A program made the position numbers and the translations under genes. From assembly GCA_019828595.1 (NCBI GenBank), contig JAHQRK010000020.1, positions 1,426,001-1,490,000 of the forward strand: a DNA stretch of 64,000 nucleotides, read 5' to 3'. Source of the DNA: Aphanomyces cochlioides (taxonomy: Eukaryota > Oomycota > Saprolegniomycetes > Saprolegniales > Verrucalvaceae). Numbering within the stretch: position 1 is the first letter of the stretch; the number at the start of each line of letters is the position of its first letter. Of the stretch, positions 1-64,000 are shown one piece after another. The notes under the pieces are model-generated. The model searched no databases, was not told the origin of the DNA, and saw only the letters and a program-made list of their open reading frames with translations.

Positions 1-1015
1 GCGGTTGTTGGGTTGGCCACGGCCAGGTGTCTGGGCTCCGCCAGATTGAGAAATGTTTTCCAAATGCGATCCGGGTGAAGCCTGAGACGATGGCTGGCGG
101 ACTGAGTGAGAGTCCGAGTCGTGCGTCAGACCAACACTCAAGCGTGCGTCAGAGGCTTGGTCTTGTCCGGACCCTGTCCCATGGTGGACAGAGTCACACG
201 TTTGACCTTCACTCGCGTTGGACTTCGAGAAGCTTCCATGGGTGACTTGGTCTTGAGTATTCCCATGACCAACACTGGCCACAGGGTTGTTCGCGATTGT
301 TCCAGATCTTGCCCGATGATTCTTCGAGAAGAGACCATCACTCATGGAGCGACTAGTCTCGATGGGATCTTGACCTGTCGCCAGAGTGGACTTGTCGCTC
401 GGGGGATTCTTCGAGAAGGGACCTTCACTCAGGGATGGACTGTTCTCGAATCTTCCTTGACCTGTCGTCATGTTGACGTCGGTGCTTGAGCGAGTCTTCG
501 AGAAGCCACTATCACTCGTCGAGAGAACATTCTCGAAAGGAACAGAACCCAACGGAGTCTTGCCAGGCAAGCCACCATCACTCACGATGGACGTGGTTGA
601 TGGAGATTCTTCGGGCAAGGTCGTTGACGTCATGAGCACATCTTCCGAGGTTGGAACGCCGTCTTGCCAGGCTTCGTCGCAAGTGTCAGAGGTCGTTGGA
701 TCATTCGCGGGATCGCAAGCCTTCGTCGAGCGAGTCACAGGCAAGGGTTCAAAACGGCGCGGTTTCGAAGGGGTTGCACGTTGACGTGGAAACGGAACGC
801 GCGTTGGAGAGAGGGAGCGGATTCGTAGACGCGTCATGATGCGAAGCGTTGGAAGCATCGTCGACGTCCTCTTCCAACGACGACGCCATGTCGGTATCGC
901 TTGGGGATGGGTCAGCAACGACGATGACGTCCATATCACTGGGGCTGGACGCCGAGGGAGAGAACGCGGAGGAGCAAGATGGGGCACGAGGGTTGGTCGA
1001 GCGGGTAGCAACCAT
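1..1015 (-). pseudogene. LINE-A ORF1, N-terminal part, frameshifted
   Basis: The ATG is at 1013-1015 (protein begins MVATRSTNP). The frame follows L8 ORF1 until about residue 68. There 'GGAGAGAGGG' replaces 'GGAGTAGGG' (around 807-814, one extra base), so translation leaves the ORF1 frame and soon stops. The rest of the ORF1 N-terminal low-complexity region, including the FSK-type repeats, is still recognisable in the shifted frame down to position 1. The copy is therefore non-functional for ORF1 unless the indel is a sequencing error. Confidence 0.85.
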
Positions 1016-1066
1016 ATTGTCAGATAGCGTAGAGTGGTACTGCGGGGTAGCTGGCAAATTGGAAAC
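1..1066 (-). mobile_element. LINE family A copy L1 (5' part, cut by window edge)
   Basis: This is the 5' end of a family A LINE whose remainder lies left of the window. It matches 44140-45204 of the full-length copy L8 almost base for base, apart from a 1-bp indel near 809. Its 5' terminus stops at the T that precedes the tRNA-Tyr gene at 1068, as in every other copy. The last 35 nt (1033-1067, including that T) are the 5' module shared with family B. Confidence 0.9.
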
Positions 1067-1067
1067 T

Positions 1068-1164
1068 CCGGTCATAGCTCAGTTGGTAGAGCGTTTGACT
1101 GTAGTGGAAAGTTGTATTGGATTCAGTATGGCTTCAGAAATCAAATGGCCACCGGTTGACCGGA
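1068..1164 (+). pseudogene. tRNA-Tyr(GTA) pseudogene T1, B box deleted
   Basis: It carries the acceptor stem 5' strand, D arm with a consensus A box, anticodon GTA, the 35-nt intron and the acceptor 3' strand of the intact copies. It lacks 11 bp of the T arm: the intact sequence has two CCGGTT hexamers separated by CGATT, and here one hexamer plus the CGATT is gone. The lost bases equal the B box GGTTCGATTCC. Without T arm and B box it should neither recruit TFIIIC nor fold. It is linked to T2 by the 7.9-kb block duplication. Confidence 0.9.
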
Positions 1165-1932
1165 CTCTCTTTTTCACACTTTCATCTCCTTTCCTTCTCT
1201 TACCCTCTTTTTTCCACCTCTCTCTTCATCTTCACGACCTTTACACGTCCCAACATTTAGATTCATCACATTTACCTACACATACAACAACTACACACGA
1301 TACAGTCTATTCGAATGCCACACAAACAAATCTACGCGTTTTCACCAGCATTCACGCGGCATGAGCCATCATTGCTCTGTCTTGTTTATTTCATGTGCAG
1401 GACACATTGGATGCACCCCAAAAGACATTACAATCAAGAGGAATCACATTCCCTTACATACGTTGTCGTGCCAGTATTTTTGTCGCTCGTCAATCTCTGA
1501 CAAAAACTCCTCCACGTAGTAGCATAGAAGTGCCATTTTGAAGGTCCAGTGAGCATACATGCCCCACAGCTCCTACGTTTGCCTTTCGGATGTCTGTGAC
1601 GGCTCAGTTCAAAGTAGTTCGGGGTTGACGTTTTAAGTGATGCCTCGCTAATTCATTGATCGAAATGAACAACACGTTATTTAAACATGGTTGCTTCTTG
1701 GAGGATAAAACAGTTTATGTTGGTTGTCCAAAATGAACAGCCTCATACTTTCCAACCTCTGAATTGAGGTATAATCCCTTTGCAAAAACAAATCGCAACG
1801 ACGTTTGGCTTCAACACAGAGAGAGGAGGAAAAAGAGTCTACCAATCGCACACGCATACATTCCGTTCTTGTTGTGTCGTTGTTTTAGTCACTCATATTT
1901 TGGCAAGTCATATATACATTCTTTTTGGGGGA

Positions 1933-1974
1933 CACAGCACGAGGATTCATCGTGCTAACTTGGTGCGTGCTGTG
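1933..1974 (+). other. Spacer inverted repeats with mutually exclusive stems
   Basis: AGCACGA (1936-1942) can pair with TCGTGCT (1950-1956) around a 7-nt loop. Alternatively CACAGCACG (1933-1941) can pair perfectly with CGTGCTGTG (1966-1974) around 24 nt. The arms overlap, so only one stem can form at a time. The structure is present in every unit, just after the T/G tract. Function is unknown; it could be a cruciform-forming or RNA-processing element, or neutral. Confidence 0.6.
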
Positions 1975-2104
1975 TGGCCACGGTGCGACGTTGGTACGGA
2001 GACTTCTCTACAACACTGCATGAGGCAGAGCGAAGAGCTTGGTAAAGGGTAAGAGTGTTTGTAAATAAGAAGGTGGATGGAATGCGATGTTGTAGATGAA
2101 ATGG

Positions 2105-2120
2105 CAGAGACGAGTCTCTG
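2105..2120 (+). other. Short palindrome in spacer
   Basis: CAGAGAC and GTCTCTG are perfect inverted 7-mers separated by GA. The element recurs in every array unit. No function is assigned. Confidence 0.5.
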
Positions 2121-2249
2121 AAAATGGGCTGGAAGATAGTGAGGACTATAAGAATACAGGGTGTAGGATGTGGTTGATGATGCCAGTTGGTAGTGTATGT
2201 AGATGACTAAAATAGTGTGTGAAAGGTCGGTGGCTGGAGGACGTATGTG

Positions 2250-2264
2250 TCCGGTCATAGCTCA
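2250..2264 (+). repeat. Left target-site duplication / tRNA-Tyr 5' stub (L2)
   Basis: TCCGGTCATAGCTCA, that is T-1 plus tRNA positions 1-14. It is followed directly by the 3' end of L2 instead of the rest of the D arm. The matching right copy is at 4563-4577. Confidence 0.93.
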
Positions 2265-4562
2265 CTGCAATGGGGAGGTATATTGATAGACTTTCAATAT
2301 CTACTAATACTAATATTGCCTACTAACGGCTCATCCCACTTCCAAATGCTTCAGCAGATTTTCTACTTTGGGCTTTGGAGTACAGCGATTTTTGACTTGT
2401 TGAATAAATACTTGGGGCTTGTTAATTTGGGGCTGAAGGTTGGAGCGCGAGCAAAGTCGGGTACTTGGCTACCAGTGGGCGATAGACAGGTTGTCTATGC
2501 AAAGTATTGATTGCTGAAATTGCTTCCACTCGTTGAGGGCTGTCAACTTCTTGGAGGCGAAGCCATCTGCGGATCGATGCATGCCATCGGATGAAGCTGA
2601 CTTCTTGCCAAATTTCTGGCGGAGGCGGCTCCTTCGATTCGAACTTGGCGGCGTTGTGCGTTGTCCAAATATAGTGAAGGTTGGAAGCACACAGAAGAGC
2701 CCAGAGCACAAACAGTATGTCTTGAAGCTGGCTACCGCGTTCGTTGACTTGAAAGCGGTCGATGTTGGTGATGGCAGTCCAATCGAAATTGACACCGAAG
2801 CATCGCCAAGCGGTCGCGTGAAAACGCCAAAGGGGATACACGCGAGAGCAGGTGTGGAAGGCGTGGTGTTGGTTCTCCGGTGCGTCGCAATTGGTATAGA
2901 CACAGCAAATTACGTCTGGCTGCTGAGGTTGCAAGTAGAACAAGCGCGAGTTGACAGGCAGCATGTTGAACAACAGTCGAAACCAAACGTCGCCATGGAG
3001 GGGAGGCGGCCAACGGCATGTTTTGCGGATGAGTCGCACGTAGGTCGCAATATCTTGTTGCTCGACGCGGGACGATGTCGCCACTGGGTGCGGTTTTCCA
3101 TCCGAAGGGGCGTGATGCGCCAAACGTGATACGAGTCGCTTGGGCCAACGCTCGAAGGATAGCAATTGATCTTTGAAAAGTGCCTTGAAAGGGTGACTTG
3201 TTGTATCGATATCGGTCAAAGCAGTTCCAGTTCGAACGCCAGACGTGCGGAGGACTTGGTCGAATATCTTGGTGAGGTGGCTATAAACTTGACCAGCACG
3301 TTCGGGTGCTGCAAATCCCATCGTGCCGTTCGCTTGTAACGTCACTTGTGCCGCACGGTTGTTGGATGACAGTCGATCAATAAACGCAGCTCTTGTAGGC
3401 CATGTCCCTTGCCGTGTCAAGAAGTCTTTGAGGCAGTGGAAACCGTTTTGAGACGCATGTCTACACCATCGACGACACAGAGCAGTCTTCACGACATTTG
3501 ATGTAGCACCCGCAGGACCAACTTGCAGAGCGGGGTAGGATGTCAGCCACACGGGGAGGTTCAAAAGTTCTTCGAGGCTTGGTGGCGAAGCGGTTCGCTT
3601 GGCCATAGGTGTGGCGGCCCATTGATGCCAAATGTCGTGCCAAAGAGGATGCAGCTCCCACAAAAACAACCACTTGGAGCTGTGGTTGGGGAAGTACGTG
3701 AGAAAGTCGAACGGGTGGGTGTCGCGATACAGCTTGTTCATGACACGGGAAAATTGTCTCTTGACAAGCAACTTCCATGGGGCAAATGTGTTGGGTGAAT
3801 TGGGCTGCATCAAGAGTTGGAGCCGCAGCAGTCGCTGAGTCCGAAGCTTCGAAGCCACATGCGGAATACCGAGGCCGAGTTTTTGATCGAACTGCCACTT
3901 GCGGCAAATAGTTGAGCGATGATGGTCGGTGATTTGCGTCTTCCGACCAAGGATGTACTTGTTGACCATTCTTTGCCAAACGGCAACCATCGTTGGAGGC
4001 ACATACACTGCAGCCGTGACATGCCATAACAACGACAACAACATGGTCGATACGATGAGTTTGCGGCCTTGGATGGTTCGCGCACGACTTCCCCACGTTT
4101 GAAACGCAGCCAGAAACTTGTCGTTCAGTTGCTGGACTTGAAAATCGCGCGGCAGTCGGTGGCCAAAGAGAATACCAAGGTATTTCACTGGCTTCTCGCT
4201 CGGCAAGACGTTCAAGAGGCCACCATCGTCGATGTCTTCGATATCGAGATTGTTGTTGAGCGCCAAAGTCATGCACTTGGCAACGTTGAGACGAGCTCCA
4301 GACACAGAGCAAAAGTCTTCGACAATTGCCATTTGCTCGACCGCCGCTTGGAGGGATGACGAGAGTAGAGTCGTGTCGTCGGCAAAGTAGATGCTCGTCA
4401 GTGAGTCTCCATTTGGAAGGGGAATACCAAAATCAGGAGATCCGCGTAGCATTTCGCCGAGTGGCTCGAGGTAAAGTACGAAGAGCATGCACGATAGGGG
4501 GCAACCTTGCTTGACTCCGCGGGTAGGCCGTATGGTAGGGCCAAGACCGTCGTTGAAAATGA
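2265..4562 (-). mobile_element. LINE family A copy L2, 5'-truncated
   Basis: This 2298-bp element keeps only the 3' part of family A: the last ~714 codons of ORF2 and the ~157-nt 3'UTR. The 5' truncation point lies between RT motifs A and B. It is flanked by TCCGGTCATAGCTCA on both sides, and its right copy serves as the left flank of L3, so L2 and L3 are stacked on one tRNA gene. Its 3' hairpin arm has A-to-G on the + strand (TATTGATAG), creating one mismatch in the stem. L4 is its positional duplicate. Confidence 0.92.
2422..4562 (-). pseudogene. LINE-A ORF2 C-terminal fragment (reverse transcriptase, truncated)
   Basis: The frame is open from the truncation point to a TAA at 2422-2424. 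It retains RT motif B (GVKQGCPLS), motif C (FADD), motifs D and E, and the C-terminal CCHC-type finger. It lacks the endonuclease, RT motifs 0 to A and any native start. An ATG formed from the target-derived stub at 4576-4578 opens the frame but is not an element start codon. It carries the derived NGTMG variant (T at 3324), shared only with L3. Confidence 0.9.
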
Positions 4563-4577
4563 TCCGGTCATAGCTCA
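4563..4577 (+). repeat. Target-site duplication between L2 and L3
   Basis: TCCGGTCATAGCTCA forms both the right flank of L2 and the left flank of L3. Two upstream bases (GA) also match the right flank of L3, so the L3 duplication could be up to 17 bp. Confidence 0.92.
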
Positions 4578-4733
4578 CTGCAATGGGGAGGTATATTAAT
4601 AGACTTTCAATATCTACTAATACTAATATTGCCTACTAACGGCTCATCCCACTTCCAAATGCTTCAGCAGATTTTCTACCTTGGGCTTTGGAGTACAGCG
4701 ATTTTTGACTTTTGAATAAATACTTGGGGCTTG

Positions 4734-7700
4734 TTAATTTGGGGTTGAAGGTTGGAGCGCGAGCAAAGTCGGGTACTTGGCTACCAGTGGGCGATAGACA
4801 GGTTGTCTATGCAAAGTATTGATTGCTGAAATTGCTTCCACTCGTTGAGGGCTGTCAACTTCTTGGAGGCGAAGCCATCTGCGGATCGATGCATGCCATC
4901 GGATGAAGCTGACTTCTTGCCAAATTTCTGGCGGAGGCGGCTCCTTCGATTCGAACTTGGCGGCGTTGTGCGTTGTCCAAATATAGTGAAGGTTGGAAGC
5001 ACACAGAAGAGCCCAGAGCACAAACAGTATGTCTTGAAGCTGGCTACCGCGTTCGTTGACTTGAAAGCGGTCGATGTTGGTGATGGCAGTCCAATCGAAA
5101 TTGACACCGAAGCATCGCCAAGCGGTCGCGTGAAAACGCCAAAGGGGATACACGCGAGAGCAGGTGTGGAAGGCGTGGTGTTGGTTCTCCGGTGCGTCGC
5201 AATTGGTATAGACACAGCAAATTACGTCTGGCTGCTGAGGTTGCAAGTAGAACAAGCGCGAGTTGACAGGCAGCATGTTGAACAACAGTCGAAACCAAAC
5301 GTCGCCATGGAGGGGAGGCGGCCAACGGCATGTTTTGCGGATGAGTCGCACGTAGGTCGCAATATCTTGTTGCTCGACGCGGGACGATGTCGCCACTGGG
5401 TGCGGTTTTCCATCCGAAGGGGCGTGATGCGCCAAACGTGATACGAGTCGCTTGGGCCAACGCTCGAAGGATAGCAATTGATCTTTGAAAAGTGCCTTGA
5501 AAGGGTGACTTGTTGTATCGATATCGGTCAAAGCAGTTCCAGTTCGAACGCCAGACGTGCGGAGGACTTGGTCGAATATCTTGGTGAGGTGGCTATAAAC
5601 TTGACCAGCACGTTCGGGTGCTGCAAATCCCATCGTGCCGTTCGCTTGTAACGTCACTTGTGCCGCACGGTTGTTGGATGACAGTCGATCAATAAACGCA
5701 GCTCTTGTAGGCCATGTCCCTTGCCGTGTCAAGAAGTCTTTGAGGCAGTGGAAACCGTTTTGAGACGCATGTCTACACCATCGACGACACAGAGCAGTCT
5801 TCACGACATTTGATGTAGCACCCGCAGGACCAACTTGCAGAGCGGGGTAGGATGTCAGCCACACGGGGAGGTTCAAAAGTTCTTCGAGGCTTGGTGGCGA
5901 AGCGGTTCGCTTGGCCATAGGTGTGGCGGCCCATTGATGCCAAATGTCGTGCCAAAGAGGATGCAGCTCCCACAAAAACAACCACTTGGAGCTGTGGTTG
6001 GGGAAGTACGTGAGAAAGTCGAACGGGTGGGTGTCGCGATACAGCTTGTTCATGACACGGGAAAATTGTCTCTTGACAAGCAACTTCCATGGGGCAAATG
6101 TGTTGGGTGAATTGGGCTGCATCAAGAGTTGGAGCCGCAGCAGTCGCTGAGTCCGAAGCTTCGAAGCCACATGCGGAATACCGAGGCCGAGTTTTTGATC
6201 GAACTGCCACTTGCGGCAAATAGTTGAGCGATGATGGTCGGTGATTTGCGTCTTCCGACCAAGGATGTACTTGTTGACCATTCTTTGCCAAACGGCAACC
6301 ATCGTTGGAGGCACATACACTGCAGCCGTGACATGCCATAACAACGACAACAACATGGTCGATACGATGAGTTTGCGGCCTTGGATGGTTCGCGCACGAC
6401 TTCCCCACGTTTGAAACGCAGCCAGAAACTTGTCGTTCAGTTGCTGGACTTGAAAATCGCGCGGCAGTCGGTGGCCAAAGAGAATACCAAGGTATTTCAC
6501 TGGCTTCTCGCTCGGCAAGACGTTCAAGAGGCCACCATCGTCGATGTCTTCGATATCGAGATTGTTGTTGAGCGCCAAAGTCATGCACTTGGCAACGTTG
6601 AGACGAGCTCCAGACACAGAGCAAAAGTCTTCGACAATTGCCATTTGCTCGACCGCCGCTTGGAGGGATGACGAGAGTAGAGTCGTGTCGTCGGCAAAGT
6701 AGATGCTCGTCAGTGAGTCTCCATTTGGAAGGGGAATACCAAAATCAGGAGATCCGCGTAGCATTTCGCCGAGTGGCTCGAGGTAAAGTACGAAGAGCAT
6801 GCACGATAGGGGGCAACCTTGCTTGACTCCGCGGGTAGGCCGTATGGTTGGGCCAAGACCGTCGTTGAAAATAATCTGGACCAGAGGCGTATTGTAAAGC
6901 AACTGAACCCAAGACACAAATGTGGGACCGATGTTCATCTCCTTGAGTACGTCGAAGAGAAAGCCTTGGTCAACCATATCGTATGCCTTGGAAAAGTCGA
7001 GAAACGTCGCGTAGTAGTCGTGGTCTTCATTGGTACAGAAAGTCTGTAATGCTTGTACCAGCATCACGTGGTCGTGCAAGCGACGGCCAGGGACAAAACC
7101 AGCTTGGCTTGGGTGAGCGAGGTATGGGGCAACTTGTGCAAGACGGTAGGCCAGCGCCCGCGATAGAATCTTGACTTCAACCGACATGAGAGTAATCGGC
7201 CGATAGTTGCCAGGGTCGCCTCTGTCTCCAGCCTTGAACAAGAGCGCCACTGCACTTCGGCGTTGTTGGAGCAGGAGGTGACCGTGATGGGTGAGTTGGT
7301 AGTTGAACACCTTGAGCAGGATTTGGGCGAATACGTCCGGGGAGACTTGAAAGAAAGCTGCAGGCCAGCCGTCTGAACCAGGAGACTTGTTCGGGTTCAT
7401 AGACTTGAGCGCGCCGCACAGGTCTTCCGCCGTGAGAGGACTTTCCAGAGCGTCGCGCTGTTCTTGAGTGAGACGTCGAGTAATGGCTCGAATGATAGCT
7501 CGGCGACGGGCCCGATTCAACGGTGGTTGGTCTCTTGGAGTGACCATGATGTTTTTCCAATGAGACGTAAAACCAGCCTTGACTTCAGACGGGTCAGTCG
7601 ACGTTACACCGTTGATTGTCACGGACGAGAGCGGCACTTTGATCCCCTTGGGTCGACGAAAAAAGTGACTGGTACCTCGCTCGTTGACGTTGGCGTGAAA

Positions 7701-8886
7701 GTCGAATTGCTGATCCAGGTTGAACTGTCGGTACTCGCTGCGGGCAGTGTCAAGGGCTTGACGGGCGGTATTAACAATGGATGTCTCAACGAGTCCCATG
7801 TCGAATGCTCGGCGGGAAGTAAGCCACTTCATCTTGAGGCTGTTGAGTGTGTACTTCATCGAGTCAATGTACTGGCGATGACTGACTTGGAGACGCTTCT
7901 TCATTCTCTTCAACCAGCCGTACCACTTTGCGCCAAAGTTTTGAGTGTCGTCTGCGCGCATCTCGTCCAAAAGTTGATTGGCTTCGGCCTTGATCGCTGC
8001 GACTACTTGAGGGTTCTTTAAGAGCTCACGGGGGAGGCGCCAGTAACTTCGGTCGGGAGCGCTGCTCGCAGGAGAGGACCACTTTGTGTTCCATGTGGTC
8101 GCCTGCAAAGCTGCTTGGGGAATAGCTTGAACGTGCGTACGTTTGAGCGACGATATCTTGGTCCACAAACAGGTAGTCGAGGCGGTTGCTTCGACCAGGG
8201 CCGCTGTAAACGCGCTCGTTGGGGTGGTGCATCCTCCACGCATCGGTAACACCAAGTGCTGAAAGCCAGGCAATGCATTCCGCCTTACCAGCGTTGTGGT
8301 CTTGGCGAGGTCGAGTCGCGTCCAGATGCTTCTCCAGGGGTAAGTTGAAATCGCCTCCGACAAAGTGAATGCTGTCGTCTTCAAAGTCGCGAGGCAGGTC
8401 GTCGAAAAACGGTGCTCGAGAGTGAGCGATAACCGGGGCATAGACGTTGTGAAAGTACACAGGAACGCCGTCCCACTGAGTTCGAACAACCATGTATCTT
8501 CCAGGTCGGTCATGGGTGGTCAAGTGTTGCAGGTCGAGGAATCCAGGCATGGATCCATGGAAATACGATGCCACACCGCAGCGCCGATTGTTGAGTGAGT
8601 CGACGCGATCAGTGCGGAGATCGTTGGTGAAAAGCTTGTATTTGCCAACGCCTACTTCGTTGTTGAGGTGGAGTTGGAAGGTTTCGAGATGTTTGATGTT
8701 ATTGATTTTGGTTTCTTGAAAGAAAACGGCTTGGGTCGGAATTTGGAGTCGCCGCGCCACAAGATGTCCGTTGTCTTTCAGCCCATTGAGGTTGGCAGTG
8801 GTCAGTTCGAGTATGGGGAACTTGGTGAAGAGACCGGCCGCGACCACCTTAGCCACGGAACGCGACAGACGTTGCGTTCGCAACAT
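4734..8886 (-). pseudogene. LINE-A ORF2 (APE + RT), frameshifted
   Basis: The native ATG is at 8884-8886 (MLRTQRLSRS) and the stop at 4734. A 2-bp deletion near 8057 (GGAGCGCTG against GGAGCTCGCTG in other copies) breaks the frame just after the APE domain, at about residue 276. The endonuclease part (286-residue open frame to 8026) and the RT part are each otherwise open. All APE and RT motifs seen in L8 are present. It carries the NGTMG variant (T at 5636) also found in L2. Confidence 0.92.
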
Positions 8887-8952
8887 CTCCCAGCATGAGT
8901 GTCTGAGTGTCGGGTTGGAACATCACTTGGTTGTCGAAGGTGGGGTCCAGGA
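8849..8952 (-). pseudogene. LINE-A ORF1 C-terminal tail
   Basis: This encodes the last ~34 residues of ORF1 up to a TAA at 8849-8851. It overlaps the ORF2 start by 38 nt in the +1 frame, as in the full-length copies. The remainder was lost by 5' truncation. Confidence 0.85.
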
Positions 8953-8953
8953 T

Positions 8954-9050
8954 CCGGTCATAGCTCAGTTGGTAGAGCGTTTGACTGTAGTGGAAAGTTG
9001 TATTGGATTCAGTATGGCTTCAGAAATCAAATGGCCACCGGTTGACCGGA
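8954..9050 (+). pseudogene. tRNA-Tyr(GTA) pseudogene T2, B box deleted
   Basis: It is identical to T1, with the same 11-bp T-arm/B-box deletion. It is the first element of the second copy of the 7.9-kb duplicated block. The 5' flank is L3. Confidence 0.9.
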
Positions 9051-10136
9051 CTCTCTTTTTCACACTTTCATCTCCTTTCCTTCTCTTACCCTCTTTTTTC
9101 CACCTCTCTCTTCATCTTCACGACCTTTACACGTCCCAACATTTAGATTCATCACATTTACCTACACATACAACAACTACACACGATACAGTCTATTCCA
9201 ATGCCACACAAACAAATCTACGCGTTTTCACCAGCATTCACGCGGCATGAGCCATCATTGCTCTGTCTTGTTTATTTCATGTGCAGGACACATTGGATGC
9301 ACCCCAAAAGACATTACAATCAAGAGGAATCACATTCCCTTACATACGTTGTCGTGCCAGTATTTTTGTCGCTCGTCAATCTCTGACAAAAACTCCTCCA
9401 CGTAGTAGCATAGAAGTGCCATTTTGAAGGTCCAGTGAGCATACATGCCCCACAGCTCCTACGTTTGCCTTTCGGATGTCTGTGACGGCTCAGTTCAAAG
9501 TAGTTCGGGGTTGACGTTTTAAGTGATGCCTCGCTAATTCATTGATCGAAATGAACAACACGTTATTTAAACATGGTTGCTTCTTGGAGGATAAAACAGT
9601 TTATGTTGGTTGTCCAAAATGAACAGCCTCATACTTTCCAACCTCTGAATTGAGGTATAATCCCTTTGCAAAAACAAATCGCAACGACGTTTGGCTTCAA
9701 CACAGAGAGAGGAGGAAAAAGAGTCTACCAATCGCACACGCATACATTCCGTTCTTGTTGTGTCGTTGTTTTAGTCACTCATATTTTGGCAAGTCATATA
9801 TACATTCTTTTTGGGGGGACACAGCACGAGGATTCATCGTGCTAACTTGGTGCGTGCTGTGTGGCCACGGTGCGACGTTGGTACGGAGACTTCTCTACAA
9901 CACTGCATGAGGCAGAGCGAAGAGCTTGGTAAAGGGTAAGAGTGTTTGTAAATAAGAAGGTGGATGGAATGCGATGTTGTAGATGAAATGGCAGAGACGA
10001 GTCTCTGAAAATGGGCTGGAAGATAGTGAGGACTATAAGAATACAGGGTGTAGGATGTGGTTGATGATGCCAGTTGGTAGTGTATGTAGATGACTAAAAT
10101 AGTGTGTGAAAGGTCGGTGGCTGGAGGACGTATGTG
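9051..10136 (+). repeat. tRNA-Tyr array spacer, unit U2
   Basis: Same content as U1 (terminator, pyrimidine tract, inverted repeats), with a T5G6 tract instead of T5G5. No gene is supported. Confidence 0.9.
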
Positions 10137-10151
10137 TCCGGTCATAGCTCA
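10137..10151 (+). repeat. Left target-site duplication / tRNA stub (L4)
   Basis: TCCGGTCATAGCTCA, followed by the L4 3' end. The matching right copy is at 12450-12464. Confidence 0.93.
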
Positions 10152-12449
10152 CTGCAATGGGGAGGTATATTGATAGACTTTCAATATCTACTAATACTAA
10201 TATTGCCTACTAACGGCTCATCCCACTTCCAAATGCTTCAGCAGATTTTCTACTTTGGGCTTTGGAGTACAGCGATTTTTGACTTGTTGAATAAATACTT
10301 GGGGCTTGTTAATTTGGGGCTGAAGGTTGGAGCGCGAGCAAAGTCGGGTACTTGGCTACCAGTGGGCGATAGACAGGTTGTCTATGCAAAGTATTGATTG
10401 CTGAAATTGCTTCCACTCGTTGAGGGCTGTCAACTTCTTGGAGGCGAAGCCATCTGCGGATCGATGCATGCCATCGGATGAAGCTGACTTCTTGCCAAAT
10501 TTCTGGCGGAGGCGGCTCCTTCGATTCGAACTTGGCGGCGTTGTGCGTTGTCCAAATATAGTGAAGGTTGGAAGCACACAGAAGAGCCCAGAGCACAAAC
10601 AGTATGTCTTGAAGCTGGCTACCGCGTTCGTTGACTTGAAAGCGGTCGATGTTGGTGATGGCAGTCCAATCGAAATTGACACCGAAGCATCGCCAAGCGG
10701 TCGCGTGAAAACGCCAAAGGGGATACACGCGAGAGCAGGTGTGGAAGGCGTGGTGTTGGTTCTCCGGTGCGTCGCAATTGGTATAGACACAGCAAATTAC
10801 GTCTGGCTGCTGAGGTTGCAAGTAGAACAAGCGCGAGTTGACAGGCAGCATGTTGAACAACAGTCGAAACCAAACGTCGCCATGGAGGGGAGGCGGCCAA
10901 CGGCATGTTTTGCGGATGAGTCGCACGTAGGTCGCAATATCTTGTTGCTCGACGCGGGACGATGTCGCCACTGGGTGCGGTTTTCCATCCGAAGGGGCGT
11001 GATGCGCCAAACGTGATACGAGTCGCTTGGGCCAACGCTCGAAGGATAGCAATTGATCTTTGAAAAGTGCCTTGAAAGGGTGACTTGTTGTATCGATATC
11101 GGTCAAAGCAGTTCCAGTTCGAACGCCAGACGTGCGGAGGACTTGGTCGAATATCTTGGTGAGGTGGCTATAAACTTGACCAGCACGTTCGGGTGCTGCA
11201 AATCCCATCGCGCCGTTCGCTTGTAACGTCACTTGTGCCGCACGGTTGTTGGATGACAGTCGATCAATAAACGCAGCTCTTGTAGGCCATGTCCCTTGCC
11301 GTGTCAAGAAGTCTTTGAGGCAGTGGAAACCGTTTTGAGACGCATGTCTACACCATCGACGACACAGAGCAGTCTTCACGACATTTGATGTAGCACCCGC
11401 AGGACCAACTTGCAGAGCGGGGTAGGATGTCAGCCACACGGGGAGGTTCAAAAGTTCTTCGAGGCTTGGTGGCGAAGCGGTTCGCTTGGCCATAGGTGTG
11501 GCGGCCCATTGATGCCAAATGTCGTGCCAAAGAGGATGCAGCTCCCACAAAAACAACCACTTGGAGCTGTGGTTGGGGAAGTACGTGAGAAAGTCGAACG
11601 GGTGGGTGTCGCGATACAGCTTGTTCATGACACGGGAAAATTGTCTCTTGACAAGCAACTTCCATGGGGCAAATGTGTTGGGTGAATTGGGCTGCATCAA
11701 GAGTTGGAGCCGCAGCAGTCGCTGAGTCCGAAGCTTCGAAGCCACATGCGGAATACCGAGGCCGAGTTTTTGATCGAACTGCCACTTGCGGCAAATAGTT
11801 GAGCGATGATGGTCGGTGATTTGCGTCTTCCGACCAAGGATGTACTTGTTGACCATTCTTTGCCAAACGGCAACCATCGTTGGAGGCACATACACTGCAG
11901 CCGTGACATGCCATAACAACGACAACAACATGGTCGATACGATGAGTTTGCGGCCTTGGATGGTTCGCGCACGACTTCCCCACGTTTGAAACGCAGCCAG
12001 AAACTTGTCGTTCAGTTGCTGGACTTGAAAATCGCGCGGCAGTCGGTGGCCAAAGAGAATACCAAGGTATTTCACTGGCTTCTCGCTCGGCAAGACGTTC
12101 AAGAGGCCACCATCGTCGATGTCTTCGATATCGAGATTGTTGTTGAGCGCCAAAGTCATGCACTTGGCAACGTTGAGACGAGCTCCAGACACAGAGCAAA
12201 AGTCTTCGACAATTGCCATTTGCTCGACCGCCGCTTGGAGGGATGACGAGAGTAGAGTCGTGTCGTCGGCAAAGTAGATGCTCGTCAGTGAGTCTCCATT
12301 TGGAAGGGGAATACCAAAATCAGGAGATCCGCGTAGCATTTCGCCGAGTGGCTCGAGGTAAAGTACGAAGAGCATGCACGATAGGGGGCAACCTTGCTTG
12401 ACTCCGCGGGTAGGCCGTATGGTAGGGCCAAGACCGTCGTTGAAAATGA
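10152..12449 (-). mobile_element. LINE family A copy L4, 5'-truncated
   Basis: This 2298-bp copy has the same truncation point and same diagnostic variants as L2 (for example TATTGATAG in the 3'UTR). It arose by segmental duplication rather than independent insertion. It differs from L2 at 11211 (C, the common state, against T in L2). Confidence 0.92.
10309..12449 (-). pseudogene. LINE-A ORF2 C-terminal fragment (RT, truncated)
   Basis: Open from the truncation point to a TAA at 10309. Content is as in L2: RT motifs B to E and the C-terminal finger, with no endonuclease and no native start. Confidence 0.9.
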
Positions 12450-12464
12450 TCCGGTCATAGCTCA
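12450..12464 (+). repeat. Target-site duplication between L4 and L5
   Basis: TCCGGTCATAGCTCA, shared by the stacked elements L4 (left) and L5 (right). Confidence 0.92.
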
Positions 12465-12620
12465 CTGCAATGGGGAGGTATATTAATAGACTTTCAATAT
12501 CTACTAATACTAATATTGCCTACTAACGGCTCATCCCACTTCCAAATGCTTCAGCAGATTTTCTACCTTGGGCTTTGGAGTACAGCGATTTTTGACTTTT
12601 GAATAAATACTTGGGGCTTG

Positions 12621-15600
12621 TTAATTTGGGGTTGAAGGTTGGAGCGCGAGCAAAGTCGGGTACTTGGCTACCAGTGGGCGATAGACAGGTTGTCTATGCA
12701 AAGTATTGATTGCTGAAATTGCTTCCACTCGTTGAGGGCTGTCAACTTCTTGGAGGCGAAGCCATCTGCGGATCGATGCATGCCATCGGATGAAGCTGAC
12801 TTCTTGCCAAATTTCTGGCGGAGGCGGCTCCTTCGATTCGAACTTGGCGGCGTTGTGCGTTGTCCAAATATAGTGAAGGTTGGAAGCACACAGAAGAGCC
12901 CAGAGCACAAACAGTATGTCTTGAAGCTGGCTACCGCGTTCGTTGACTTGAAAGCGGTCGATGTTGGTGATGGCAGTCCAATCGAAATTGACACCGAAGC
13001 ATCGCCAAGCGGTCGCGTGAAAACGCCAAAGGGGATACACGCGAGAGCAGGTGTGGAAGGCGTGGTGTTGGTTCTCCGGTGCGTCGCAATTGGTATAGAC
13101 ACAGCAAATTACGTCTGGCTGCTGAGGTTGCAAGTAGAACAAGCGCGAGTTGACAGGCAGCATGTTGAACAACAGTCGAAACCAAACGTCGCCATGGAGG
13201 GGAGGCGGCCAACGGCATGTTTTGCGGATGAGTCGCACGTAGGTCGCAATATCTTGTTGCTCGACGCGGGACGATGTCGCCACTGGGTGCGGTTTTCCAT
13301 CCGAAGGGGCGTGATGCGCCAAACGTGATACGAGTCGCTTGGGCCAACGCTCGAAGGATAGCAATTGATCTTTGAAAAGTGCCTTGAAAGGGTGACTTGT
13401 TGTATCGATATCGGTCAAAGCAGTTCCAGTTCGAACGCCAGACGTGCGGAGGACTTGGTCGAATATCTTGGTGAGGTGGCTATAAACTTGACCAGCACGT
13501 TCGGGTGCTGCAAATCCCATCGCGCCGTTCGCTTGTAACGTCACTTGTGCCGCACGGTTGTTGGATGACAGTCGATCAATAAACGCAGCTCTTGTAGGCC
13601 ATGTCCCTTGCCGTGTCAAGAAGTCTTTGAGGCAGTGGAAACCGTTTTGAGACGCATGTCTACACCATCGACGACACAGAGCAGTCTTCACGACATTTGA
13701 TGTAGCACCCGCAGGACCAACTTGCAGAGCGGGGTAGGATGTCAGCCACACGGGGAGGTTCAAAAGTTCTTCGAGGCTTGGTGGCGAAGCGGTTCGCTTG
13801 GCCATAGGTGTGGCGGCCCATTGATGCCAAATGTCGTGCCAAAGAGGATGCAGCTCCCACAAAAACAACCACTTGGAGCTGTGGTTGGGGAAGTACGTGA
13901 GAAAGTCGAACGGGTGGGTGTCGCGATACAGCTTGTTCATGACACGGGAAAATTGTCTCTTGACAAGCAACTTCCATGGGGCAAATGTGTTGGGTGAATT
14001 GGGCTGCATCAAGAGTTGGAGCCGCAGCAGTCGCTGAGTCCGAAGCTTCGAAGCCACATGCGGAATACCGAGGCCGAGTTTTTGATCGAACTGCCACTTG
14101 CGGCAAATAGTTGAGCGATGATGGTCGGTGATTTGCGTCTTCCGACCAAGGATGTACTTGTTGACCATTCTTTGCCAAACGGCAACCATCGTTGGAGGCA
14201 CATACACTGCAGCCGTGACATGCCATAACAACGACAACAACATGGTCGATACGATGAGTTTGCGGCCTTGGATGGTTCGCGCACGACTTCCCCACGTTTG
14301 AAACGCAGCCAGAAACTTGTCGTTCAGTTGCTGGACTTGAAAATCGCGCGGCAGTCGGTGGCCAAAGAGAATACCAAGGTATTTCACTGGCTTCTCGCTC
14401 GGCAAGACGTTCAAGAGGCCACCATCGTCGATGTCTTCGATATCGAGATTGTTGTTGAGCGCCAAAGTCATGCACTTGGCAACGTTGAGACGAGCTCCAG
14501 ACACAGAGCAAAAGTCTTCGACAATTGCCATTTGCTCGACCGCCGCTTGGAGGGATGACGAGAGTAGAGTCGTGTCGTCGGCAAAGTAGATGCTCGTCAG
14601 TGAGTCTCCATTTGGAAGGGGAATACCAAAATCAGGAGATCCGCGTAGCATTTCGCCGAGTGGCTCGAGGTAAAGTACGAAGAGCATGCACGATAGGGGG
14701 CAACCTTGCTTGACTCCGCGGGTAGGCCGTATGGTTGGGCCAAGACCGTCGTTGAAAATAATCTGGACCAGAGGCGTATTGTAAAGCAACTGAACCCAAG
14801 ACACAAATGTGGGACCGATGTTCATCTCCTTGAGTACGTCGAAGAGAAAGCCTTGGTCAACCATATCGTATGCCTTGGAAAAGTCGAGAAACGTCGCGTA
14901 GTAGTCGTGGTCTTCATTGGTACAGAAAGTCTGTAATGCTTGTACCAGCATCACGTGGTCGTGCAAGCGACGGCCAGGGACAAAACCAGCTTGGCTTGGG
15001 TGAGCGAGGTATGGGGCAACTTGTGCAAGACGGTAGGCCAGCGCCCGCGATAGAATCTTGACTTCAACCGACATGAGAGTAATCGGCCGATAGTTGCCAG
15101 GGTCGCCTCTGTCTCCAGCCTTGAACAAGAGCGCCACTGCACTTCGGCGTTGTTGGAGCAGGAGGTGACCGTGATGGGTGAGTTGGTAGTTGAACACCTT
15201 GAGCAGGATTTGGGCGAATACGTCCGGGGAGACTTGAAAGAAAGCTGCAGGCCAGCCGTCTGAACCAGGAGACTTGTTCGGGTTCATAGACTTGAGCGCG
15301 CCGCACAGGTCTTCCGCCGTGAGAGGACTTTCCAGAGCGTCGCGCTGTTCTTGAGTGAGACGTCGAGTAATGGCTCGAATGATAGCTCGGCGACGGGCCC
15401 GATTCAACGGTGGTTGGTCTCTTGGAGTGACCATGATGTTTTTCCAATGAGACGTAAAACCAGCCTTGACTTCAGACGGGTCAGTCGACGTTACACCGTT
15501 GATTGTCACGGACGAGAGCGGCACTTTGATCCCCTTGGGTCGACGAAAAAAGTGACTGGTACCTCGCTCGTTGACGTTGGCGTGAAAGTCGAATTGCTGA

Positions 15601-16775
15601 TCCAGGTTGAACTGTCGGTACTCGCTGCGGGCAGTGTCAAGGGCTTGACGGGCGGTATTAACAATGGATGTCTCAACGAGTCCCATGTCGAATGCTCGGC
15701 GGGAAGTAAGCCACTTCATCTTGAGGCTGTTGAGTGTGTACTTCATCGAGTCAATGTACTGGCGATGACTGACTTGGAGACGCTTCTTCATTCTCTTCAA
15801 CCAGCCGTACCACTTTGCGCCAAAGTTTTGAGTGTCGTCTGCGCGCATCTCGTCCAAAAGTTGATTGGCTTCGGCCTTGATCGCTGCGACTACTTGAGGG
15901 TTCTTTAAGAGCTCACGGGGGAGGCGCCAGTAACTTCGGTCGGGAGCTCGCTGCTCGCAGGAGAGGACCACTTTGTGTTCCATGTGGTCGCCTGCAAAGC
16001 TGCTTGGGGAATAGCTTGAACGTGCGTACGTTTGAGCGACGATATCTTGGTCCACAAACAGGTAGTCGAGGCGGTTGCTTCGACCAGGGCCGCTGTAAAC
16101 GCGCTCGTTGGGGTGGTGCATCCTCCACGCATCGGTAACACCAAGTGCTGAAAGCCAGGCAATGCATTCCGCCTTACCAGCGTTGTGGTCTTGGCGAGGT
16201 CGAGTCGCGTCCAGATGCTTCTCCAGGGGTAAGTTGAAATCGCCTCCGACAAAGTGAATGCTGTCGTCTTCAAAGTCGCGAGGCAGGTCGTCGAAAAACG
16301 GTGCTCGAGAGTGAGCGATAACCGGGGCATAGACGTTGTGAAAGTACACAGGAACGCCGTCCCACTGAGTTCGAACAACCATGTATCTTCCAGGTCGGTC
16401 ATGGGTGGTCAAGTGTTGCAGGTCGAGGAATCCAGGCATGGATCCATGGAAATACGATGCCACACCGCAGCGCCGATTGTTGAGTGAGTCGACGCGATCA
16501 GTGCGGAGATCGTTGGTGAAAAGCTTGTATTTGCCAACGCCTACTTCGTTGTTGAGGTGGAGTTGGAAGGTTTCGAGATGTTTGATGTTATTGATTTTGG
16601 TTTCTTGAAAGAAAACGGCTTGGGTCGGAATTTGGAGTCGCCGCGCCACAAGATGTCCGTTGTCTTTCAGCCCATTGAGGTTGGCAGTGGTCAGTTCGAG
16701 TATGGGGAACTTGGTGAAGAGACCGGCCGCGACCACCTTAGCCACGGAACGCGACAGACGTTGCGTTCGCAACAT
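12621..16775 (-). CDS. LINE-A ORF2: APE endonuclease / reverse transcriptase
   Basis: A 1384-aa open frame from ATG (16773-16775) to TAA. All APE catalytic motifs and RT motifs described for L8 are present, so the protein looks competent. It differs from L8 by a few residues (for example LEKHLD for LEEHLD, NGV for NGA before TSTDP, and STPN at the C-terminus). ORF1 is missing, so any activity would depend on ORF1 supplied elsewhere or on ORF2 alone. The leader upstream of the ATG is only 66 nt before the tRNA gene. Confidence 0.93.
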   Translation of the reverse strand: MLRTQRLSRSVAKVVAAGLFTKFPILELTTANLNGLKDNGHLVARRLQIPTQAVFFQETKINNIKHLETFQLHLNNEVGVGKYKLFTNDLRTDRVDSLNNRRCGVASYFHGSMPGFLDLQHLTTHDRPGRYMVVRTQWDGVPVYFHNVYAPVIAHSRAPFFDDLPRDFEDDSIHFVGGDFNLPLEKHLDATRPRQDHNAGKAECIAWLSALGVTDAWRMHHPNERVYSGPGRSNRLDYLFVDQDIVAQTYARSSYSPSSFAGDHMEHKVVLSCEQRAPDRSYWRLPRELLKNPQVVAAIKAEANQLLDEMRADDTQNFGAKWYGWLKRMKKRLQVSHRQYIDSMKYTLNSLKMKWLTSRRAFDMGLVETSIVNTARQALDTARSEYRQFNLDQQFDFHANVNERGTSHFFRRPKGIKVPLSSVTINGVTSTDPSEVKAGFTSHWKNIMVTPRDQPPLNRARRRAIIRAITRRLTQEQRDALESPLTAEDLCGALKSMNPNKSPGSDGWPAAFFQVSPDVFAQILLKVFNYQLTHHGHLLLQQRRSAVALLFKAGDRGDPGNYRPITLMSVEVKILSRALAYRLAQVAPYLAHPSQAGFVPGRRLHDHVMLVQALQTFCTNEDHDYYATFLDFSKAYDMVDQGFLFDVLKEMNIGPTFVSWVQLLYNTPLVQIIFNDGLGPTIRPTRGVKQGCPLSCMLFVLYLEPLGEMLRGSPDFGIPLPNGDSLTSIYFADDTTLLSSSLQAAVEQMAIVEDFCSVSGARLNVAKCMTLALNNNLDIEDIDDGGLLNVLPSEKPVKYLGILFGHRLPRDFQVQQLNDKFLAAFQTWGSRARTIQGRKLIVSTMLLSLLWHVTAAVYVPPTMVAVWQRMVNKYILGRKTQITDHHRSTICRKWQFDQKLGLGIPHVASKLRTQRLLRLQLLMQPNSPNTFAPWKLLVKRQFSRVMNKLYRDTHPFDFLTYFPNHSSKWLFLWELHPLWHDIWHQWAATPMAKRTASPPSLEELLNLPVWLTSYPALQVGPAGATSNVVKTALCRRWCRHASQNGFHCLKDFLTRQGTWPTRAAFIDRLSSNNRAAQVTLQANGAMGFAAPERAGQVYSHLTKIFDQVLRTSGVRTGTALTDIDTTSHPFKALFKDQLLSFERWPKRLVSRLAHHAPSDGKPHPVATSSRVEQQDIATYVRLIRKTCRWPPPLHGDVWFRLLFNMLPVNSRLFYLQPQQPDVICCVYTNCDAPENQHHAFHTCSRVYPLWRFHATAWRCFGVNFDWTAITNIDRFQVNERGSQLQDILFVLWALLCASNLHYIWTTHNAAKFESKEPPPPEIWQEVSFIRWHASIRRWLRLQEVDSPQRVEAISAINTLHRQPVYRPLVAKYPTLLALQPSTPN

Positions 16776-16841
16776 CTCCCAGCATGAGTGTCTGAGTGTC
16801 GGGTTGGAACATCACTTGGTTGTCGAAGGTGGGGTCCAGGA
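16738..16841 (-). pseudogene. LINE-A ORF1 C-terminal tail
   Basis: Last ~34 codons of ORF1, overlapping the ORF2 start by 38 nt. The rest is truncated. Confidence 0.85.
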
Positions 16842-16842
16842 T

Positions 16843-16950
16843 CCGGTCATAGCTCAGTTGGTAGAGCGTTTGACTGTAGTGGAAAGTTGTATTGGATTCA
16901 GTATGGCTTCAGAAATCAAATGGCCACCGGTTCGATTCCGGTTGACCGGA
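16843..16950 (+). tRNA. tRNA-Tyr(GTA), intact, with intron (T3)
   Basis: The acceptor stem CCGGTCA pairs with TGACCGG, followed by discriminator A73. C1:G72 plus A73 is the eukaryotic tyrosine identity set. The D stem is GCTC/GAGC, the anticodon stem TTTGA/TCAAA, the loop CTGTAG/A with anticodon GTA, and the T arm ACCGG-TTCGATT-CCGGT. A 35-nt intron lies after G37 (offsets 38-72), the standard position. The A box and B box match consensus and a T5 terminator follows. Its 5' flank is L5 rather than native spacer, yet the tRNA itself is complete. Confidence 0.96.
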
Positions 16951-18035
16951 CTCTCTTTTTCACACTTTCATCTCCTTTCCTTCTCTTACCCTCTTTTTTC
17001 CACCTCTCTCTTCATCTTCACGACCTTTACACGTCCCAACATTTAGATTCATCACATTTACCTACACATACAACAACTACACACGATACAGTCTATTCCA
17101 ATGCCACACAAACAAATCTACGCGTTTTCACCAGCATTCACGCGGCATGAGCCATCATTGCTCTGTCTTGTTTATTTCATGTGCAGGACACATTGGATGC
17201 ACCCCAAAAGACATTACAATCAAGAGGAATCACATTCCCTTACATACGTTGTCGTGCCAGTATTTTTGTCGCTCGTCAATCTCTGACAAAAACTCCTCCA
17301 CGTAGTAGCATAGAAGTGCCATTTTGAAGGTCCAGTGAGCATACATGCCCCACAGCTCCTACGTTTGCCTTTCGGATGTCTGTGACGGCTCAGTTCAAAG
17401 TAGTTCGGGGTTGACGTTTTAAGTGATGCCTCGCTAATTCATTGATCGAAATGAACAACACGTTATTTAAACATGGTTGCTTCTTGGAGGATAAAACAGT
17501 TTATGTTGGTTGTCCAAAATGAACAGCCTCATACTTTCCAACCTCTGAATTGAGGTATAATCCCTTTGCAAAAACAAATCGCAACGACGTTTGGCTTCAA
17601 CACAGAGAGAGGAGGAAAAAGAGTCTACCAATCGCACACGCATACATTCCGTTCTTGTTGTGTCGTTGTTTTAGTCACTCATATTTTGGCAAGTCATATA
17701 TACATTCTTTTTGGGGGACACAGCACGAGGATTCATCGTGCTAACTTGGTGCGTGCTGTGTGGCCACGGTGCGACGTTGGTACGGAGACTTCTCTACAAC
17801 ACTGCATGAGGCAGAGCGAAGAGCTTGGTAAAGGGTAAGAGTGTTTGTAAATAAGAAGGTGGATGGAATGCGATGTTGTAGATGAAATGGCAGAGACGAG
17901 TCTCTGAAAATGGGCTGGAAGATAGTGAGGACTATAAGAATACAGGGTGTAGGATGTGGTTGATGATGTCAGTTGGTAGTGTATGTAGATGACTAAAATA
18001 GTGTGTGAAAGGTCGGTGGCTGGAGGACGAATGTG
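16951..18035 (+). repeat. tRNA-Tyr array spacer, unit U3
   Basis: Standard spacer with a T5G5 tract. Private SNPs include GATGTCAGTT for GATGCCAGTT near 17968 and GACGAATGTG just upstream of T4. No gene is supported. Confidence 0.9.
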
Positions 18036-18036
18036 T

Positions 18037-18133
18037 CCGGTCATAGCTCAGTTGGTAGAGCGTTTGACTGTAGTGGAAAGTTGTATTGGATTCAGTATGG
18101 CTTCAGAAATCAAATGGCCACCGGTTGACCGGA
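18037..18133 (+). pseudogene. tRNA-Tyr(GTA) pseudogene T4, B box deleted
   Basis: Same 11-bp deletion as T1 and T2, but in an array unit with native spacer on its 5' side, outside the duplicated block. The defect therefore arose again or spread through the array by unequal exchange or conversion. Confidence 0.9.
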
Positions 18134-19218
18134 CTCTCTTTTTCACACTTTCATCTCCTTTCCTTCTCTTACCCTCTTTTTTCCACCTCTCTCTTCATCT
18201 TCACGACCTTTACACGTCCCAACATTTAGATTCATCACATTTACCTACACATACAACAACTACACACGATACAGTCTATTCCAATGCCACACAAACAAAT
18301 CTACGCGTTTTCACCAGCATTCACGCGGCATGAGCCATCATTGCTCTGTCTTGTTTATTTCATGTGCAGGACACATTGGATGCACCCCAAAAGACATTAC
18401 AATCAAGAGGAATCACATTCCCTTACATACGTTGTCGTGCCAGTATTTTTGTCGCTCGTCAATCTCTGACAAAAACTCCTCCACGTAGTAGCATAGAAGT
18501 GCCATTTTGAAGGTCCAGTGAGCATACATGCCCCACAGCTCCTACGTTTGCCTTTCGGATGTCTGTGACGGCTCAGTTCAAAGTAGTTCGGGGTTGACGT
18601 TTTAAGTGATGCCTCGCTAATTCATTGATCGAAATGAACAACACGTTATTTAAACATGGTTGCTTCTTGGAGGATAAAACAGTTTATGTTGGTTGTCCAA
18701 AATGAACAGCCTCATACTTTCCAACCTCTGAATTGAGGTATAATCCCTTTGCAAAAACAAATCGCAACGACGTTTGGCTTCAACACAGAGAGAGGAGGAA
18801 AAAGAGTCTACCAATCGCACACGCATACATTCCGTTCTTGTTGTGTCGTTGTTTTAGTCACTCATATTTTGGCAAGTCATATATACATTTTTTTGGGGGG
18901 ACACAGCACGAGGATTCATCGTGCTAACTTGGTGCGTGCTGTGTGGCCACGGTGCGACGTTGGTACGGAGACTTCTCTACAACACTGCATGAGGCAGAGC
19001 GAAGAGCTTGGTAAAGGGTAAGAGTGTTTGTAAATAAGAAGGTGGATGGAATGCGATGTTGTAGATGAAATGGCAGAGACGAGTCTCTGAAAATGGGCTG
19101 GAAGATAGTGAGGACTATAAGAATACAGGGTGTAGGATGTGGTTGATGATGCCAGTTGGTAGTGTATGTAGATGACTAAAATAGTGTGTGAAAGGTCGGT
19201 GGCTGGAGGACGTATGTG
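18134..19218 (+). repeat. tRNA-Tyr array spacer, unit U4
   Basis: Standard spacer, with an aberrant T7G6 tract near 18888 (the usual C before the T run is T). No gene is supported. Confidence 0.9.
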
Positions 19219-19233
19219 TCCGGTCATAGCTCA
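19219..19233 (+). repeat. Left target-site duplication / tRNA stub (L6)
   Basis: TCCGGTCATAGCTCA followed by the family B 3' end (ATGTCAATGGGGAG). The matching right copy is at 24941-24955. Confidence 0.93.
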
Positions 19234-19311
19234 ATGTCAATGGGGAGTCTATTTGTAGTTAATGTAAACTACAAACTAATATTGCCCGAAGGCTCATCCC
19301 ATTTCCAACTG

Positions 19312-20525
19312 CTAGGCTGAATTGGAAATCAATTTGGCTTTTCGTTTTCTTGATTCGCTTCGACGTTGGGACTTCGATTTCTTCGGTGTTTGTAAGCTAA
19401 CACGGCGAATATGTCGGATAAAACTGACTCTTGGCATCTGACCCAGGGGGTATACATTTTCATTGTCTTGGATCATACATAGACTTCGGTCTATGCAGCG
19501 CTTGTATCGCTTGGCGAGGACCCAGCAATGGGATGTTGAATCAGTGACAGAAACAACCAAGAATTCTCCGTCAGGCTCATCCAATATCGCTCTACAGATA
19601 TCACGAATTGGATCACCCACCGATTGCTTGAGCAGTTGACGGGAGAATATGGCGTCGTTGTAGTGGAATCCATGTGTGTATGCCAGCTTGAGAAAATCAT
19701 GCATCTTGGAAGGGGGAATGCCCGCGTCTTGAGGAACTCCATGGGCCTCTTTGAAACCCGAAATGACTTCTTCGCTGAGCTCAAAATTGGAGACATTCAA
19801 ATTGGTAGCAACGATTCGGATTGCAGCCGCAAGACAAGATTTGTCACTGTTGTTGCCAATTTCTAGCCACAGAGGATCCATCGCTCGAAATTCAGCAAGC
19901 GTTGGGGCGAGACCAGTGTTCGTGAGGAAGTGGGCTCCAGCTTGTCGCCATCGTTGGTACATCGCCACGGCTTCTTGACACCCGCTGAGGTCTTTTTCGT
20001 CGAACCAGTCTTTGTCGAGTCCATCCGGGCGTTGAAACTTCCAGTTGACTTGGTATTGAATAGTTGAAATTCGATTTCGCATTGATGCCACTTCGCGGTG
20101 GTCATCGATAAACAACACTTCATCGATGTCATCATCGTCGGTTGGAATTCGCAGAGTGCGTGGGCGGTTGGTTGGGGCATCAGCCGTTGTCGCATTCGTT
20201 TGTGGCCTGGCTGGAACAGAAACATCGTCCAATAGATCCATGAGGGATGGTAGCGGAGATCCATTGTCATTGCCCAAGGGGTCAAATTCGCGGGTGCTCG
20301 AGTTCAAAATGGCATATCAGGAGTAAATTGGTGTTCTTCAGTTGTAACTGGACTTGAAGGACGAGTGTCGGATGATTGCGTCATAGGTACAGAAATCTCA
20401 ACTCCATCCACTCCCTCAAGAGTAATCCCTGGAGACATCGAGCTCCCCACACCTCGTGTAGTTATGGGTCTCGACGTCTGCGCGGGGAGTACGCTATCGG
20501 CAGTGAAAATCGTTGAAGCTTCCAT
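19312..20525 (-). pseudogene. LINE-B ORF3 (chromodomain-like + putative Cys protease), frameshifted
   Basis: Homologous to the intact ORF3 of L7, with ATG at 20523-20525 and TAG at 19312-19314. A 1-bp deletion near 20312 (AAATGGCATATC against AAATGGACATATC in L7) breaks the frame at about residue 71. It lies upstream of the chromodomain-like and protease-like regions, which remain open (19312-20307) but without their N-terminus. Confidence 0.85.
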
Positions 20526-20738
20526 TGTTGTTGTCTTGGGTAAAATCAAAAGTGAGTCTTGGAGAATTGTTTTGAGATTCTCACTGAACTTATTCTCAGT
20601 TGCGACACTTGAGTCAGGCACGATTTGATTGGGCAGTGAAATGTTTTGCGCGGATCGTGAGTGATGGTCGCCAGGATTCCCAATCAAAAATTCAGCTGGG
20701 ATACCAAGTCAAGAATACAGCTGGGGCTTGTAATCAAA

Positions 20739-23700
20739 TTACTGGTGTTCAACTCGAAAAGACATGGGATATTTTTCGAATAGCTCGTTGTATCCAGCTT
20801 GAGAGAAAAGGACTGAGACCGCTTCGATGATGTTTCGATAGTCGAAGTCGTCAGGCGAGAGCAAACGAATTGTTCGCCTGATGGAAGCTGTCCAACTGAC
20901 AAATATAATCTCGTTCCATAGTAAAATCGGTAGAGGCCTTTTGCCATCGAACTTGGTTGCATTTCTTTGAGTCCATAAGGAGTACGTGATGGAAGCACAA
21001 AGGAGGGACCATAATTTGAATAATGCGTCATGCAGGTGTTTTCCTCGCGTATTGGTCTTGAAGCGACTGATATTCGTGGTGGTTGCCCAATCAAACTTAA
21101 CACCATAAGCTCTCCATGCTCGCTCTTGGAACATCCAAACTTGATGTACATGATGACATGTATGGAAGGCATGATGAAAAGTCTCAACATCCGAGCAATC
21201 TTCATAGACACAACAAATAGCGTCAGGGTTTTGGATCTGCATATAGGAAAACCTCGAGTTGACGGTAACATCTTCATGTGCAATCGAAACCATACATCGC
21301 CTTGAACAGGTGGAGGTAGATTACACACAGTACGAATGAGACGGATATACTTTGCTATGTCTTTGTCAGTTCTTGTCGTAGTCTTCATAGGATGTATAGC
21401 TTCAGTCTGGGGGGCGTGGTAAGCTAAATGCACCACGTTTTTCTTGGGCCACGACTCGAAAGGTAAATCAGCATCCTTGATTCTGGCTGTAAACGGATGT
21501 TGACAAGTCGGGACATTAGGCAGTGGCGACCCTTGCCGAATGTCAAACGATCGAACAACTTTGTCGAAGATTCGTGTGAGTTGATTGTAAATGTCGGTTG
21601 TGCGGGGCAATGTGGCAAAGTCCATGACTCCGTCCTGGTTTAGACAAACTTGGGCAGCTGGATTGTTCGACGACATTCGGTTCACGAACATGGTCTCTGT
21701 TGGCCAAGCACCATGTGGGGTCAGGAAATCCTTCAGGCATCTGAGACCATTTTTGGCCCCGTGGCGGCACCAGAGACGCATGTCTTCATCTTTCACGACA
21801 TTTGCTAACATCTTAGCAGAGCCGAAGTGCATTGCGTCGTAGGCTGTGAGCCATACCGGGAGGTTCAGTACCGTGTCGAGATTTGGAGGCACGCCGATTC
21901 GCTTACTCATGTCTGTGGCTGACCAATGTTTCCAAGTATCAAGCCACAGTGGATGGAGCTCGCGAAGCAAAAGCCACTTGGAGCTTGCATTTGGGTAGTA
22001 TGAAAGAAAATCGAATGGGTGACTGTCTCGGAATAACTGATGTATTGTGCGGCTAAATTGTCGCTGTACAAGTTTCTTCCACACCAGGATTTCACCAGGA
22101 GAATCGGCAGACATAAAGAGCTGTAAACGAAGAAGGCGTTGTGTTCGCAGCCTCGATGCAATGTGGGGGATTCCCAAGCCTAAAGGCTTGTCGTACTGCC
22201 ACCTTCTATGGATTGAGGGACGGTAACTCTCATCGAGCTGGGTCTTGCGGCAAAGTATGAACTTGTTTAACATTTGTTGCCACGTAACGACCATAGCAGG
22301 AGGCACAGGTACAACGGCTGTTACATGCCACAACATAGATAGCAACATCGTGGAGGCAATAAGCTTTCGGCCCTGCAATGTCCTTGCTCGTTTACCCCAT
22401 AGTTGAAAGGACGAGATGAATTTGTCGTTGAGTTTTTGAAGTTGGGAGTCAGCCGAAAGTCGATGGCCAAAGAGAATACCAAGATATTTCGTACACTGAC
22501 CAGTTGGTACGATATTGAGCAAACCATCTGCTTCGATGTCTTCTTGATCGAGATGGTCGTTGAGAACCAAGGTCATGCACTTGGAACGATTCAGACGGGC
22601 CCCTGAAGCCGTGCAAAACTCTTCCACAATTGCCATTTGCTCCACAGCAGATTGCAGCGAGTTTGATAACAACGTCGAGTCGTCGGCAAAGAATATACTC
22701 GTAATAACTGAGTCGTGGGGGAGAGCGATTCCAAGATGTGGGGACGCTCGGAGCATCTCACCAAGAGGTTCTAGGTATAGGACGAACAGTAGGCATGATA
22801 AAGGACAGCCTTGTTTGACGCCTCGGGTAGGTCGGATCTTAGGGCCAAGCTCGCCATTGAAGATGATCTGGACCAAAGGTGAGTCGTACAAAAGAGCTAC
22901 CCACGCAATGAAACCATCACCAGTGTTGACTTCTCTCAGCACATCAAGCATGAATTCTCGATCCACCATGTCGTACGCTTTCGAAAAGTCAAGGAATGTT
23001 GCATAGTAGTCGTGATCTTCGTTGGTGCAAAACGTTTGCAAAGTTTGCACAAGCAGGACGTGGTCATGCAGCCGTCGTCCTGGGACAAAGCCAGCTTGAC
23101 TTGGGTGAATGAGATGAGGAGCTACTGTAGCCAGGCGATAAGCGAGGGCACGGGATAGTATCTTCACCTCCACTGACATGAGTGCAATAGGTCGGTAGTT
23201 TCCAGGATCGCCTCGATCACCAGCTTTGAAGAGCAGAGCCACAGCACTACGCCTTTGTTGAAGGAGTAGTTTACCGTGGTGGTGAAGTTGGTAGTTGAAG
23301 ACCCTGACCAGGATTTCGGAGAAAGCCTCGGGTGCTACTTGGAAGAAGGCCGCTGGCCATCCATCAGGACCAGGAGACTTGTTTGGACTCATTGTCTTGA
23401 GAGCACTACACAGCTCGGCTGCTGTGATAGGTCTGTCTAGCTCCTCGCGTTGCTCATCATTGAGTTTGCGGGAGATAAACCGTATGACAGCCCTCCGCCT
23501 CGCCCGGTTTAGCCGAGGTTGTTCGCCACGAGTGGTAGTCATTATTGCCTTCCAATGGGCAGTGAATCTCTCTTTGATAGTGGTAGGATCAGACACGGGA
23601 ATGCCATCGACGTTGACCGTCGTGATAGGAACCTTGAGTCCTTGTGGCCTTCGAAAGAAGTGGCTCGTACCGCGTTCGTTGATATTTGCATGAAAATCGA

Positions 23701-24874
23701 ATTGCTGATCCATGCGGTATTGGCGATATTCGATTCTTGCGTTTTCCAGCGCCAACCGAGTAGCATCAACGGCAGCCTCGTCGAGCAAGCCAGCTTCGTA
23801 TGATCGTTGTGCAGATATATGTCTCAGTTTTAGGCTTTTGAGCTCGTGTTGCATGGATTGGAGGTGGTGGCGATGACATTGTTGTAAACGTCGTTTGATT
23901 CGCTTAAGCCACCCATACCAGACGGCTCCCATGTTTGTCGATTCGTCCGCACGCATCTCAGAGAGGAGGTGTGATGCCTCTTCTCGTATGGCTTTGATGA
24001 CGAGCGGGTCTTTGAGTAGCTCTCTCGGCAGCCTCCAGTAGCCACGGGTCGTGGGTGTATGACTTGTAGAGAGAACGACAGTGTGCTCCAAGTGATCTCC
24101 GGCAAAGCTGTTAGTGGCATATTTTGAGCTTTGGTAGGATTGGGCAACTAAATCTTGGTCAATGAACCAGTAGTCCAGACGATTGCTTCGTCCTGGACCG
24201 CTTGCCAGTCTTTCGTGAGGGTGGTGTAGGCGCCACGCGTCGATGACTCCTAGTTGTGACAGCCAGGCAAGACATTCGACTTTTCCAAAGGTGTGATCTT
24301 GCCGTGGTTTGGAAGCATCGAGGTGTTCGTTGACAGGAAGGTTAAAATCTCCCCCAACCAGGTGTACACTGTTAGCTTCAAAAGCGCGAGGGAGACTGTC
24401 AAAGAAACTAGCCCGATGTTGAGGGGTAACTGGCGCGTAAATGTTGTGGATGTAGACTGGGGTTTCATCCCAGTACGTTTTGATCACAATATAACGGCCA
24501 GGGATATCGTGTTGTGATAAGTGCACCAGGCTTGAGAATCCAGGCATCGATTCGTGAAAGTATGATGCAACGCCACATCGACGGTTGTTCAAATTGTCCG
24601 TGCGGGTTGTTCGTAAGTCGTTGGTAAAAAGTTTGTACTTGCTAACACCCACTTCGTTGTCGAGGTGAGTGTGGAAAGTGTCAAGATGTTTTGCGTTGTT
24701 GAGTTTCGTTTCTTGAAAGAGAACAGCTTGTGTCGGTTTCCGAAGACGCCGTGCAACAAGATGTCCGTTTTCTTTCAGCCCATTGAGGTTGCTCGTCGTC
24801 ACTTCAAGTATGGGGAGCTTGACAAAATGACCAGCCGCGACCACTTTAGCCACGGGAAGCGATCGTTGTGACAT
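20739..24874 (-). pseudogene. LINE-B ORF2 (APE + RT), frameshifted near C-terminus
   Basis: The native ATG is at 24872-24874 (MSQRSLPVAK), giving an open frame through APE and RT. A 1-bp deletion near 21264 (GACGGTAAC against GACGGGTAAC in L7) shifts the frame just before the C-terminal CCHC-type finger. The downstream part to TAA at 20739 is intact in another frame. The APE motifs (QETK, GGDFN, NRLDY, GDH) and RT motifs (DFSKAYD, GVKQGCPLS, FADD) are all present. This copy preserves the ORF2 start codon that L7 has lost. Confidence 0.92.
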
Positions 24875-24940
24875 CCGCTAGGTCGCCGTGAATTAAAGTA
24901 GGTTCGCTTGGGTGAAACATGACTTGATTGTGGAGAGTGA
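24846..24940 (-). pseudogene. LINE-B ORF1 C-terminal tail
   Basis: Last ~31 codons of family B ORF1, ending in TAA at 24846-24848 and overlapping the ORF2 start by 29 nt. The rest is truncated. Confidence 0.85.
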
Positions 24941-24955
24941 TCCGGTCATAGCTCA
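24941..24955 (+). repeat. Target-site duplication between L6 and L7
   Basis: TCCGGTCATAGCTCA, shared by the stacked family B elements. Confidence 0.92.
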
Positions 24956-25015
24956 ATGTCAATGGGGAGTCTATTTGTAGTTAATGTAAACTACAAACTA
25001 ATATTGCCCGAAGGC
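24956..25015 (-). promoter_or_regulatory. LINE-B 3'UTR double hairpin, probable RT recognition structure
   Basis: Read on the - strand, the first hairpin is GCC-TTCG-GGC (25006-25015), a UUCG tetraloop. The second is TTTGTAGTT / AACTACAAA (24974-24982 with 24989-24997), a perfect 9-bp stem with a 6-nt loop. They are followed by the terminal CTCCCCATTG motif. Family A has the same layout with different stem sequences. Conserved terminal structure with changed sequence suggests the signal ORF2 uses for target-primed reverse transcription. Confidence 0.7.
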
Positions 25016-25033
25016 TCATCCCATTTCCAACTG

Positions 25034-26248
25034 CTAGGCTGAATTGGAAATCAATTTGGCTTTTCGTTTTCTTGATTCGCTTCGACGTTGGGACTTCGAT
25101 TTCTTCGGTGTTTGTAAGCTAACACGGCGAATATGTCGGATAAAACTGACTCTTGGCATCTGACCCAGGGGGTATACATTTTCATTGTCTTGGATCATAC
25201 ATAGACTTCGGTCTATGCAGCGCTTGTATCGCTTGGCGAGGACCCAGCAATGGGATGTTGAATCAGTGACAGAAACAACCAAGAATTCTCCGTCAGGCTC
25301 ATCCAATATCGCTCTACAGATATCACGAATTGGATCACCCACCGATTGCTTGAGCAGTTGACGGGAGAATATGGCGTCGTTGTAGTGGAATCCATGTGTG
25401 TATGCCAGCTTGAGAAAATCATGCATCTTGGAAGGGGGAATGCCCGCGTCTTGAGGAACTCCATGGGCCTCTTTGAAACCCGAAATGACTTCTTCGCTGA
25501 GCTCAAAATTGGAGACATTCAAATTGGTAGCAACGATTCGGATTGCAGCCGCAAGACAAGATTTGTCACTGTTGTTGCCAATTTCTAGCCACAGAGGATC
25601 CATCGCTCGAAATTCAGCAAGCGTTGGGGCGAGACCAGTGTTCGTGAGGAAGTGGGCTCCAGCTTGTCGCCATCGTTGGTACATCGCCACGGCTTCTTGA
25701 CACCCGCTGAGGTCTTTTTCGTCGAACCAGTCTTTGTCGAGTCCATCCGGGCGTTGAAACTTCCAGTTGACTTGGTATTGAATAGTTGAAATTCGATTTC
25801 GCATTGATGCCACTTCGCGGTGGTCATCGATAAACAACACTTCATCGATGTCATCATCGTCGGTTGGAATTCGCAGAGTGCGTGGGCGGTTGGTTGGGGC
25901 ATCAGCCGTTGTCGCATTCGTTTGTGGCCTGGCTGGAACAGAAACATCGTCCAATAGATCCATGAGGGATGGTAGCGGAGATCCATTGTCATTGCCCAAG
26001 GGGTCAAATTCGCGGGTGCTCGAGTTCAAAATGGACATATCAGGAGTAAATTGGTGTTCTTCAGTTGTAACTGGACTTGAAGGACGAGTGTCGGATGATT
26101 GCGTCATAGGTACAGAAATCTCAACTCCATCCACTCCCTCAAGAGTAATCCCTGGAGACATCGAGCTCCCCACACCTCGTGTAGTTATGGGTCTCGACGT
26201 CTGCGCGGGGAGTACGCTATCGGCAGTGAAAATCGTTGAAGCTTCCAT
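25034..26248 (-). CDS. LINE-B ORF3: chromodomain-like + putative papain-fold cysteine protease
   Basis: 404 aa from the first in-frame ATG (26246-26248) to TAG. The frame is open further upstream without an ATG, to a TGA in the same frame as ORF2; ORF2 ends in TAA ten codons before that TGA. Residues 1-130 are Ser/Thr/Pro-rich. Residues ~134-191 resemble a chromodomain: VLFIDDHR, YQVNWKF, DWFDEKDL and EAVAMYQRW align with the usual EKILDHR, YLVKWKG, WEPEENL and the C-terminal helix. Then comes a Cys-box (DKSCLAAAI, Cys231), a later SHCWVLA (His333) and IQDNEN (Asp354), in the Cys-His-Asp order of papain-like proteases; the Cys-box also resembles OTU enzymes. The tail (382-399) is Lys/Arg-rich. 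Chromatin targeting and deubiquitinase-like activity are inferences. Confidence 0.75.
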   Translation of the reverse strand: MEASTIFTADSVLPAQTSRPITTRGVGSSMSPGITLEGVDGVEISVPMTQSSDTRPSSPVTTEEHQFTPDMSILNSSTREFDPLGNDNGSPLPSLMDLLDDVSVPARPQTNATTADAPTNRPRTLRIPTDDDDIDEVLFIDDHREVASMRNRISTIQYQVNWKFQRPDGLDKDWFDEKDLSGCQEAVAMYQRWRQAGAHFLTNTGLAPTLAEFRAMDPLWLEIGNNSDKSCLAAAIRIVATNLNVSNFELSEEVISGFKEAHGVPQDAGIPPSKMHDFLKLAYTHGFHYNDAIFSRQLLKQSVGDPIRDICRAILDEPDGEFLVVSVTDSTSHCWVLAKRYKRCIDRSLCMIQDNENVYPLGQMPRVSFIRHIRRVSLQTPKKSKSQRRSESRKRKAKLISNSA

Positions 26249-26461
26249 TGTTGTTGTCTTGGGTAAAATCAAAAGTGAGTCTTGGAGAATTGTTTTGAGA
26301 TTCTCACTGAACTTATTCTCAGTTGCGACACTTGAGTCAGGCACGATTTGATTGGGCAGTGAAATGTTTTGCGCGGATCGTGAGTGATGGTCGCCAGGAT
26401 TCCCAATCAAAAATTCAGCTGGGATACCAAGTCAAGAATACAGCTGGGGCTTGTAATCAAA

Positions 26462-29400
26462 TTACTGGTGTTCAACTCGAAAAGACATGGGATATTTGTC
26501 GAATAGCTCGTTGTATCCAGCTTGAGAGAAAAGGACTGAGACCGCTTCGATGATGTTTCGATAGTCGAAGTCGTCAGGCGAGAGCAAACGAATTGTTCGC
26601 CTGATGGAAGCTGTCCAACTGACAAATATAATCTCGTTCCATAGTAAAATCGGTAGAGGCTTTTTGCCATCGAACTTGGTTGCATTTCTTTGAGTCCATA
26701 AGGAGTACGTGATGGAAGCACAAAGGAGGGACCATAATTTGAATAATGCGTCATGCAGGTGTTTTCCTCGCGTATTGGTCTTGAAGCGACTGATATTCGT
26801 GGTGGTTGCCCAATCAAACTTAACACCATAAGCACTCCATGCTCGCTCTTGGAACATCCAAACTTGATGTACATGATGACATGTATGGAAGGCATGATGA
26901 AAAGTCTCAACATCCGAGCAATCTTCGTAGACACAACAAATAGCGTCAGGGTTTTGGATCTGCATATAGGAAAACCTCGAGTTGACGGGTAACATCTTCA
27001 TGTGCAATCGAAACCATACATCGCCTTGAACAGGTGGAGGTAGATTACACACAGTACGAATGAGACGGATATACTTTGCTATGTCTTTGTCAGTTCTTGT
27101 CGTAGTCTTCATAGGATGTATAGCTTCAGTCTGGGGGGCGTGGTAAGCTAAATGCACCACGTTTTTCTTGGGCCACGACTCGAAAGGTAAATCAGCATCC
27201 TTGATTCTGGCTGTAAACGGATGTTGACAAGTCGGGACATTAGGCAGTGGCGACCCTTGCCGAATGTCAAACGATCGAACAACTTTGTCGAAGATTCGTG
27301 TGAGTTGATTGTAAATGTCGGTTGTGCGGGGCAATGTGGCAAAGTCCATGACTCCGTCCTGGTTTAGACAAACTTGGGCAGCTGGATTGTTCGACGACAT
27401 TCGGTTCACGAACATGGTCTCTGTTGGCCAAGCACCATGTGGGGTCAGGAAATCCTTCAGGCATCTGAGACCATTTTTGGCCCCGTGGCGGCACCAGAGA
27501 CGCATGTCTTCATCTTTCACGACATTTGCTAACATCTTAGCAGAGCCGAAGTGCATTGCGTCGTAGGCTGTGAGCCATACCGGGAGGTTCAGTACCGTGT
27601 CGAGATTTGGAGGCACGCCGATTCGCTTACTCATGTCTGTGGCTGACCAATGTTTCCAAGTATCAAGCCACAGTGGATGGAGCTCGCGAAGCAAAAGCCA
27701 CTTGGAGCTTGCATTTGGGTAGTATGAAAGAAAATCGAATGGGTGACTGTCTCGGAATAACTGATGTATTGTGCGGCTAAATTGTCGCTGTACAAGTTTC
27801 TTCCACACCAGGGTTTCACCAGGAGAATCGGCAGACATAAAGAGCTGTAAACGAAGAAGGCGTTGTGTTCGCAGCCTCGATGCAATGTGGGGGATTCCCA
27901 AGCCTAAAGGCTTGTCGTACTGCCACCTTCTATGGATTGAGGGACGGTAACTCTCATCGAGCTGGGTCTTGCGGCAAAGTATGAACTTGTTTAACATTTG
28001 TTGCCACGTAACGACCATAGCAGGAGGCACAGGTACAACGGCTGTTACATGCCACAACATAGATAGCAACATCGTGGAGGCAATAAGCTTTCGGCCCTGC
28101 AATGTCCTTGCTCGTTTACCCCATAGTTGAAAGGACGAGATGAATTTGTCGTTGAGTTTTTGAAGTTGGGAGTCAGCCGAAAGTCGATGGCCAAAGAGAA
28201 TACCAAGATATTTCGTACACTGACCAGTTGGTACGATATTGAGCAAACCATCTGCTTCGATGTCTTCTTGATCGAGATGGTCGTTGAGAACCAAGGTCAT
28301 GCACTTGGAACGATTCAGACGGGCCCCTGAAGCCGTGCAAAACTCTTCCACAATTGCCATTTGCTCCACAGCAGATTGCAGCGAGTTTGATAACAACGTC
28401 GAGTCGTCGGCAAAGAATATACTCGTAATAACTGAGTCGTGGGGGAGAGCGATTCCAAGATGTGGGGACGCTCGGAGCATCTCACCAAGAGGTTCTAGGT
28501 ATAGGACGAACAGTAGGCATGATAAAGGACAGCCTTGTTTGACGCCTCGGGTAGGTCGGATCTTAGGGCCAAGCTCGCCATTGAAGATGATCTGGACCAA
28601 AGGTGAGTCGTACAAAAGAGCTACCCACGCAATGAAACCATCACCAGTGTTGACTTCTCTCAGCACATCAAGCATGAATTCTCGATCCACCATGTCGTAC
28701 GCTTTCGAAAAGTCAAGGAATGTTGCATAGTAGTCGTGATCTTCGTTGGTGCAAAACGTTTGCAAAGTTTGCACAAGCAGGACGTGGTCATGCAGCCGTC
28801 GTCCTGGGACAAAGCCAGCTTGACTTGGGTGAATGAGATGAGGAGCTACTGTAGCCAGGCGATAAGCGAGGGCACGGGATAGTATCTTCACCTCCACTGA
28901 CATGAGTGCAATAGGTCGGTAGTTTCCAGGATCGCCTCGATCACCAGCTTTGAAGAGCAGAGCCACAGCACTACGCCTTTGTTGAAGGAGTAGTTTACCG
29001 TGGTGGTGAAGTTGGTAGTTGAAGACCCTGACCAGGATTTCGGAGAAAGCCTCGGGTGCTACTTGGAAGAAGGCCGCTGGCCATCCATCAGGACCAGGAG
29101 ACTTGTTTGGACTCATTGTCTTGAGAGCACTACACAGCTCGGCTGCTGTGATAGGTCTGTCTAGCTCCTCGCGTTGCTCATCATTGAGTTTGCGGGAGAT
29201 AAACCGTATGACAGCCCTCCGCCTCGCCCGGTTTAGCCGAGGTTGTTCGCCACGAGTGGTAGTCATTATTGCCTTCCAATGGGCAGTGAATCTCTCTTTG
29301 ATAGTGGTAGGATCAGACACGGGAATGCCATCGACGTTGACCGTCGTGATAGGAACCTTGAGTCCTTGTGGCCTTCGAAAGAAGTGGCTCGTACCGCGTT

Positions 29401-30599
29401 CGTTGATATTTGCATGAAAATCGAATTGCTGATCCATGCGGTATTGGCGATATTCGATTCTTGCGTTTTCCAGCGCCAACCGAGTAGCATCAACGGCAGC
29501 CTCGTCGAGCAAGCCAGCTTCGTATGATCGTTGTGCAGATATATGTCTCAGTTTTAGGCTTTTGAGCTCGTGTTGCATGGATTGGAGGTGGTGGCGATGA
29601 CATTGTTGTAAACGTCGTTTGATTCGCTTAAGCCACCCATACCAGACGGCTCCCATGTTTGTCGATTCGTCCGCACGCATCTCAGAGAGGAGGTGTGATG
29701 CCTCTTCTCGTATGGCTTTGATGACGAGCGGGTCTTTGAGTAGCTCTCTCGGCAGCCTCCAGTAGCCACGGGTCGTGGGTGTATGACTTGTAGAGAGAAC
29801 GACAGTGTGCTCCAAGTGATCTCCGGCAAAGCTGTTAGTGGCATATTTTGAGCTTTGGTAGGATTGGGCAACTAAATCTTGGTCAATGAACCAGTAGTCC
29901 AGACGATTGCTTCGTCCTGGACCGCTTGCCAGTCTTTCGTGAGGGTGGTGTAGGCGCCACGCGTCGATGACTCCTAGTTGTGACAGCCAGGCAAGACATT
30001 CGACTTTTCCAAAGGTGTGATCTTGCCGTGGTTTGGAAGCATCGAGGTGTTCGTTGACAGGAAGGTTAAAATCTCCCCCAACCAGGTGTACACTGTTAGC
30101 TTCAAAAGCGCGAGGGAGACTGTCAAAGAAACTAGCCCGATGTTGAGGGGTAACTGGCGCGTAAATGTTGTGGATGTAGACTGGGGTTTCATCCCAGTAC
30201 GTTTTGATCACAATATAACGGCCAGGGATATCGTGTTGTGATAAGTGCACCAGGCTTGAGAATCCAGGCATCGATTCGTGAAAGTATGATGCAACGCCAC
30301 ATCGACGGTTGTTCAAAATTGTCCGTGCGGGTTGTTCGTAAGTCGTTGGTAAAAAGTTTGTACTTGCTAACACCCACTTCGTTGTCGAGGTGAGTGTGGA
30401 AAGTGTCAAGATGTTTTGCGTTGTTGAGTTTCGTTTCTTGAAAGAGAACAGCTTGTGTCGGTTTCCGAAGACGCCGTGCAACAAGATGTCCGTTTTCTTT
30501 CAGCCCATTGAGGTTGCTCGTCGTCACTTCAAGTATGGGGAGCTTGACAAAATGACCAGCCGCGACCACTTTAGCCACGGGAAGCGATCGTTGTGAGAT
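26462..30599 (-). pseudogene. LINE-B ORF2 (APE + RT), start codon lost and frameshifted
   Basis: The start codon position 30597-30599 reads ATC here, against ATG in L6. A 1-bp insertion in an A run near 30315 breaks the frame at about residue 95, inside the endonuclease domain. The remainder is open to TAA at 26462-26464 and retains APE motifs (NVHLVGGDFN-type, SNRLDYW, FAGDH), RT motifs A (DFSKAYDMVD), B (GVKQGCPLS) and C (FADD), and a C-terminal CCHC-type finger that is disrupted in L6. A consensus of L6 and L7 would have every domain, but neither copy is intact. Confidence 0.92.
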
Positions 30600-33036
30600 C
30601 CGCTAGGTCGCCGTGAATTAAAGTAGGTTCGCTTGGGTGAAACATGACTTGATTGTGGAGAGTGATATCCAAATCGTTGCTTTCGTGTAGTTGAAGGATT
30701 TTTGTCATGATGTGACACATCGATTCTCCGTCGCCAGTGTACATGAATTCCATTCTGTTCCATATGTGGAGGCCAAGGTCGGTGTACATCAGGAGTGACA
30801 TGAGCGTTTCGGAGGATAGACTGCGTTTACCAAGGCGAGAGGGTAACGCTGTCACTGGACTTTTTGTTGAGGCCAAAATTGCCGCATCGCTATTGAAATA
30901 TAGTGGAGCATGAACTGCCATCAATACTTCTGCAATGGCCAGCACTTCTTCGACTTCAACTCTGTTGAGGACGATGTCATCATCGGTGATGATTGCCTCG
31001 ATGAGTGGGAGGTTGTTGACCATCTTCTGGTCACTGAACACCGAGATCACGTGGTCGTGAGTGATTGGAGTGCCGAATGTTGCCTCGTAGAGCTGACCAA
31101 AAGATTTTGTGCCACCACCAGACGCTCTTAGCCAACGATTAAGCAGTCGAAGACGAACAAAGTATTCGAAGCTGTCACGATTGGAGACAAAAATTTGGTG
31201 CAGTTGCAGTCCAAATTCGATTGGCGCACGTTCTAGATGGATGCAGATCGTGTCAACACGCCCGTCCGTAATCAATTTCAATAAGTTGAAGGAATCGTGC
31301 GCTAACGCTTCCTTAACTTGGGCCGGGATATGTTGTGGTGCGTTTTGAGCCTTGGTGTCAAGGTCGTTGAGCTCGGCAAGTATGGCATCGAGAGACTTCT
31401 CAAACCTTTGGATTGAGCCCTCGTGGGGTTTGATCCCGCTAATGAACTCTTCAGCGGCAACGTGCACCTTGTCACCAGATTTGAGTGTCAGCTTTGGAAC
31501 AATTACTTTGACAGTGGTGTTGCCAACTGTCGTTTCGTGTTCCTCGGGCTCAACATTAGCGCGTTCGTCCAGAGCCGCAAACATGTTCGGGGAGATCCAA
31601 GGACGATCAGGAGCTGGGATTGAGCCAGCGGAGATTGGGGTTTTCTTTCTTTTGCCTGTAGTTTGAACTTCAGTCCATTCCTTGTTGCTGTCTCGGGTCG
31701 TTTTCTGCCGTTTGGCAGTGGATGTCGAGACAGCGGCGTCTCCCCGTGGGCGGTGAGGGGTTGCGTGAAGTCCATGTTGGGTGGCGATTACATCGAGGTC
31801 AAGGCGCGCGAGCTTCTTGTCACGGTAAAACCATCCTTGACCAAACACGCGGAGGCACCGACCCTTGAAAATGAATTCTTCAATTGATCGACCGTCATTG
31901 TGCATAGATTCGGGTATAGCTGTCCCTTCAAAATACAAGCGATAACGAGAGCTAGCCAAGCCAGTCGTCGAGGAAACTGTGGAGTATGAGCCCCACAAAA
32001 AGCGCGGCTCAAGCTTTGACATGATGCTGAACATGAGACGTTCTTCATCCTGTCCTTGGAGACCAGATGGGATATCGATGAAATATCCATCAAGTATATG
32101 GGGCTCAGTCATGACAAATCTCTGAGAGCTGCCATCCTTTGCCACTTGGATCTTGAGAGAGACTCCACGCAGCTTTTTAAGAGCATCTTCAGAGGCTATG
32201 CCCCACTTGAGAAGACGATTGGAGACATCTTTCTCGCACTTGATGACATCGACAAATGCATCGTCCAAATCAAGCGCTTGGTTGTCAAACAATAGAGATG
32301 TCATTGCCTTGGAGATGTCGATGTATTTGGTGTATTGGCCAGTGGACATTTGTAGCCAGCCAACAACATCTCTGGGGGAATGTTTTTGGATGGGCAAAGT
32401 GTCGTCAAACGTGAGAGATCCTGTCGCGCGTTTTTGCAACAAGGACGCCAGCTCGGCCATAGTTGGTCGATAATGGCCGACGTCACTGTTCCGCTGAGCC
32501 TTGGCAGATTTAGCTCTCTGCTTGGCTTGGAATTCCCACACGCATTCGTTTGGCTTTTTGGTCGAGGTGTTCGACTCGGGTGGTATTGGCACGGAGCGTG
32601 TTGTAGCAGGAGGCGAGGCATCGATTTGAGCTTCAGGCTCCATTTCCACATCAACATTGGTGTCGCGAATCGATTGGTCTTCAGAGCGCGGCTCCAGCTC
32701 AGTGGCTTGAGTAATCGGTGGGGTATGTGGTTGGTTGTTGTTGGAGATATCCTCTATGTCTTCATCAGGCATCGGAGAAACATTATCCTTGTTGACAGTT
32801 TTGTCGCTGGTACGAGCGCTTGGTAATGGCACGCGACCACCGAGTGTAGCAAGACGTATGGGCGGTTGAGCAGCAGGCGGAGTTTTGTCGATGATTGAGT
32901 CAGGTTCATCGTCATCATCATCGTCAACAATCACCTCCATGATACTAGAAGCGTCCGAGGTATTGCGAAAGGGAGAGACAGAAAAAGCTGAGGGCTTGTG
33001 TGCATGAGCACGGCTGGAAGAGCGGGTAGTCGCCAT
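30571..33036 (-). CDS. LINE-B ORF1 protein
   Basis: 821 aa from ATG (33034-33036, MATTRSSSRA) to TAA at 30571-30573. The N-terminus (~1-160) is low complexity with an acidic run (VDDDDDDEPD). From about residue 160 it aligns with family A ORF1 (VWEFQAKQRAKSAKA, TLPIQKHS, RCLRVFGQGW, WISPNMFAALDER). A basic stretch (KRQKTT ... GKRKKT, ~439-462) could be nuclear localising or RNA binding. No CCHC zinc knuckle is visible, unlike many L1/Tx1-type ORF1 proteins. By position it should be the RNA-binding partner of ORF2; the fold is not recognised. It overlaps ORF2 by 29 nt. Confidence 0.88.
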   Translation of the reverse strand: MATTRSSSRAHAHKPSAFSVSPFRNTSDASSIMEVIVDDDDDDEPDSIIDKTPPAAQPPIRLATLGGRVPLPSARTSDKTVNKDNVSPMPDEDIEDISNNNQPHTPPITQATELEPRSEDQSIRDTNVDVEMEPEAQIDASPPATTRSVPIPPESNTSTKKPNECVWEFQAKQRAKSAKAQRNSDVGHYRPTMAELASLLQKRATGSLTFDDTLPIQKHSPRDVVGWLQMSTGQYTKYIDISKAMTSLLFDNQALDLDDAFVDVIKCEKDVSNRLLKWGIASEDALKKLRGVSLKIQVAKDGSSQRFVMTEPHILDGYFIDIPSGLQGQDEERLMFSIMSKLEPRFLWGSYSTVSSTTGLASSRYRLYFEGTAIPESMHNDGRSIEEFIFKGRCLRVFGQGWFYRDKKLARLDLDVIATQHGLHATPHRPRGDAAVSTSTAKRQKTTRDSNKEWTEVQTTGKRKKTPISAGSIPAPDRPWISPNMFAALDERANVEPEEHETTVGNTTVKVIVPKLTLKSGDKVHVAAEEFISGIKPHEGSIQRFEKSLDAILAELNDLDTKAQNAPQHIPAQVKEALAHDSFNLLKLITDGRVDTICIHLERAPIEFGLQLHQIFVSNRDSFEYFVRLRLLNRWLRASGGGTKSFGQLYEATFGTPITHDHVISVFSDQKMVNNLPLIEAIITDDDIVLNRVEVEEVLAIAEVLMAVHAPLYFNSDAAILASTKSPVTALPSRLGKRSLSSETLMSLLMYTDLGLHIWNRMEFMYTGDGESMCHIMTKILQLHESNDLDITLHNQVMFHPSEPTLIHGDLADLTTIASRG

Positions 33037-33052
33037 GTTGTCAGTTTTGGAC

Positions 33053-33087
33053 AGTGGTACTGCGGGGTAGCTGGCAAATTGGAAACT
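33053..33087 (-). promoter_or_regulatory. Conserved 35-nt 5' module (family B)
   Basis: These 35 nt at the extreme 5' end of L7 are identical to 45171-45205 of family A L8 and to the 5' ends of L1 and L9, although the rest of the 5'UTR and the ORF1 N-termini have diverged. The last base is the T of the target duplication. The module abuts the tRNA 5' end, so it lies where TFIIIB would sit for the tRNA and at the start of the LINE transcript in the opposite direction. Confidence 0.7.
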
Positions 33088-33195
33088 CCGGTCATAGCTC
33101 AGTTGGTAGAGCGTTTGACTGTAGTGGAAAGTTGTATTGGATTCAGTATGGCTTCAGAAATCAAATGGCCACCGGTTCGATTCCGGTTGACCGGA
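33088..33195 (+). tRNA. tRNA-Tyr(GTA), intact, with intron (T5)
   Basis: Full 108-bp gene with 35-nt intron and all stems as in T3. It was regenerated by the target duplication of L7, so its 5' flank is the L7 5' module. A T5 terminator follows within 11 nt. Confidence 0.96.
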
Positions 33196-34281
33196 CTCTC
33201 TTTTTCACACTTTCATCTCCTTTCCTTCTCTTACCCTCTTTTTTCCACCTCTCTCTTCATCTTCACGACCTTTACACGTCCCAACATTTAGATTCATCAC
33301 ATTTACCTACACATACAACAACTACACACGATACAGTCTATTCCAATGCCACACAAACAAATCTACGCGTTTTCACCAGCATTCACGCGGCATGAGCCAT
33401 CATTGCTCTGTCTTGTTTATTTCATGTGCAGGACACATTGGATGCACCCCAAAAGACATTACAATCAAGAGGAATCACATTCCCTTACATACGTTGTCGT
33501 GCCAGTATTTTTGTCGCTCGTCAATCTCTGACAAAAACTCCTCCACGTAGTAGCATAGAAGTGCCATTTTGAAGGTCCAGTGAGCATACATGCCCCACAG
33601 CTCCTACGTTTGCCTTTCGGATGTCTGTGACGGCTCAGTTCAAAGTAGTTCGGGGTTGACGTTTTAAGTGATGCCTCGCTAATTCATTGATCGAAATGAA
33701 CAACACGTTATTTAAACATGGTTGCTTCTTGGAGGATAAAACAGTTTATGTTGGTTGTCCAAAATGAACAGCCTCATACTTTCCAACCTCTGAATTGAGG
33801 TATAATCCCTTTGCAAAAACAAATCGCAACGACGTTTGGCTTCAACACAGAGAGAGGAGGAAAAAGAGTCTACCAATCGCACACGCATACATTCCGTTCT
33901 TGTTGTGTCGTTGTTTTAGTCACTCATATTTTGGCAAGTCATATATACATTCTTTTTGGGGGGACACAGCACGAGGATTCATCGTGCTAACTTGGTGCGT
34001 GCTGTGTGGCCACGGTGCGACGTTGGTACGGAGACTTCTCTACAACACTGCATGAGGCAGAGCGAAGAGCTTGGTAAAGGGTAAGAGTGTTTGTAAATAA
34101 GAAGGTGGATGGAATGCGATGTTGTAGATGAAATGGCAGAGACGAGTCTCTGAAAATGGGCTGGAAGATAGTGAGGACTATAAGAATACAGGGTGTAGGA
34201 TGTGGTTGATGATGCCAGTTGGTAGTGTATGTAGATGACTAAAATAGTGTGTGAAAGGTCGGTGGCTGGAGGACGTATGTG
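33196..34281 (+). repeat. tRNA-Tyr array spacer, unit U5
   Basis: Standard spacer with a T5G6 tract. No gene is supported. Confidence 0.9.
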
Positions 34282-34282
34282 T

Positions 34283-34390
34283 CCGGTCATAGCTCAGTTG
34301 GTAGAGCGTTTGACTGTAGTGGAAAGTTGTATTGGATTCAGTATGGCTTCAGAAATCAAATGGCCACCGGTTCGATTCCGGTTGACCGGA
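34283..34390 (+). tRNA. tRNA-Tyr(GTA), intact, with intron (T6)
   Basis: Identical 108-bp gene with native spacer on both sides; first of three uninterrupted internal units. Intron, boxes and terminator are as in T3. Confidence 0.96.
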
Positions 34391-35475
34391 CTCTCTTTTT
34401 CACACTTTCATCTCCTTTCCTTCTCTTGCCCTCTTTTTTCCACCTCTCTCTTCATCTTCACGACCTTTACACGTCCCAACATTTAGACTCATCACATTTA
34501 CCTACACATACAACAACTACACACGATACAGTCTATTCCAATGCCACACAAACAAATCTACGCGTTTTCACCAGCATTCACGCGGCATGAGCCATCATTG
34601 CTCTGTCTTGTTTATTTCATGTGCAGGACACATTGGATGCACCCCAAAAGACATTACAATCAAGAGGAATCACATTCCCTTACATACGTTGTCGTGCCAG
34701 TATTTTTGTCGCTCGTCAATCTCTGACAAAAACTCCTCCACGTAGTAGCATAGAAGTGCCATTTTGAAGGTCCAGTGAGCATACATGCCCCACAGCTCCT
34801 ACGTTTGCCTTTCGGATGTCTGTGACGGCTCAGTTCAAAGTAGTTCGGGGTTGACGTTTTAAGTGATGCCTCGCTAATTCATTGATCGAAATGAACAACA
34901 CGTTATTTAAACATGGTTGCTTCTTGGAGGATAAAACAGTTTATGTTGGTTGTCCAAAATGAACAGCCTCATACTTTCCAACCTCTGAATTGAGGTATAA
35001 TCCCTTTGCAAAAACAAATCGCAACGACGTTTGGCTTCAACACAGAGAGAGGAGGAAAAAGAGTCTACCAATCGCACACGCATACATTCCGTTCTTGTTG
35101 TGTCGTTGTTTTAGTCACTCATATTTTGGCAAGTCATATATACATTCTTTTGGGGGGACACAGCACGAGGAGTCATCGTGCTAACTTGGTGCGTGCTGTG
35201 TGGCCACGGTGCGACGTTGGTACGGAGACTTCTCTACAACACTGCATGAGGCAGAGCGAAGAGCTTGGTAAAGGGTAAGAGTGTTTGTAAATAAGAAGGT
35301 GGATGGAATGCGATGTTGTAGATGAAATGGCAGAGACGAGTCTCTGAAAATGGGCTGGAAGATAGTGAGGACTATAAGAATACAGGGTGTAGGATGTGGT
35401 TGATGATGCCAGTTGGTAGTGTATGTAGATGACTAAAATAGTGTGTGAAAGGTCGGTGGCTGGAGGACGTATGTG
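34391..35475 (+). repeat. tRNA-Tyr array spacer, unit U6
   Basis: Standard spacer with a T4G6 tract. Private SNPs are CTTGCCCTC near 34427, TTTAGACTC near 34486, and GGAGTCATC in the loop of the inverted repeat near 35171. No gene is supported. Confidence 0.9.
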
Positions 35476-35483
35476 TCCGGTCA

Positions 35484-35495
35484 TAGCTCAGTTGG
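35484..35495 (+). promoter_or_regulatory. A box of tRNA-Tyr (reference copy T7)
   Basis: TAGCTCAGTTGG matches the A-box consensus TRGCNNAGTTGG. In occupied genes the LINE 3' end joins after the seventh base (TAGCTCA), so the insertion target is inside this promoter element. Confidence 0.9.
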
Positions 35496-35562
35496 TAGAG
35501 CGTTTGACTGTAGTGGAAAGTTGTATTGGATTCAGTATGGCTTCAGAAATCAAATGGCCACC

Positions 35563-35573
35563 GGTTCGATTCC
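35563..35573 (+). promoter_or_regulatory. B box of tRNA-Tyr (reference copy T7)
   Basis: GGTTCGATTCC is a perfect B-box consensus. The 11 bp missing from T1, T2 and T4 equal this element. Confidence 0.92.
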
Positions 35574-35584
35574 GGTTGACCGGA

Positions 35585-36669
35585 CTCTCTTTTTCACACT
35601 TTCATCTCCTTTCCTTCTCTTACCCTCTTTTTTCCACCTCTCTCTTCATCTTCACGACCTTTACACGTCCCAACATTTAGATTCATCACATTTACCTACA
35701 CATACAACAACTACACACGATACAGTCTATTCCAATGCCACACAAACAAATCTACGCGTTTTCACCAGCATTCACGCGGCATGAGCCATCATTGCTCTGT
35801 CTTGTTTATTTCATGTGCAGGACACATTGGATGCACCCCAAAAGACATTACAATCAAGAGGAATCACATTCCCTTACATACGTTGTCGTGCCAGTATTTT
35901 TGTCGCTCGTCAATCTCTGACAAAAACTCCTCCACGTAGTAGCATAGAAGTGCCATTTTGAAGGTCCAGTGAGCATACATGCCCCACAGCTCCTACGTTT
36001 GCCTTTCGGATGTCTGTGACGGCTCAGTTCAAAGTAGTTCGGGGTTGACGTTTTAAGTGATGCCTCGCTAATTCATTGATCGAAATGAACAACACGTTAT
36101 TTAAACATGGTTGCTTCTTGGAGGATAAAACAGTTTATGTTGGTTGTCCAAAATGAACAGCCTCATACTTTCCAACCTCTGAATTGAGGTATAATCCCTT
36201 TGCAAAAACAAATCGCAACGACGTTTGGCTTCAACACAGAGAGAGGAGGAAAAAGAGTCTACCAATCGCACACGCATACATTCCGTTCTTGTTGTGTCGT
36301 TGTTTTAGTCACTCATTTTTGGCAAGTCATATATACATTCTTTTTGGGGGGACACAGCACGAGGATTCATCGTGCTAACTTGGTGCGTGCTGTGTGGCCA
36401 CGGTGCGACGTTGGTACGGAGACTTCTCTACAACACTGCATGAGGCAGAGCGAAGAGCTTGGTAAAGGGTAAGAGTGTTTGTAAATAAGAAGGTGGATGG
36501 AATGCGATGTTGTAGATGAAATGGCAGAGACGAGTCTCTGAAAATGGGCTGGAAGATAGTGAGGACTATAAGAATACAGGGTGTAGGATGTGGTTGATGA
36601 TGCCAGTTGGTAGTGTATGTAGATGACTAAAATAGTGTGTGAAAGGTCGGTGGCTGGAGGACGTATGTG
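35585..36669 (+). repeat. tRNA-Tyr array spacer, unit U7
   Basis: Standard spacer with a T5G6 tract and a small deletion giving CACTCATTTTTGG near 36312. No gene is supported. Confidence 0.9.
35590..35594 (+). terminator. Pol III terminator of tRNA-Tyr (reference copy T7)
   Basis: A T5 run starting 6 nt after the discriminator base. It is present at the same distance in all eleven loci, with a second T6 run about 45 nt further on. Confidence 0.88.
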
Positions 36670-36670
36670 T

Positions 36671-36778
36671 CCGGTCATAGCTCAGTTGGTAGAGCGTTTG
36701 ACTGTAGTGGAAAGTTGTATTGGATTCAGTATGGCTTCAGAAATCAAATGGCCACCGGTTCGATTCCGGTTGACCGGA
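36671..36778 (+). tRNA. tRNA-Tyr(GTA), intact, with intron (T8)
   Basis: Identical 108-bp gene with native flanks; last of the four-unit run 33088-37864. Intron, boxes and terminator are as in T3. Confidence 0.96.
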
Positions 36779-37864
36779 CTCTCTTTTTCACACTTTCATC
36801 TCCTTTCCTTCTCTTACCCTCTTTTTTCCACCTCTCTCTTCATCTTCACGACCTTTACACGTCCCAACATTTAGATTCATCACATTTACCTACACATACA
36901 ACAACTACACACGATACAGTCTATTCCAATGCCACACAAACAAATCTACGCGTTTTCACCAGCATTCACGCGGCATGAGCCATCATTGCTCTGTCTTGTT
37001 TATTTCATGTGCAGGACACATTGGATGCACCCCAAAAGACATTACAATCAAGAGGAATCACATTCCCTTACATACGTTGTCGTGCCAGTATTTTTGTCGC
37101 TCGTCAATCTCTGACAAAAACTCCTCCACGTAGTAGCATAGAAGTGCCATTTTGAAGGTCCAGTGAGCATACATGCCCCACAGCTCCTACGTTTGCCTTT
37201 CGGATGTCTGTGACGGCTCAGTTCAAAGTAGTTCGGGGTTGACGTTTTAAGTGATGCCTCGCTAATTCATTGATCGAAATGAACAACACGTTATTTAAAC
37301 ATGGTTGCTTCTTGGAGGATAAAACAGTTTATGTTGGTTGTCCAAAATGAACAGCCTCATACTTTCCAACCTCTGAATTGAGGTATAATCCCTTTGCAAA
37401 AACAAATCGCAACGACGTTTGGCTTCAACACAGAGAGAGGAGGAAAAAGAGTCTACCAATCGCACACGCATACATTCCGTTCTTGTTGTGTCGTTGTTTT
37501 AGTCACTCATATTTTGGCAAGTCATATATACATTCTTTTTGGGGGGACACAGCACGAGGATTCATCGTGCTAACTTGGTGCGTGCTGTGTGGCCACGGTG
37601 CGACGTTGGTACGGAGACTTCTCTACAACACTGCATGAGGCAGAGCGAAGAGCTTGGTAAAGGGTAAGAGTGTTTGTAAATAAGAAGGTGGATGGAATGC
37701 GATGTTGTAGATGAAATGGCAGAGACGAGTCTCTGAAAATGGGCTGGAAGATAGTGAGGACTATAAGAATACAGGGTGTAGGATGTGGTTGATGATGCCA
37801 GTTGGTAGTGTATGTAGATGACTAAAATAGTGTGTGAAAGGTCGGTGGCTGGAGGACGTATGTG
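36779..37864 (+). repeat. tRNA-Tyr array spacer, unit U8
   Basis: Standard spacer with a T5G6 tract. No gene is supported. Confidence 0.9.
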
Positions 37865-37879
37865 TCCGGTCATAGCTCA
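37865..37879 (+). repeat. Left target-site duplication / tRNA stub (L8)
   Basis: TCCGGTCATAGCTCA, followed by the L8 3' end (CTGCAATGGGGAGG). The right copy at 45205-45219 is part of the regenerated tRNA T9. Confidence 0.94.
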
Positions 37880-37945
37880 CTGCAATGGGGAGGTATATTA
37901 ATAGACTTTCAATATCTACTAATACTAATATTGCCTACTAACGGC
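37880..37945 (-). promoter_or_regulatory. LINE-A 3'UTR double hairpin, probable RT recognition structure
   Basis: On the - strand, a short GCC / GGC stem (37943-37945 with 37933-37935, 7-nt loop) is followed by a 10-bp stem TATTAGTAGA / TCTATTAATA (one G-U pair; 37915-37924 with 37896-37905). The terminal CCTCCCCATTGCAG then abuts the tRNA stub. Family B has two hairpins in the same places with different stem sequences. Confidence 0.7.
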
Positions 37946-38036
37946 TCATCCCACTTCCAAATGCTTCAGCAGATTTTCTACTTTGGGCTTTGGAGTACAG
38001 CGATTTTTGACTTGTTGAATAAATACTTGGGGCTTG

Positions 38037-41000
38037 TTAATTTGGGGCTGAAGGTTGGAGCGCGAGCAAAGTCGGGTACTTGGCTACCAGTGGGCGATAG
38101 ACAGGTTGTCTATGCAAAGTATTGATTGCTGAAATTGCTTCCACTCGTTGAGGGCTGTCAACTTCTTGGAGGCGAAGCCATCTGCGGATCGATGCATGCC
38201 ATCGGATGAAGCTGACTTCTTGCCAAATTTCTGGCGGAGGCGGCTCCTTCGATTCGAACTTGGCGGCGTTGTGCGTTGTCCAAATATAGTGAAGGTTGGA
38301 AGCACACAGAAGAGCCCAGAGCACAAACAGTATGTCTTGAAGCTGGCTACCGCGTTCGTTGACTTGAATGCGGTCGATGTTGGTGATGGCAGTCCAATCG
38401 AAATTGACACCGAAGCATCGCCAAGCGGTCGCGTGAAAACGCCAAAGGGGATACACGTGAGAGCAGGTGTGGAAGGCGTGGTGTTGGTTCTCCGGTGCGT
38501 CGCAATTGGTATAGACACAGCAAATTACGTCTGGCTGCTGAGGTTGCAAGTAGAACAAGCGCGAGTTGACAGGCAGCATGTTGAACAACAGTCGAAACCA
38601 AACGTCGCCATGGAGGGGAGGCGGCCAACGGCATGTTTTGCGGATGAGTCGCACGTAGGTCGCAATATCTTGTTGCTCGACGCGGGACGATGTCGCCACT
38701 GGGTGCGGTTTTCCATCCGAAGGGGCGTGATGCGCCAAACGTGATACGAGTCGCTTGGGCCAACGCTCGAAGGATAGCAATTGATCTTTGAAAAGTGCCT
38801 TGAAAGGGTGACTTGTTGTATCGATATCGGTCAAAGCAGTTCCAGTTCGAACGCCAGACGTGCGGAGGACTTGGTCGAATATCTTGGTGAGGTGGCTATA
38901 AACTTGACCAGCACGTTCGGGTGCTGCAAATCCCATCGCGCCGTTCGCTTGTAACGTCACTTGTGCCGCACGGTTGTTGGATGACAGTCGATCAATAAAC
39001 GCAGCTCTTGTAGGCCATGTCCCTTGCCGTGTCAAGAAGTCTTTGAGGCAGTGGAAACCGTTTTGAGACGCATGTCTACACCATCGACGACACAGAGCAG
39101 TCTTCACGACATTTGATGTAGCACCCGCAGGACCAACTTGCAGAGCGGGGTAGGATGTCAGCCACACGGGGAGGTTCAAAAGTTCTTCGAGGCTTGGTGG
39201 CGAAGCGGTTCGCTTGGCCATAGGTGTGGCGGCCCATTGATGCCAAATGTCGTGCCAAAGAGGATGCAGCTCCCACAAAAACAACCACTTGGAGCTGTGG
39301 TTGGGGAAGTACGTGAGAAAGTCGAACGGGTGGGTGTCGCGATACAGCTTGTTCATGACACGGGAAAATTGTCGCTTGACAAGCAACTTCCATGGGGCAA
39401 ATGTGTTGGGTGAATTGGGCTGCATCAAGAGTTGGAGCCGCAGCAGTCGCTGAGTCCGAAGCTTCGAAGCCACATGCGGAATACCGAGGCCGAGTTTTTG
39501 ATCGAACTGCCACTTGCGGCAAATAGTTGAGCGATGATGGTCGGTGATTTGCGTCTTCCGACCAAGGATGTACTTGTTGACCATTCTTTGCCAAACGGCA
39601 ACCATCGTTGGAGGCACATACACTGCAGCCGTGACATGCCATAACAACGACAACAACATGGTCGATACGATGAGTTTGCGGCCTTGGATGGTTCGCGCAC
39701 GACTTCCCCACGTTTGAAACGCAGCCAGAAACTTGTCGTTCAGTTGCTGGACTTGAAAATCGCGCGGCAGTCGGTGGCCAAAGAGAATACCAAGGTATTT
39801 CACTGGCTTCTCGCTCGGCAAGACGTTCAAGAGGCCACCATCGTCGATGTCTTCGATATCGAGATTGTTGTTGAGCGCCAAAGTCATGCACTTGGCAACG
39901 TTGAGACGAGCTCCAGACACAGAGCAAAAGTCTTCGACAATTGCCATTTGCTCGACCGCCGCTTGGAGGGATGACGAGAGTAGAGTCGTGTCGTCGGCAA
40001 AGTAGATGCTCGTCAGTGAGTCTCCATTTGGAAGGGGAATACCAAAATCAGGAGATCCGCGTAGCATTTCGCCGAGTGGCTCGAGGTAAAGTACGAAGAG
40101 CATGCACGATAGGGGGCAACCTTGCTTGACTCCGCGGGTAGGCCGTATGGTAGGGCCAAGACCGTCGTTGAAAATGATCTGGACCAGAGGCGTATTGTAA
40201 AGCAACTGAACCCAAGACACAAATGTGGGACCGATGTTCATCTCCTTGAGTACGTCGAAGAGAAAGCCTTGGTCAACCATATCGTATGCCTTGGAAAAGT
40301 CGAGAAACGTCGCGTAGTAGTCGTGGTCTTCATTGGTACAGAAAGTCTGCAATGCTTGTACCAGCATCACGTGGTCGTGCAAGCGACGGCCAGGGACAAA
40401 ACCAGCTTGGCTTGGGTGAGCGAGGTATGGGGCAACTTGTGCAAGACGGTAGGCCAGCGCCCGCGATAGAATCTTGACTTCAACCGACATGAGAGTAATC
40501 GGCCGATAGTTGCCAGGGTCGCCTCTGTCTCCAGCCTTGAACAAGAGCGCCACTGCACTTCGGCGTTGTTGGAGCAGGAGGTGACCGTGATGGGTGAGTT
40601 GGTAGTTGAACACCTTGAGCAGGATTTGGGCGAATACGTCCGGGGAGACTTGAAAGAAAGCTGCAGGCCAGCCGTCTGAACCAGGAGACTTGTTCGGGTT
40701 CATAGACTTGAGCGCGCCGCACAGGTCTTCCGCCGTGAGAGGACTTTCCAGAGCGTCGCGCTGTTCTTGAGTGAGACGTCGAGTAATGGCTCGAATGATA
40801 GCTCGGCGACGGGCCCGATTCAACGGTGGTTGGTCTCTTGGAGTGACCATGATGTTTTTCCAATGAGACGTAAAACCAGCCTTGACTTCAGACGGGTCAG
40901 TCGACGTTGCACCGTTGATTGTCACGGACGAGAGCGGCACTTTGATCCCCTTGGGTCGACGAAAAAAGTGACTGGTACCTCGCTCGTTGACGTTGGCGTG

Positions 41001-42191
41001 AAAGTCGAATTGCTGATCCAGGTTGAACTGTCGGTACTCGCTGCGGGCAGTGTCAAGGGCTTGACGGGCGGTATTAACAATGGATGTCTCAACGAGTCCC
41101 ATGTCGAATGCTCGGCGGGAAGTAAGCCACTTCATCTTGAGGCTGTTGAGTGTGTACTTCATCGAGTCAATGTACTGGCGATGACTGACTTGGAGACGCT
41201 TCTTCATTCTCTTCAACCAGCCGTACCACTTTGCGCCGAAGTTTTGAGTGTCGTCTGCGCGCATCTCGTCCAAAAGTTGATTGGCTTCGGCCTTGATCGC
41301 TGCGACTACTTGAGGGTTCTTTAAGAGCTCACGGGGGAGGCGCCAGTAACTTCGGTCGGGAGCTCGCTGCTCGCAGGAGAGGACCACTTTGTGTTCCATG
41401 TGGTCGCCTGCAAAGCTGCTTGGGGAATAGCTTGAACGTGCGTACGTTTGAGCGACGATATCTTGGTCCACAAACAGGTAGTCGAGGCGGTTGCTTCGAC
41501 CAGGGCCGCTGTAAACGCGCTCGTTGGGGTGGTGCATCCTCCACGCATCGATAACACCAAGTGCTGAAAGCCAGGCAATGCATTCCGCCTTACCAGCGTT
41601 GTGGTCTTGGCGAGGTCGAGTCGCGTCCAGATGCTCCTCCAGGGGTAAGTTGAAATCGCCTCCGACAAAGTGAATGCTGTCGTCTTCAAAGTCGCGAGGC
41701 AGATCGTCGAAAAACGGTGCTCGAGAGTGAGCGATAACCGGGGCATAGACGTTGTGAAAGTACACAGGAACGCCGTCCCACTGAGTTCGAACAACCATGT
41801 ATCTTCCAGGTCGGTCATGGGTGGTCAAGTGTTGCAGGTCGAGGAATCCAGGCATGGATCCATGGAAATACGATGCCACACCGCAGCGCCGATTGTTGAG
41901 TGAGTCGACGCGATCAGTGCGGAGATCGTTGGTGAAGAGCTTGTATTTGCCAACGCCTACTTCGTTGTTGAGGTGGAGTTGGAAGGTTTCGAGATGTTTG
42001 ATGTTATTGATTTTGGTTTCTTGAAAGAAAACGGCTTGGGTCGGAATTTGGAGTCGCCGCGCCACAAGATGTCCGTTGTCTTTCAGCCCATTGAGGTTGG
42101 CAGTGGTCAGTTCGAGTATGGGGAACTTGGTGAAGAGACCGGCCGCGACCACCTTAGCCACGGAACGCGACAGACGTTGCGTTCGCAACAT
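38037..42191 (-). CDS. LINE-A ORF2: APE endonuclease / reverse transcriptase
   Basis: 1384 aa from ATG (42189-42191, MLRTQRLSRS) to TAA at 38037-38039. Residues ~25-275 are an APE-type endonuclease: TANLNGL, QETK (Glu58), GGDFN (Asp179, Asn181), DAWR, SNRLDY (Asp237) and GDH (Asp263, His264). Residues ~490-830 are the reverse transcriptase: NKSPGSDGW, DFSKAYD (motif A, Asp631), GVKQGCPLS (motif B, from 687), FADD (motif C, Asp733 and Asp734), GARLN (D), KYLGILFG (E). A C-terminal CCHC-type finger lies at about 1225-1243 (Cys1225, Cys1230, His1238, Cys1243). There is no RNase H. It nicks the target and copies element RNA by target-primed reverse transcription; specificity for tRNA-Tyr is inferred from the insertion sites. 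All catalytic residues are present. Confidence 0.96.
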   Translation of the reverse strand: MLRTQRLSRSVAKVVAAGLFTKFPILELTTANLNGLKDNGHLVARRLQIPTQAVFFQETKINNIKHLETFQLHLNNEVGVGKYKLFTNDLRTDRVDSLNNRRCGVASYFHGSMPGFLDLQHLTTHDRPGRYMVVRTQWDGVPVYFHNVYAPVIAHSRAPFFDDLPRDFEDDSIHFVGGDFNLPLEEHLDATRPRQDHNAGKAECIAWLSALGVIDAWRMHHPNERVYSGPGRSNRLDYLFVDQDIVAQTYARSSYSPSSFAGDHMEHKVVLSCEQRAPDRSYWRLPRELLKNPQVVAAIKAEANQLLDEMRADDTQNFGAKWYGWLKRMKKRLQVSHRQYIDSMKYTLNSLKMKWLTSRRAFDMGLVETSIVNTARQALDTARSEYRQFNLDQQFDFHANVNERGTSHFFRRPKGIKVPLSSVTINGATSTDPSEVKAGFTSHWKNIMVTPRDQPPLNRARRRAIIRAITRRLTQEQRDALESPLTAEDLCGALKSMNPNKSPGSDGWPAAFFQVSPDVFAQILLKVFNYQLTHHGHLLLQQRRSAVALLFKAGDRGDPGNYRPITLMSVEVKILSRALAYRLAQVAPYLAHPSQAGFVPGRRLHDHVMLVQALQTFCTNEDHDYYATFLDFSKAYDMVDQGFLFDVLKEMNIGPTFVSWVQLLYNTPLVQIIFNDGLGPTIRPTRGVKQGCPLSCMLFVLYLEPLGEMLRGSPDFGIPLPNGDSLTSIYFADDTTLLSSSLQAAVEQMAIVEDFCSVSGARLNVAKCMTLALNNNLDIEDIDDGGLLNVLPSEKPVKYLGILFGHRLPRDFQVQQLNDKFLAAFQTWGSRARTIQGRKLIVSTMLLSLLWHVTAAVYVPPTMVAVWQRMVNKYILGRKTQITDHHRSTICRKWQFDQKLGLGIPHVASKLRTQRLLRLQLLMQPNSPNTFAPWKLLVKRQFSRVMNKLYRDTHPFDFLTYFPNHSSKWLFLWELHPLWHDIWHQWAATPMAKRTASPPSLEELLNLPVWLTSYPALQVGPAGATSNVVKTALCRRWCRHASQNGFHCLKDFLTRQGTWPTRAAFIDRLSSNNRAAQVTLQANGAMGFAAPERAGQVYSHLTKIFDQVLRTSGVRTGTALTDIDTTSHPFKALFKDQLLSFERWPKRLVSRLAHHAPSDGKPHPVATSSRVEQQDIATYVRLIRKTCRWPPPLHGDVWFRLLFNMLPVNSRLFYLQPQQPDVICCVYTNCDAPENQHHAFHTCSHVYPLWRFHATAWRCFGVNFDWTAITNIDRIQVNERGSQLQDILFVLWALLCASNLHYIWTTHNAAKFESKEPPPPEIWQEVSFIRWHASIRRWLRLQEVDSPQRVEAISAINTLHRQPVYRPLVAKYPTLLALQPSAPN

Positions 42192-45153
42192 CTCCCAGCA
42201 TGAGTGTCTGAGTGTCGGGTTGGAACATCACTTGGTTGTCGAAGGTGGGGTCCAGGGAGCCAGCCTCATGGAATTCCAGGATCGTGGTCAAGACGTATCG
42301 CGACTTCTCGTCTTCGCCGGCATACAACGTTTCCATGATATTCCAAATCAAGAGGCCGAAGCTCGTGTCAAGCAATATGGCAGATAGCGATACGCCCGAC
42401 AAACAGCGGGAGCCCAAATGAGAAGCCAGTGCAGTGACCGGGTACTTGGTAGAGGCCACGATCGCAGCATCACTGTTGTAGTACGTTGGAGCATGAATGG
42501 CCAAGAGAACTTCTGCCACAGCCAACACTTCTTCCAGGTCGCCGCGGTGGAGGGAAATCTCGTCGCCGTCAATGGTAGTATCGATGAAGTCGATGTTCTT
42601 GAATAGCTCGATGTTGCTGAAGATGGCTTGAACGTGCTCGCGGGTCATACGCACACCCCACGTCAATGAGTACAGCTGGGAGAACGGTTTGTCTCCACCC
42701 CAAGTCGCTCGAAGCCACCGATGGAGGAGGCGTTGTCTCACAAAGTACTCAAAGCATGCACGGTCTTCATCAAAAAGTCGGTGCAGTTGCAAGCCAAATT
42801 CAATCGGGGAACGCTCGAGATGGCTACACAGCATGTCGACGCGGCCGTCGTTGATGAGTTGGGCAAGGTTGAACGAGCTGTTGGTCACTGCATCTTCGAC
42901 TTGGGTTGAGAGATGCAATGGAACTTTGGCTGTCTTGGTGTCGAGGTCTTGTAGTTCGGCGAGAATTTCGTCAAGAGACATTTCTATGCGCTTGGGAACG
43001 CCATCTTGGATCTTGGTGCCGCCGACAAATTGACCGGACGTAGGGAGGTGGGGAGGGTCATCCGAGACGTCCAGCTTGGGTACAATCGTTGAGATCTTGT
43101 AATCGCCAAACTGAGCAACGTGTTCCTCGGGGTTGACACACACACGTTCGTCGAGGGCTTCAAACATGTTGGGCGAAATCCAAGAGCGGCCATGCTCGGG
43201 GGAATCCACTTGCTGTTGCGTCTTCTTGCGCTTGCCTCTCGACGCCTTGACGCCAGTCCACTGCGGAGGGTTGGCTTGCGCAGTTTTCCGACGTTTTGGC
43301 GCCTTGGGAGTCGAAGAAGGCGGGTTGGTTGGGCTGGGAGCTGGCTTGTTCAATCCATATTGGCGGGACGTTGCATCAAGGTCCAAACGAACCAAGTTCT
43401 TGTCACGAAAATACCACCCTTGACCGTACACGCGGAGACAACGGCCCTTGAAAAGAATTTCTTCGACGAGACGGCCGTCGCGCTGTATGGTCGTTGGTAC
43501 GGAGGTTCCTTCAAAGTAAAGGCGGTACCGAGAGCTCGCCATACCGCTTGAAGAGGAAACGTTGGGGTAGGAGCCCCACAGGAAGCGTGGCTCCAACTTG
43601 GTCATGACGTCGAAGATCAGGCGCTCTTCGTCTTGATCTTGAAGGCCTTGAGGGATGTCCATGAAAAATCCGCCGAGGACGTGCGGAACGTTCATCGTGA
43701 AGTGTTGGGACGAGCCATCTCGAGCGACTTGAATCTTAAACGCGATGCCTCGCAGCTTCGTCATCGCTTCGTGAGAGGCAACACCCCACTTGAGCATGCG
43801 GTTCGGGATGTCCTTCTCGCATCTCACAATGTCAGCAATCGCAGTGTCGAGGCCGAGGGCTTGGTTGTCGAAAAGGATCGATGCCATGGCAGCTGAAACA
43901 TCGATGGTCTTCGTGTGTGCACCCGTGGGCATCTGCAACCAGCCGACGATGCCGCGCGCCGAGTGCTTCTGGATCGGGAGGGTGTCTTCAAACGTGAGGG
44001 TTCCAGCAGCACGCTTGCGAAGGAGGGGTTCGAGTTCCTCCATCGTGGGCTGGTAAGGAGCAACGTCCTTGGTCTTGATGGCCTTGGCAGACTGAGACCG
44101 CTGTTGCGCTTGGAAGGCCCATACGTCGTTGGGGGCCTGGCGGTTGTTGGGTTGGCCACGGCCAGGTGTCTGGGCTCCGCCAGATTGAGAAATGTTTTCC
44201 AAATGCGATCCGGGTGAAGCCTGAGACGATGGCTGGCGGACTGAGTGAGAGTCCGAGTCGTGCGTCAGACCAACACTCAAGCGTGCGTCAGAGGCTTGGT
44301 CTTGTCCGGACCCTGTCCCATGGTGGACAGAGTCACACGTTTGACCTTCACTCGCGTTGGACTTCGAGAAGCTTCCATGGGTGACTTGGTCTTGAGTATT
44401 CCCATGACCAACACTGGCCACAGGGTTGTTCGCGATTGTTCCAGATCTTGCCCGATGATTCTTCGAGAAGAGACCATCACTCATGGAGCGACTAGTCTCG
44501 ATGGGATCTTGACCTGTCGCCAGAGTGGACTTGTCGCTCGGGGGATTCTTCGAGAAGGGACCTTCACTCAGGGATGGACTATTCTCGAATCTTCCTTGAC
44601 ATGTCGTCATGTTGACGTCGGTGCTTGAGCGAGTCTTCGAGAAGCCACTATCACTCGTCGAGAGAACATTCTCGAAAGGAACAGAACCCAACGGAGTCTT
44701 GCCAGGCAAGCCACCATCACTCACGATGGACGTGGTTGATGGAGATTCTTCGGGCAAGGTCGTTGACGTCATGAGCACATCTTCCGAGGTTGGAACGCCG
44801 TCTTGCCAGGCTTCGTCGCAAGTGTCAGAGGTCGTTGGATCATTCGCGGGATCGCAAGCCTTCGTCGAGCGAGTCACAGGCAAGGGTTCAAAACGGCGCG
44901 GTTTCGAAGGGGTTGCACGTTGACGTGGAAACGGAACGCGCGTTGGAGTAGGGAGCGGATTCGTAGACGCGTCATGATGCGAAGCGTTGGAAGCATCGTC
45001 GACGTCCTCTTCCAACGACGACGCCATGTCGGTATCGCTTGGGGATGGGTCAGCAACGACGATGACGTCCATATCGCTGGGGCTGGACGCCGAGGGAGAG
45101 AACGCGGAGGAGCAAGATGGGGCACGAGGGTTGGTCGAGCGGGTAGCAACCAT
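42154..45153 (-). CDS. LINE-A ORF1 protein
   Basis: 999 aa from ATG (45151-45153, MVATRSTNPR) to TAA at 42154-42156. A further in-frame ATG 20 codons upstream lies in antisense tRNA target DNA and is not taken as the start. Residues 1-~360 are Ser/Thr-rich and disordered-looking, with at least four degenerate repeats of the form S-x-S-[DE]-G-[PL]-F-S-K. From ~365 the protein aligns with family B ORF1 (VWAFQAQQRSQSAKA, TLPIQKHS, RCLRVYGQGW, WISPNMFEALDER). A basic segment (KAPKRRKTA ... RGKRKKTQQ) may bind nucleic acid or direct nuclear import. No zinc knuckle is seen. Expected role: RNA-binding partner of ORF2. It overlaps ORF2 by 38 nt. Confidence 0.9.
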   Translation of the reverse strand: MVATRSTNPRAPSCSSAFSPSASSPSDMDVIVVADPSPSDTDMASSLEEDVDDASNASHHDASTNPLPTPTRVPFPRQRATPSKPRRFEPLPVTRSTKACDPANDPTTSDTCDEAWQDGVPTSEDVLMTSTTLPEESPSTTSIVSDGGLPGKTPLGSVPFENVLSTSDSGFSKTRSSTDVNMTTCQGRFENSPSLSEGPFSKNPPSDKSTLATGQDPIETSRSMSDGLFSKNHRARSGTIANNPVASVGHGNTQDQVTHGSFSKSNASEGQTCDSVHHGTGSGQDQASDARLSVGLTHDSDSHSVRQPSSQASPGSHLENISQSGGAQTPGRGQPNNRQAPNDVWAFQAQQRSQSAKAIKTKDVAPYQPTMEELEPLLRKRAAGTLTFEDTLPIQKHSARGIVGWLQMPTGAHTKTIDVSAAMASILFDNQALGLDTAIADIVRCEKDIPNRMLKWGVASHEAMTKLRGIAFKIQVARDGSSQHFTMNVPHVLGGFFMDIPQGLQDQDEERLIFDVMTKLEPRFLWGSYPNVSSSSGMASSRYRLYFEGTSVPTTIQRDGRLVEEILFKGRCLRVYGQGWYFRDKNLVRLDLDATSRQYGLNKPAPSPTNPPSSTPKAPKRRKTAQANPPQWTGVKASRGKRKKTQQQVDSPEHGRSWISPNMFEALDERVCVNPEEHVAQFGDYKISTIVPKLDVSDDPPHLPTSGQFVGGTKIQDGVPKRIEMSLDEILAELQDLDTKTAKVPLHLSTQVEDAVTNSSFNLAQLINDGRVDMLCSHLERSPIEFGLQLHRLFDEDRACFEYFVRQRLLHRWLRATWGGDKPFSQLYSLTWGVRMTREHVQAIFSNIELFKNIDFIDTTIDGDEISLHRGDLEEVLAVAEVLLAIHAPTYYNSDAAIVASTKYPVTALASHLGSRCLSGVSLSAILLDTSFGLLIWNIMETLYAGEDEKSRYVLTTILEFHEAGSLDPTFDNQVMFQPDTQTLMLGDVANATSVAFRG

Positions 45154-45170
45154 ATTGTCAGATAGCGTAG

Positions 45171-45205
45171 AGTGGTACTGCGGGGTAGCTGGCAAATTGG
45201 AAACT
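45171..45205 (-). promoter_or_regulatory. Conserved 35-nt 5' module (family A)
   Basis: Identical over 35 nt to 33053-33087 of family B, including the T of the target duplication. It directly abuts tRNA T9, with the LINE read leftwards and the tRNA rightwards. Confidence 0.7.
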
Positions 45206-45313
45206 CCGGTCATAGCTCAGTTGGTAGAGCGTTTGACTGTAGTGGAAAGTTGTATTGGATTCAGTATGGCTTCAGAAATCAAATGGCCACCGGTTCGATT
45301 CCGGTTGACCGGA
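45206..45313 (+). tRNA. tRNA-Tyr(GTA), intact, with intron (T9)
   Basis: Full 108-bp gene regenerated by the L8 target duplication. Its upstream DNA is the L8 5' end; intron, boxes and terminator are as in T3. Confidence 0.96.
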
Positions 45314-46399
45314 CTCTCTTTTTCACACTTTCATCTCCTTTCCTTCTCTTACCCTCTTTTTTCCACCTCTCTCTTCATCTTCACGACCTTTACACGTCCC
45401 AACATTTAGATTCATCACATTTACCTACACATACAACAACTACACACGATACAGTCTATTCCAATGCCAAACAAACAAATCTACGCGTTTTCACCAGCAT
45501 TCACGCGGCATGAGCCATCATTGCTCTGTCTTGTTTATTTCATGTGCAGGACACATTGGATGCACCCCAAAAGACATTACAATCAAGAGGAATCACATTC
45601 CCTTACATACGTTGTCGTGCCAGTATTTTTGTCGCTCGTCAATCTCTGACAAAAACTCCTCCACGTAGTAGCATAGAAGTGCCATTTTGAAGGTCCAGTG
45701 AGCATACATGCCCCACAGCTCCTACGTTTGCCTTTCGGATGTCTGTGACGGCTCAGTTCAAAGTAGTTCGGGGTTGACGTTTTAAGTGATGCCTCGCTAA
45801 TTCATTGATCGAAATGAACAACACGTTATTTAAACATGGTTGCTTCTTGGAGGATAAAACAGTTTATGTTGGTTGTCCAAAATGAACAGCCTCATACTTT
45901 CCAACCTCTGAATTGAGGTATAATCCCTTTGCAAAAACAAATCGCAACGACGTTTGGCTTCAACACAGAGAGAGGAGGAAAAAGAGTCTACCAATCGCAC
46001 ACGCATACATTCCGTTCTTGTTGTGTCGTTGTTTTAGTCACTCATATTTTGGCAAGTCATATATACATTCTTTTTGGGGGGACACAGCACGAGGATTCAT
46101 CGTGCTAACTTGGTGCGTGCTGTGTGGCCACGGTGCGACGTTGGTACGGAGACTTCTCTACAACACTGCATGAGGCAGAGCGAAGAGCTTGGTAAAGGGT
46201 AAGAGTGTTTGTAAATAAGAAGGTGGATGGAATGCGATGTTGTAGATGAAATGGCAGAGACGAGTCTCTGAAAATGGGCTGGAAGATAGTGAGGACTATA
46301 AGAATACAGGGTGTAGGATGTGGTTGATGATGCCAGTTGGTAGTGTATGTAGATGACTAAAATAGTGTGTGAAAGGTCGGTGGCTGGAGGACGTATGTG
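45314..46399 (+). repeat. tRNA-Tyr array spacer, unit U9
   Basis: Standard spacer with a T5G6 tract and a private SNP (GCCAAACAAAC near 45466). No gene is supported. Confidence 0.9.
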
Positions 46400-46400
46400 T

Positions 46401-46508
46401 CCGGTCATAGCTCAGTTGGTAGAGCGTTTGACTGTAGTGGAAAGTTGTATTGGATTCAGTATGGCTTCAGAAATCAAATGGCCACCGGTTCGATTCCGGT
46501 TGACCGGA
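46401..46508 (+). tRNA. tRNA-Tyr(GTA), intact, with intron (T10)
   Basis: Identical 108-bp gene with native flanks on both sides. Confidence 0.96.
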
Positions 46509-47594
46509 CTCTCTTTTTCACACTTTCATCTCCTTTCCTTCTCTTACCCTCTTTTTTCCACCTCTCTCTTCATCTTCACGACCTTTACACGTCCCAACAT
46601 TTAGATTCATCACATTTACCTACACATACAACAACTACACACGATACAGTCTATTCCAATGCCACACAAACAAATCTACGCGTTTTCACCAGCATTCACG
46701 CGGCATGAGCCATCATTGCTCTGTCTTGTTTATTTCATGTGCAGGACACATTGGATGCACCCCAAAAGACATTACAATCAAGAGGAATCACATTCCCTTA
46801 CATACGTTGTCGTGCCAGTATTTTTGTCGCTCGTCAATCTCTGACAAAAACTCCTCCACGTAGTAGCATAGAAGTGCCATTTTGAAGGTCCAGTGAGCAT
46901 ACATGCCCCACAGCTCCTACGTTTGCCTTTCGGATGTCTGTGACGGCTCAGTTCAAAGTAGTTCGGGGTTGACGTTTTAAGTGATGCCTCGCTAATTCAT
47001 TGATCGAAATGAACAACACGTTATTTAAACATGGTTGCTTCTTGGAGGATAAAACAGTTTATGTTGGTTGTCCAAAATGAACAGCCTCATACTTTCCAAC
47101 CTCTGAATTGAGGTATAATCCCTTTGCAAAAACAAATCGCAACGACGTTTGGCTTCAACACAGAGAGAGGAGGAAAAAGAGTCTACCAATCGCACACGCA
47201 TACATTCCGTTCTTGTTGTGTCGTTGTTTTAGTCACTCATATTTTGGCAAGTCATATATACATTCTTTTTGGGGGGACACAGCACGAGGATTCATCGTGC
47301 TAACTTGGTGCGTGCTGTGTGGCCACGGTGCGACGTTGGTACGGAGACTTCTCTACAACACTGCATGAGGCAGAGCGAAGAGCTTGGTAAAGGGTAAGAG
47401 TGTTTGTAAATAAGAAGGTGGATGGAATGCGATGTTGTAGATGAAATGGCAGAGACGAGTCTCTGAAAATGGGCTGGAAGATAGTGAGGACTATAAGAAT
47501 ACAGGGTGTAGGATGTGGTTGATGATGCCAGTTGGTAGTGTATGTAGATGACTAAAATAGTGTGTGAAAGGTCGGTGGCTGGAGGACGTATGTG
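46509..47594 (+). repeat. tRNA-Tyr array spacer, unit U10
   Basis: Standard spacer with a T5G6 tract. No gene is supported. Confidence 0.9.
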
Positions 47595-47609
47595 TCCGGT
47601 CATAGCTCA
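47595..47609 (+). repeat. Left target-site duplication / tRNA stub (L9)
   Basis: TCCGGTCATAGCTCA followed by the L9 3' end. The right copy is at 54935-54949. Confidence 0.94.
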
Positions 47610-47766
47610 CTGCAATGGGGAGGTATATTAATAGACTTTCAATATCTACTAATACTAATATTGCCTACTAACGGCTCATCCCACTTCCAAATGCTTCAGC
47701 AGATTTTCTACTTTGGGCTTTGGAGTACAGCGATTTTTGACTTGTTGAATAAATACTTGGGGCTTG

Positions 47767-50700
47767 TTAATTTGGGGCTGAAGGTTGGAGCGCGAGCAAA
47801 GTCGGGTACTTGGCTACCAGTGGGCGATAGACAGGTTGTCTATGCAAAGTATTGATTGCTGAAATTGCTTCCACTCGTTGAGGGCTGTCAACTTCTTGGA
47901 GGCGAAGCCATCTGCGGATCGATGCATGCCATCGGATGAAGCTGACTTCTTGCCAAATTTCTGGCGGAGGCGGCTCCTTCGATTCGAACTTGGCGGCGTT
48001 GTGCGTTGTCCAAATATAGTGAAGGTTGGAAGCACACAGAAGAGCCCAGAGCACAAACAGTATGTCTTGAAGCTGGCTACCGCGTTCGTTGACTTGAATG
48101 CGGTCGATGTTGGTGATGGCAGTCCAATCGAAATTGACACCGAAGCATCGCCAAGCGGTCGCGTGAAAACGCCAAAGGGGATACACGTGAGAGCAGGTGT
48201 GGAAGGCGTGGTGTTGGTTCTCCGGTGCGTCGCAATTGGTATAGACACAGCAAATTACGTCTGGCTGCTGAGGTTGCAAGTAGAACAAGCGCGAGTTGAC
48301 AGGCAGCATGTTGAACAACAGTCGAAACCAAACGTCGCCATGGAGGGGAGGCGGCCAACGGCATGTTTTGCGGATGAGTCGCACGTAGGTCGCAATATCT
48401 TGTTGCTCGACGCGGGACGATGTCGCCACTGGGTGCGGTTTTCCATCCGAAGGGGCGTGATGCGCCAAACGTGATACGAGTCGCTTGGGCCAACGCTCGA
48501 AGGATAGCAATTGATCTTTGAAAAGTGCCTTGAAAGGGTGACTTGTTGTATCGATATCGGTCAAAGCAGTTCCAGTTCGAACGCCAGACGTGCGGAGGAC
48601 TTGGTCGAATATCTTGGTGAGGTGGCTATAAACTTGACCAGCACGTTCGGGTGCTGCAAATCCCATCGCGCCGTTCGCTTGTAACGTCACTTGTGCCGCA
48701 CGGTTGTTGGATGACAGTCGATCAATAAACGCAGCTCTTGTAGGCCATGTCCCTTGCCGTGTCAAGAAGTCTTTGAGGCAGTGGAAACCGTTTTGAGACG
48801 CATGTCTACACCATCGACGACACAGAGCAGTCTTCACGACATTTGATGTAGCACCCGCAGGACCAACTTGCAGAGCGGGGTAGGATGTCAGCCACACGGG
48901 GAGGTTCAAAAGTTCTTCGAGGCTTGGTGGCGAAGCGGTTCGCTTGGCCATAGGTGTGGCGGCCCATTGATGCCAAATGTCGTGCCAAAGAGGATGCAGC
49001 TCCCACAAAAACAACCACTTGGAGCTGTGGTTGGGGAAGTACGTGAGAAAGTCGAACGGGTGGGTGTCGCGATACAGCTTGTTCATGACACGGGAAAATT
49101 GTCTCTTGACAAGCAACTTCCATGGGGCAAATGTGTTGGGTGAATTGGGCTGCATCAAGAGTTGGAGCCGCAGCAGTCGCTGAGTCCGAAGCTTCGAAGC
49201 CACATGCGGAATACCGAGGCCGAGTTTTTGATCGAACTGCCACTTGCGGCAAATAGTTGAGCGATGATGGTCGGTGATTTGCGTCTTCCGACCAAGGATG
49301 TACTTGTTGACCATTCTTTGCCAAACGGCAACCATCGTTGGAGGCACATACACTGCAGCCGTGACATGCCATAACAACGACAACAACATGGTCGATACGA
49401 TGAGTTTGCGGCCTTGGATGGTTCGCGCACGACTTCCCCACGTTTGAAACGCAGCCAGAAACTTGTCGTTCAGTTGCTGGACTTGAAAATCGCGCGGCAG
49501 TCGGTGGCCAAAGAGAATACCAAGGTATTTCACTGGCTTCTCGCTCGGCAAGACGTTCAAGAGGCCACCATCGTCGATGTCTTCGATATCGAGATTGTTG
49601 TTGAGCGCCAAAGTCATGCACTTGGCAACGTTGAGACGAGCTCCAGACACAGAGCAAAAGTCTTCGACAATTGCCATTTGCTCGACCGCCGCTTGGAGGG
49701 ATGACGAGAGTAGAGTCGTGTCGTCGGCAAAGTAGATGCTCGTCAGTGAGTCTCCATTTGGAAGGGGAATACCAAAATCAGGAGATCCGCGTAGCATTTC
49801 GCCGAGTGGCTCGAGGTAAAGTACGAAGAGCATGCACGATAGGGGGCAACCTTGCTTGACTCCGCGGGTAGGCCGTATGGTAGGGCCAAGACCGTCGTTG
49901 AAAATGATCTGGACCAGAGGCGTATTGTAAAGCAACTGAACCCAAGACACAAATGTGGGACCGATGTTCATCTCCTTGAGTACGTCGGAGAGAAAGCCTT
50001 GGTCAACCATATCGTATGCCTTGGAAAAGTCGAGAAACGTCGCGTAGTAGTCGTGGTCTTCATTGGTACAGAAAGTCTGCAATGCTTGTACCAGCATCAC
50101 GTGGTCGTGCAAGCGACGGCCAGGGACAAAACCAGCTTGGCTTGGGTGAGCGAGGTATGGGGCAACTTGTGCAAGACGGTAGGCCAGCGCCCGCGATAGA
50201 ATCTTGACTTCAACCGACATGAGAGTAATCGGCCGATAGTTGCCAGGGTCGCCTCTGTCTCCAGCCTTGAACAAGAGCGCCACTGCACTTCGGCGTTGTT
50301 GGAGCAGGAGGTGACCGTGATGGGTGAGTTGGTAGTTGAACACCTTGAGCAGGATTTGGGCGAATACGTCCGGGGAGATTTGAAAGAAAGCTGCAGGCCA
50401 GCCGTCTGAACCAGGAGACTTGTTCGGGTTCATAGACTTGAGCGCGCCGCACAGGTCTTCCGCCGTGAGAGGACTTTCCAGAGCGTCGCGCTGTTCTTGA
50501 GTGAGACGTCGAGTAATGGCTCGAATGATAGCTCGGCGACGGGCCCGATTCAACGGTGGTTGGTCTCTTGGAGTGACCATGATGTTTTTCCAATGAGACG
50601 TAAAACCAGCCTTGACTTCAGACGGGTCAGTCGACGTTGCACCGTTGATTGTCACGGACGAGAGCGGCACTTTGATCCCCTTGGGTCGACGAAAAAAGTG

Positions 50701-51921
50701 ACTGGTACCTCGCTCGTTGACGTTGGCGTGAAAGTCGAATTGCTGATCCAGGTTGAACTGTCGGTACTCGCTGCGGGCAGTGTCAAGGGCTTGACGGGCG
50801 GTATTAACAATGGATGTCTCAACGAGTCCCATGTCGAATGCTCGGCGGGAAGTAAGCCACTTCATCTTGAGGCTGTTGAGTGTGTACTTCATCGAGTCAA
50901 TGTACTGGCGATGACTGACTTGGAGACGCTTCTTCATTCTCTTCAACCAGCCGTACCACTTTGCGCCGAAGTTTTGAGTGTCGTCTGCGCGCATCTCGTC
51001 CAAAAGTTGATTGGCTTCGGCCTTGATCGCTGCGACTACTTGAGGGTTCTTTAAGAGCTCACGGGGGAGGCGCCAGTAACTTCGGTCGGGAGCTCGCTGC
51101 TCGCAGGAGAGGACCACTTTGTGTTCCATGTGGTCGCCTGCAAAGCTGCTTGGGGAATAGCTTGAACGTGCGTACGTTTGAGCGACGATATCTTGGTCCA
51201 CAAACAGGTAGTCGAGGCGGTTGCTTCGACCAGGGCCGCTGTAAACGCGCTCGTTGGGGTGGTGCATCCTCCACGCATCGATAACACCAAGTGCTGAAAG
51301 CCAGGCAATGCATTCCGCCTTACCAGCGTTGTGGTCTTGGCGAGGTCGAGTCGCGTCCAGATGCTCCTCCAGGGGTAAGTTGAAATCGCCTCCGACAAAG
51401 TGAATGCTGTCGTCTTCAAAGTCGCGAGGCAGATCGTCGAAAAACGGTGCTCGAGAGTGAGCGATAACCGGGGCATAGACGTTGTGAAAGTACACAGGAA
51501 CGCCGTCCCACTGAGTTCGAACAACTATGTATCTTCCAGGTCGGTCATGGGTGGTCAAGTGTTGCAGGTCGAGGAATCCAGGCATGGATCCATGGAAATA
51601 CGATGCCACACCGCAGCGCCGATTGTTGAGTGAGTCGACGCGATCAGTGCGGAGATCGTTGGTGAAGAGCTTGTATTTGCCAACGCCTACTTCGTTGTTG
51701 AGGTGGAGTTGGAAGGTTTCGAGATGTTTGATGTTATTGATTTTGGTTTCTTGAAAGAAAACGGCTTGGGTCGGAATTTGGAGTCGCCGCGCCACAAGAT
51801 GTCCGTTGTCTTTCAGCCCATTGAGGTTGGCAGTGGTCAGTTCGAGTATGGGGAACTTGGTGAAGAGACCGGCCGCGACCACCTTAGCCACGGAACGCGA
51901 CAGACGTTGCGTTCGCAACAT
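47767..51921 (-). CDS. LINE-A ORF2: APE endonuclease / reverse transcriptase
   Basis: 1384 aa, open from ATG (51919-51921) to TAA, with all APE and RT catalytic motifs as in L8. Differences from L8 include RYIVV for RYMVV, FFQIS for FFQVS and GFLSDV for GFLFDV. The last changes a position that is Phe in the other family A copies, close to RT motif A. It is probably functional and could act with ORF1 from L8. Confidence 0.94.
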   Translation of the reverse strand: MLRTQRLSRSVAKVVAAGLFTKFPILELTTANLNGLKDNGHLVARRLQIPTQAVFFQETKINNIKHLETFQLHLNNEVGVGKYKLFTNDLRTDRVDSLNNRRCGVASYFHGSMPGFLDLQHLTTHDRPGRYIVVRTQWDGVPVYFHNVYAPVIAHSRAPFFDDLPRDFEDDSIHFVGGDFNLPLEEHLDATRPRQDHNAGKAECIAWLSALGVIDAWRMHHPNERVYSGPGRSNRLDYLFVDQDIVAQTYARSSYSPSSFAGDHMEHKVVLSCEQRAPDRSYWRLPRELLKNPQVVAAIKAEANQLLDEMRADDTQNFGAKWYGWLKRMKKRLQVSHRQYIDSMKYTLNSLKMKWLTSRRAFDMGLVETSIVNTARQALDTARSEYRQFNLDQQFDFHANVNERGTSHFFRRPKGIKVPLSSVTINGATSTDPSEVKAGFTSHWKNIMVTPRDQPPLNRARRRAIIRAITRRLTQEQRDALESPLTAEDLCGALKSMNPNKSPGSDGWPAAFFQISPDVFAQILLKVFNYQLTHHGHLLLQQRRSAVALLFKAGDRGDPGNYRPITLMSVEVKILSRALAYRLAQVAPYLAHPSQAGFVPGRRLHDHVMLVQALQTFCTNEDHDYYATFLDFSKAYDMVDQGFLSDVLKEMNIGPTFVSWVQLLYNTPLVQIIFNDGLGPTIRPTRGVKQGCPLSCMLFVLYLEPLGEMLRGSPDFGIPLPNGDSLTSIYFADDTTLLSSSLQAAVEQMAIVEDFCSVSGARLNVAKCMTLALNNNLDIEDIDDGGLLNVLPSEKPVKYLGILFGHRLPRDFQVQQLNDKFLAAFQTWGSRARTIQGRKLIVSTMLLSLLWHVTAAVYVPPTMVAVWQRMVNKYILGRKTQITDHHRSTICRKWQFDQKLGLGIPHVASKLRTQRLLRLQLLMQPNSPNTFAPWKLLVKRQFSRVMNKLYRDTHPFDFLTYFPNHSSKWLFLWELHPLWHDIWHQWAATPMAKRTASPPSLEELLNLPVWLTSYPALQVGPAGATSNVVKTALCRRWCRHASQNGFHCLKDFLTRQGTWPTRAAFIDRLSSNNRAAQVTLQANGAMGFAAPERAGQVYSHLTKIFDQVLRTSGVRTGTALTDIDTTSHPFKALFKDQLLSFERWPKRLVSRLAHHAPSDGKPHPVATSSRVEQQDIATYVRLIRKTCRWPPPLHGDVWFRLLFNMLPVNSRLFYLQPQQPDVICCVYTNCDAPENQHHAFHTCSHVYPLWRFHATAWRCFGVNFDWTAITNIDRIQVNERGSQLQDILFVLWALLCASNLHYIWTTHNAAKFESKEPPPPEIWQEVSFIRWHASIRRWLRLQEVDSPQRVEAISAINTLHRQPVYRPLVAKYPTLLALQPSAPN

Positions 51922-54883
51922 CTCCCAGCATGAGTGTCTGAGTGTCGGGTTGGAACATCACTTGGTTGTCGAAGGTGGGGTCCAGGGAGCCAGCCTCATG
52001 GAATTCCAGGATCGTGGTCAAGACGTATCGCGACTTCTCGTCTTCGCCGGCATACAACGTTTCCATGATATTCCAAATCAAGAGGCCGAAGCTCGTGTCA
52101 AGCAATATGGCAGATAGCGATACGCCCGACAAACAGCGGGAGCCCAAATGAGAAGCCAGTGCAGTGACCGGGTACTTGGTAGAGGCCACGATCGCAGCAT
52201 CACTGTTGTAGTACGTTGGAGCATGAATGGCCAAGAGAACTTCTGCCACAGCCAACACTTCTTCCAGGTCGCCGCGGTGGAGGGAAATCTCGTCGCCGTC
52301 AATGGTAGTATCGATGAAGTCGATGTTCTTGAATAGCTCGATGTTGCTGAAGATGGCTTGAACGTGCTCGCGGGTCATACGCACACCCCACGTCAATGAG
52401 TACAGCTGGGAGAACGGTTTGTCTCCACCCCAAGTCGCTCGAAGCCACCGATGGAGGAGGCGTTGTCTCACAAAGTACTCAAAGCATGCACGGTCTTCAT
52501 CAAAAAGTCGGTGCAGTTGCAAGCCAAATTCAATCGGGGAACGCTCGAGATGGCTACACAGCATGTCGACGCGGCCGTCGTTGATGAGTTGGGCAAGGTT
52601 GAACGAGCTGTTGGTCACTGCATCTTCGACTTGGGTTGAGAGATGCAATGGAACTTTGGCTGTCTTGGTGTCGAGGTCTTGTAGTTCGGCGAGAATTTCG
52701 TCAAGAGACATTTCTATGCGCTTGGGAACGCCATCTTGGATCTTGGTGCCGCCGACAAATTGACCGGACGTAGGGAGGTGGGGAGGGTCATCCGAGACGT
52801 CCAGCTTGGGTACAATCGTTGAGATCTTGTAATCGCCAAACTAAGCAACGTGTTCCTCGGGGTTGACACACACACGTTCGTCGAGGGCTTCAAACATGTT
52901 GGGCGAAATCCAAGAGCGGCCATGCTCGGGGGAATCCACTTGCTGTTGCGTCTTCTTGCGCTTGCCTCTCGACGCCTTGACGCCAGTCCACTGCGGAGGG
53001 TTGGCTTGCGCAGTTTTCCGACGTTTTGGCGCCTTGGGAGTCGAAGAAGGCGGGTTGGTTGGGCTGGGAGCTGGCTTGTTCAATCCATATTGGCGGGACG
53101 TTGCATCAAGGTCCAAACGAACCAAGTTCTTGTCACGAAAATACCACCCTTGACCGTACACGCGGAGACAACGGCCCTTGAAAAGAATTTCTTCGACGAG
53201 ACGGCCGTCGCGCTGTATGGTCGTTGGTACGGAGGTTCCTTCAAAGTAAAGGCGGTACCGAGAGCTCGCCATACCGCTTGAAGAGGAAACGTTGGGGTAG
53301 GAGCCCCACAGGAAGCGTGGCTCCAACTTGGTCATGACGTCGAAGATCAGGCGCTCTTCGTCTTGATCTTGAAGGCCTTGAGGGATGTCCATGAAAAATC
53401 CGCCGAGGACGTGCGGAACGTTCATCGTGAAGTGTTGGGACGAGCCATCTCGAGCGACTTGAATCTTAAACGCGATGCCTCGCAGCTTCGTCATCGCTTC
53501 GTGAGAGGCAACACCCCACTTGAGCATGCGGTTCGGGATGTCCTTCTCGCATCTCACAATGTCAGCAATCGCAGTGTCGAGGCCGAGGGCTTGGTTGTCG
53601 AAAAGGATCGATGCCATGGCAGCTGAAACATCGATGGTCTTCGTGTGTGCACCCGTGGGCATCTGCAACCAGCCGACGATGCCGCGCGCCGAGTGCTTCT
53701 GGATCGGGAGGGTGTCTTCAAACGTGAGGGTTCCAGCAGCACGCTTGCGAAGGAGGGGTTCGAGTTCCTCCATCGTGGGCTGGTAAGGAGCAACGTCCTT
53801 GGTCTTGATGGCCTTGGCAGACTGAGACCGCTGTTGCGCTTGGAAGGCCCATACGTCGTTGGGGGCCTGGCGGTTGTTGGGTTGGCCACGGCCAGGTGTC
53901 TGGGCTCCGCCAGATTGAGAAATGTTTTCCAAATGCGATCCGGGTGAAGCCTGAGACGATGGCTGGCGGACTGAGTGAGAGTCCGAGTCGTGCGTCAGAC
54001 CAACACTCAAGCGTGCGTCAGAGGCTTGGTCTTGTCCGGACCCTGTCCCATGGTGGACAGAGTCACACGTTTGACCTTCACTCGCGTTGGACTTCGAGAA
54101 GCTTCCATGGGTGACTTGGTCTTGAGTATTCCCATGACCAACACTGGCCACAGGGTTGTTCGCGATTGTTCCAGATCTTGCCCGATGATTCTTCGAGAAG
54201 AGACCATCACTCATGGAGCGACTAGTCTCGATGGGATCTTGACCTGTCGCCAGAGTGGACTTGTCGCTCGGGGGATTCTTCGAGAAGGGACCTTCACTCA
54301 GGGATGGACTGTTCTCGAATCTTCCTTGACATGTCGTCATGTTGACGTCGGTGCTTGAGCGAGTCTTCGAGAAGCCACTATCACTCGTCGAGAGAACATT
54401 CTCGAAAGGAACAGAACCCAACGGAGTCTTGCCAGGCAAGCCACCATCACTCACGATGGACGTGGTTGATGGAGATTCTTCGGGCAAGGTCGTTGACGTC
54501 ATGAGCACATCTTCCGAGGTTGGAACGCCGTCTTGCCAGGCTTCGTCGCAAGTGTCAGAGGTCGTTGGATCATTCGCGGGATCGCAAGCCTTCGTCGAGC
54601 GAGTCACAGGCAAGGGTTCAAAACGGCGCGGTTTCGAAGGGGTTGCACGTTGACGTGGAAACGGAACGCGCGTTGGAGTAGGGAGCGGATTCGTAGACGC
54701 GTCATGATGCGAAGCGTTGGAAGCATCGTCGACGTCCTCTTCCAACGACGACGCCATGTCGGTATCGCTTGGGGATGGGTCAGCAACGACGATGACGTCC
54801 ATATCGCTGGGGCTGGACGCCGAGGGAGAGAACGCGGAGGAGCAAGATGGGGCACGAGGGTTGGTCGAGCGGGTAGCAACCAT
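51884..54883 (-). pseudogene. LINE-A ORF1 with premature TAG
   Basis: ATG at 54881-54883. The frame is identical to L8 until a CAG-to-TAG change at 52841-52843 (HVAQFG to HVA-stop), which truncates the protein to 680 of 999 residues. The downstream frame is otherwise open to the normal TAA at 51884. The lost part is the conserved C-terminal third shared by both families. Confidence 0.92.
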
Positions 54884-54934
54884 ATTGTCAGATAGCGTAG
54901 AGTGGTACTGCGGGGTAGCTGGCAAATTGGAAAC

Positions 54935-54949
54935 TCCGGTCATAGCTCA
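54935..54949 (+). repeat. Target-site duplication between L9 and L10
   Basis: TCCGGTCATAGCTCA joins the conserved 5' module of L9 directly to the 3' terminus of L10. Confidence 0.93.
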
Positions 54950-55106
54950 CTGCAATGGGGAGGTATATTAATAGACTTTCAATATCTACTAATACTAATA
55001 TTGCCTACTAACGGCTCATCCCACTTCCAAATGCTTCAGCAGATTTTCTACTTTGGGCTTTGGAGTACAGCGATTTTTGACTTGTTGAATAAATACTTGG
55101 GGCTTG

Positions 55107-58100
55107 TTAATTTGGGGCTGAAGGTTGGAGCGCGAGCAAAGTCGGGTACTTGGCTACCAGTGGGCGATAGACAGGTTGTCTATGCAAAGTATTGATTGCT
55201 GAAATTGCTTCCACTCGTTGAGGGCTGTCAACTTCTTGGAGGCGAAGCCATCTGCGGATCGATGCATGCCATCGGATGAAGCTGACTTCTTGCCAAATTT
55301 CTGGCGGAGGCGGCTCCTTCGATTCGAACTTGGCGGCGTTGTGCGTTGTCCAAATATAGTGAAGGTTGGAAGCACACAGAAGAGCCCAGAGCACAAACAG
55401 TATGTCTTGAAGCTGGCTACCGCGTTCGTTGACTTGAAAGCGGTCGATGTTGGTGATGGCAGTCCAATCGAAATTGACACCGAAGCATCGCCAAGCGGTC
55501 GCGTGAAAACGCCAAAGGGGATACACGCGAGAGCAGGTGTGGAAGGCGTGGTGTTGGTTCTCCGGTGCGTCGCAATTGGTATAGACACAGCAAATTACGT
55601 CTGGCTGCTGAGGTTGCAAGTAGAACAAGCGCGAGTTGACAGGCAGCATGTTGAACAACAGTCGAAACCAAACGTCGCCATGGAGGGGAGGCGGCCAACG
55701 GCATGTTTTGCGGATGAGTCGCACGTAGGTCGCAATATCTTGTTGCTCGACGCGGGACGATGTCGCCACTGGGTGCGGTTTTCCATCCGAAGGGGCGTGA
55801 TGCGCCAAACGTGATACGAGTCGCTTGGGCCAACGCTCGAAGGATAGCAATTGATCTTTGAAAAGTGCCTTGAAAGGGTGACTTGTTGTATCGATATCGG
55901 TCAAAGCAGTTCCAGTTCGAACGCCAGACGTGCGGAGGACTTGGTCGAATATCTTGGTGAGGTGGCTATAAACTTGACCAGCACGTTCGGGTGCTGCAAA
56001 TCCCATCGCGCCGTTCGCTTGTAACGTCACTTGTGCCGCACGGTTGTTGGATGACAGTCGATCAATAAACGCAGCTCTTGTAGGCCATGTCCCTTGCCGT
56101 GTCAAGAAGTCTTTGAGGCAGTGGAAACCGTTTTGAGACGCATGTCTACACCATCGACGACACAGAGCAGTCTTCACGACATTTGATGTAGCACCCGCAG
56201 GACCAACTTGCAGAGCGGGGTAGGATGTCAGCCACACGGGGAGGTTCAAAAGTTCTTCGAGGCTTGGTGGCGAAGCGGTTCGCTTGGCCATAGGTGTGGC
56301 GGCCCATTGATGCCAAATGTCGTGTGCCAAAGAGGATGCAGCTCCCACAAAAACAACCACTTGGAGCTGTGGTTGGGGAAGTACGTGAGAAAGTCGAACG
56401 GGTGGGTGTCGCGATACAGCTTGTTCATGACACGGGAAAATTGTCTCTTGACAAGCAACTTCCATGGGGCAAATGTGTTGGGTGAATTGGGCTGCATCAA
56501 GAGTTGGAGCCGCAGCAGTCGCTGAGTCCGAAGCTTCGAAGCCACATGCGGAATACCGAGGCCGAGTTTTTGATCGAACTGCCACTTGCGGCAAATAGTT
56601 GAGCGATGATGGTCGGTGATTTGCGTCTTCCGACCAAGGATGTACTTGTTGACCATTCTTTGCCAAACGGCAACCATCGTTGGAGGCACATACACTGCAG
56701 CCGTGACATGCCATAACAACGACAACAACATGGTCGATACGATGAGTTTGCGGCCTTGGATGGTTCGCGCACGACTTCCCCACGTTTGAAACGCAGCCAG
56801 AAACTTGTCGTTCAGTTGCTGGACTTGAAAATCGCGCGGCAGTCGGTGGCCAAAGAGAATACCAAGGTATTTCACTGGCTTCTCGCTCGGCAAGACGTTC
56901 AAGAGGCCACCATCGTCGATGTCTTCGATATCGAGATTGTTGTTGAGCGCCAAAGTCATGCACTTGGCAACGTTGAGACGAGCTCCAGACACAGAGCAAA
57001 AGTCTTCGACAATTGCCATTTGCTCGACCGCCGCTTGGAGGGATGACGAGAGTAGAGTCGTGTCGTCGGCAAAGTAGATGCTCGTCAGTGAGTCTCCATT
57101 TGGAAGGGGAATACCAAAATCAGGAGATCCGCGTAGCATTTCGCCGAGTGGCTCGAGGTAAAGTACGAAGAGCATGCACGATAGGGGGCAACCTTGCTTG
57201 ACTCCGCGGGTAGGCCGTATGGTAGGGCCAAGACCGTCGTTGAAAATGATCTGGACCAGAGGCGTATTGTAAAGCAACTGAACCCAAGACACAAATGTGG
57301 GACCGATGTTCATCTCCTTGAGTACGTCGAAGAGAAAGCCTTGGTCAACCATATCGTATGCCTTGGAAAAGTCGAGAAACGTCGCGTAGTAGTCGTGGTC
57401 TTCATTGGTACAGAAAGTCTGCAATGCTTGTACCAGCATCACGTGGTCGTGCAAGCGACGGCCAGGGACAAAACCAGCTTGGCTTGGGTGAGCGAGGTAT
57501 GGGGCAACTTGTGCAAGACGGTAGGCCAGCGCCCGCGATAGAATCTTGACTTCAACCGACATGAGAGTAATCGGCCGATAGTTGCCAGGGTCGCCTCTGT
57601 CTCCAGCCTTGAACAAGAGCGCCACTGCACTTCGGCGTTGTTGGAGCAGGAGGTGACCGTGATGGGTGAGTTGGTAGTTGAACACCTTGAGCAGGATTTG
57701 GGCGAATACGTCCGGGGAGACTTGAAAGAAAGCTGCAGGCCAGCCGTCTGAACCAGGAGACTTGTTCGGGTTCATAGACTTGAGCGCGCCGCACAGGTCT
57801 TCCGCCGTGAGAGGACTTTCCAGAGCGTCGCGCTGTTCTTGAGTGAGACGTCGAGTAATGGCTCGAATGATAGCTCGGCGACGGGCCCGATTCAACGGTG
57901 GTTGGTCTCTTGGAGTGACCATGATGTTTTTCCAATGAGACGTAAAACCAGCCTTGACTTCAGACGGGTCAGTCGACGTTGCACCGTTGATTGTCACGGA
58001 CGAGAGCGGCACTTTGATCCCCTTGGGTCGACGAAAAAAGTGACTGGTACCTCGCTCGTTGACGTTGGCGTGAAAGTCGAATTGCTGATCCAGGTTGAAC

Positions 58101-59263
58101 TGTCGGTACTCGCTGCGGGCAGTGTCAAGGGCTTGACGGGCGGTATTAACAATGGATGTCTCAACGAGTCCCATGTCGAATGCTCGGCGGGAAGTAAGCC
58201 ACTTCATCTTGAGGCTGTTGAGTGTGTACTTCATCGAGTCAATGTACTGGCGATGACTGACTTGGAGACGCTTCTTCATTCTCTTCAACCAGCCGTACCA
58301 CTTTGCGCCAAAGTTTTGAGTGTCGTCTGCGCGCATCTCGTCCAAAAGTTGATTGGCTTCGGCCTTGATCGCTGCGACTACTTGAGGGTTCTTTAAGAGC
58401 TCACGGGGGAGGCGCCAGTAACTTCGGTCGGGAGCTCGCTGCTCGCAGGAGAGGACCACTTTGTGTTCCATGTGGTCGCCTGCAAAGCTGCTTGGGGAAT
58501 AGCTTGAACGTGCGTACGTTTGAGCGACGATATCTTGGTCCACAAACAGGTAGTCGAGGCGGTTGCTTCGACCAGGGCCGCTGTAAACGCGCTCGTTGGG
58601 GTGGTGCATCCTCCACGCATCGATAACACCAAGTGCTGAAAGCCAGGCAATGCATTCCGCCTTACCAGCGTTGTGGTCTTGGCGAGGTCGAGTCGCGTCC
58701 AGATGCTCCTCCAGGGGTAAGTTGAAATCGCCTCCGACAAAGTGAATGCTGTCGTCTTCAAAGTCGCGAGGCAGGTCGTCGAAAAACGGTGCTCGAGAGT
58801 GAGCGATAACCGGGGCATAGACGTTGTGAAAGTACACAGGAACGCCGTCCCACTGAGTTCGAACAACCATGTATCTTCCAGGTCGGTCATGGGTGGTCAA
58901 GTGTTGCAGGTCGAGGAATCCAGGCATGGATCCATGGAAATACGATGCCACACCGCAGCGCCGATTGTTGAGTGAGTCGACGCGATCAGTGCGGAGATCG
59001 TTGGTGAAAAGCTTGTATTTGCCAACGCCTACTTCGTTGTTGAGGTGGAGTTGGAAGGTTTCGAGATGTTTGATGTTATTGATTTTGGTTTCTTGAAAGA
59101 AAACGGCTTGGGTCGGAATTTGGAGTCGCCGCGCCACAAGATGTCCGTTGTCTTTCAGCCCATTGAGGTTGGCAGTGGTCAGTTCGAGTATGGGGAACTT
59201 GGTGAAGAGACCGGCCGCGACCACCTTAGCCACGGAACGCGACAGACGTTGCGTTCGCAACAT
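55107..59263 (-). pseudogene. LINE-A ORF2 (APE + RT), frameshifted
   Basis: ATG at 59261-59263. A 2-bp insertion near 56324 (GTCGTGTGCC against GTCGTGCC elsewhere) breaks the frame at about residue 980, downstream of the RT core. A protein of about 1005 residues with complete APE and RT motifs but without the C-terminal finger could still be made. The remaining C-terminal frame is open to TAA at 55107. Confidence 0.92.
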
Positions 59264-61083
59264 CTCCCAGCATGAGTGTCTGAGTGTCGGGTTGGAACAT
59301 CACTTGGTTGTCGAAGGTGGGGTCCAGGGAGCCAGCCTCATGGAATTCCAGGATCGTGGTCAAGACGTATCGCGACTTCTCGTCTTCGCCGGCATACAAC
59401 GTTTCCATGATATTCCAAATCAAGAGGCCGAAGCTCGTGTCAAGCAATATGGCAGATAGCGATACGCCCGACAAACAGCGGGAGCCCAAATGAGAAGCCA
59501 GTGCAGTGACCGGGTACTTGGTAGAGGCCACGATCGCAGCATCACTGTTGTAGTACGTTGGAGCATGAATGGCCAAGAGAACTTCTGCCACAGCCAACAC
59601 TTCTTCCAGGTCGCCGCGGTGGAGGGAAATCTCGTCGCCGTCAATGGTAGTATCGATGAAGTCGATGTTCTTGAATAGCTCGATGTTGCTGAAGATGGCT
59701 TGAACGTGCTCGCGGGTCATACGCACACCCCACGTCAATGAGTACAGCTGGGAGAACGGTTTGTCTCCACCCCAAGTCGCTCGAAGCCACCGATGGAGGA
59801 GGCGTTGTCTCACAAAGTACTCAAAGCATGCACGGTCTTCATCAAAAAGTCGGTGCAGTTGCAAGCCAAATTCAATCGGGGAACGCTCGAGATGGCTACA
59901 CAGCATGTCGACGCGGCCGTCGTTGATGAGTTGGGCAAGGTTGAACGAGCTGTTGGTCACTGCATCTTCGACTTGGGTTGAGAGATGCAATGGAACTTTG
60001 GCTGTCTTGGTGTCGAGGTCTTGTAGTTCGGCGAGAATTTCGTCAAGAGACATTTCTATGCGCTTGGGAACGCCATCTTGGATCTTGGTGCCGCCGACAA
60101 ATTGACCGGACGTAGGGAGGTGGGGAGGGTCATCCGAGACGTCCAGCTTGGGTACAATCGTTGAGATCTTGTAATCGCCAAACTGAGCAACGTGTTCCTC
60201 GGGGTTGACACACACACGTTCGTCGAGGGCTTCAAACATGTTGGGCGAAATCCAAGAGCGGCCATGCTCGGGGGAATCCACTTGCTGTTGCGTCTTCTTG
60301 CGCTTGCCTCTCGACGCCTTGACGCCAGTCCACTGCGGAGGGTTGGCTTGCGCAGTTTTCCGACGTTTTGGCGCCTTGGGAGTCGAAGAAGGCGGGTTGG
60401 TTGGGCTGGGAGCTGGCTTGTTCAATCCATATTGGCGGGACGTTGCATCAAGGTCCAAACGAACCAAGTTCTTGTCACGAAAATACCACCCTTGACCGTA
60501 CACGCGGAGACAACGGCCCTTGAAAAGAATTTCTTCGACGAGACGGCCGTCGCGCTGTATGGTCGTTGGTACGGAGGTTCCTTCAAAGTAAAGGCGGTAC
60601 CGAGAGCTCGCCATACCGCTTGAAGAGGAAACGTTGGGGTAGGAGCCCCACAGGAAGCGTGGCTCCAACTTGGTCATGACGTCGAAGATCAGGCGCTCTT
60701 CGTCTTGATCTTGAAGGCCTTGAGGGATGTCCATGAAAAATCCGCCGAGGACGTGCGGAACGTTCATCGTGAAGTGTTGGGACGAGCCATCTCGAGCGAC
60801 TTGAATCTTAAACGCGATGCCTCGCAGCTTCGTCATCGCTTCGTGAGAGGCAACACCCCACTTGAGCATGCGGTTCGGGATGTCCTTCTCGCATCTCACA
60901 ATGTCAGCAATCGCAGTGTCGAGGCCGAGGGCTTGGTTGTCGAAAAGGATCGATGCCATGGCAGCTGAAACATCGATGGTCTTCGTGTGTGCACCCGTGG
61001 GCATCTGCAACCAGCCGACGATGCCGCGCGCCGAGTGCTTCTGGATCGGGAGGGTGTCTTCAAACGTGAGGGTTCCAGCAGCA
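59226..61083 (-). pseudogene. LINE-A ORF1, C-terminal two thirds
   Basis: The frame is open from the truncation point to the normal TAA, with CAG (not TAG) at the codon mutated in L9. It retains the conserved core (GWLQMPTGAH, RCLRVYGQGW, WISPNMFEALDER) and lacks the low-complexity N-terminus and native start. It overlaps ORF2 by 38 nt. Confidence 0.88.
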
Positions 61084-61084
61084 T

Positions 61085-61192
61085 CCGGTCATAGCTCAGT
61101 TGGTAGAGCGTTTGACTGTAGTGGAAAGTTGTATTGGATTCAGTATGGCTTCAGAAATCAAATGGCCACCGGTTCGATTCCGGTTGACCGGA
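61085..61192 (+). tRNA. tRNA-Tyr(GTA), intact, with intron (T11)
   Basis: Full 108-bp gene regenerated after two successive insertions (L9 then L10). Its 5' flank is ORF1 coding sequence of L10 rather than spacer or the 35-nt module, so its upstream transcription context is unusual. Confidence 0.96.
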
Positions 61193-62277
61193 CTCTCTTT
61201 TTCACACTTTCATCTCCTTTCCTTCTCTTACCCTCTTTTTTCCACCTCTCTCTTCATCTTCACGACCTTTACACGTCCCAACATTTAGATTCATCACATT
61301 TACCTACACATACAACAACTACACACGATACAGTCTATTCCAATGCCACACAAACAAATCTACGCGTTTTCACCAGCATTCACGCGGCATGAGCCATCAT
61401 TGCTCTGTCTTGTTTATTTCATGTGCAGGACACATTGGATGCACCCCAAAAGACATTACAATCAAGAGGAATCACATTCCCTTACATACGTTGTCGTGCC
61501 AGTATTTTTGTCGCTCGTCAATCTCTGACAAAAACTCCTCCACGTAGTAGCATAGAAGTGCCATTTTGAAGGTCCAGTGAGCATACATGCCCCACAGCTC
61601 CTACGTTTGCCTTTCGGATGTCTGTGACGGCTCAGTTCAAAGTAGTTCGGGGTTGACGTTTTAAGTGATGCCTCGCTAATTCATTGATCGAAATGAACAA
61701 CACGTTATTTAAACATGGTTGCTTCTTGGAGGATAAAACAGTTTATGTTGGTTGTCCAAAATGAACAGCCTCATACTTTCCAACCTCTGAATTGAGGTAT
61801 AATCCCTTTGCAAAAACAAATCGCAACGACGTTTGGCTTCAACACAGAGAGAGGAGGAAAAAGAGTCTACCAATCGCACACGCATACATTCCGTTCTTGT
61901 TGTGTCGTTGTTTTAGTCACTCATATTTTGGCAAGTCATATATACATTCTTTTGGGGGGACACAGCACGAGGATTCATCGTGCTAACTTGGTGCGTGCTG
62001 TGTGGCCACGGTGCGACGTTGGTACGGAGACTTCTCTACAACACTGCATGAGGCAGAGCGAAGAGCTTGGTAAAGGGTAAGAGTGTTTGTAAATAAGAAG
62101 GTGGATGGAATGCGATGTTGTAGATGAAATGGCAGAGACGAGTCTCTGAAAATGGGCTGGAAGATAGTGAGGACTATAAGAATACAGGGTGTAGGATGTG
62201 GTTGATGATGCCAGTTGGTAGTGTATGTAGATGACTAAAATAGTGTGTGAAAGGTCGGTGGCTGGAGGACGTATGTG
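61193..62277 (+). repeat. tRNA-Tyr array spacer, unit U11
   Basis: Standard spacer with a T4G6 tract. No gene is supported. Confidence 0.9.
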
Positions 62278-62292
62278 TCCGGTCATAGCTCA
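62278..62292 (+). repeat. Left target-site duplication / tRNA stub (L11)
   Basis: TCCGGTCATAGCTCA followed by the L11 3' end. The right copy lies beyond the window. Confidence 0.93.
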
Positions 62293-64000
62293 CTGCAATG
62301 GGGAGGTATATTAATAGACTTTCAATATCTACTAATACTAATATTGCCTACTAACGGCTCATCCCACTTCCAAATGCTTCAGCAGATTTTCTACTTTGGG
62401 CTTTGGAGTACAGCGATTTTTGACTTGTTGAATAAATACTTGGGGCTTGTTAATTTGGGGCTGAAGGTTGGAGCGCGAGCAAAGTCGGGTACTTGGCTAC
62501 CAGTGGGCGATAGACAGGTTGTCTATGCAAAGTATTGATTGCTGAAATTGCTTCCACTCGTTGAGGGCTGTCAACTTCTTGGAGGCGAAGCCATCTGCGG
62601 ATCGATGCATGCCATCGGATGAAGCTGACTTCTTGCCAAATTTCTGGCGGAGGCGGCTCCTTCGATTCGAACTTGGCGGCGTTGTGCGTTGTCCAAATAT
62701 AGTGAAGGTTGGAAGCACACAGAAGAGCCCAGAGCACAAACAGTATGTCTTGAAGCTGGCTACCGCGTTCGTTGACTTGAAAGCGGTCGATGTTGGTGAT
62801 GGCAGTCCAATCGAAATTGACACCGAAGCATCGCCAAGCGGTCGCGTGAAAACGCCAAAGGGGATACACGCGAGAGCAGGTGTGGAAGGCGTGGTGTTGG
62901 TTCTCCGGTGCGTCGCAATTGGTATAGACACAGCAAATTACGTCTGGCTGCTGAGGTTGCAAGTAGAACAAGCGCGAGTTGACAGGCAGCATGTTGAACA
63001 ACAGTCGAAACCAAACGTCGCCATGGAGGGGAGGCGGCCAACGGCATGTTTTGCGGATGAGTCGCACGTAGGTCGCAATATCTTGTTGCTCGACGCGGGA
63101 CGATGTCGCCACTGGGTGCGGTTTTCCATCCGAAGGGGCGTGATGCGCCAAACGTGATACGAGTCGCTTGGGCCAACGCTCGAAGGATAGCAATTGATCT
63201 TTGAAAAGTGCCTTGAAAGGGTGACTTGTTGTATCGATATCGGTCAAAGCAGTTCCAGTTCGAACGCCAGACGTGCGGAGGACTTGGTCGAATATCTTGG
63301 TGAGGTGGCTATAAACTTGACCAGCACGTTCGGGTGCTGCAAATCCCATCGCGCCGTTCGCTTGTAACGTCACTTGTGCCGCACGGTTGTTGGATGACAG
63401 TCGATCAATAAACGCAGCTCTTGTAGGCCATGTCCCTTGCCGTGTCAAGAAGTCTTTGAGGCAGTGGAAACCGTTTTGAGACGCATGTCTACACCATCGA
63501 CGACACAGAGCAGTCTTCACGACATTTGATGTAGCACCCGCAGGACCAACTTGCAGAGCGGGGTAGGATGTCAGCCACACGGGGAGGTTCAAAAGTTCTT
63601 CGAGGCTTGGTGGCGAAGCGGTTCGCTTGGCCATAGGTGTGGCGGCCCATTGATGCCAAATGTCGTGCCAAAGAGGATGCAGCTCCCACAAAAACAACCA
63701 CTTGGAGCTGTGGTTGGGGAAGTACGTGAGAAAGTCGAACGGGTGGGTGTCGCGATACAGCTTGTTCATGACACGGGAAAATTGTCGCTTGACAAGCAAC
63801 TTCCATGGGGCAAATGTGTTGGGTGAATTGGGCTGCATCAAGAGTTGGAGCCGCAGCAGTCGCTGAGTCCGAAGCTTCGAAGCCACATGCGGAATACCGA
63901 GGCCGAGTTTTTGATCGAACTGCCACTTGCGGCAAATAGTTGAGCGATGATGGTCGGTGATTTGCGTCTTCCGACCAAGGATGTACTTGTTGACCATTCT
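62293..64000 (-). mobile_element. LINE family A copy L11 (3' part, cut by window edge)
   Basis: The 3' 1708 bp of another family A copy. It shares an otherwise L8-specific base (GTCGCTTGAC near 63784) but has L10-type variants in the ORF2 C-terminus, so it may be a mosaic. Confidence 0.92.
62450..64000 (-). CDS. LINE-A ORF2, C-terminal part (partial at window edge)
   Basis: Open without interruption from the window end to TAA at 62450. It covers the region downstream of the RT core (after the MVNKYILGRK segment) and the C-terminal CCHC-type finger. Whether the whole ORF is intact cannot be seen. Confidence 0.88.
   Translation of the reverse strand, partial: RMVNKYILGRKTQITDHHRSTICRKWQFDQKLGLGIPHVASKLRTQRLLRLQLLMQPNSPNTFAPWKLLVKRQFSRVMNKLYRDTHPFDFLTYFPNHSSKWLFLWELHPLWHDIWHQWAATPMAKRTASPPSLEELLNLPVWLTSYPALQVGPAGATSNVVKTALCRRWCRHASQNGFHCLKDFLTRQGTWPTRAAFIDRLSSNNRAAQVTLQANGAMGFAAPERAGQVYSHLTKIFDQVLRTSGVRTGTALTDIDTTSHPFKALFKDQLLSFERWPKRLVSRLAHHAPSDGKPHPVATSSRVEQQDIATYVRLIRKTCRWPPPLHGDVWFRLLFNMLPVNSRLFYLQPQQPDVICCVYTNCDAPENQHHAFHTCSRVYPLWRFHATAWRCFGVNFDWTAITNIDRFQVNERGSQLQDILFVLWALLCASNLHYIWTTHNAAKFESKEPPPPEIWQEVSFIRWHASIRRWLRLQEVDSPQRVEAISAINTLHRQPVYRPLVAKYPTLLALQPSAPN

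Follow-up and report, generated by a model that had tools for sequence, protein, structure and literature searches.

What a LINE gains from carrying a third open reading frame is the question raised by a locus in Aphanomyces cochlioides, an oomycete that causes root rot of sugar beet. In the 64,000 nucleotides of contig JAHQRK010000020.1 that were analysed (hereafter, the window), we noticed two LINE families, both on the minus strand: family A is composed of ORF1 and ORF2, and family B of ORF1, ORF2 and ORF3. Neither of the family B copies in the window looks whole; copy 2 retains hardly any of ORF1, and the frames of its ORF2 and ORF3 are not those of copy 1. The parts of copy 1, its flanks and the second ORF3 copy are as follows.

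33088..33195, plus strand: intron-containing tRNA gene directly adjoining copy 1 of family B at the 5' end; nucleotides 1-14 of the gene form the other member of the 14-bp repeat pair
30571..33036, minus strand: ORF1 of family B copy 1, 821 aa, no Pfam match
26462..30484, minus strand: ORF2 of family B copy 1, reverse transcriptase (PF00078), frame apparently interrupted near the N-terminus
26249..26461, minus strand: spacer of 213 nt from the ORF2 stop to the ORF3 ATG, free of ATG, with a T tract of variable length
25034..26248, minus strand: ORF3 (404 aa), starting at the first ATG past the ORF2 stop, start context CAACAACAATGGAAGC
24956..25033, minus strand: 3' untranslated tail with hairpin; layout and part of the sequence are common to family A
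24942..24955, plus strand: 14-bp repeat (CCGGTCATAGCTCA) adjoining copy 1 of family B at the 3' end and equal to nucleotides 1-14 of the tRNA-Tyr gene
19312..20307, minus strand: another ORF3 copy within the window, open over 331 aa, with a frameshift in the N-terminal part

Translation of the window gives ORF3 as 404 codons on the minus strand, from an ATG at 26248 (A at -3, G at +4) to a TAG at 25034; a plus-strand reading of 25034-26248 was ruled out by its many stops. A previous reading of this DNA from the sequence alone had described the 404-codon frame, giving no strand, as lying 3' of ORF2 in family B and as absent from family A, and the ORF layout agrees on each point. Indeed, family A has no room for ORF3, because its ORF2 stop lies about 155 bp from the 3' end. 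The open frame is also more than chance, since the longest open frame in 1000 shuffles of the ORF3 stretch did not exceed 233 codons. The ORF3 frame remains open further upstream, up to a TTG at 26410, amounting to 458 aa, and a second frame is open for 175 codons over the end of ORF2 (window 26407-26934, minus strand), reaching the T tract of the spacer. When the host genome (76.2 Mb, 94 contigs) was searched, at least 92 and at least 113 matches to ORF3 were found in two scans, and 100 copies were fetched, among which broken copies are under-represented because the search relied on protein similarity. The T tract has a length of 5 in 87 of the fetched copies and of 6 to 29 in 10, the junction motif being missing in 3. 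The ORF3 frame extends over 654-659 open codons in some copies, and those inspected have a T tract of another length.

In terms of the element itself, ORF2 was matched to RVT_1 in Pfam with an E-value of 1.3e-32, and the E-values of family A ORF2 were 3.5e-56 against the LINE-1 ORF2 protein and 2.2e-4 at best against L1 endonuclease chains. The Exo_endo_phos profile stayed below its cut-off both in copy 2 of family B (E 0.0036) and in family A (E 0.024). By these sequence matches the element is classed as an L1-like non-LTR retrotransposon with an L1-type reverse transcriptase and an APE endonuclease. A hairpin is predicted in the 3' tail of both families (24956-25033 and 12465-12620, minus strand), with stem sequences that differ.

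The sequence-only reading had further called the element an RNA-gene-specific LINE, and this is supported. The tRNA in the window is tRNA-Tyr with the anticodon GTA, as read by eye; on the plus strand, eight intron-containing tRNA matches attain the Rfam threshold, and near-identical tRNA 5' parts are also found around 8953 and 18036. The 14 nt that open this tRNA, CCGGTCATAGCTCA, adjoin ten of the inspected element 3' ends, and full tRNAs starting with CCGGTCATAGCTCA lie beside element 5' ends; one inspected junction, near 59335, is without it. Insertion therefore leaves a whole tRNA gene, the same 14 nt being at both ends of the element. Some of the LINEs stand in direct succession, with nothing between them except the 14-bp tRNA piece. 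In all 100 fetched copies, furthermore, the family B 3' end is joined to a 14-mer with a reverse complement ending in GCTCA, and 13 different 14-mers are found at this junction. The form CCGGTCATAGCTCA, equal to the window tRNA, accounts for 16 copies; GCCGCGATAGCTCA opens 90 tRNA-like places, one locus of which was checked and had two genes for tRNA-Phe(GAA), and GCTCCTATGGCTCA opens 53 places, one locus of which was likewise checked and had two genes for tRNA-Met(CAT). Three of the 13 14-mers were thus traced to tRNAs (Phe, Met and the window Tyr). The element is tRNA-gene-specific with one fixed insertion point, and the target of family B looks to be box A in general and not tRNA-Tyr alone, because the same end base recurs in 13 different tRNA-like 14-mers. 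Family A, which has no ORF3, uses the same tRNA-Tyr site as family B; ORF3 hence seems not to be needed for the choice of the target, unless family A borrows it. Tandem tRNA arrays with antisense LINEs interspersed were also seen (window 33088-37865 and contigs C15, C34 and C78), the repeat unit measuring about 1195 bp for Tyr, 1124 bp for Phe and 1053 bp for Met; in the last two, the repeat also has larger gaps, which are occupied by elements. On contigs C15, C34, C36, C42 and C78, most ORF3 copies are crowded into dense clusters spanning some 140 to 380 kb.

Family B is a young element; half of the fetched ORF3 copies (50/100) are identical to the window ORF3. The alignment to the window ORF3 covers all 1215 bases in 98 copies and reaches base 1214 in the other 2, small indels occur in 6, and the frame that starts at the same ATG stays open for at least 398 aa in 99, the exception (L107) being broken early. 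Three motifs of the catalytic type are letter-perfect in 96 of the 100. The 17 variable sites among the copies comprise 10 amino-acid-changing and 7 silent ones against 12.5 and 4.5 expected, giving a ratio of 0.51 that is not significant (P 0.13). Outside the species, a single relative was found among 5.8 billion proteins: a metagenome homologue (P0003) of 360 aa on a contig of 1627 bases, showing 59% identity over 71% of the 458-aa frame. Whether the query was the full length (E up to 1), a two-sequence profile or only the protease region (both E up to 10), the hits were the same three proteins, namely two A. cochlioides proteins and this homologue. In the host genome, no family closer to the homologue was present among the best 113 of 222 candidates. 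One annotated A. cochlioides protein, AC1031_020784 (P0004), is a chimera of part of ORF3 and the C-terminal part of family A ORF2.

The protein encoded by ORF3 is very probably under selection, because the metagenome homologue is 59% identical. Identity to the homologue amounts to 65.6% over residues 120-404, with 69% in the protease-like part, the best conserved large block, and 54.5% in the chromo-like region. When neutral evolution was simulated to the divergence of the homologue, 5 of 2000 runs stayed without a stop. Also, the amino acid changes are milder than the neutral ones, with a mean BLOSUM score of -0.03 against a neutral mean of -0.53, although the observed score is within reach of single neutral runs, whose maximum is 0.086. 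Constraint on the ORF3 protein is strongly suggested by these sequence comparisons. The dN/dS check proposed in advance is hence divided in its outcome: the variation among copies is not significant, but the comparison with the metagenome homologue favours constraint. The motifs pointed out beforehand (VLFIDDHR, YQVNWKF, DWFDEKDL, EAVAMYQRW, DKSCLAAAI, SHCWVLA and IQDNEN) and the basic tail are all present, and the protein can be laid out as follows.

25892..26248, minus strand: N-terminus, residues 1-119, low-complexity and poorly conserved (26% identity to the metagenome homologue)
25814..25891, minus strand: conserved motif around PRTLRIPTDDDDIDEVLFIDDHRE, residues 120-145, 81% identity to the homologue
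25676..25801, minus strand: Pfam Chromo match, residues 150-191, 17.5 bits against a cut-off of 25.1
25121..25585, minus strand: candidate papain-like peptidase domain, residues 222-376, from predicted models and fold search
25556..25558, minus strand: codon of Cys231, candidate nucleophile, early in a predicted helix, conserved in the homologue
25250..25252, minus strand: codon of His333, candidate base, at the start of a predicted strand, conserved in the homologue
25187..25189, minus strand: codon of Asp354, candidate third residue, at or just past the end of a predicted strand, conserved in the homologue
25037..25120, minus strand: basic tail, residues 377-404, Lys/Arg at 10 of 28 positions

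A chromodomain-like centre had been proposed for this protein, and the proposal stands in part. Chromo (PF00385) was the only Pfam match both of the ORF3 fragment 25640-25900 (17.5 bits; E 0.0039, slightly flattering as the fragment was cut by hand) and of the metagenome homologue (15.7 bits, E 0.015), but neither reached the curated cut-off of 25.1 bits, and the whole ORF3 gave no Pfam match. Among the PDB sequence matches of the fragment, seven out of ten were chromodomain proteins (Swi6, CDYL twice, CDY1 and MPP8 three times), with a best E-value of 0.08. A chromodomain folds into a three-stranded barrel with a C-terminal helix and binds methyl-lysine by an aromatic cage. The model of full-length ORF3, which is poor (pLDDT 37.3), has no strands in the chromo-like part; W162 and F164 are at cage-like places as judged by eye, and the first cage aromatic is not evident. 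A chromodomain in ORF3 is thus plausible from its sequence, and a chromo-like fold of the region is indicated, not proven. Since the host genome is full of chromodomains (150 scored places, all above the cut-off), a local source of the module is easy to imagine. One family considered as such a source was dismissed by eye: it encodes an integrase-like protein of 362 aa whose C-terminus carries a chromodomain (L115:183-1271), followed by another long ORF, and looks Polinton-like; open frames of the length of this protein recur at many places in the genome.

As for the part that follows, papain-like enzymes are recognized by a Cys at the N-terminus of the core helix and by strands 2 and 3 that bear a His and a polar residue (PMC10318531). 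The predicted topology of ORF3, in models of low confidence, has the Cys in a helix, the His on a strand and the Asp after the next strand; the two models place the start of the helix at residue 230 and at residue 225, respectively. The model of the domain is poor (pLDDT 45.7), and its Foldseek neighbours in the PDB are mostly papain-type peptidases. The best of them is the C39 peptidase domain of ComA (3k8u, 5xe8), whose catalytic residues presumably come in the order Cys-His-Asp, as in ORF3; it differs in being a bacterial transporter domain without a detectable sequence match, the likeness deriving from a weak model. Indeed, Pfam C39 (PF03412) was not matched in ORF3, the metagenome homologue or two fragments at E up to 10, and no sequence family was found for the protease-like part. 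Fold searches with the full-length model gave nothing informative, and in BFVD the top rank went to an uncharacterised phage protein (E 0.04), with none of the leading hits open to naming. The protease fragment also hit WD40 (E 0.0013), with no single stretch passing, and this was judged to be chance, as was the single match in a PDB profile search with the two-sequence alignment (E 1.7).

The triad had been described as papain- or OTU-like, and the second of these terms is not supported. In OTU proteases, Asp or Asn lies two residues past the catalytic His and Asp three residues ahead of the catalytic Cys; the former feature is missing in ORF3, which has Trp instead (H333-C334-W335), and the latter is present (D228-K-S-C231), which is insufficient alone. 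Membership in OTU (PF02338) was rejected; up to E 10, Pfam gave no such match in ORF3, the homologue or either fragment. Ulp1/C48 (PF02902), having the catalytic order His-Asp-Cys, was rejected too, as the order in ORF3 is Cys-His-Asp and no profile match was obtained. The papain-like assignment is retained for the order of the residues, the predicted topology and the fold neighbours, but the model behind it is poor; a papain-like fold of the domain is indicated by the models, not proven.

Taken together, the chromo-like module, the papain-type domain and the basic tail point to a nuclear protein with chromatin-bound substrates. The captured papain-related domains described in two papers on other mobile elements (PMC4640811, PMC2836005) belong to SUMO or ubiquitin proteases, being Ulp1- or OTU-like, and a role of the SUMO/ubiquitin pathway in transposition has been suggested (PMC2836005); a chromatin-tethered peptidase or deconjugase is therefore favoured for ORF3. 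We put at about 0.4 the probability that ORF3 is an accessory papain-type peptidase or deconjugase tethered to chromatin, acting on host proteins and not in the choice of the site. ORF3 would then be an accessory gene of a young, tRNA-gene-specific L1-like LINE, and its protein, with a presumably disordered N-terminus, the chromo-like module, the papain-type domain with the candidate triad Cys231-His333-Asp354 and the basic tail, would enter the nucleus. There, the chromo-like module would hold it on chromatin or histone tails, where it may cleave a host protein or strip a ubiquitin-like modifier; the element might in this way be helped to withstand silencing by the host, or in the repair stage of its insertion, the insertion site being chosen by other means. 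A more specific form, in which a LINE-encoded, chromodomain-tethered papain-type deconjugase of a new peptidase family with almost no known relatives, joined to a histone reader, strips ubiquitin-like marks from, or cuts, chromatin proteins at tRNA arrays, is offered only tentatively.

The same chromo-like match in ORF3 and its homologue, and the same basic tail, would also be found in a catalytically dead or structural chromatin adaptor, in which a papain-like scaffold tethers the retrotransposition complex, and the chromo-like region is constrained as well (54.5%, with 81% in the motif of residues 120-145). What speaks against such an adaptor is that Cys231, His333 and Asp354 are kept in the metagenome homologue together with what surrounds them, and that the protease-like part is the best conserved large block (69%); we regard the adaptor as possible but rather doubtful. 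The fold evidence is weak throughout, and the resemblance to both folds might be accidental, with ORF3 being a lineage-specific protein of another fold; separate weak signals on neighbouring parts, chromo by sequence and papain by topology and fold neighbours, nonetheless make sense jointly, and we consider an accident unlikely.

The suggestion that ORF3 might read histone marks at tRNA arrays is weakened by the insertion of family A, lacking ORF3, at the same tRNA-Tyr site. A targeting factor whose chromo-like module directs insertion by such marks, as has been proposed of chromodomain LTR elements, would explain why the element lies at 5' parts of tRNA genes in all 100 fetched copies, and chromodomains have been captured by the oomycete Chronos LTR elements (PMC5348765); nonetheless, it survives family A only with ORF3 borrowed in trans, and one fixed point in box A over 13 14-mers points to recognition of the DNA sequence by the endonuclease or of box A-bound factors, which renders it quite unlikely. 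The position of a peptidase-like domain beside ORF1 and ORF2, finally, might indicate a protease for the maturation of these element proteins. ORF1 and ORF2 are, however, already separate ORFs, family A manages without ORF3, and we know of no need for polyprotein processing in LINEs; this role is improbable.

If the accessory peptidase or deconjugase is real, a LINE would bring its own chromatin-localised protease, which would hint that hosts restrict LINEs via modified chromatin proteins. Families with and without ORF3 at the same tRNA site in one genome, moreover, offer a natural comparison for an accessory LINE protein. Use of box A in several isotypes, together with a 14-bp repeat that keeps the tRNA whole (as seen for Tyr in the window), could let arrays fill at little cost to the host.

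In the accessible literature, protease-capturing non-LTR elements, chromodomain LTR elements, ORF3 capture and non-LTR elements near tRNA genes are already known; the chromodomain is an accessory domain of LTR elements (PMC6338049), and capture of an ORF3 is known in other retroelements (PMC5408684). We found no report of a chromodomain-protease fusion in a LINE, or of its placement in a 3' ORF of an L1-like LINE, in the mainly open literature on non-LTR ORF3s and oomycete LINEs, nor of a box A-specific LINE over several isotypes in the mainly open literature on LINEs in tRNA genes or oomycetes. Like family B, NeSL and Utopia-1_TSP are RNA-gene-specific non-LTR elements with a papain-related cysteine protease (PMC4640811), NeSL-1_TV being specific to tRNA-Pro (PMC4640811). 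Their protease is, however, Ulp1-like and N-terminal in the element protein, alongside a restriction-like endonuclease (PMC4640811), whereas family B has a separate 3' ORF, a chromo-like module and the order Cys-His-Asp in an L1-like element. Ginger1, Mutator and Helitron have likewise captured OTU or Ulp1 domains of the deubiquitinase or SUMO-protease type (PMC2836005), but these are DNA transposons with domains of named Pfam families, and the word chromodomain does not occur in the accessible text of that paper. Chronos of the Ty3/Gypsy group is likewise an oomycete retroelement with a captured chromodomain; it is an LTR element with the chromodomain after the integrase, and no such protease fusion is seen in the accessible part of its description (PMC5348765). 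Dada-tIA/tIB/tY of Perkinsus also insert within tRNA genes, at TAGCTC, yet are DNA transposons with a short target duplication (PMC3706591). The L1-clade non-LTR elements TRE5 and TRE3 of Dictyostelium also go to tRNA genes (PMC5911963) but keep some way off, inserting about 40-54 bp upstream or 40-150 bp downstream (PMC5911963), whereas the junction of family B lies inside box A and the 14-bp repeat restores the tRNA.
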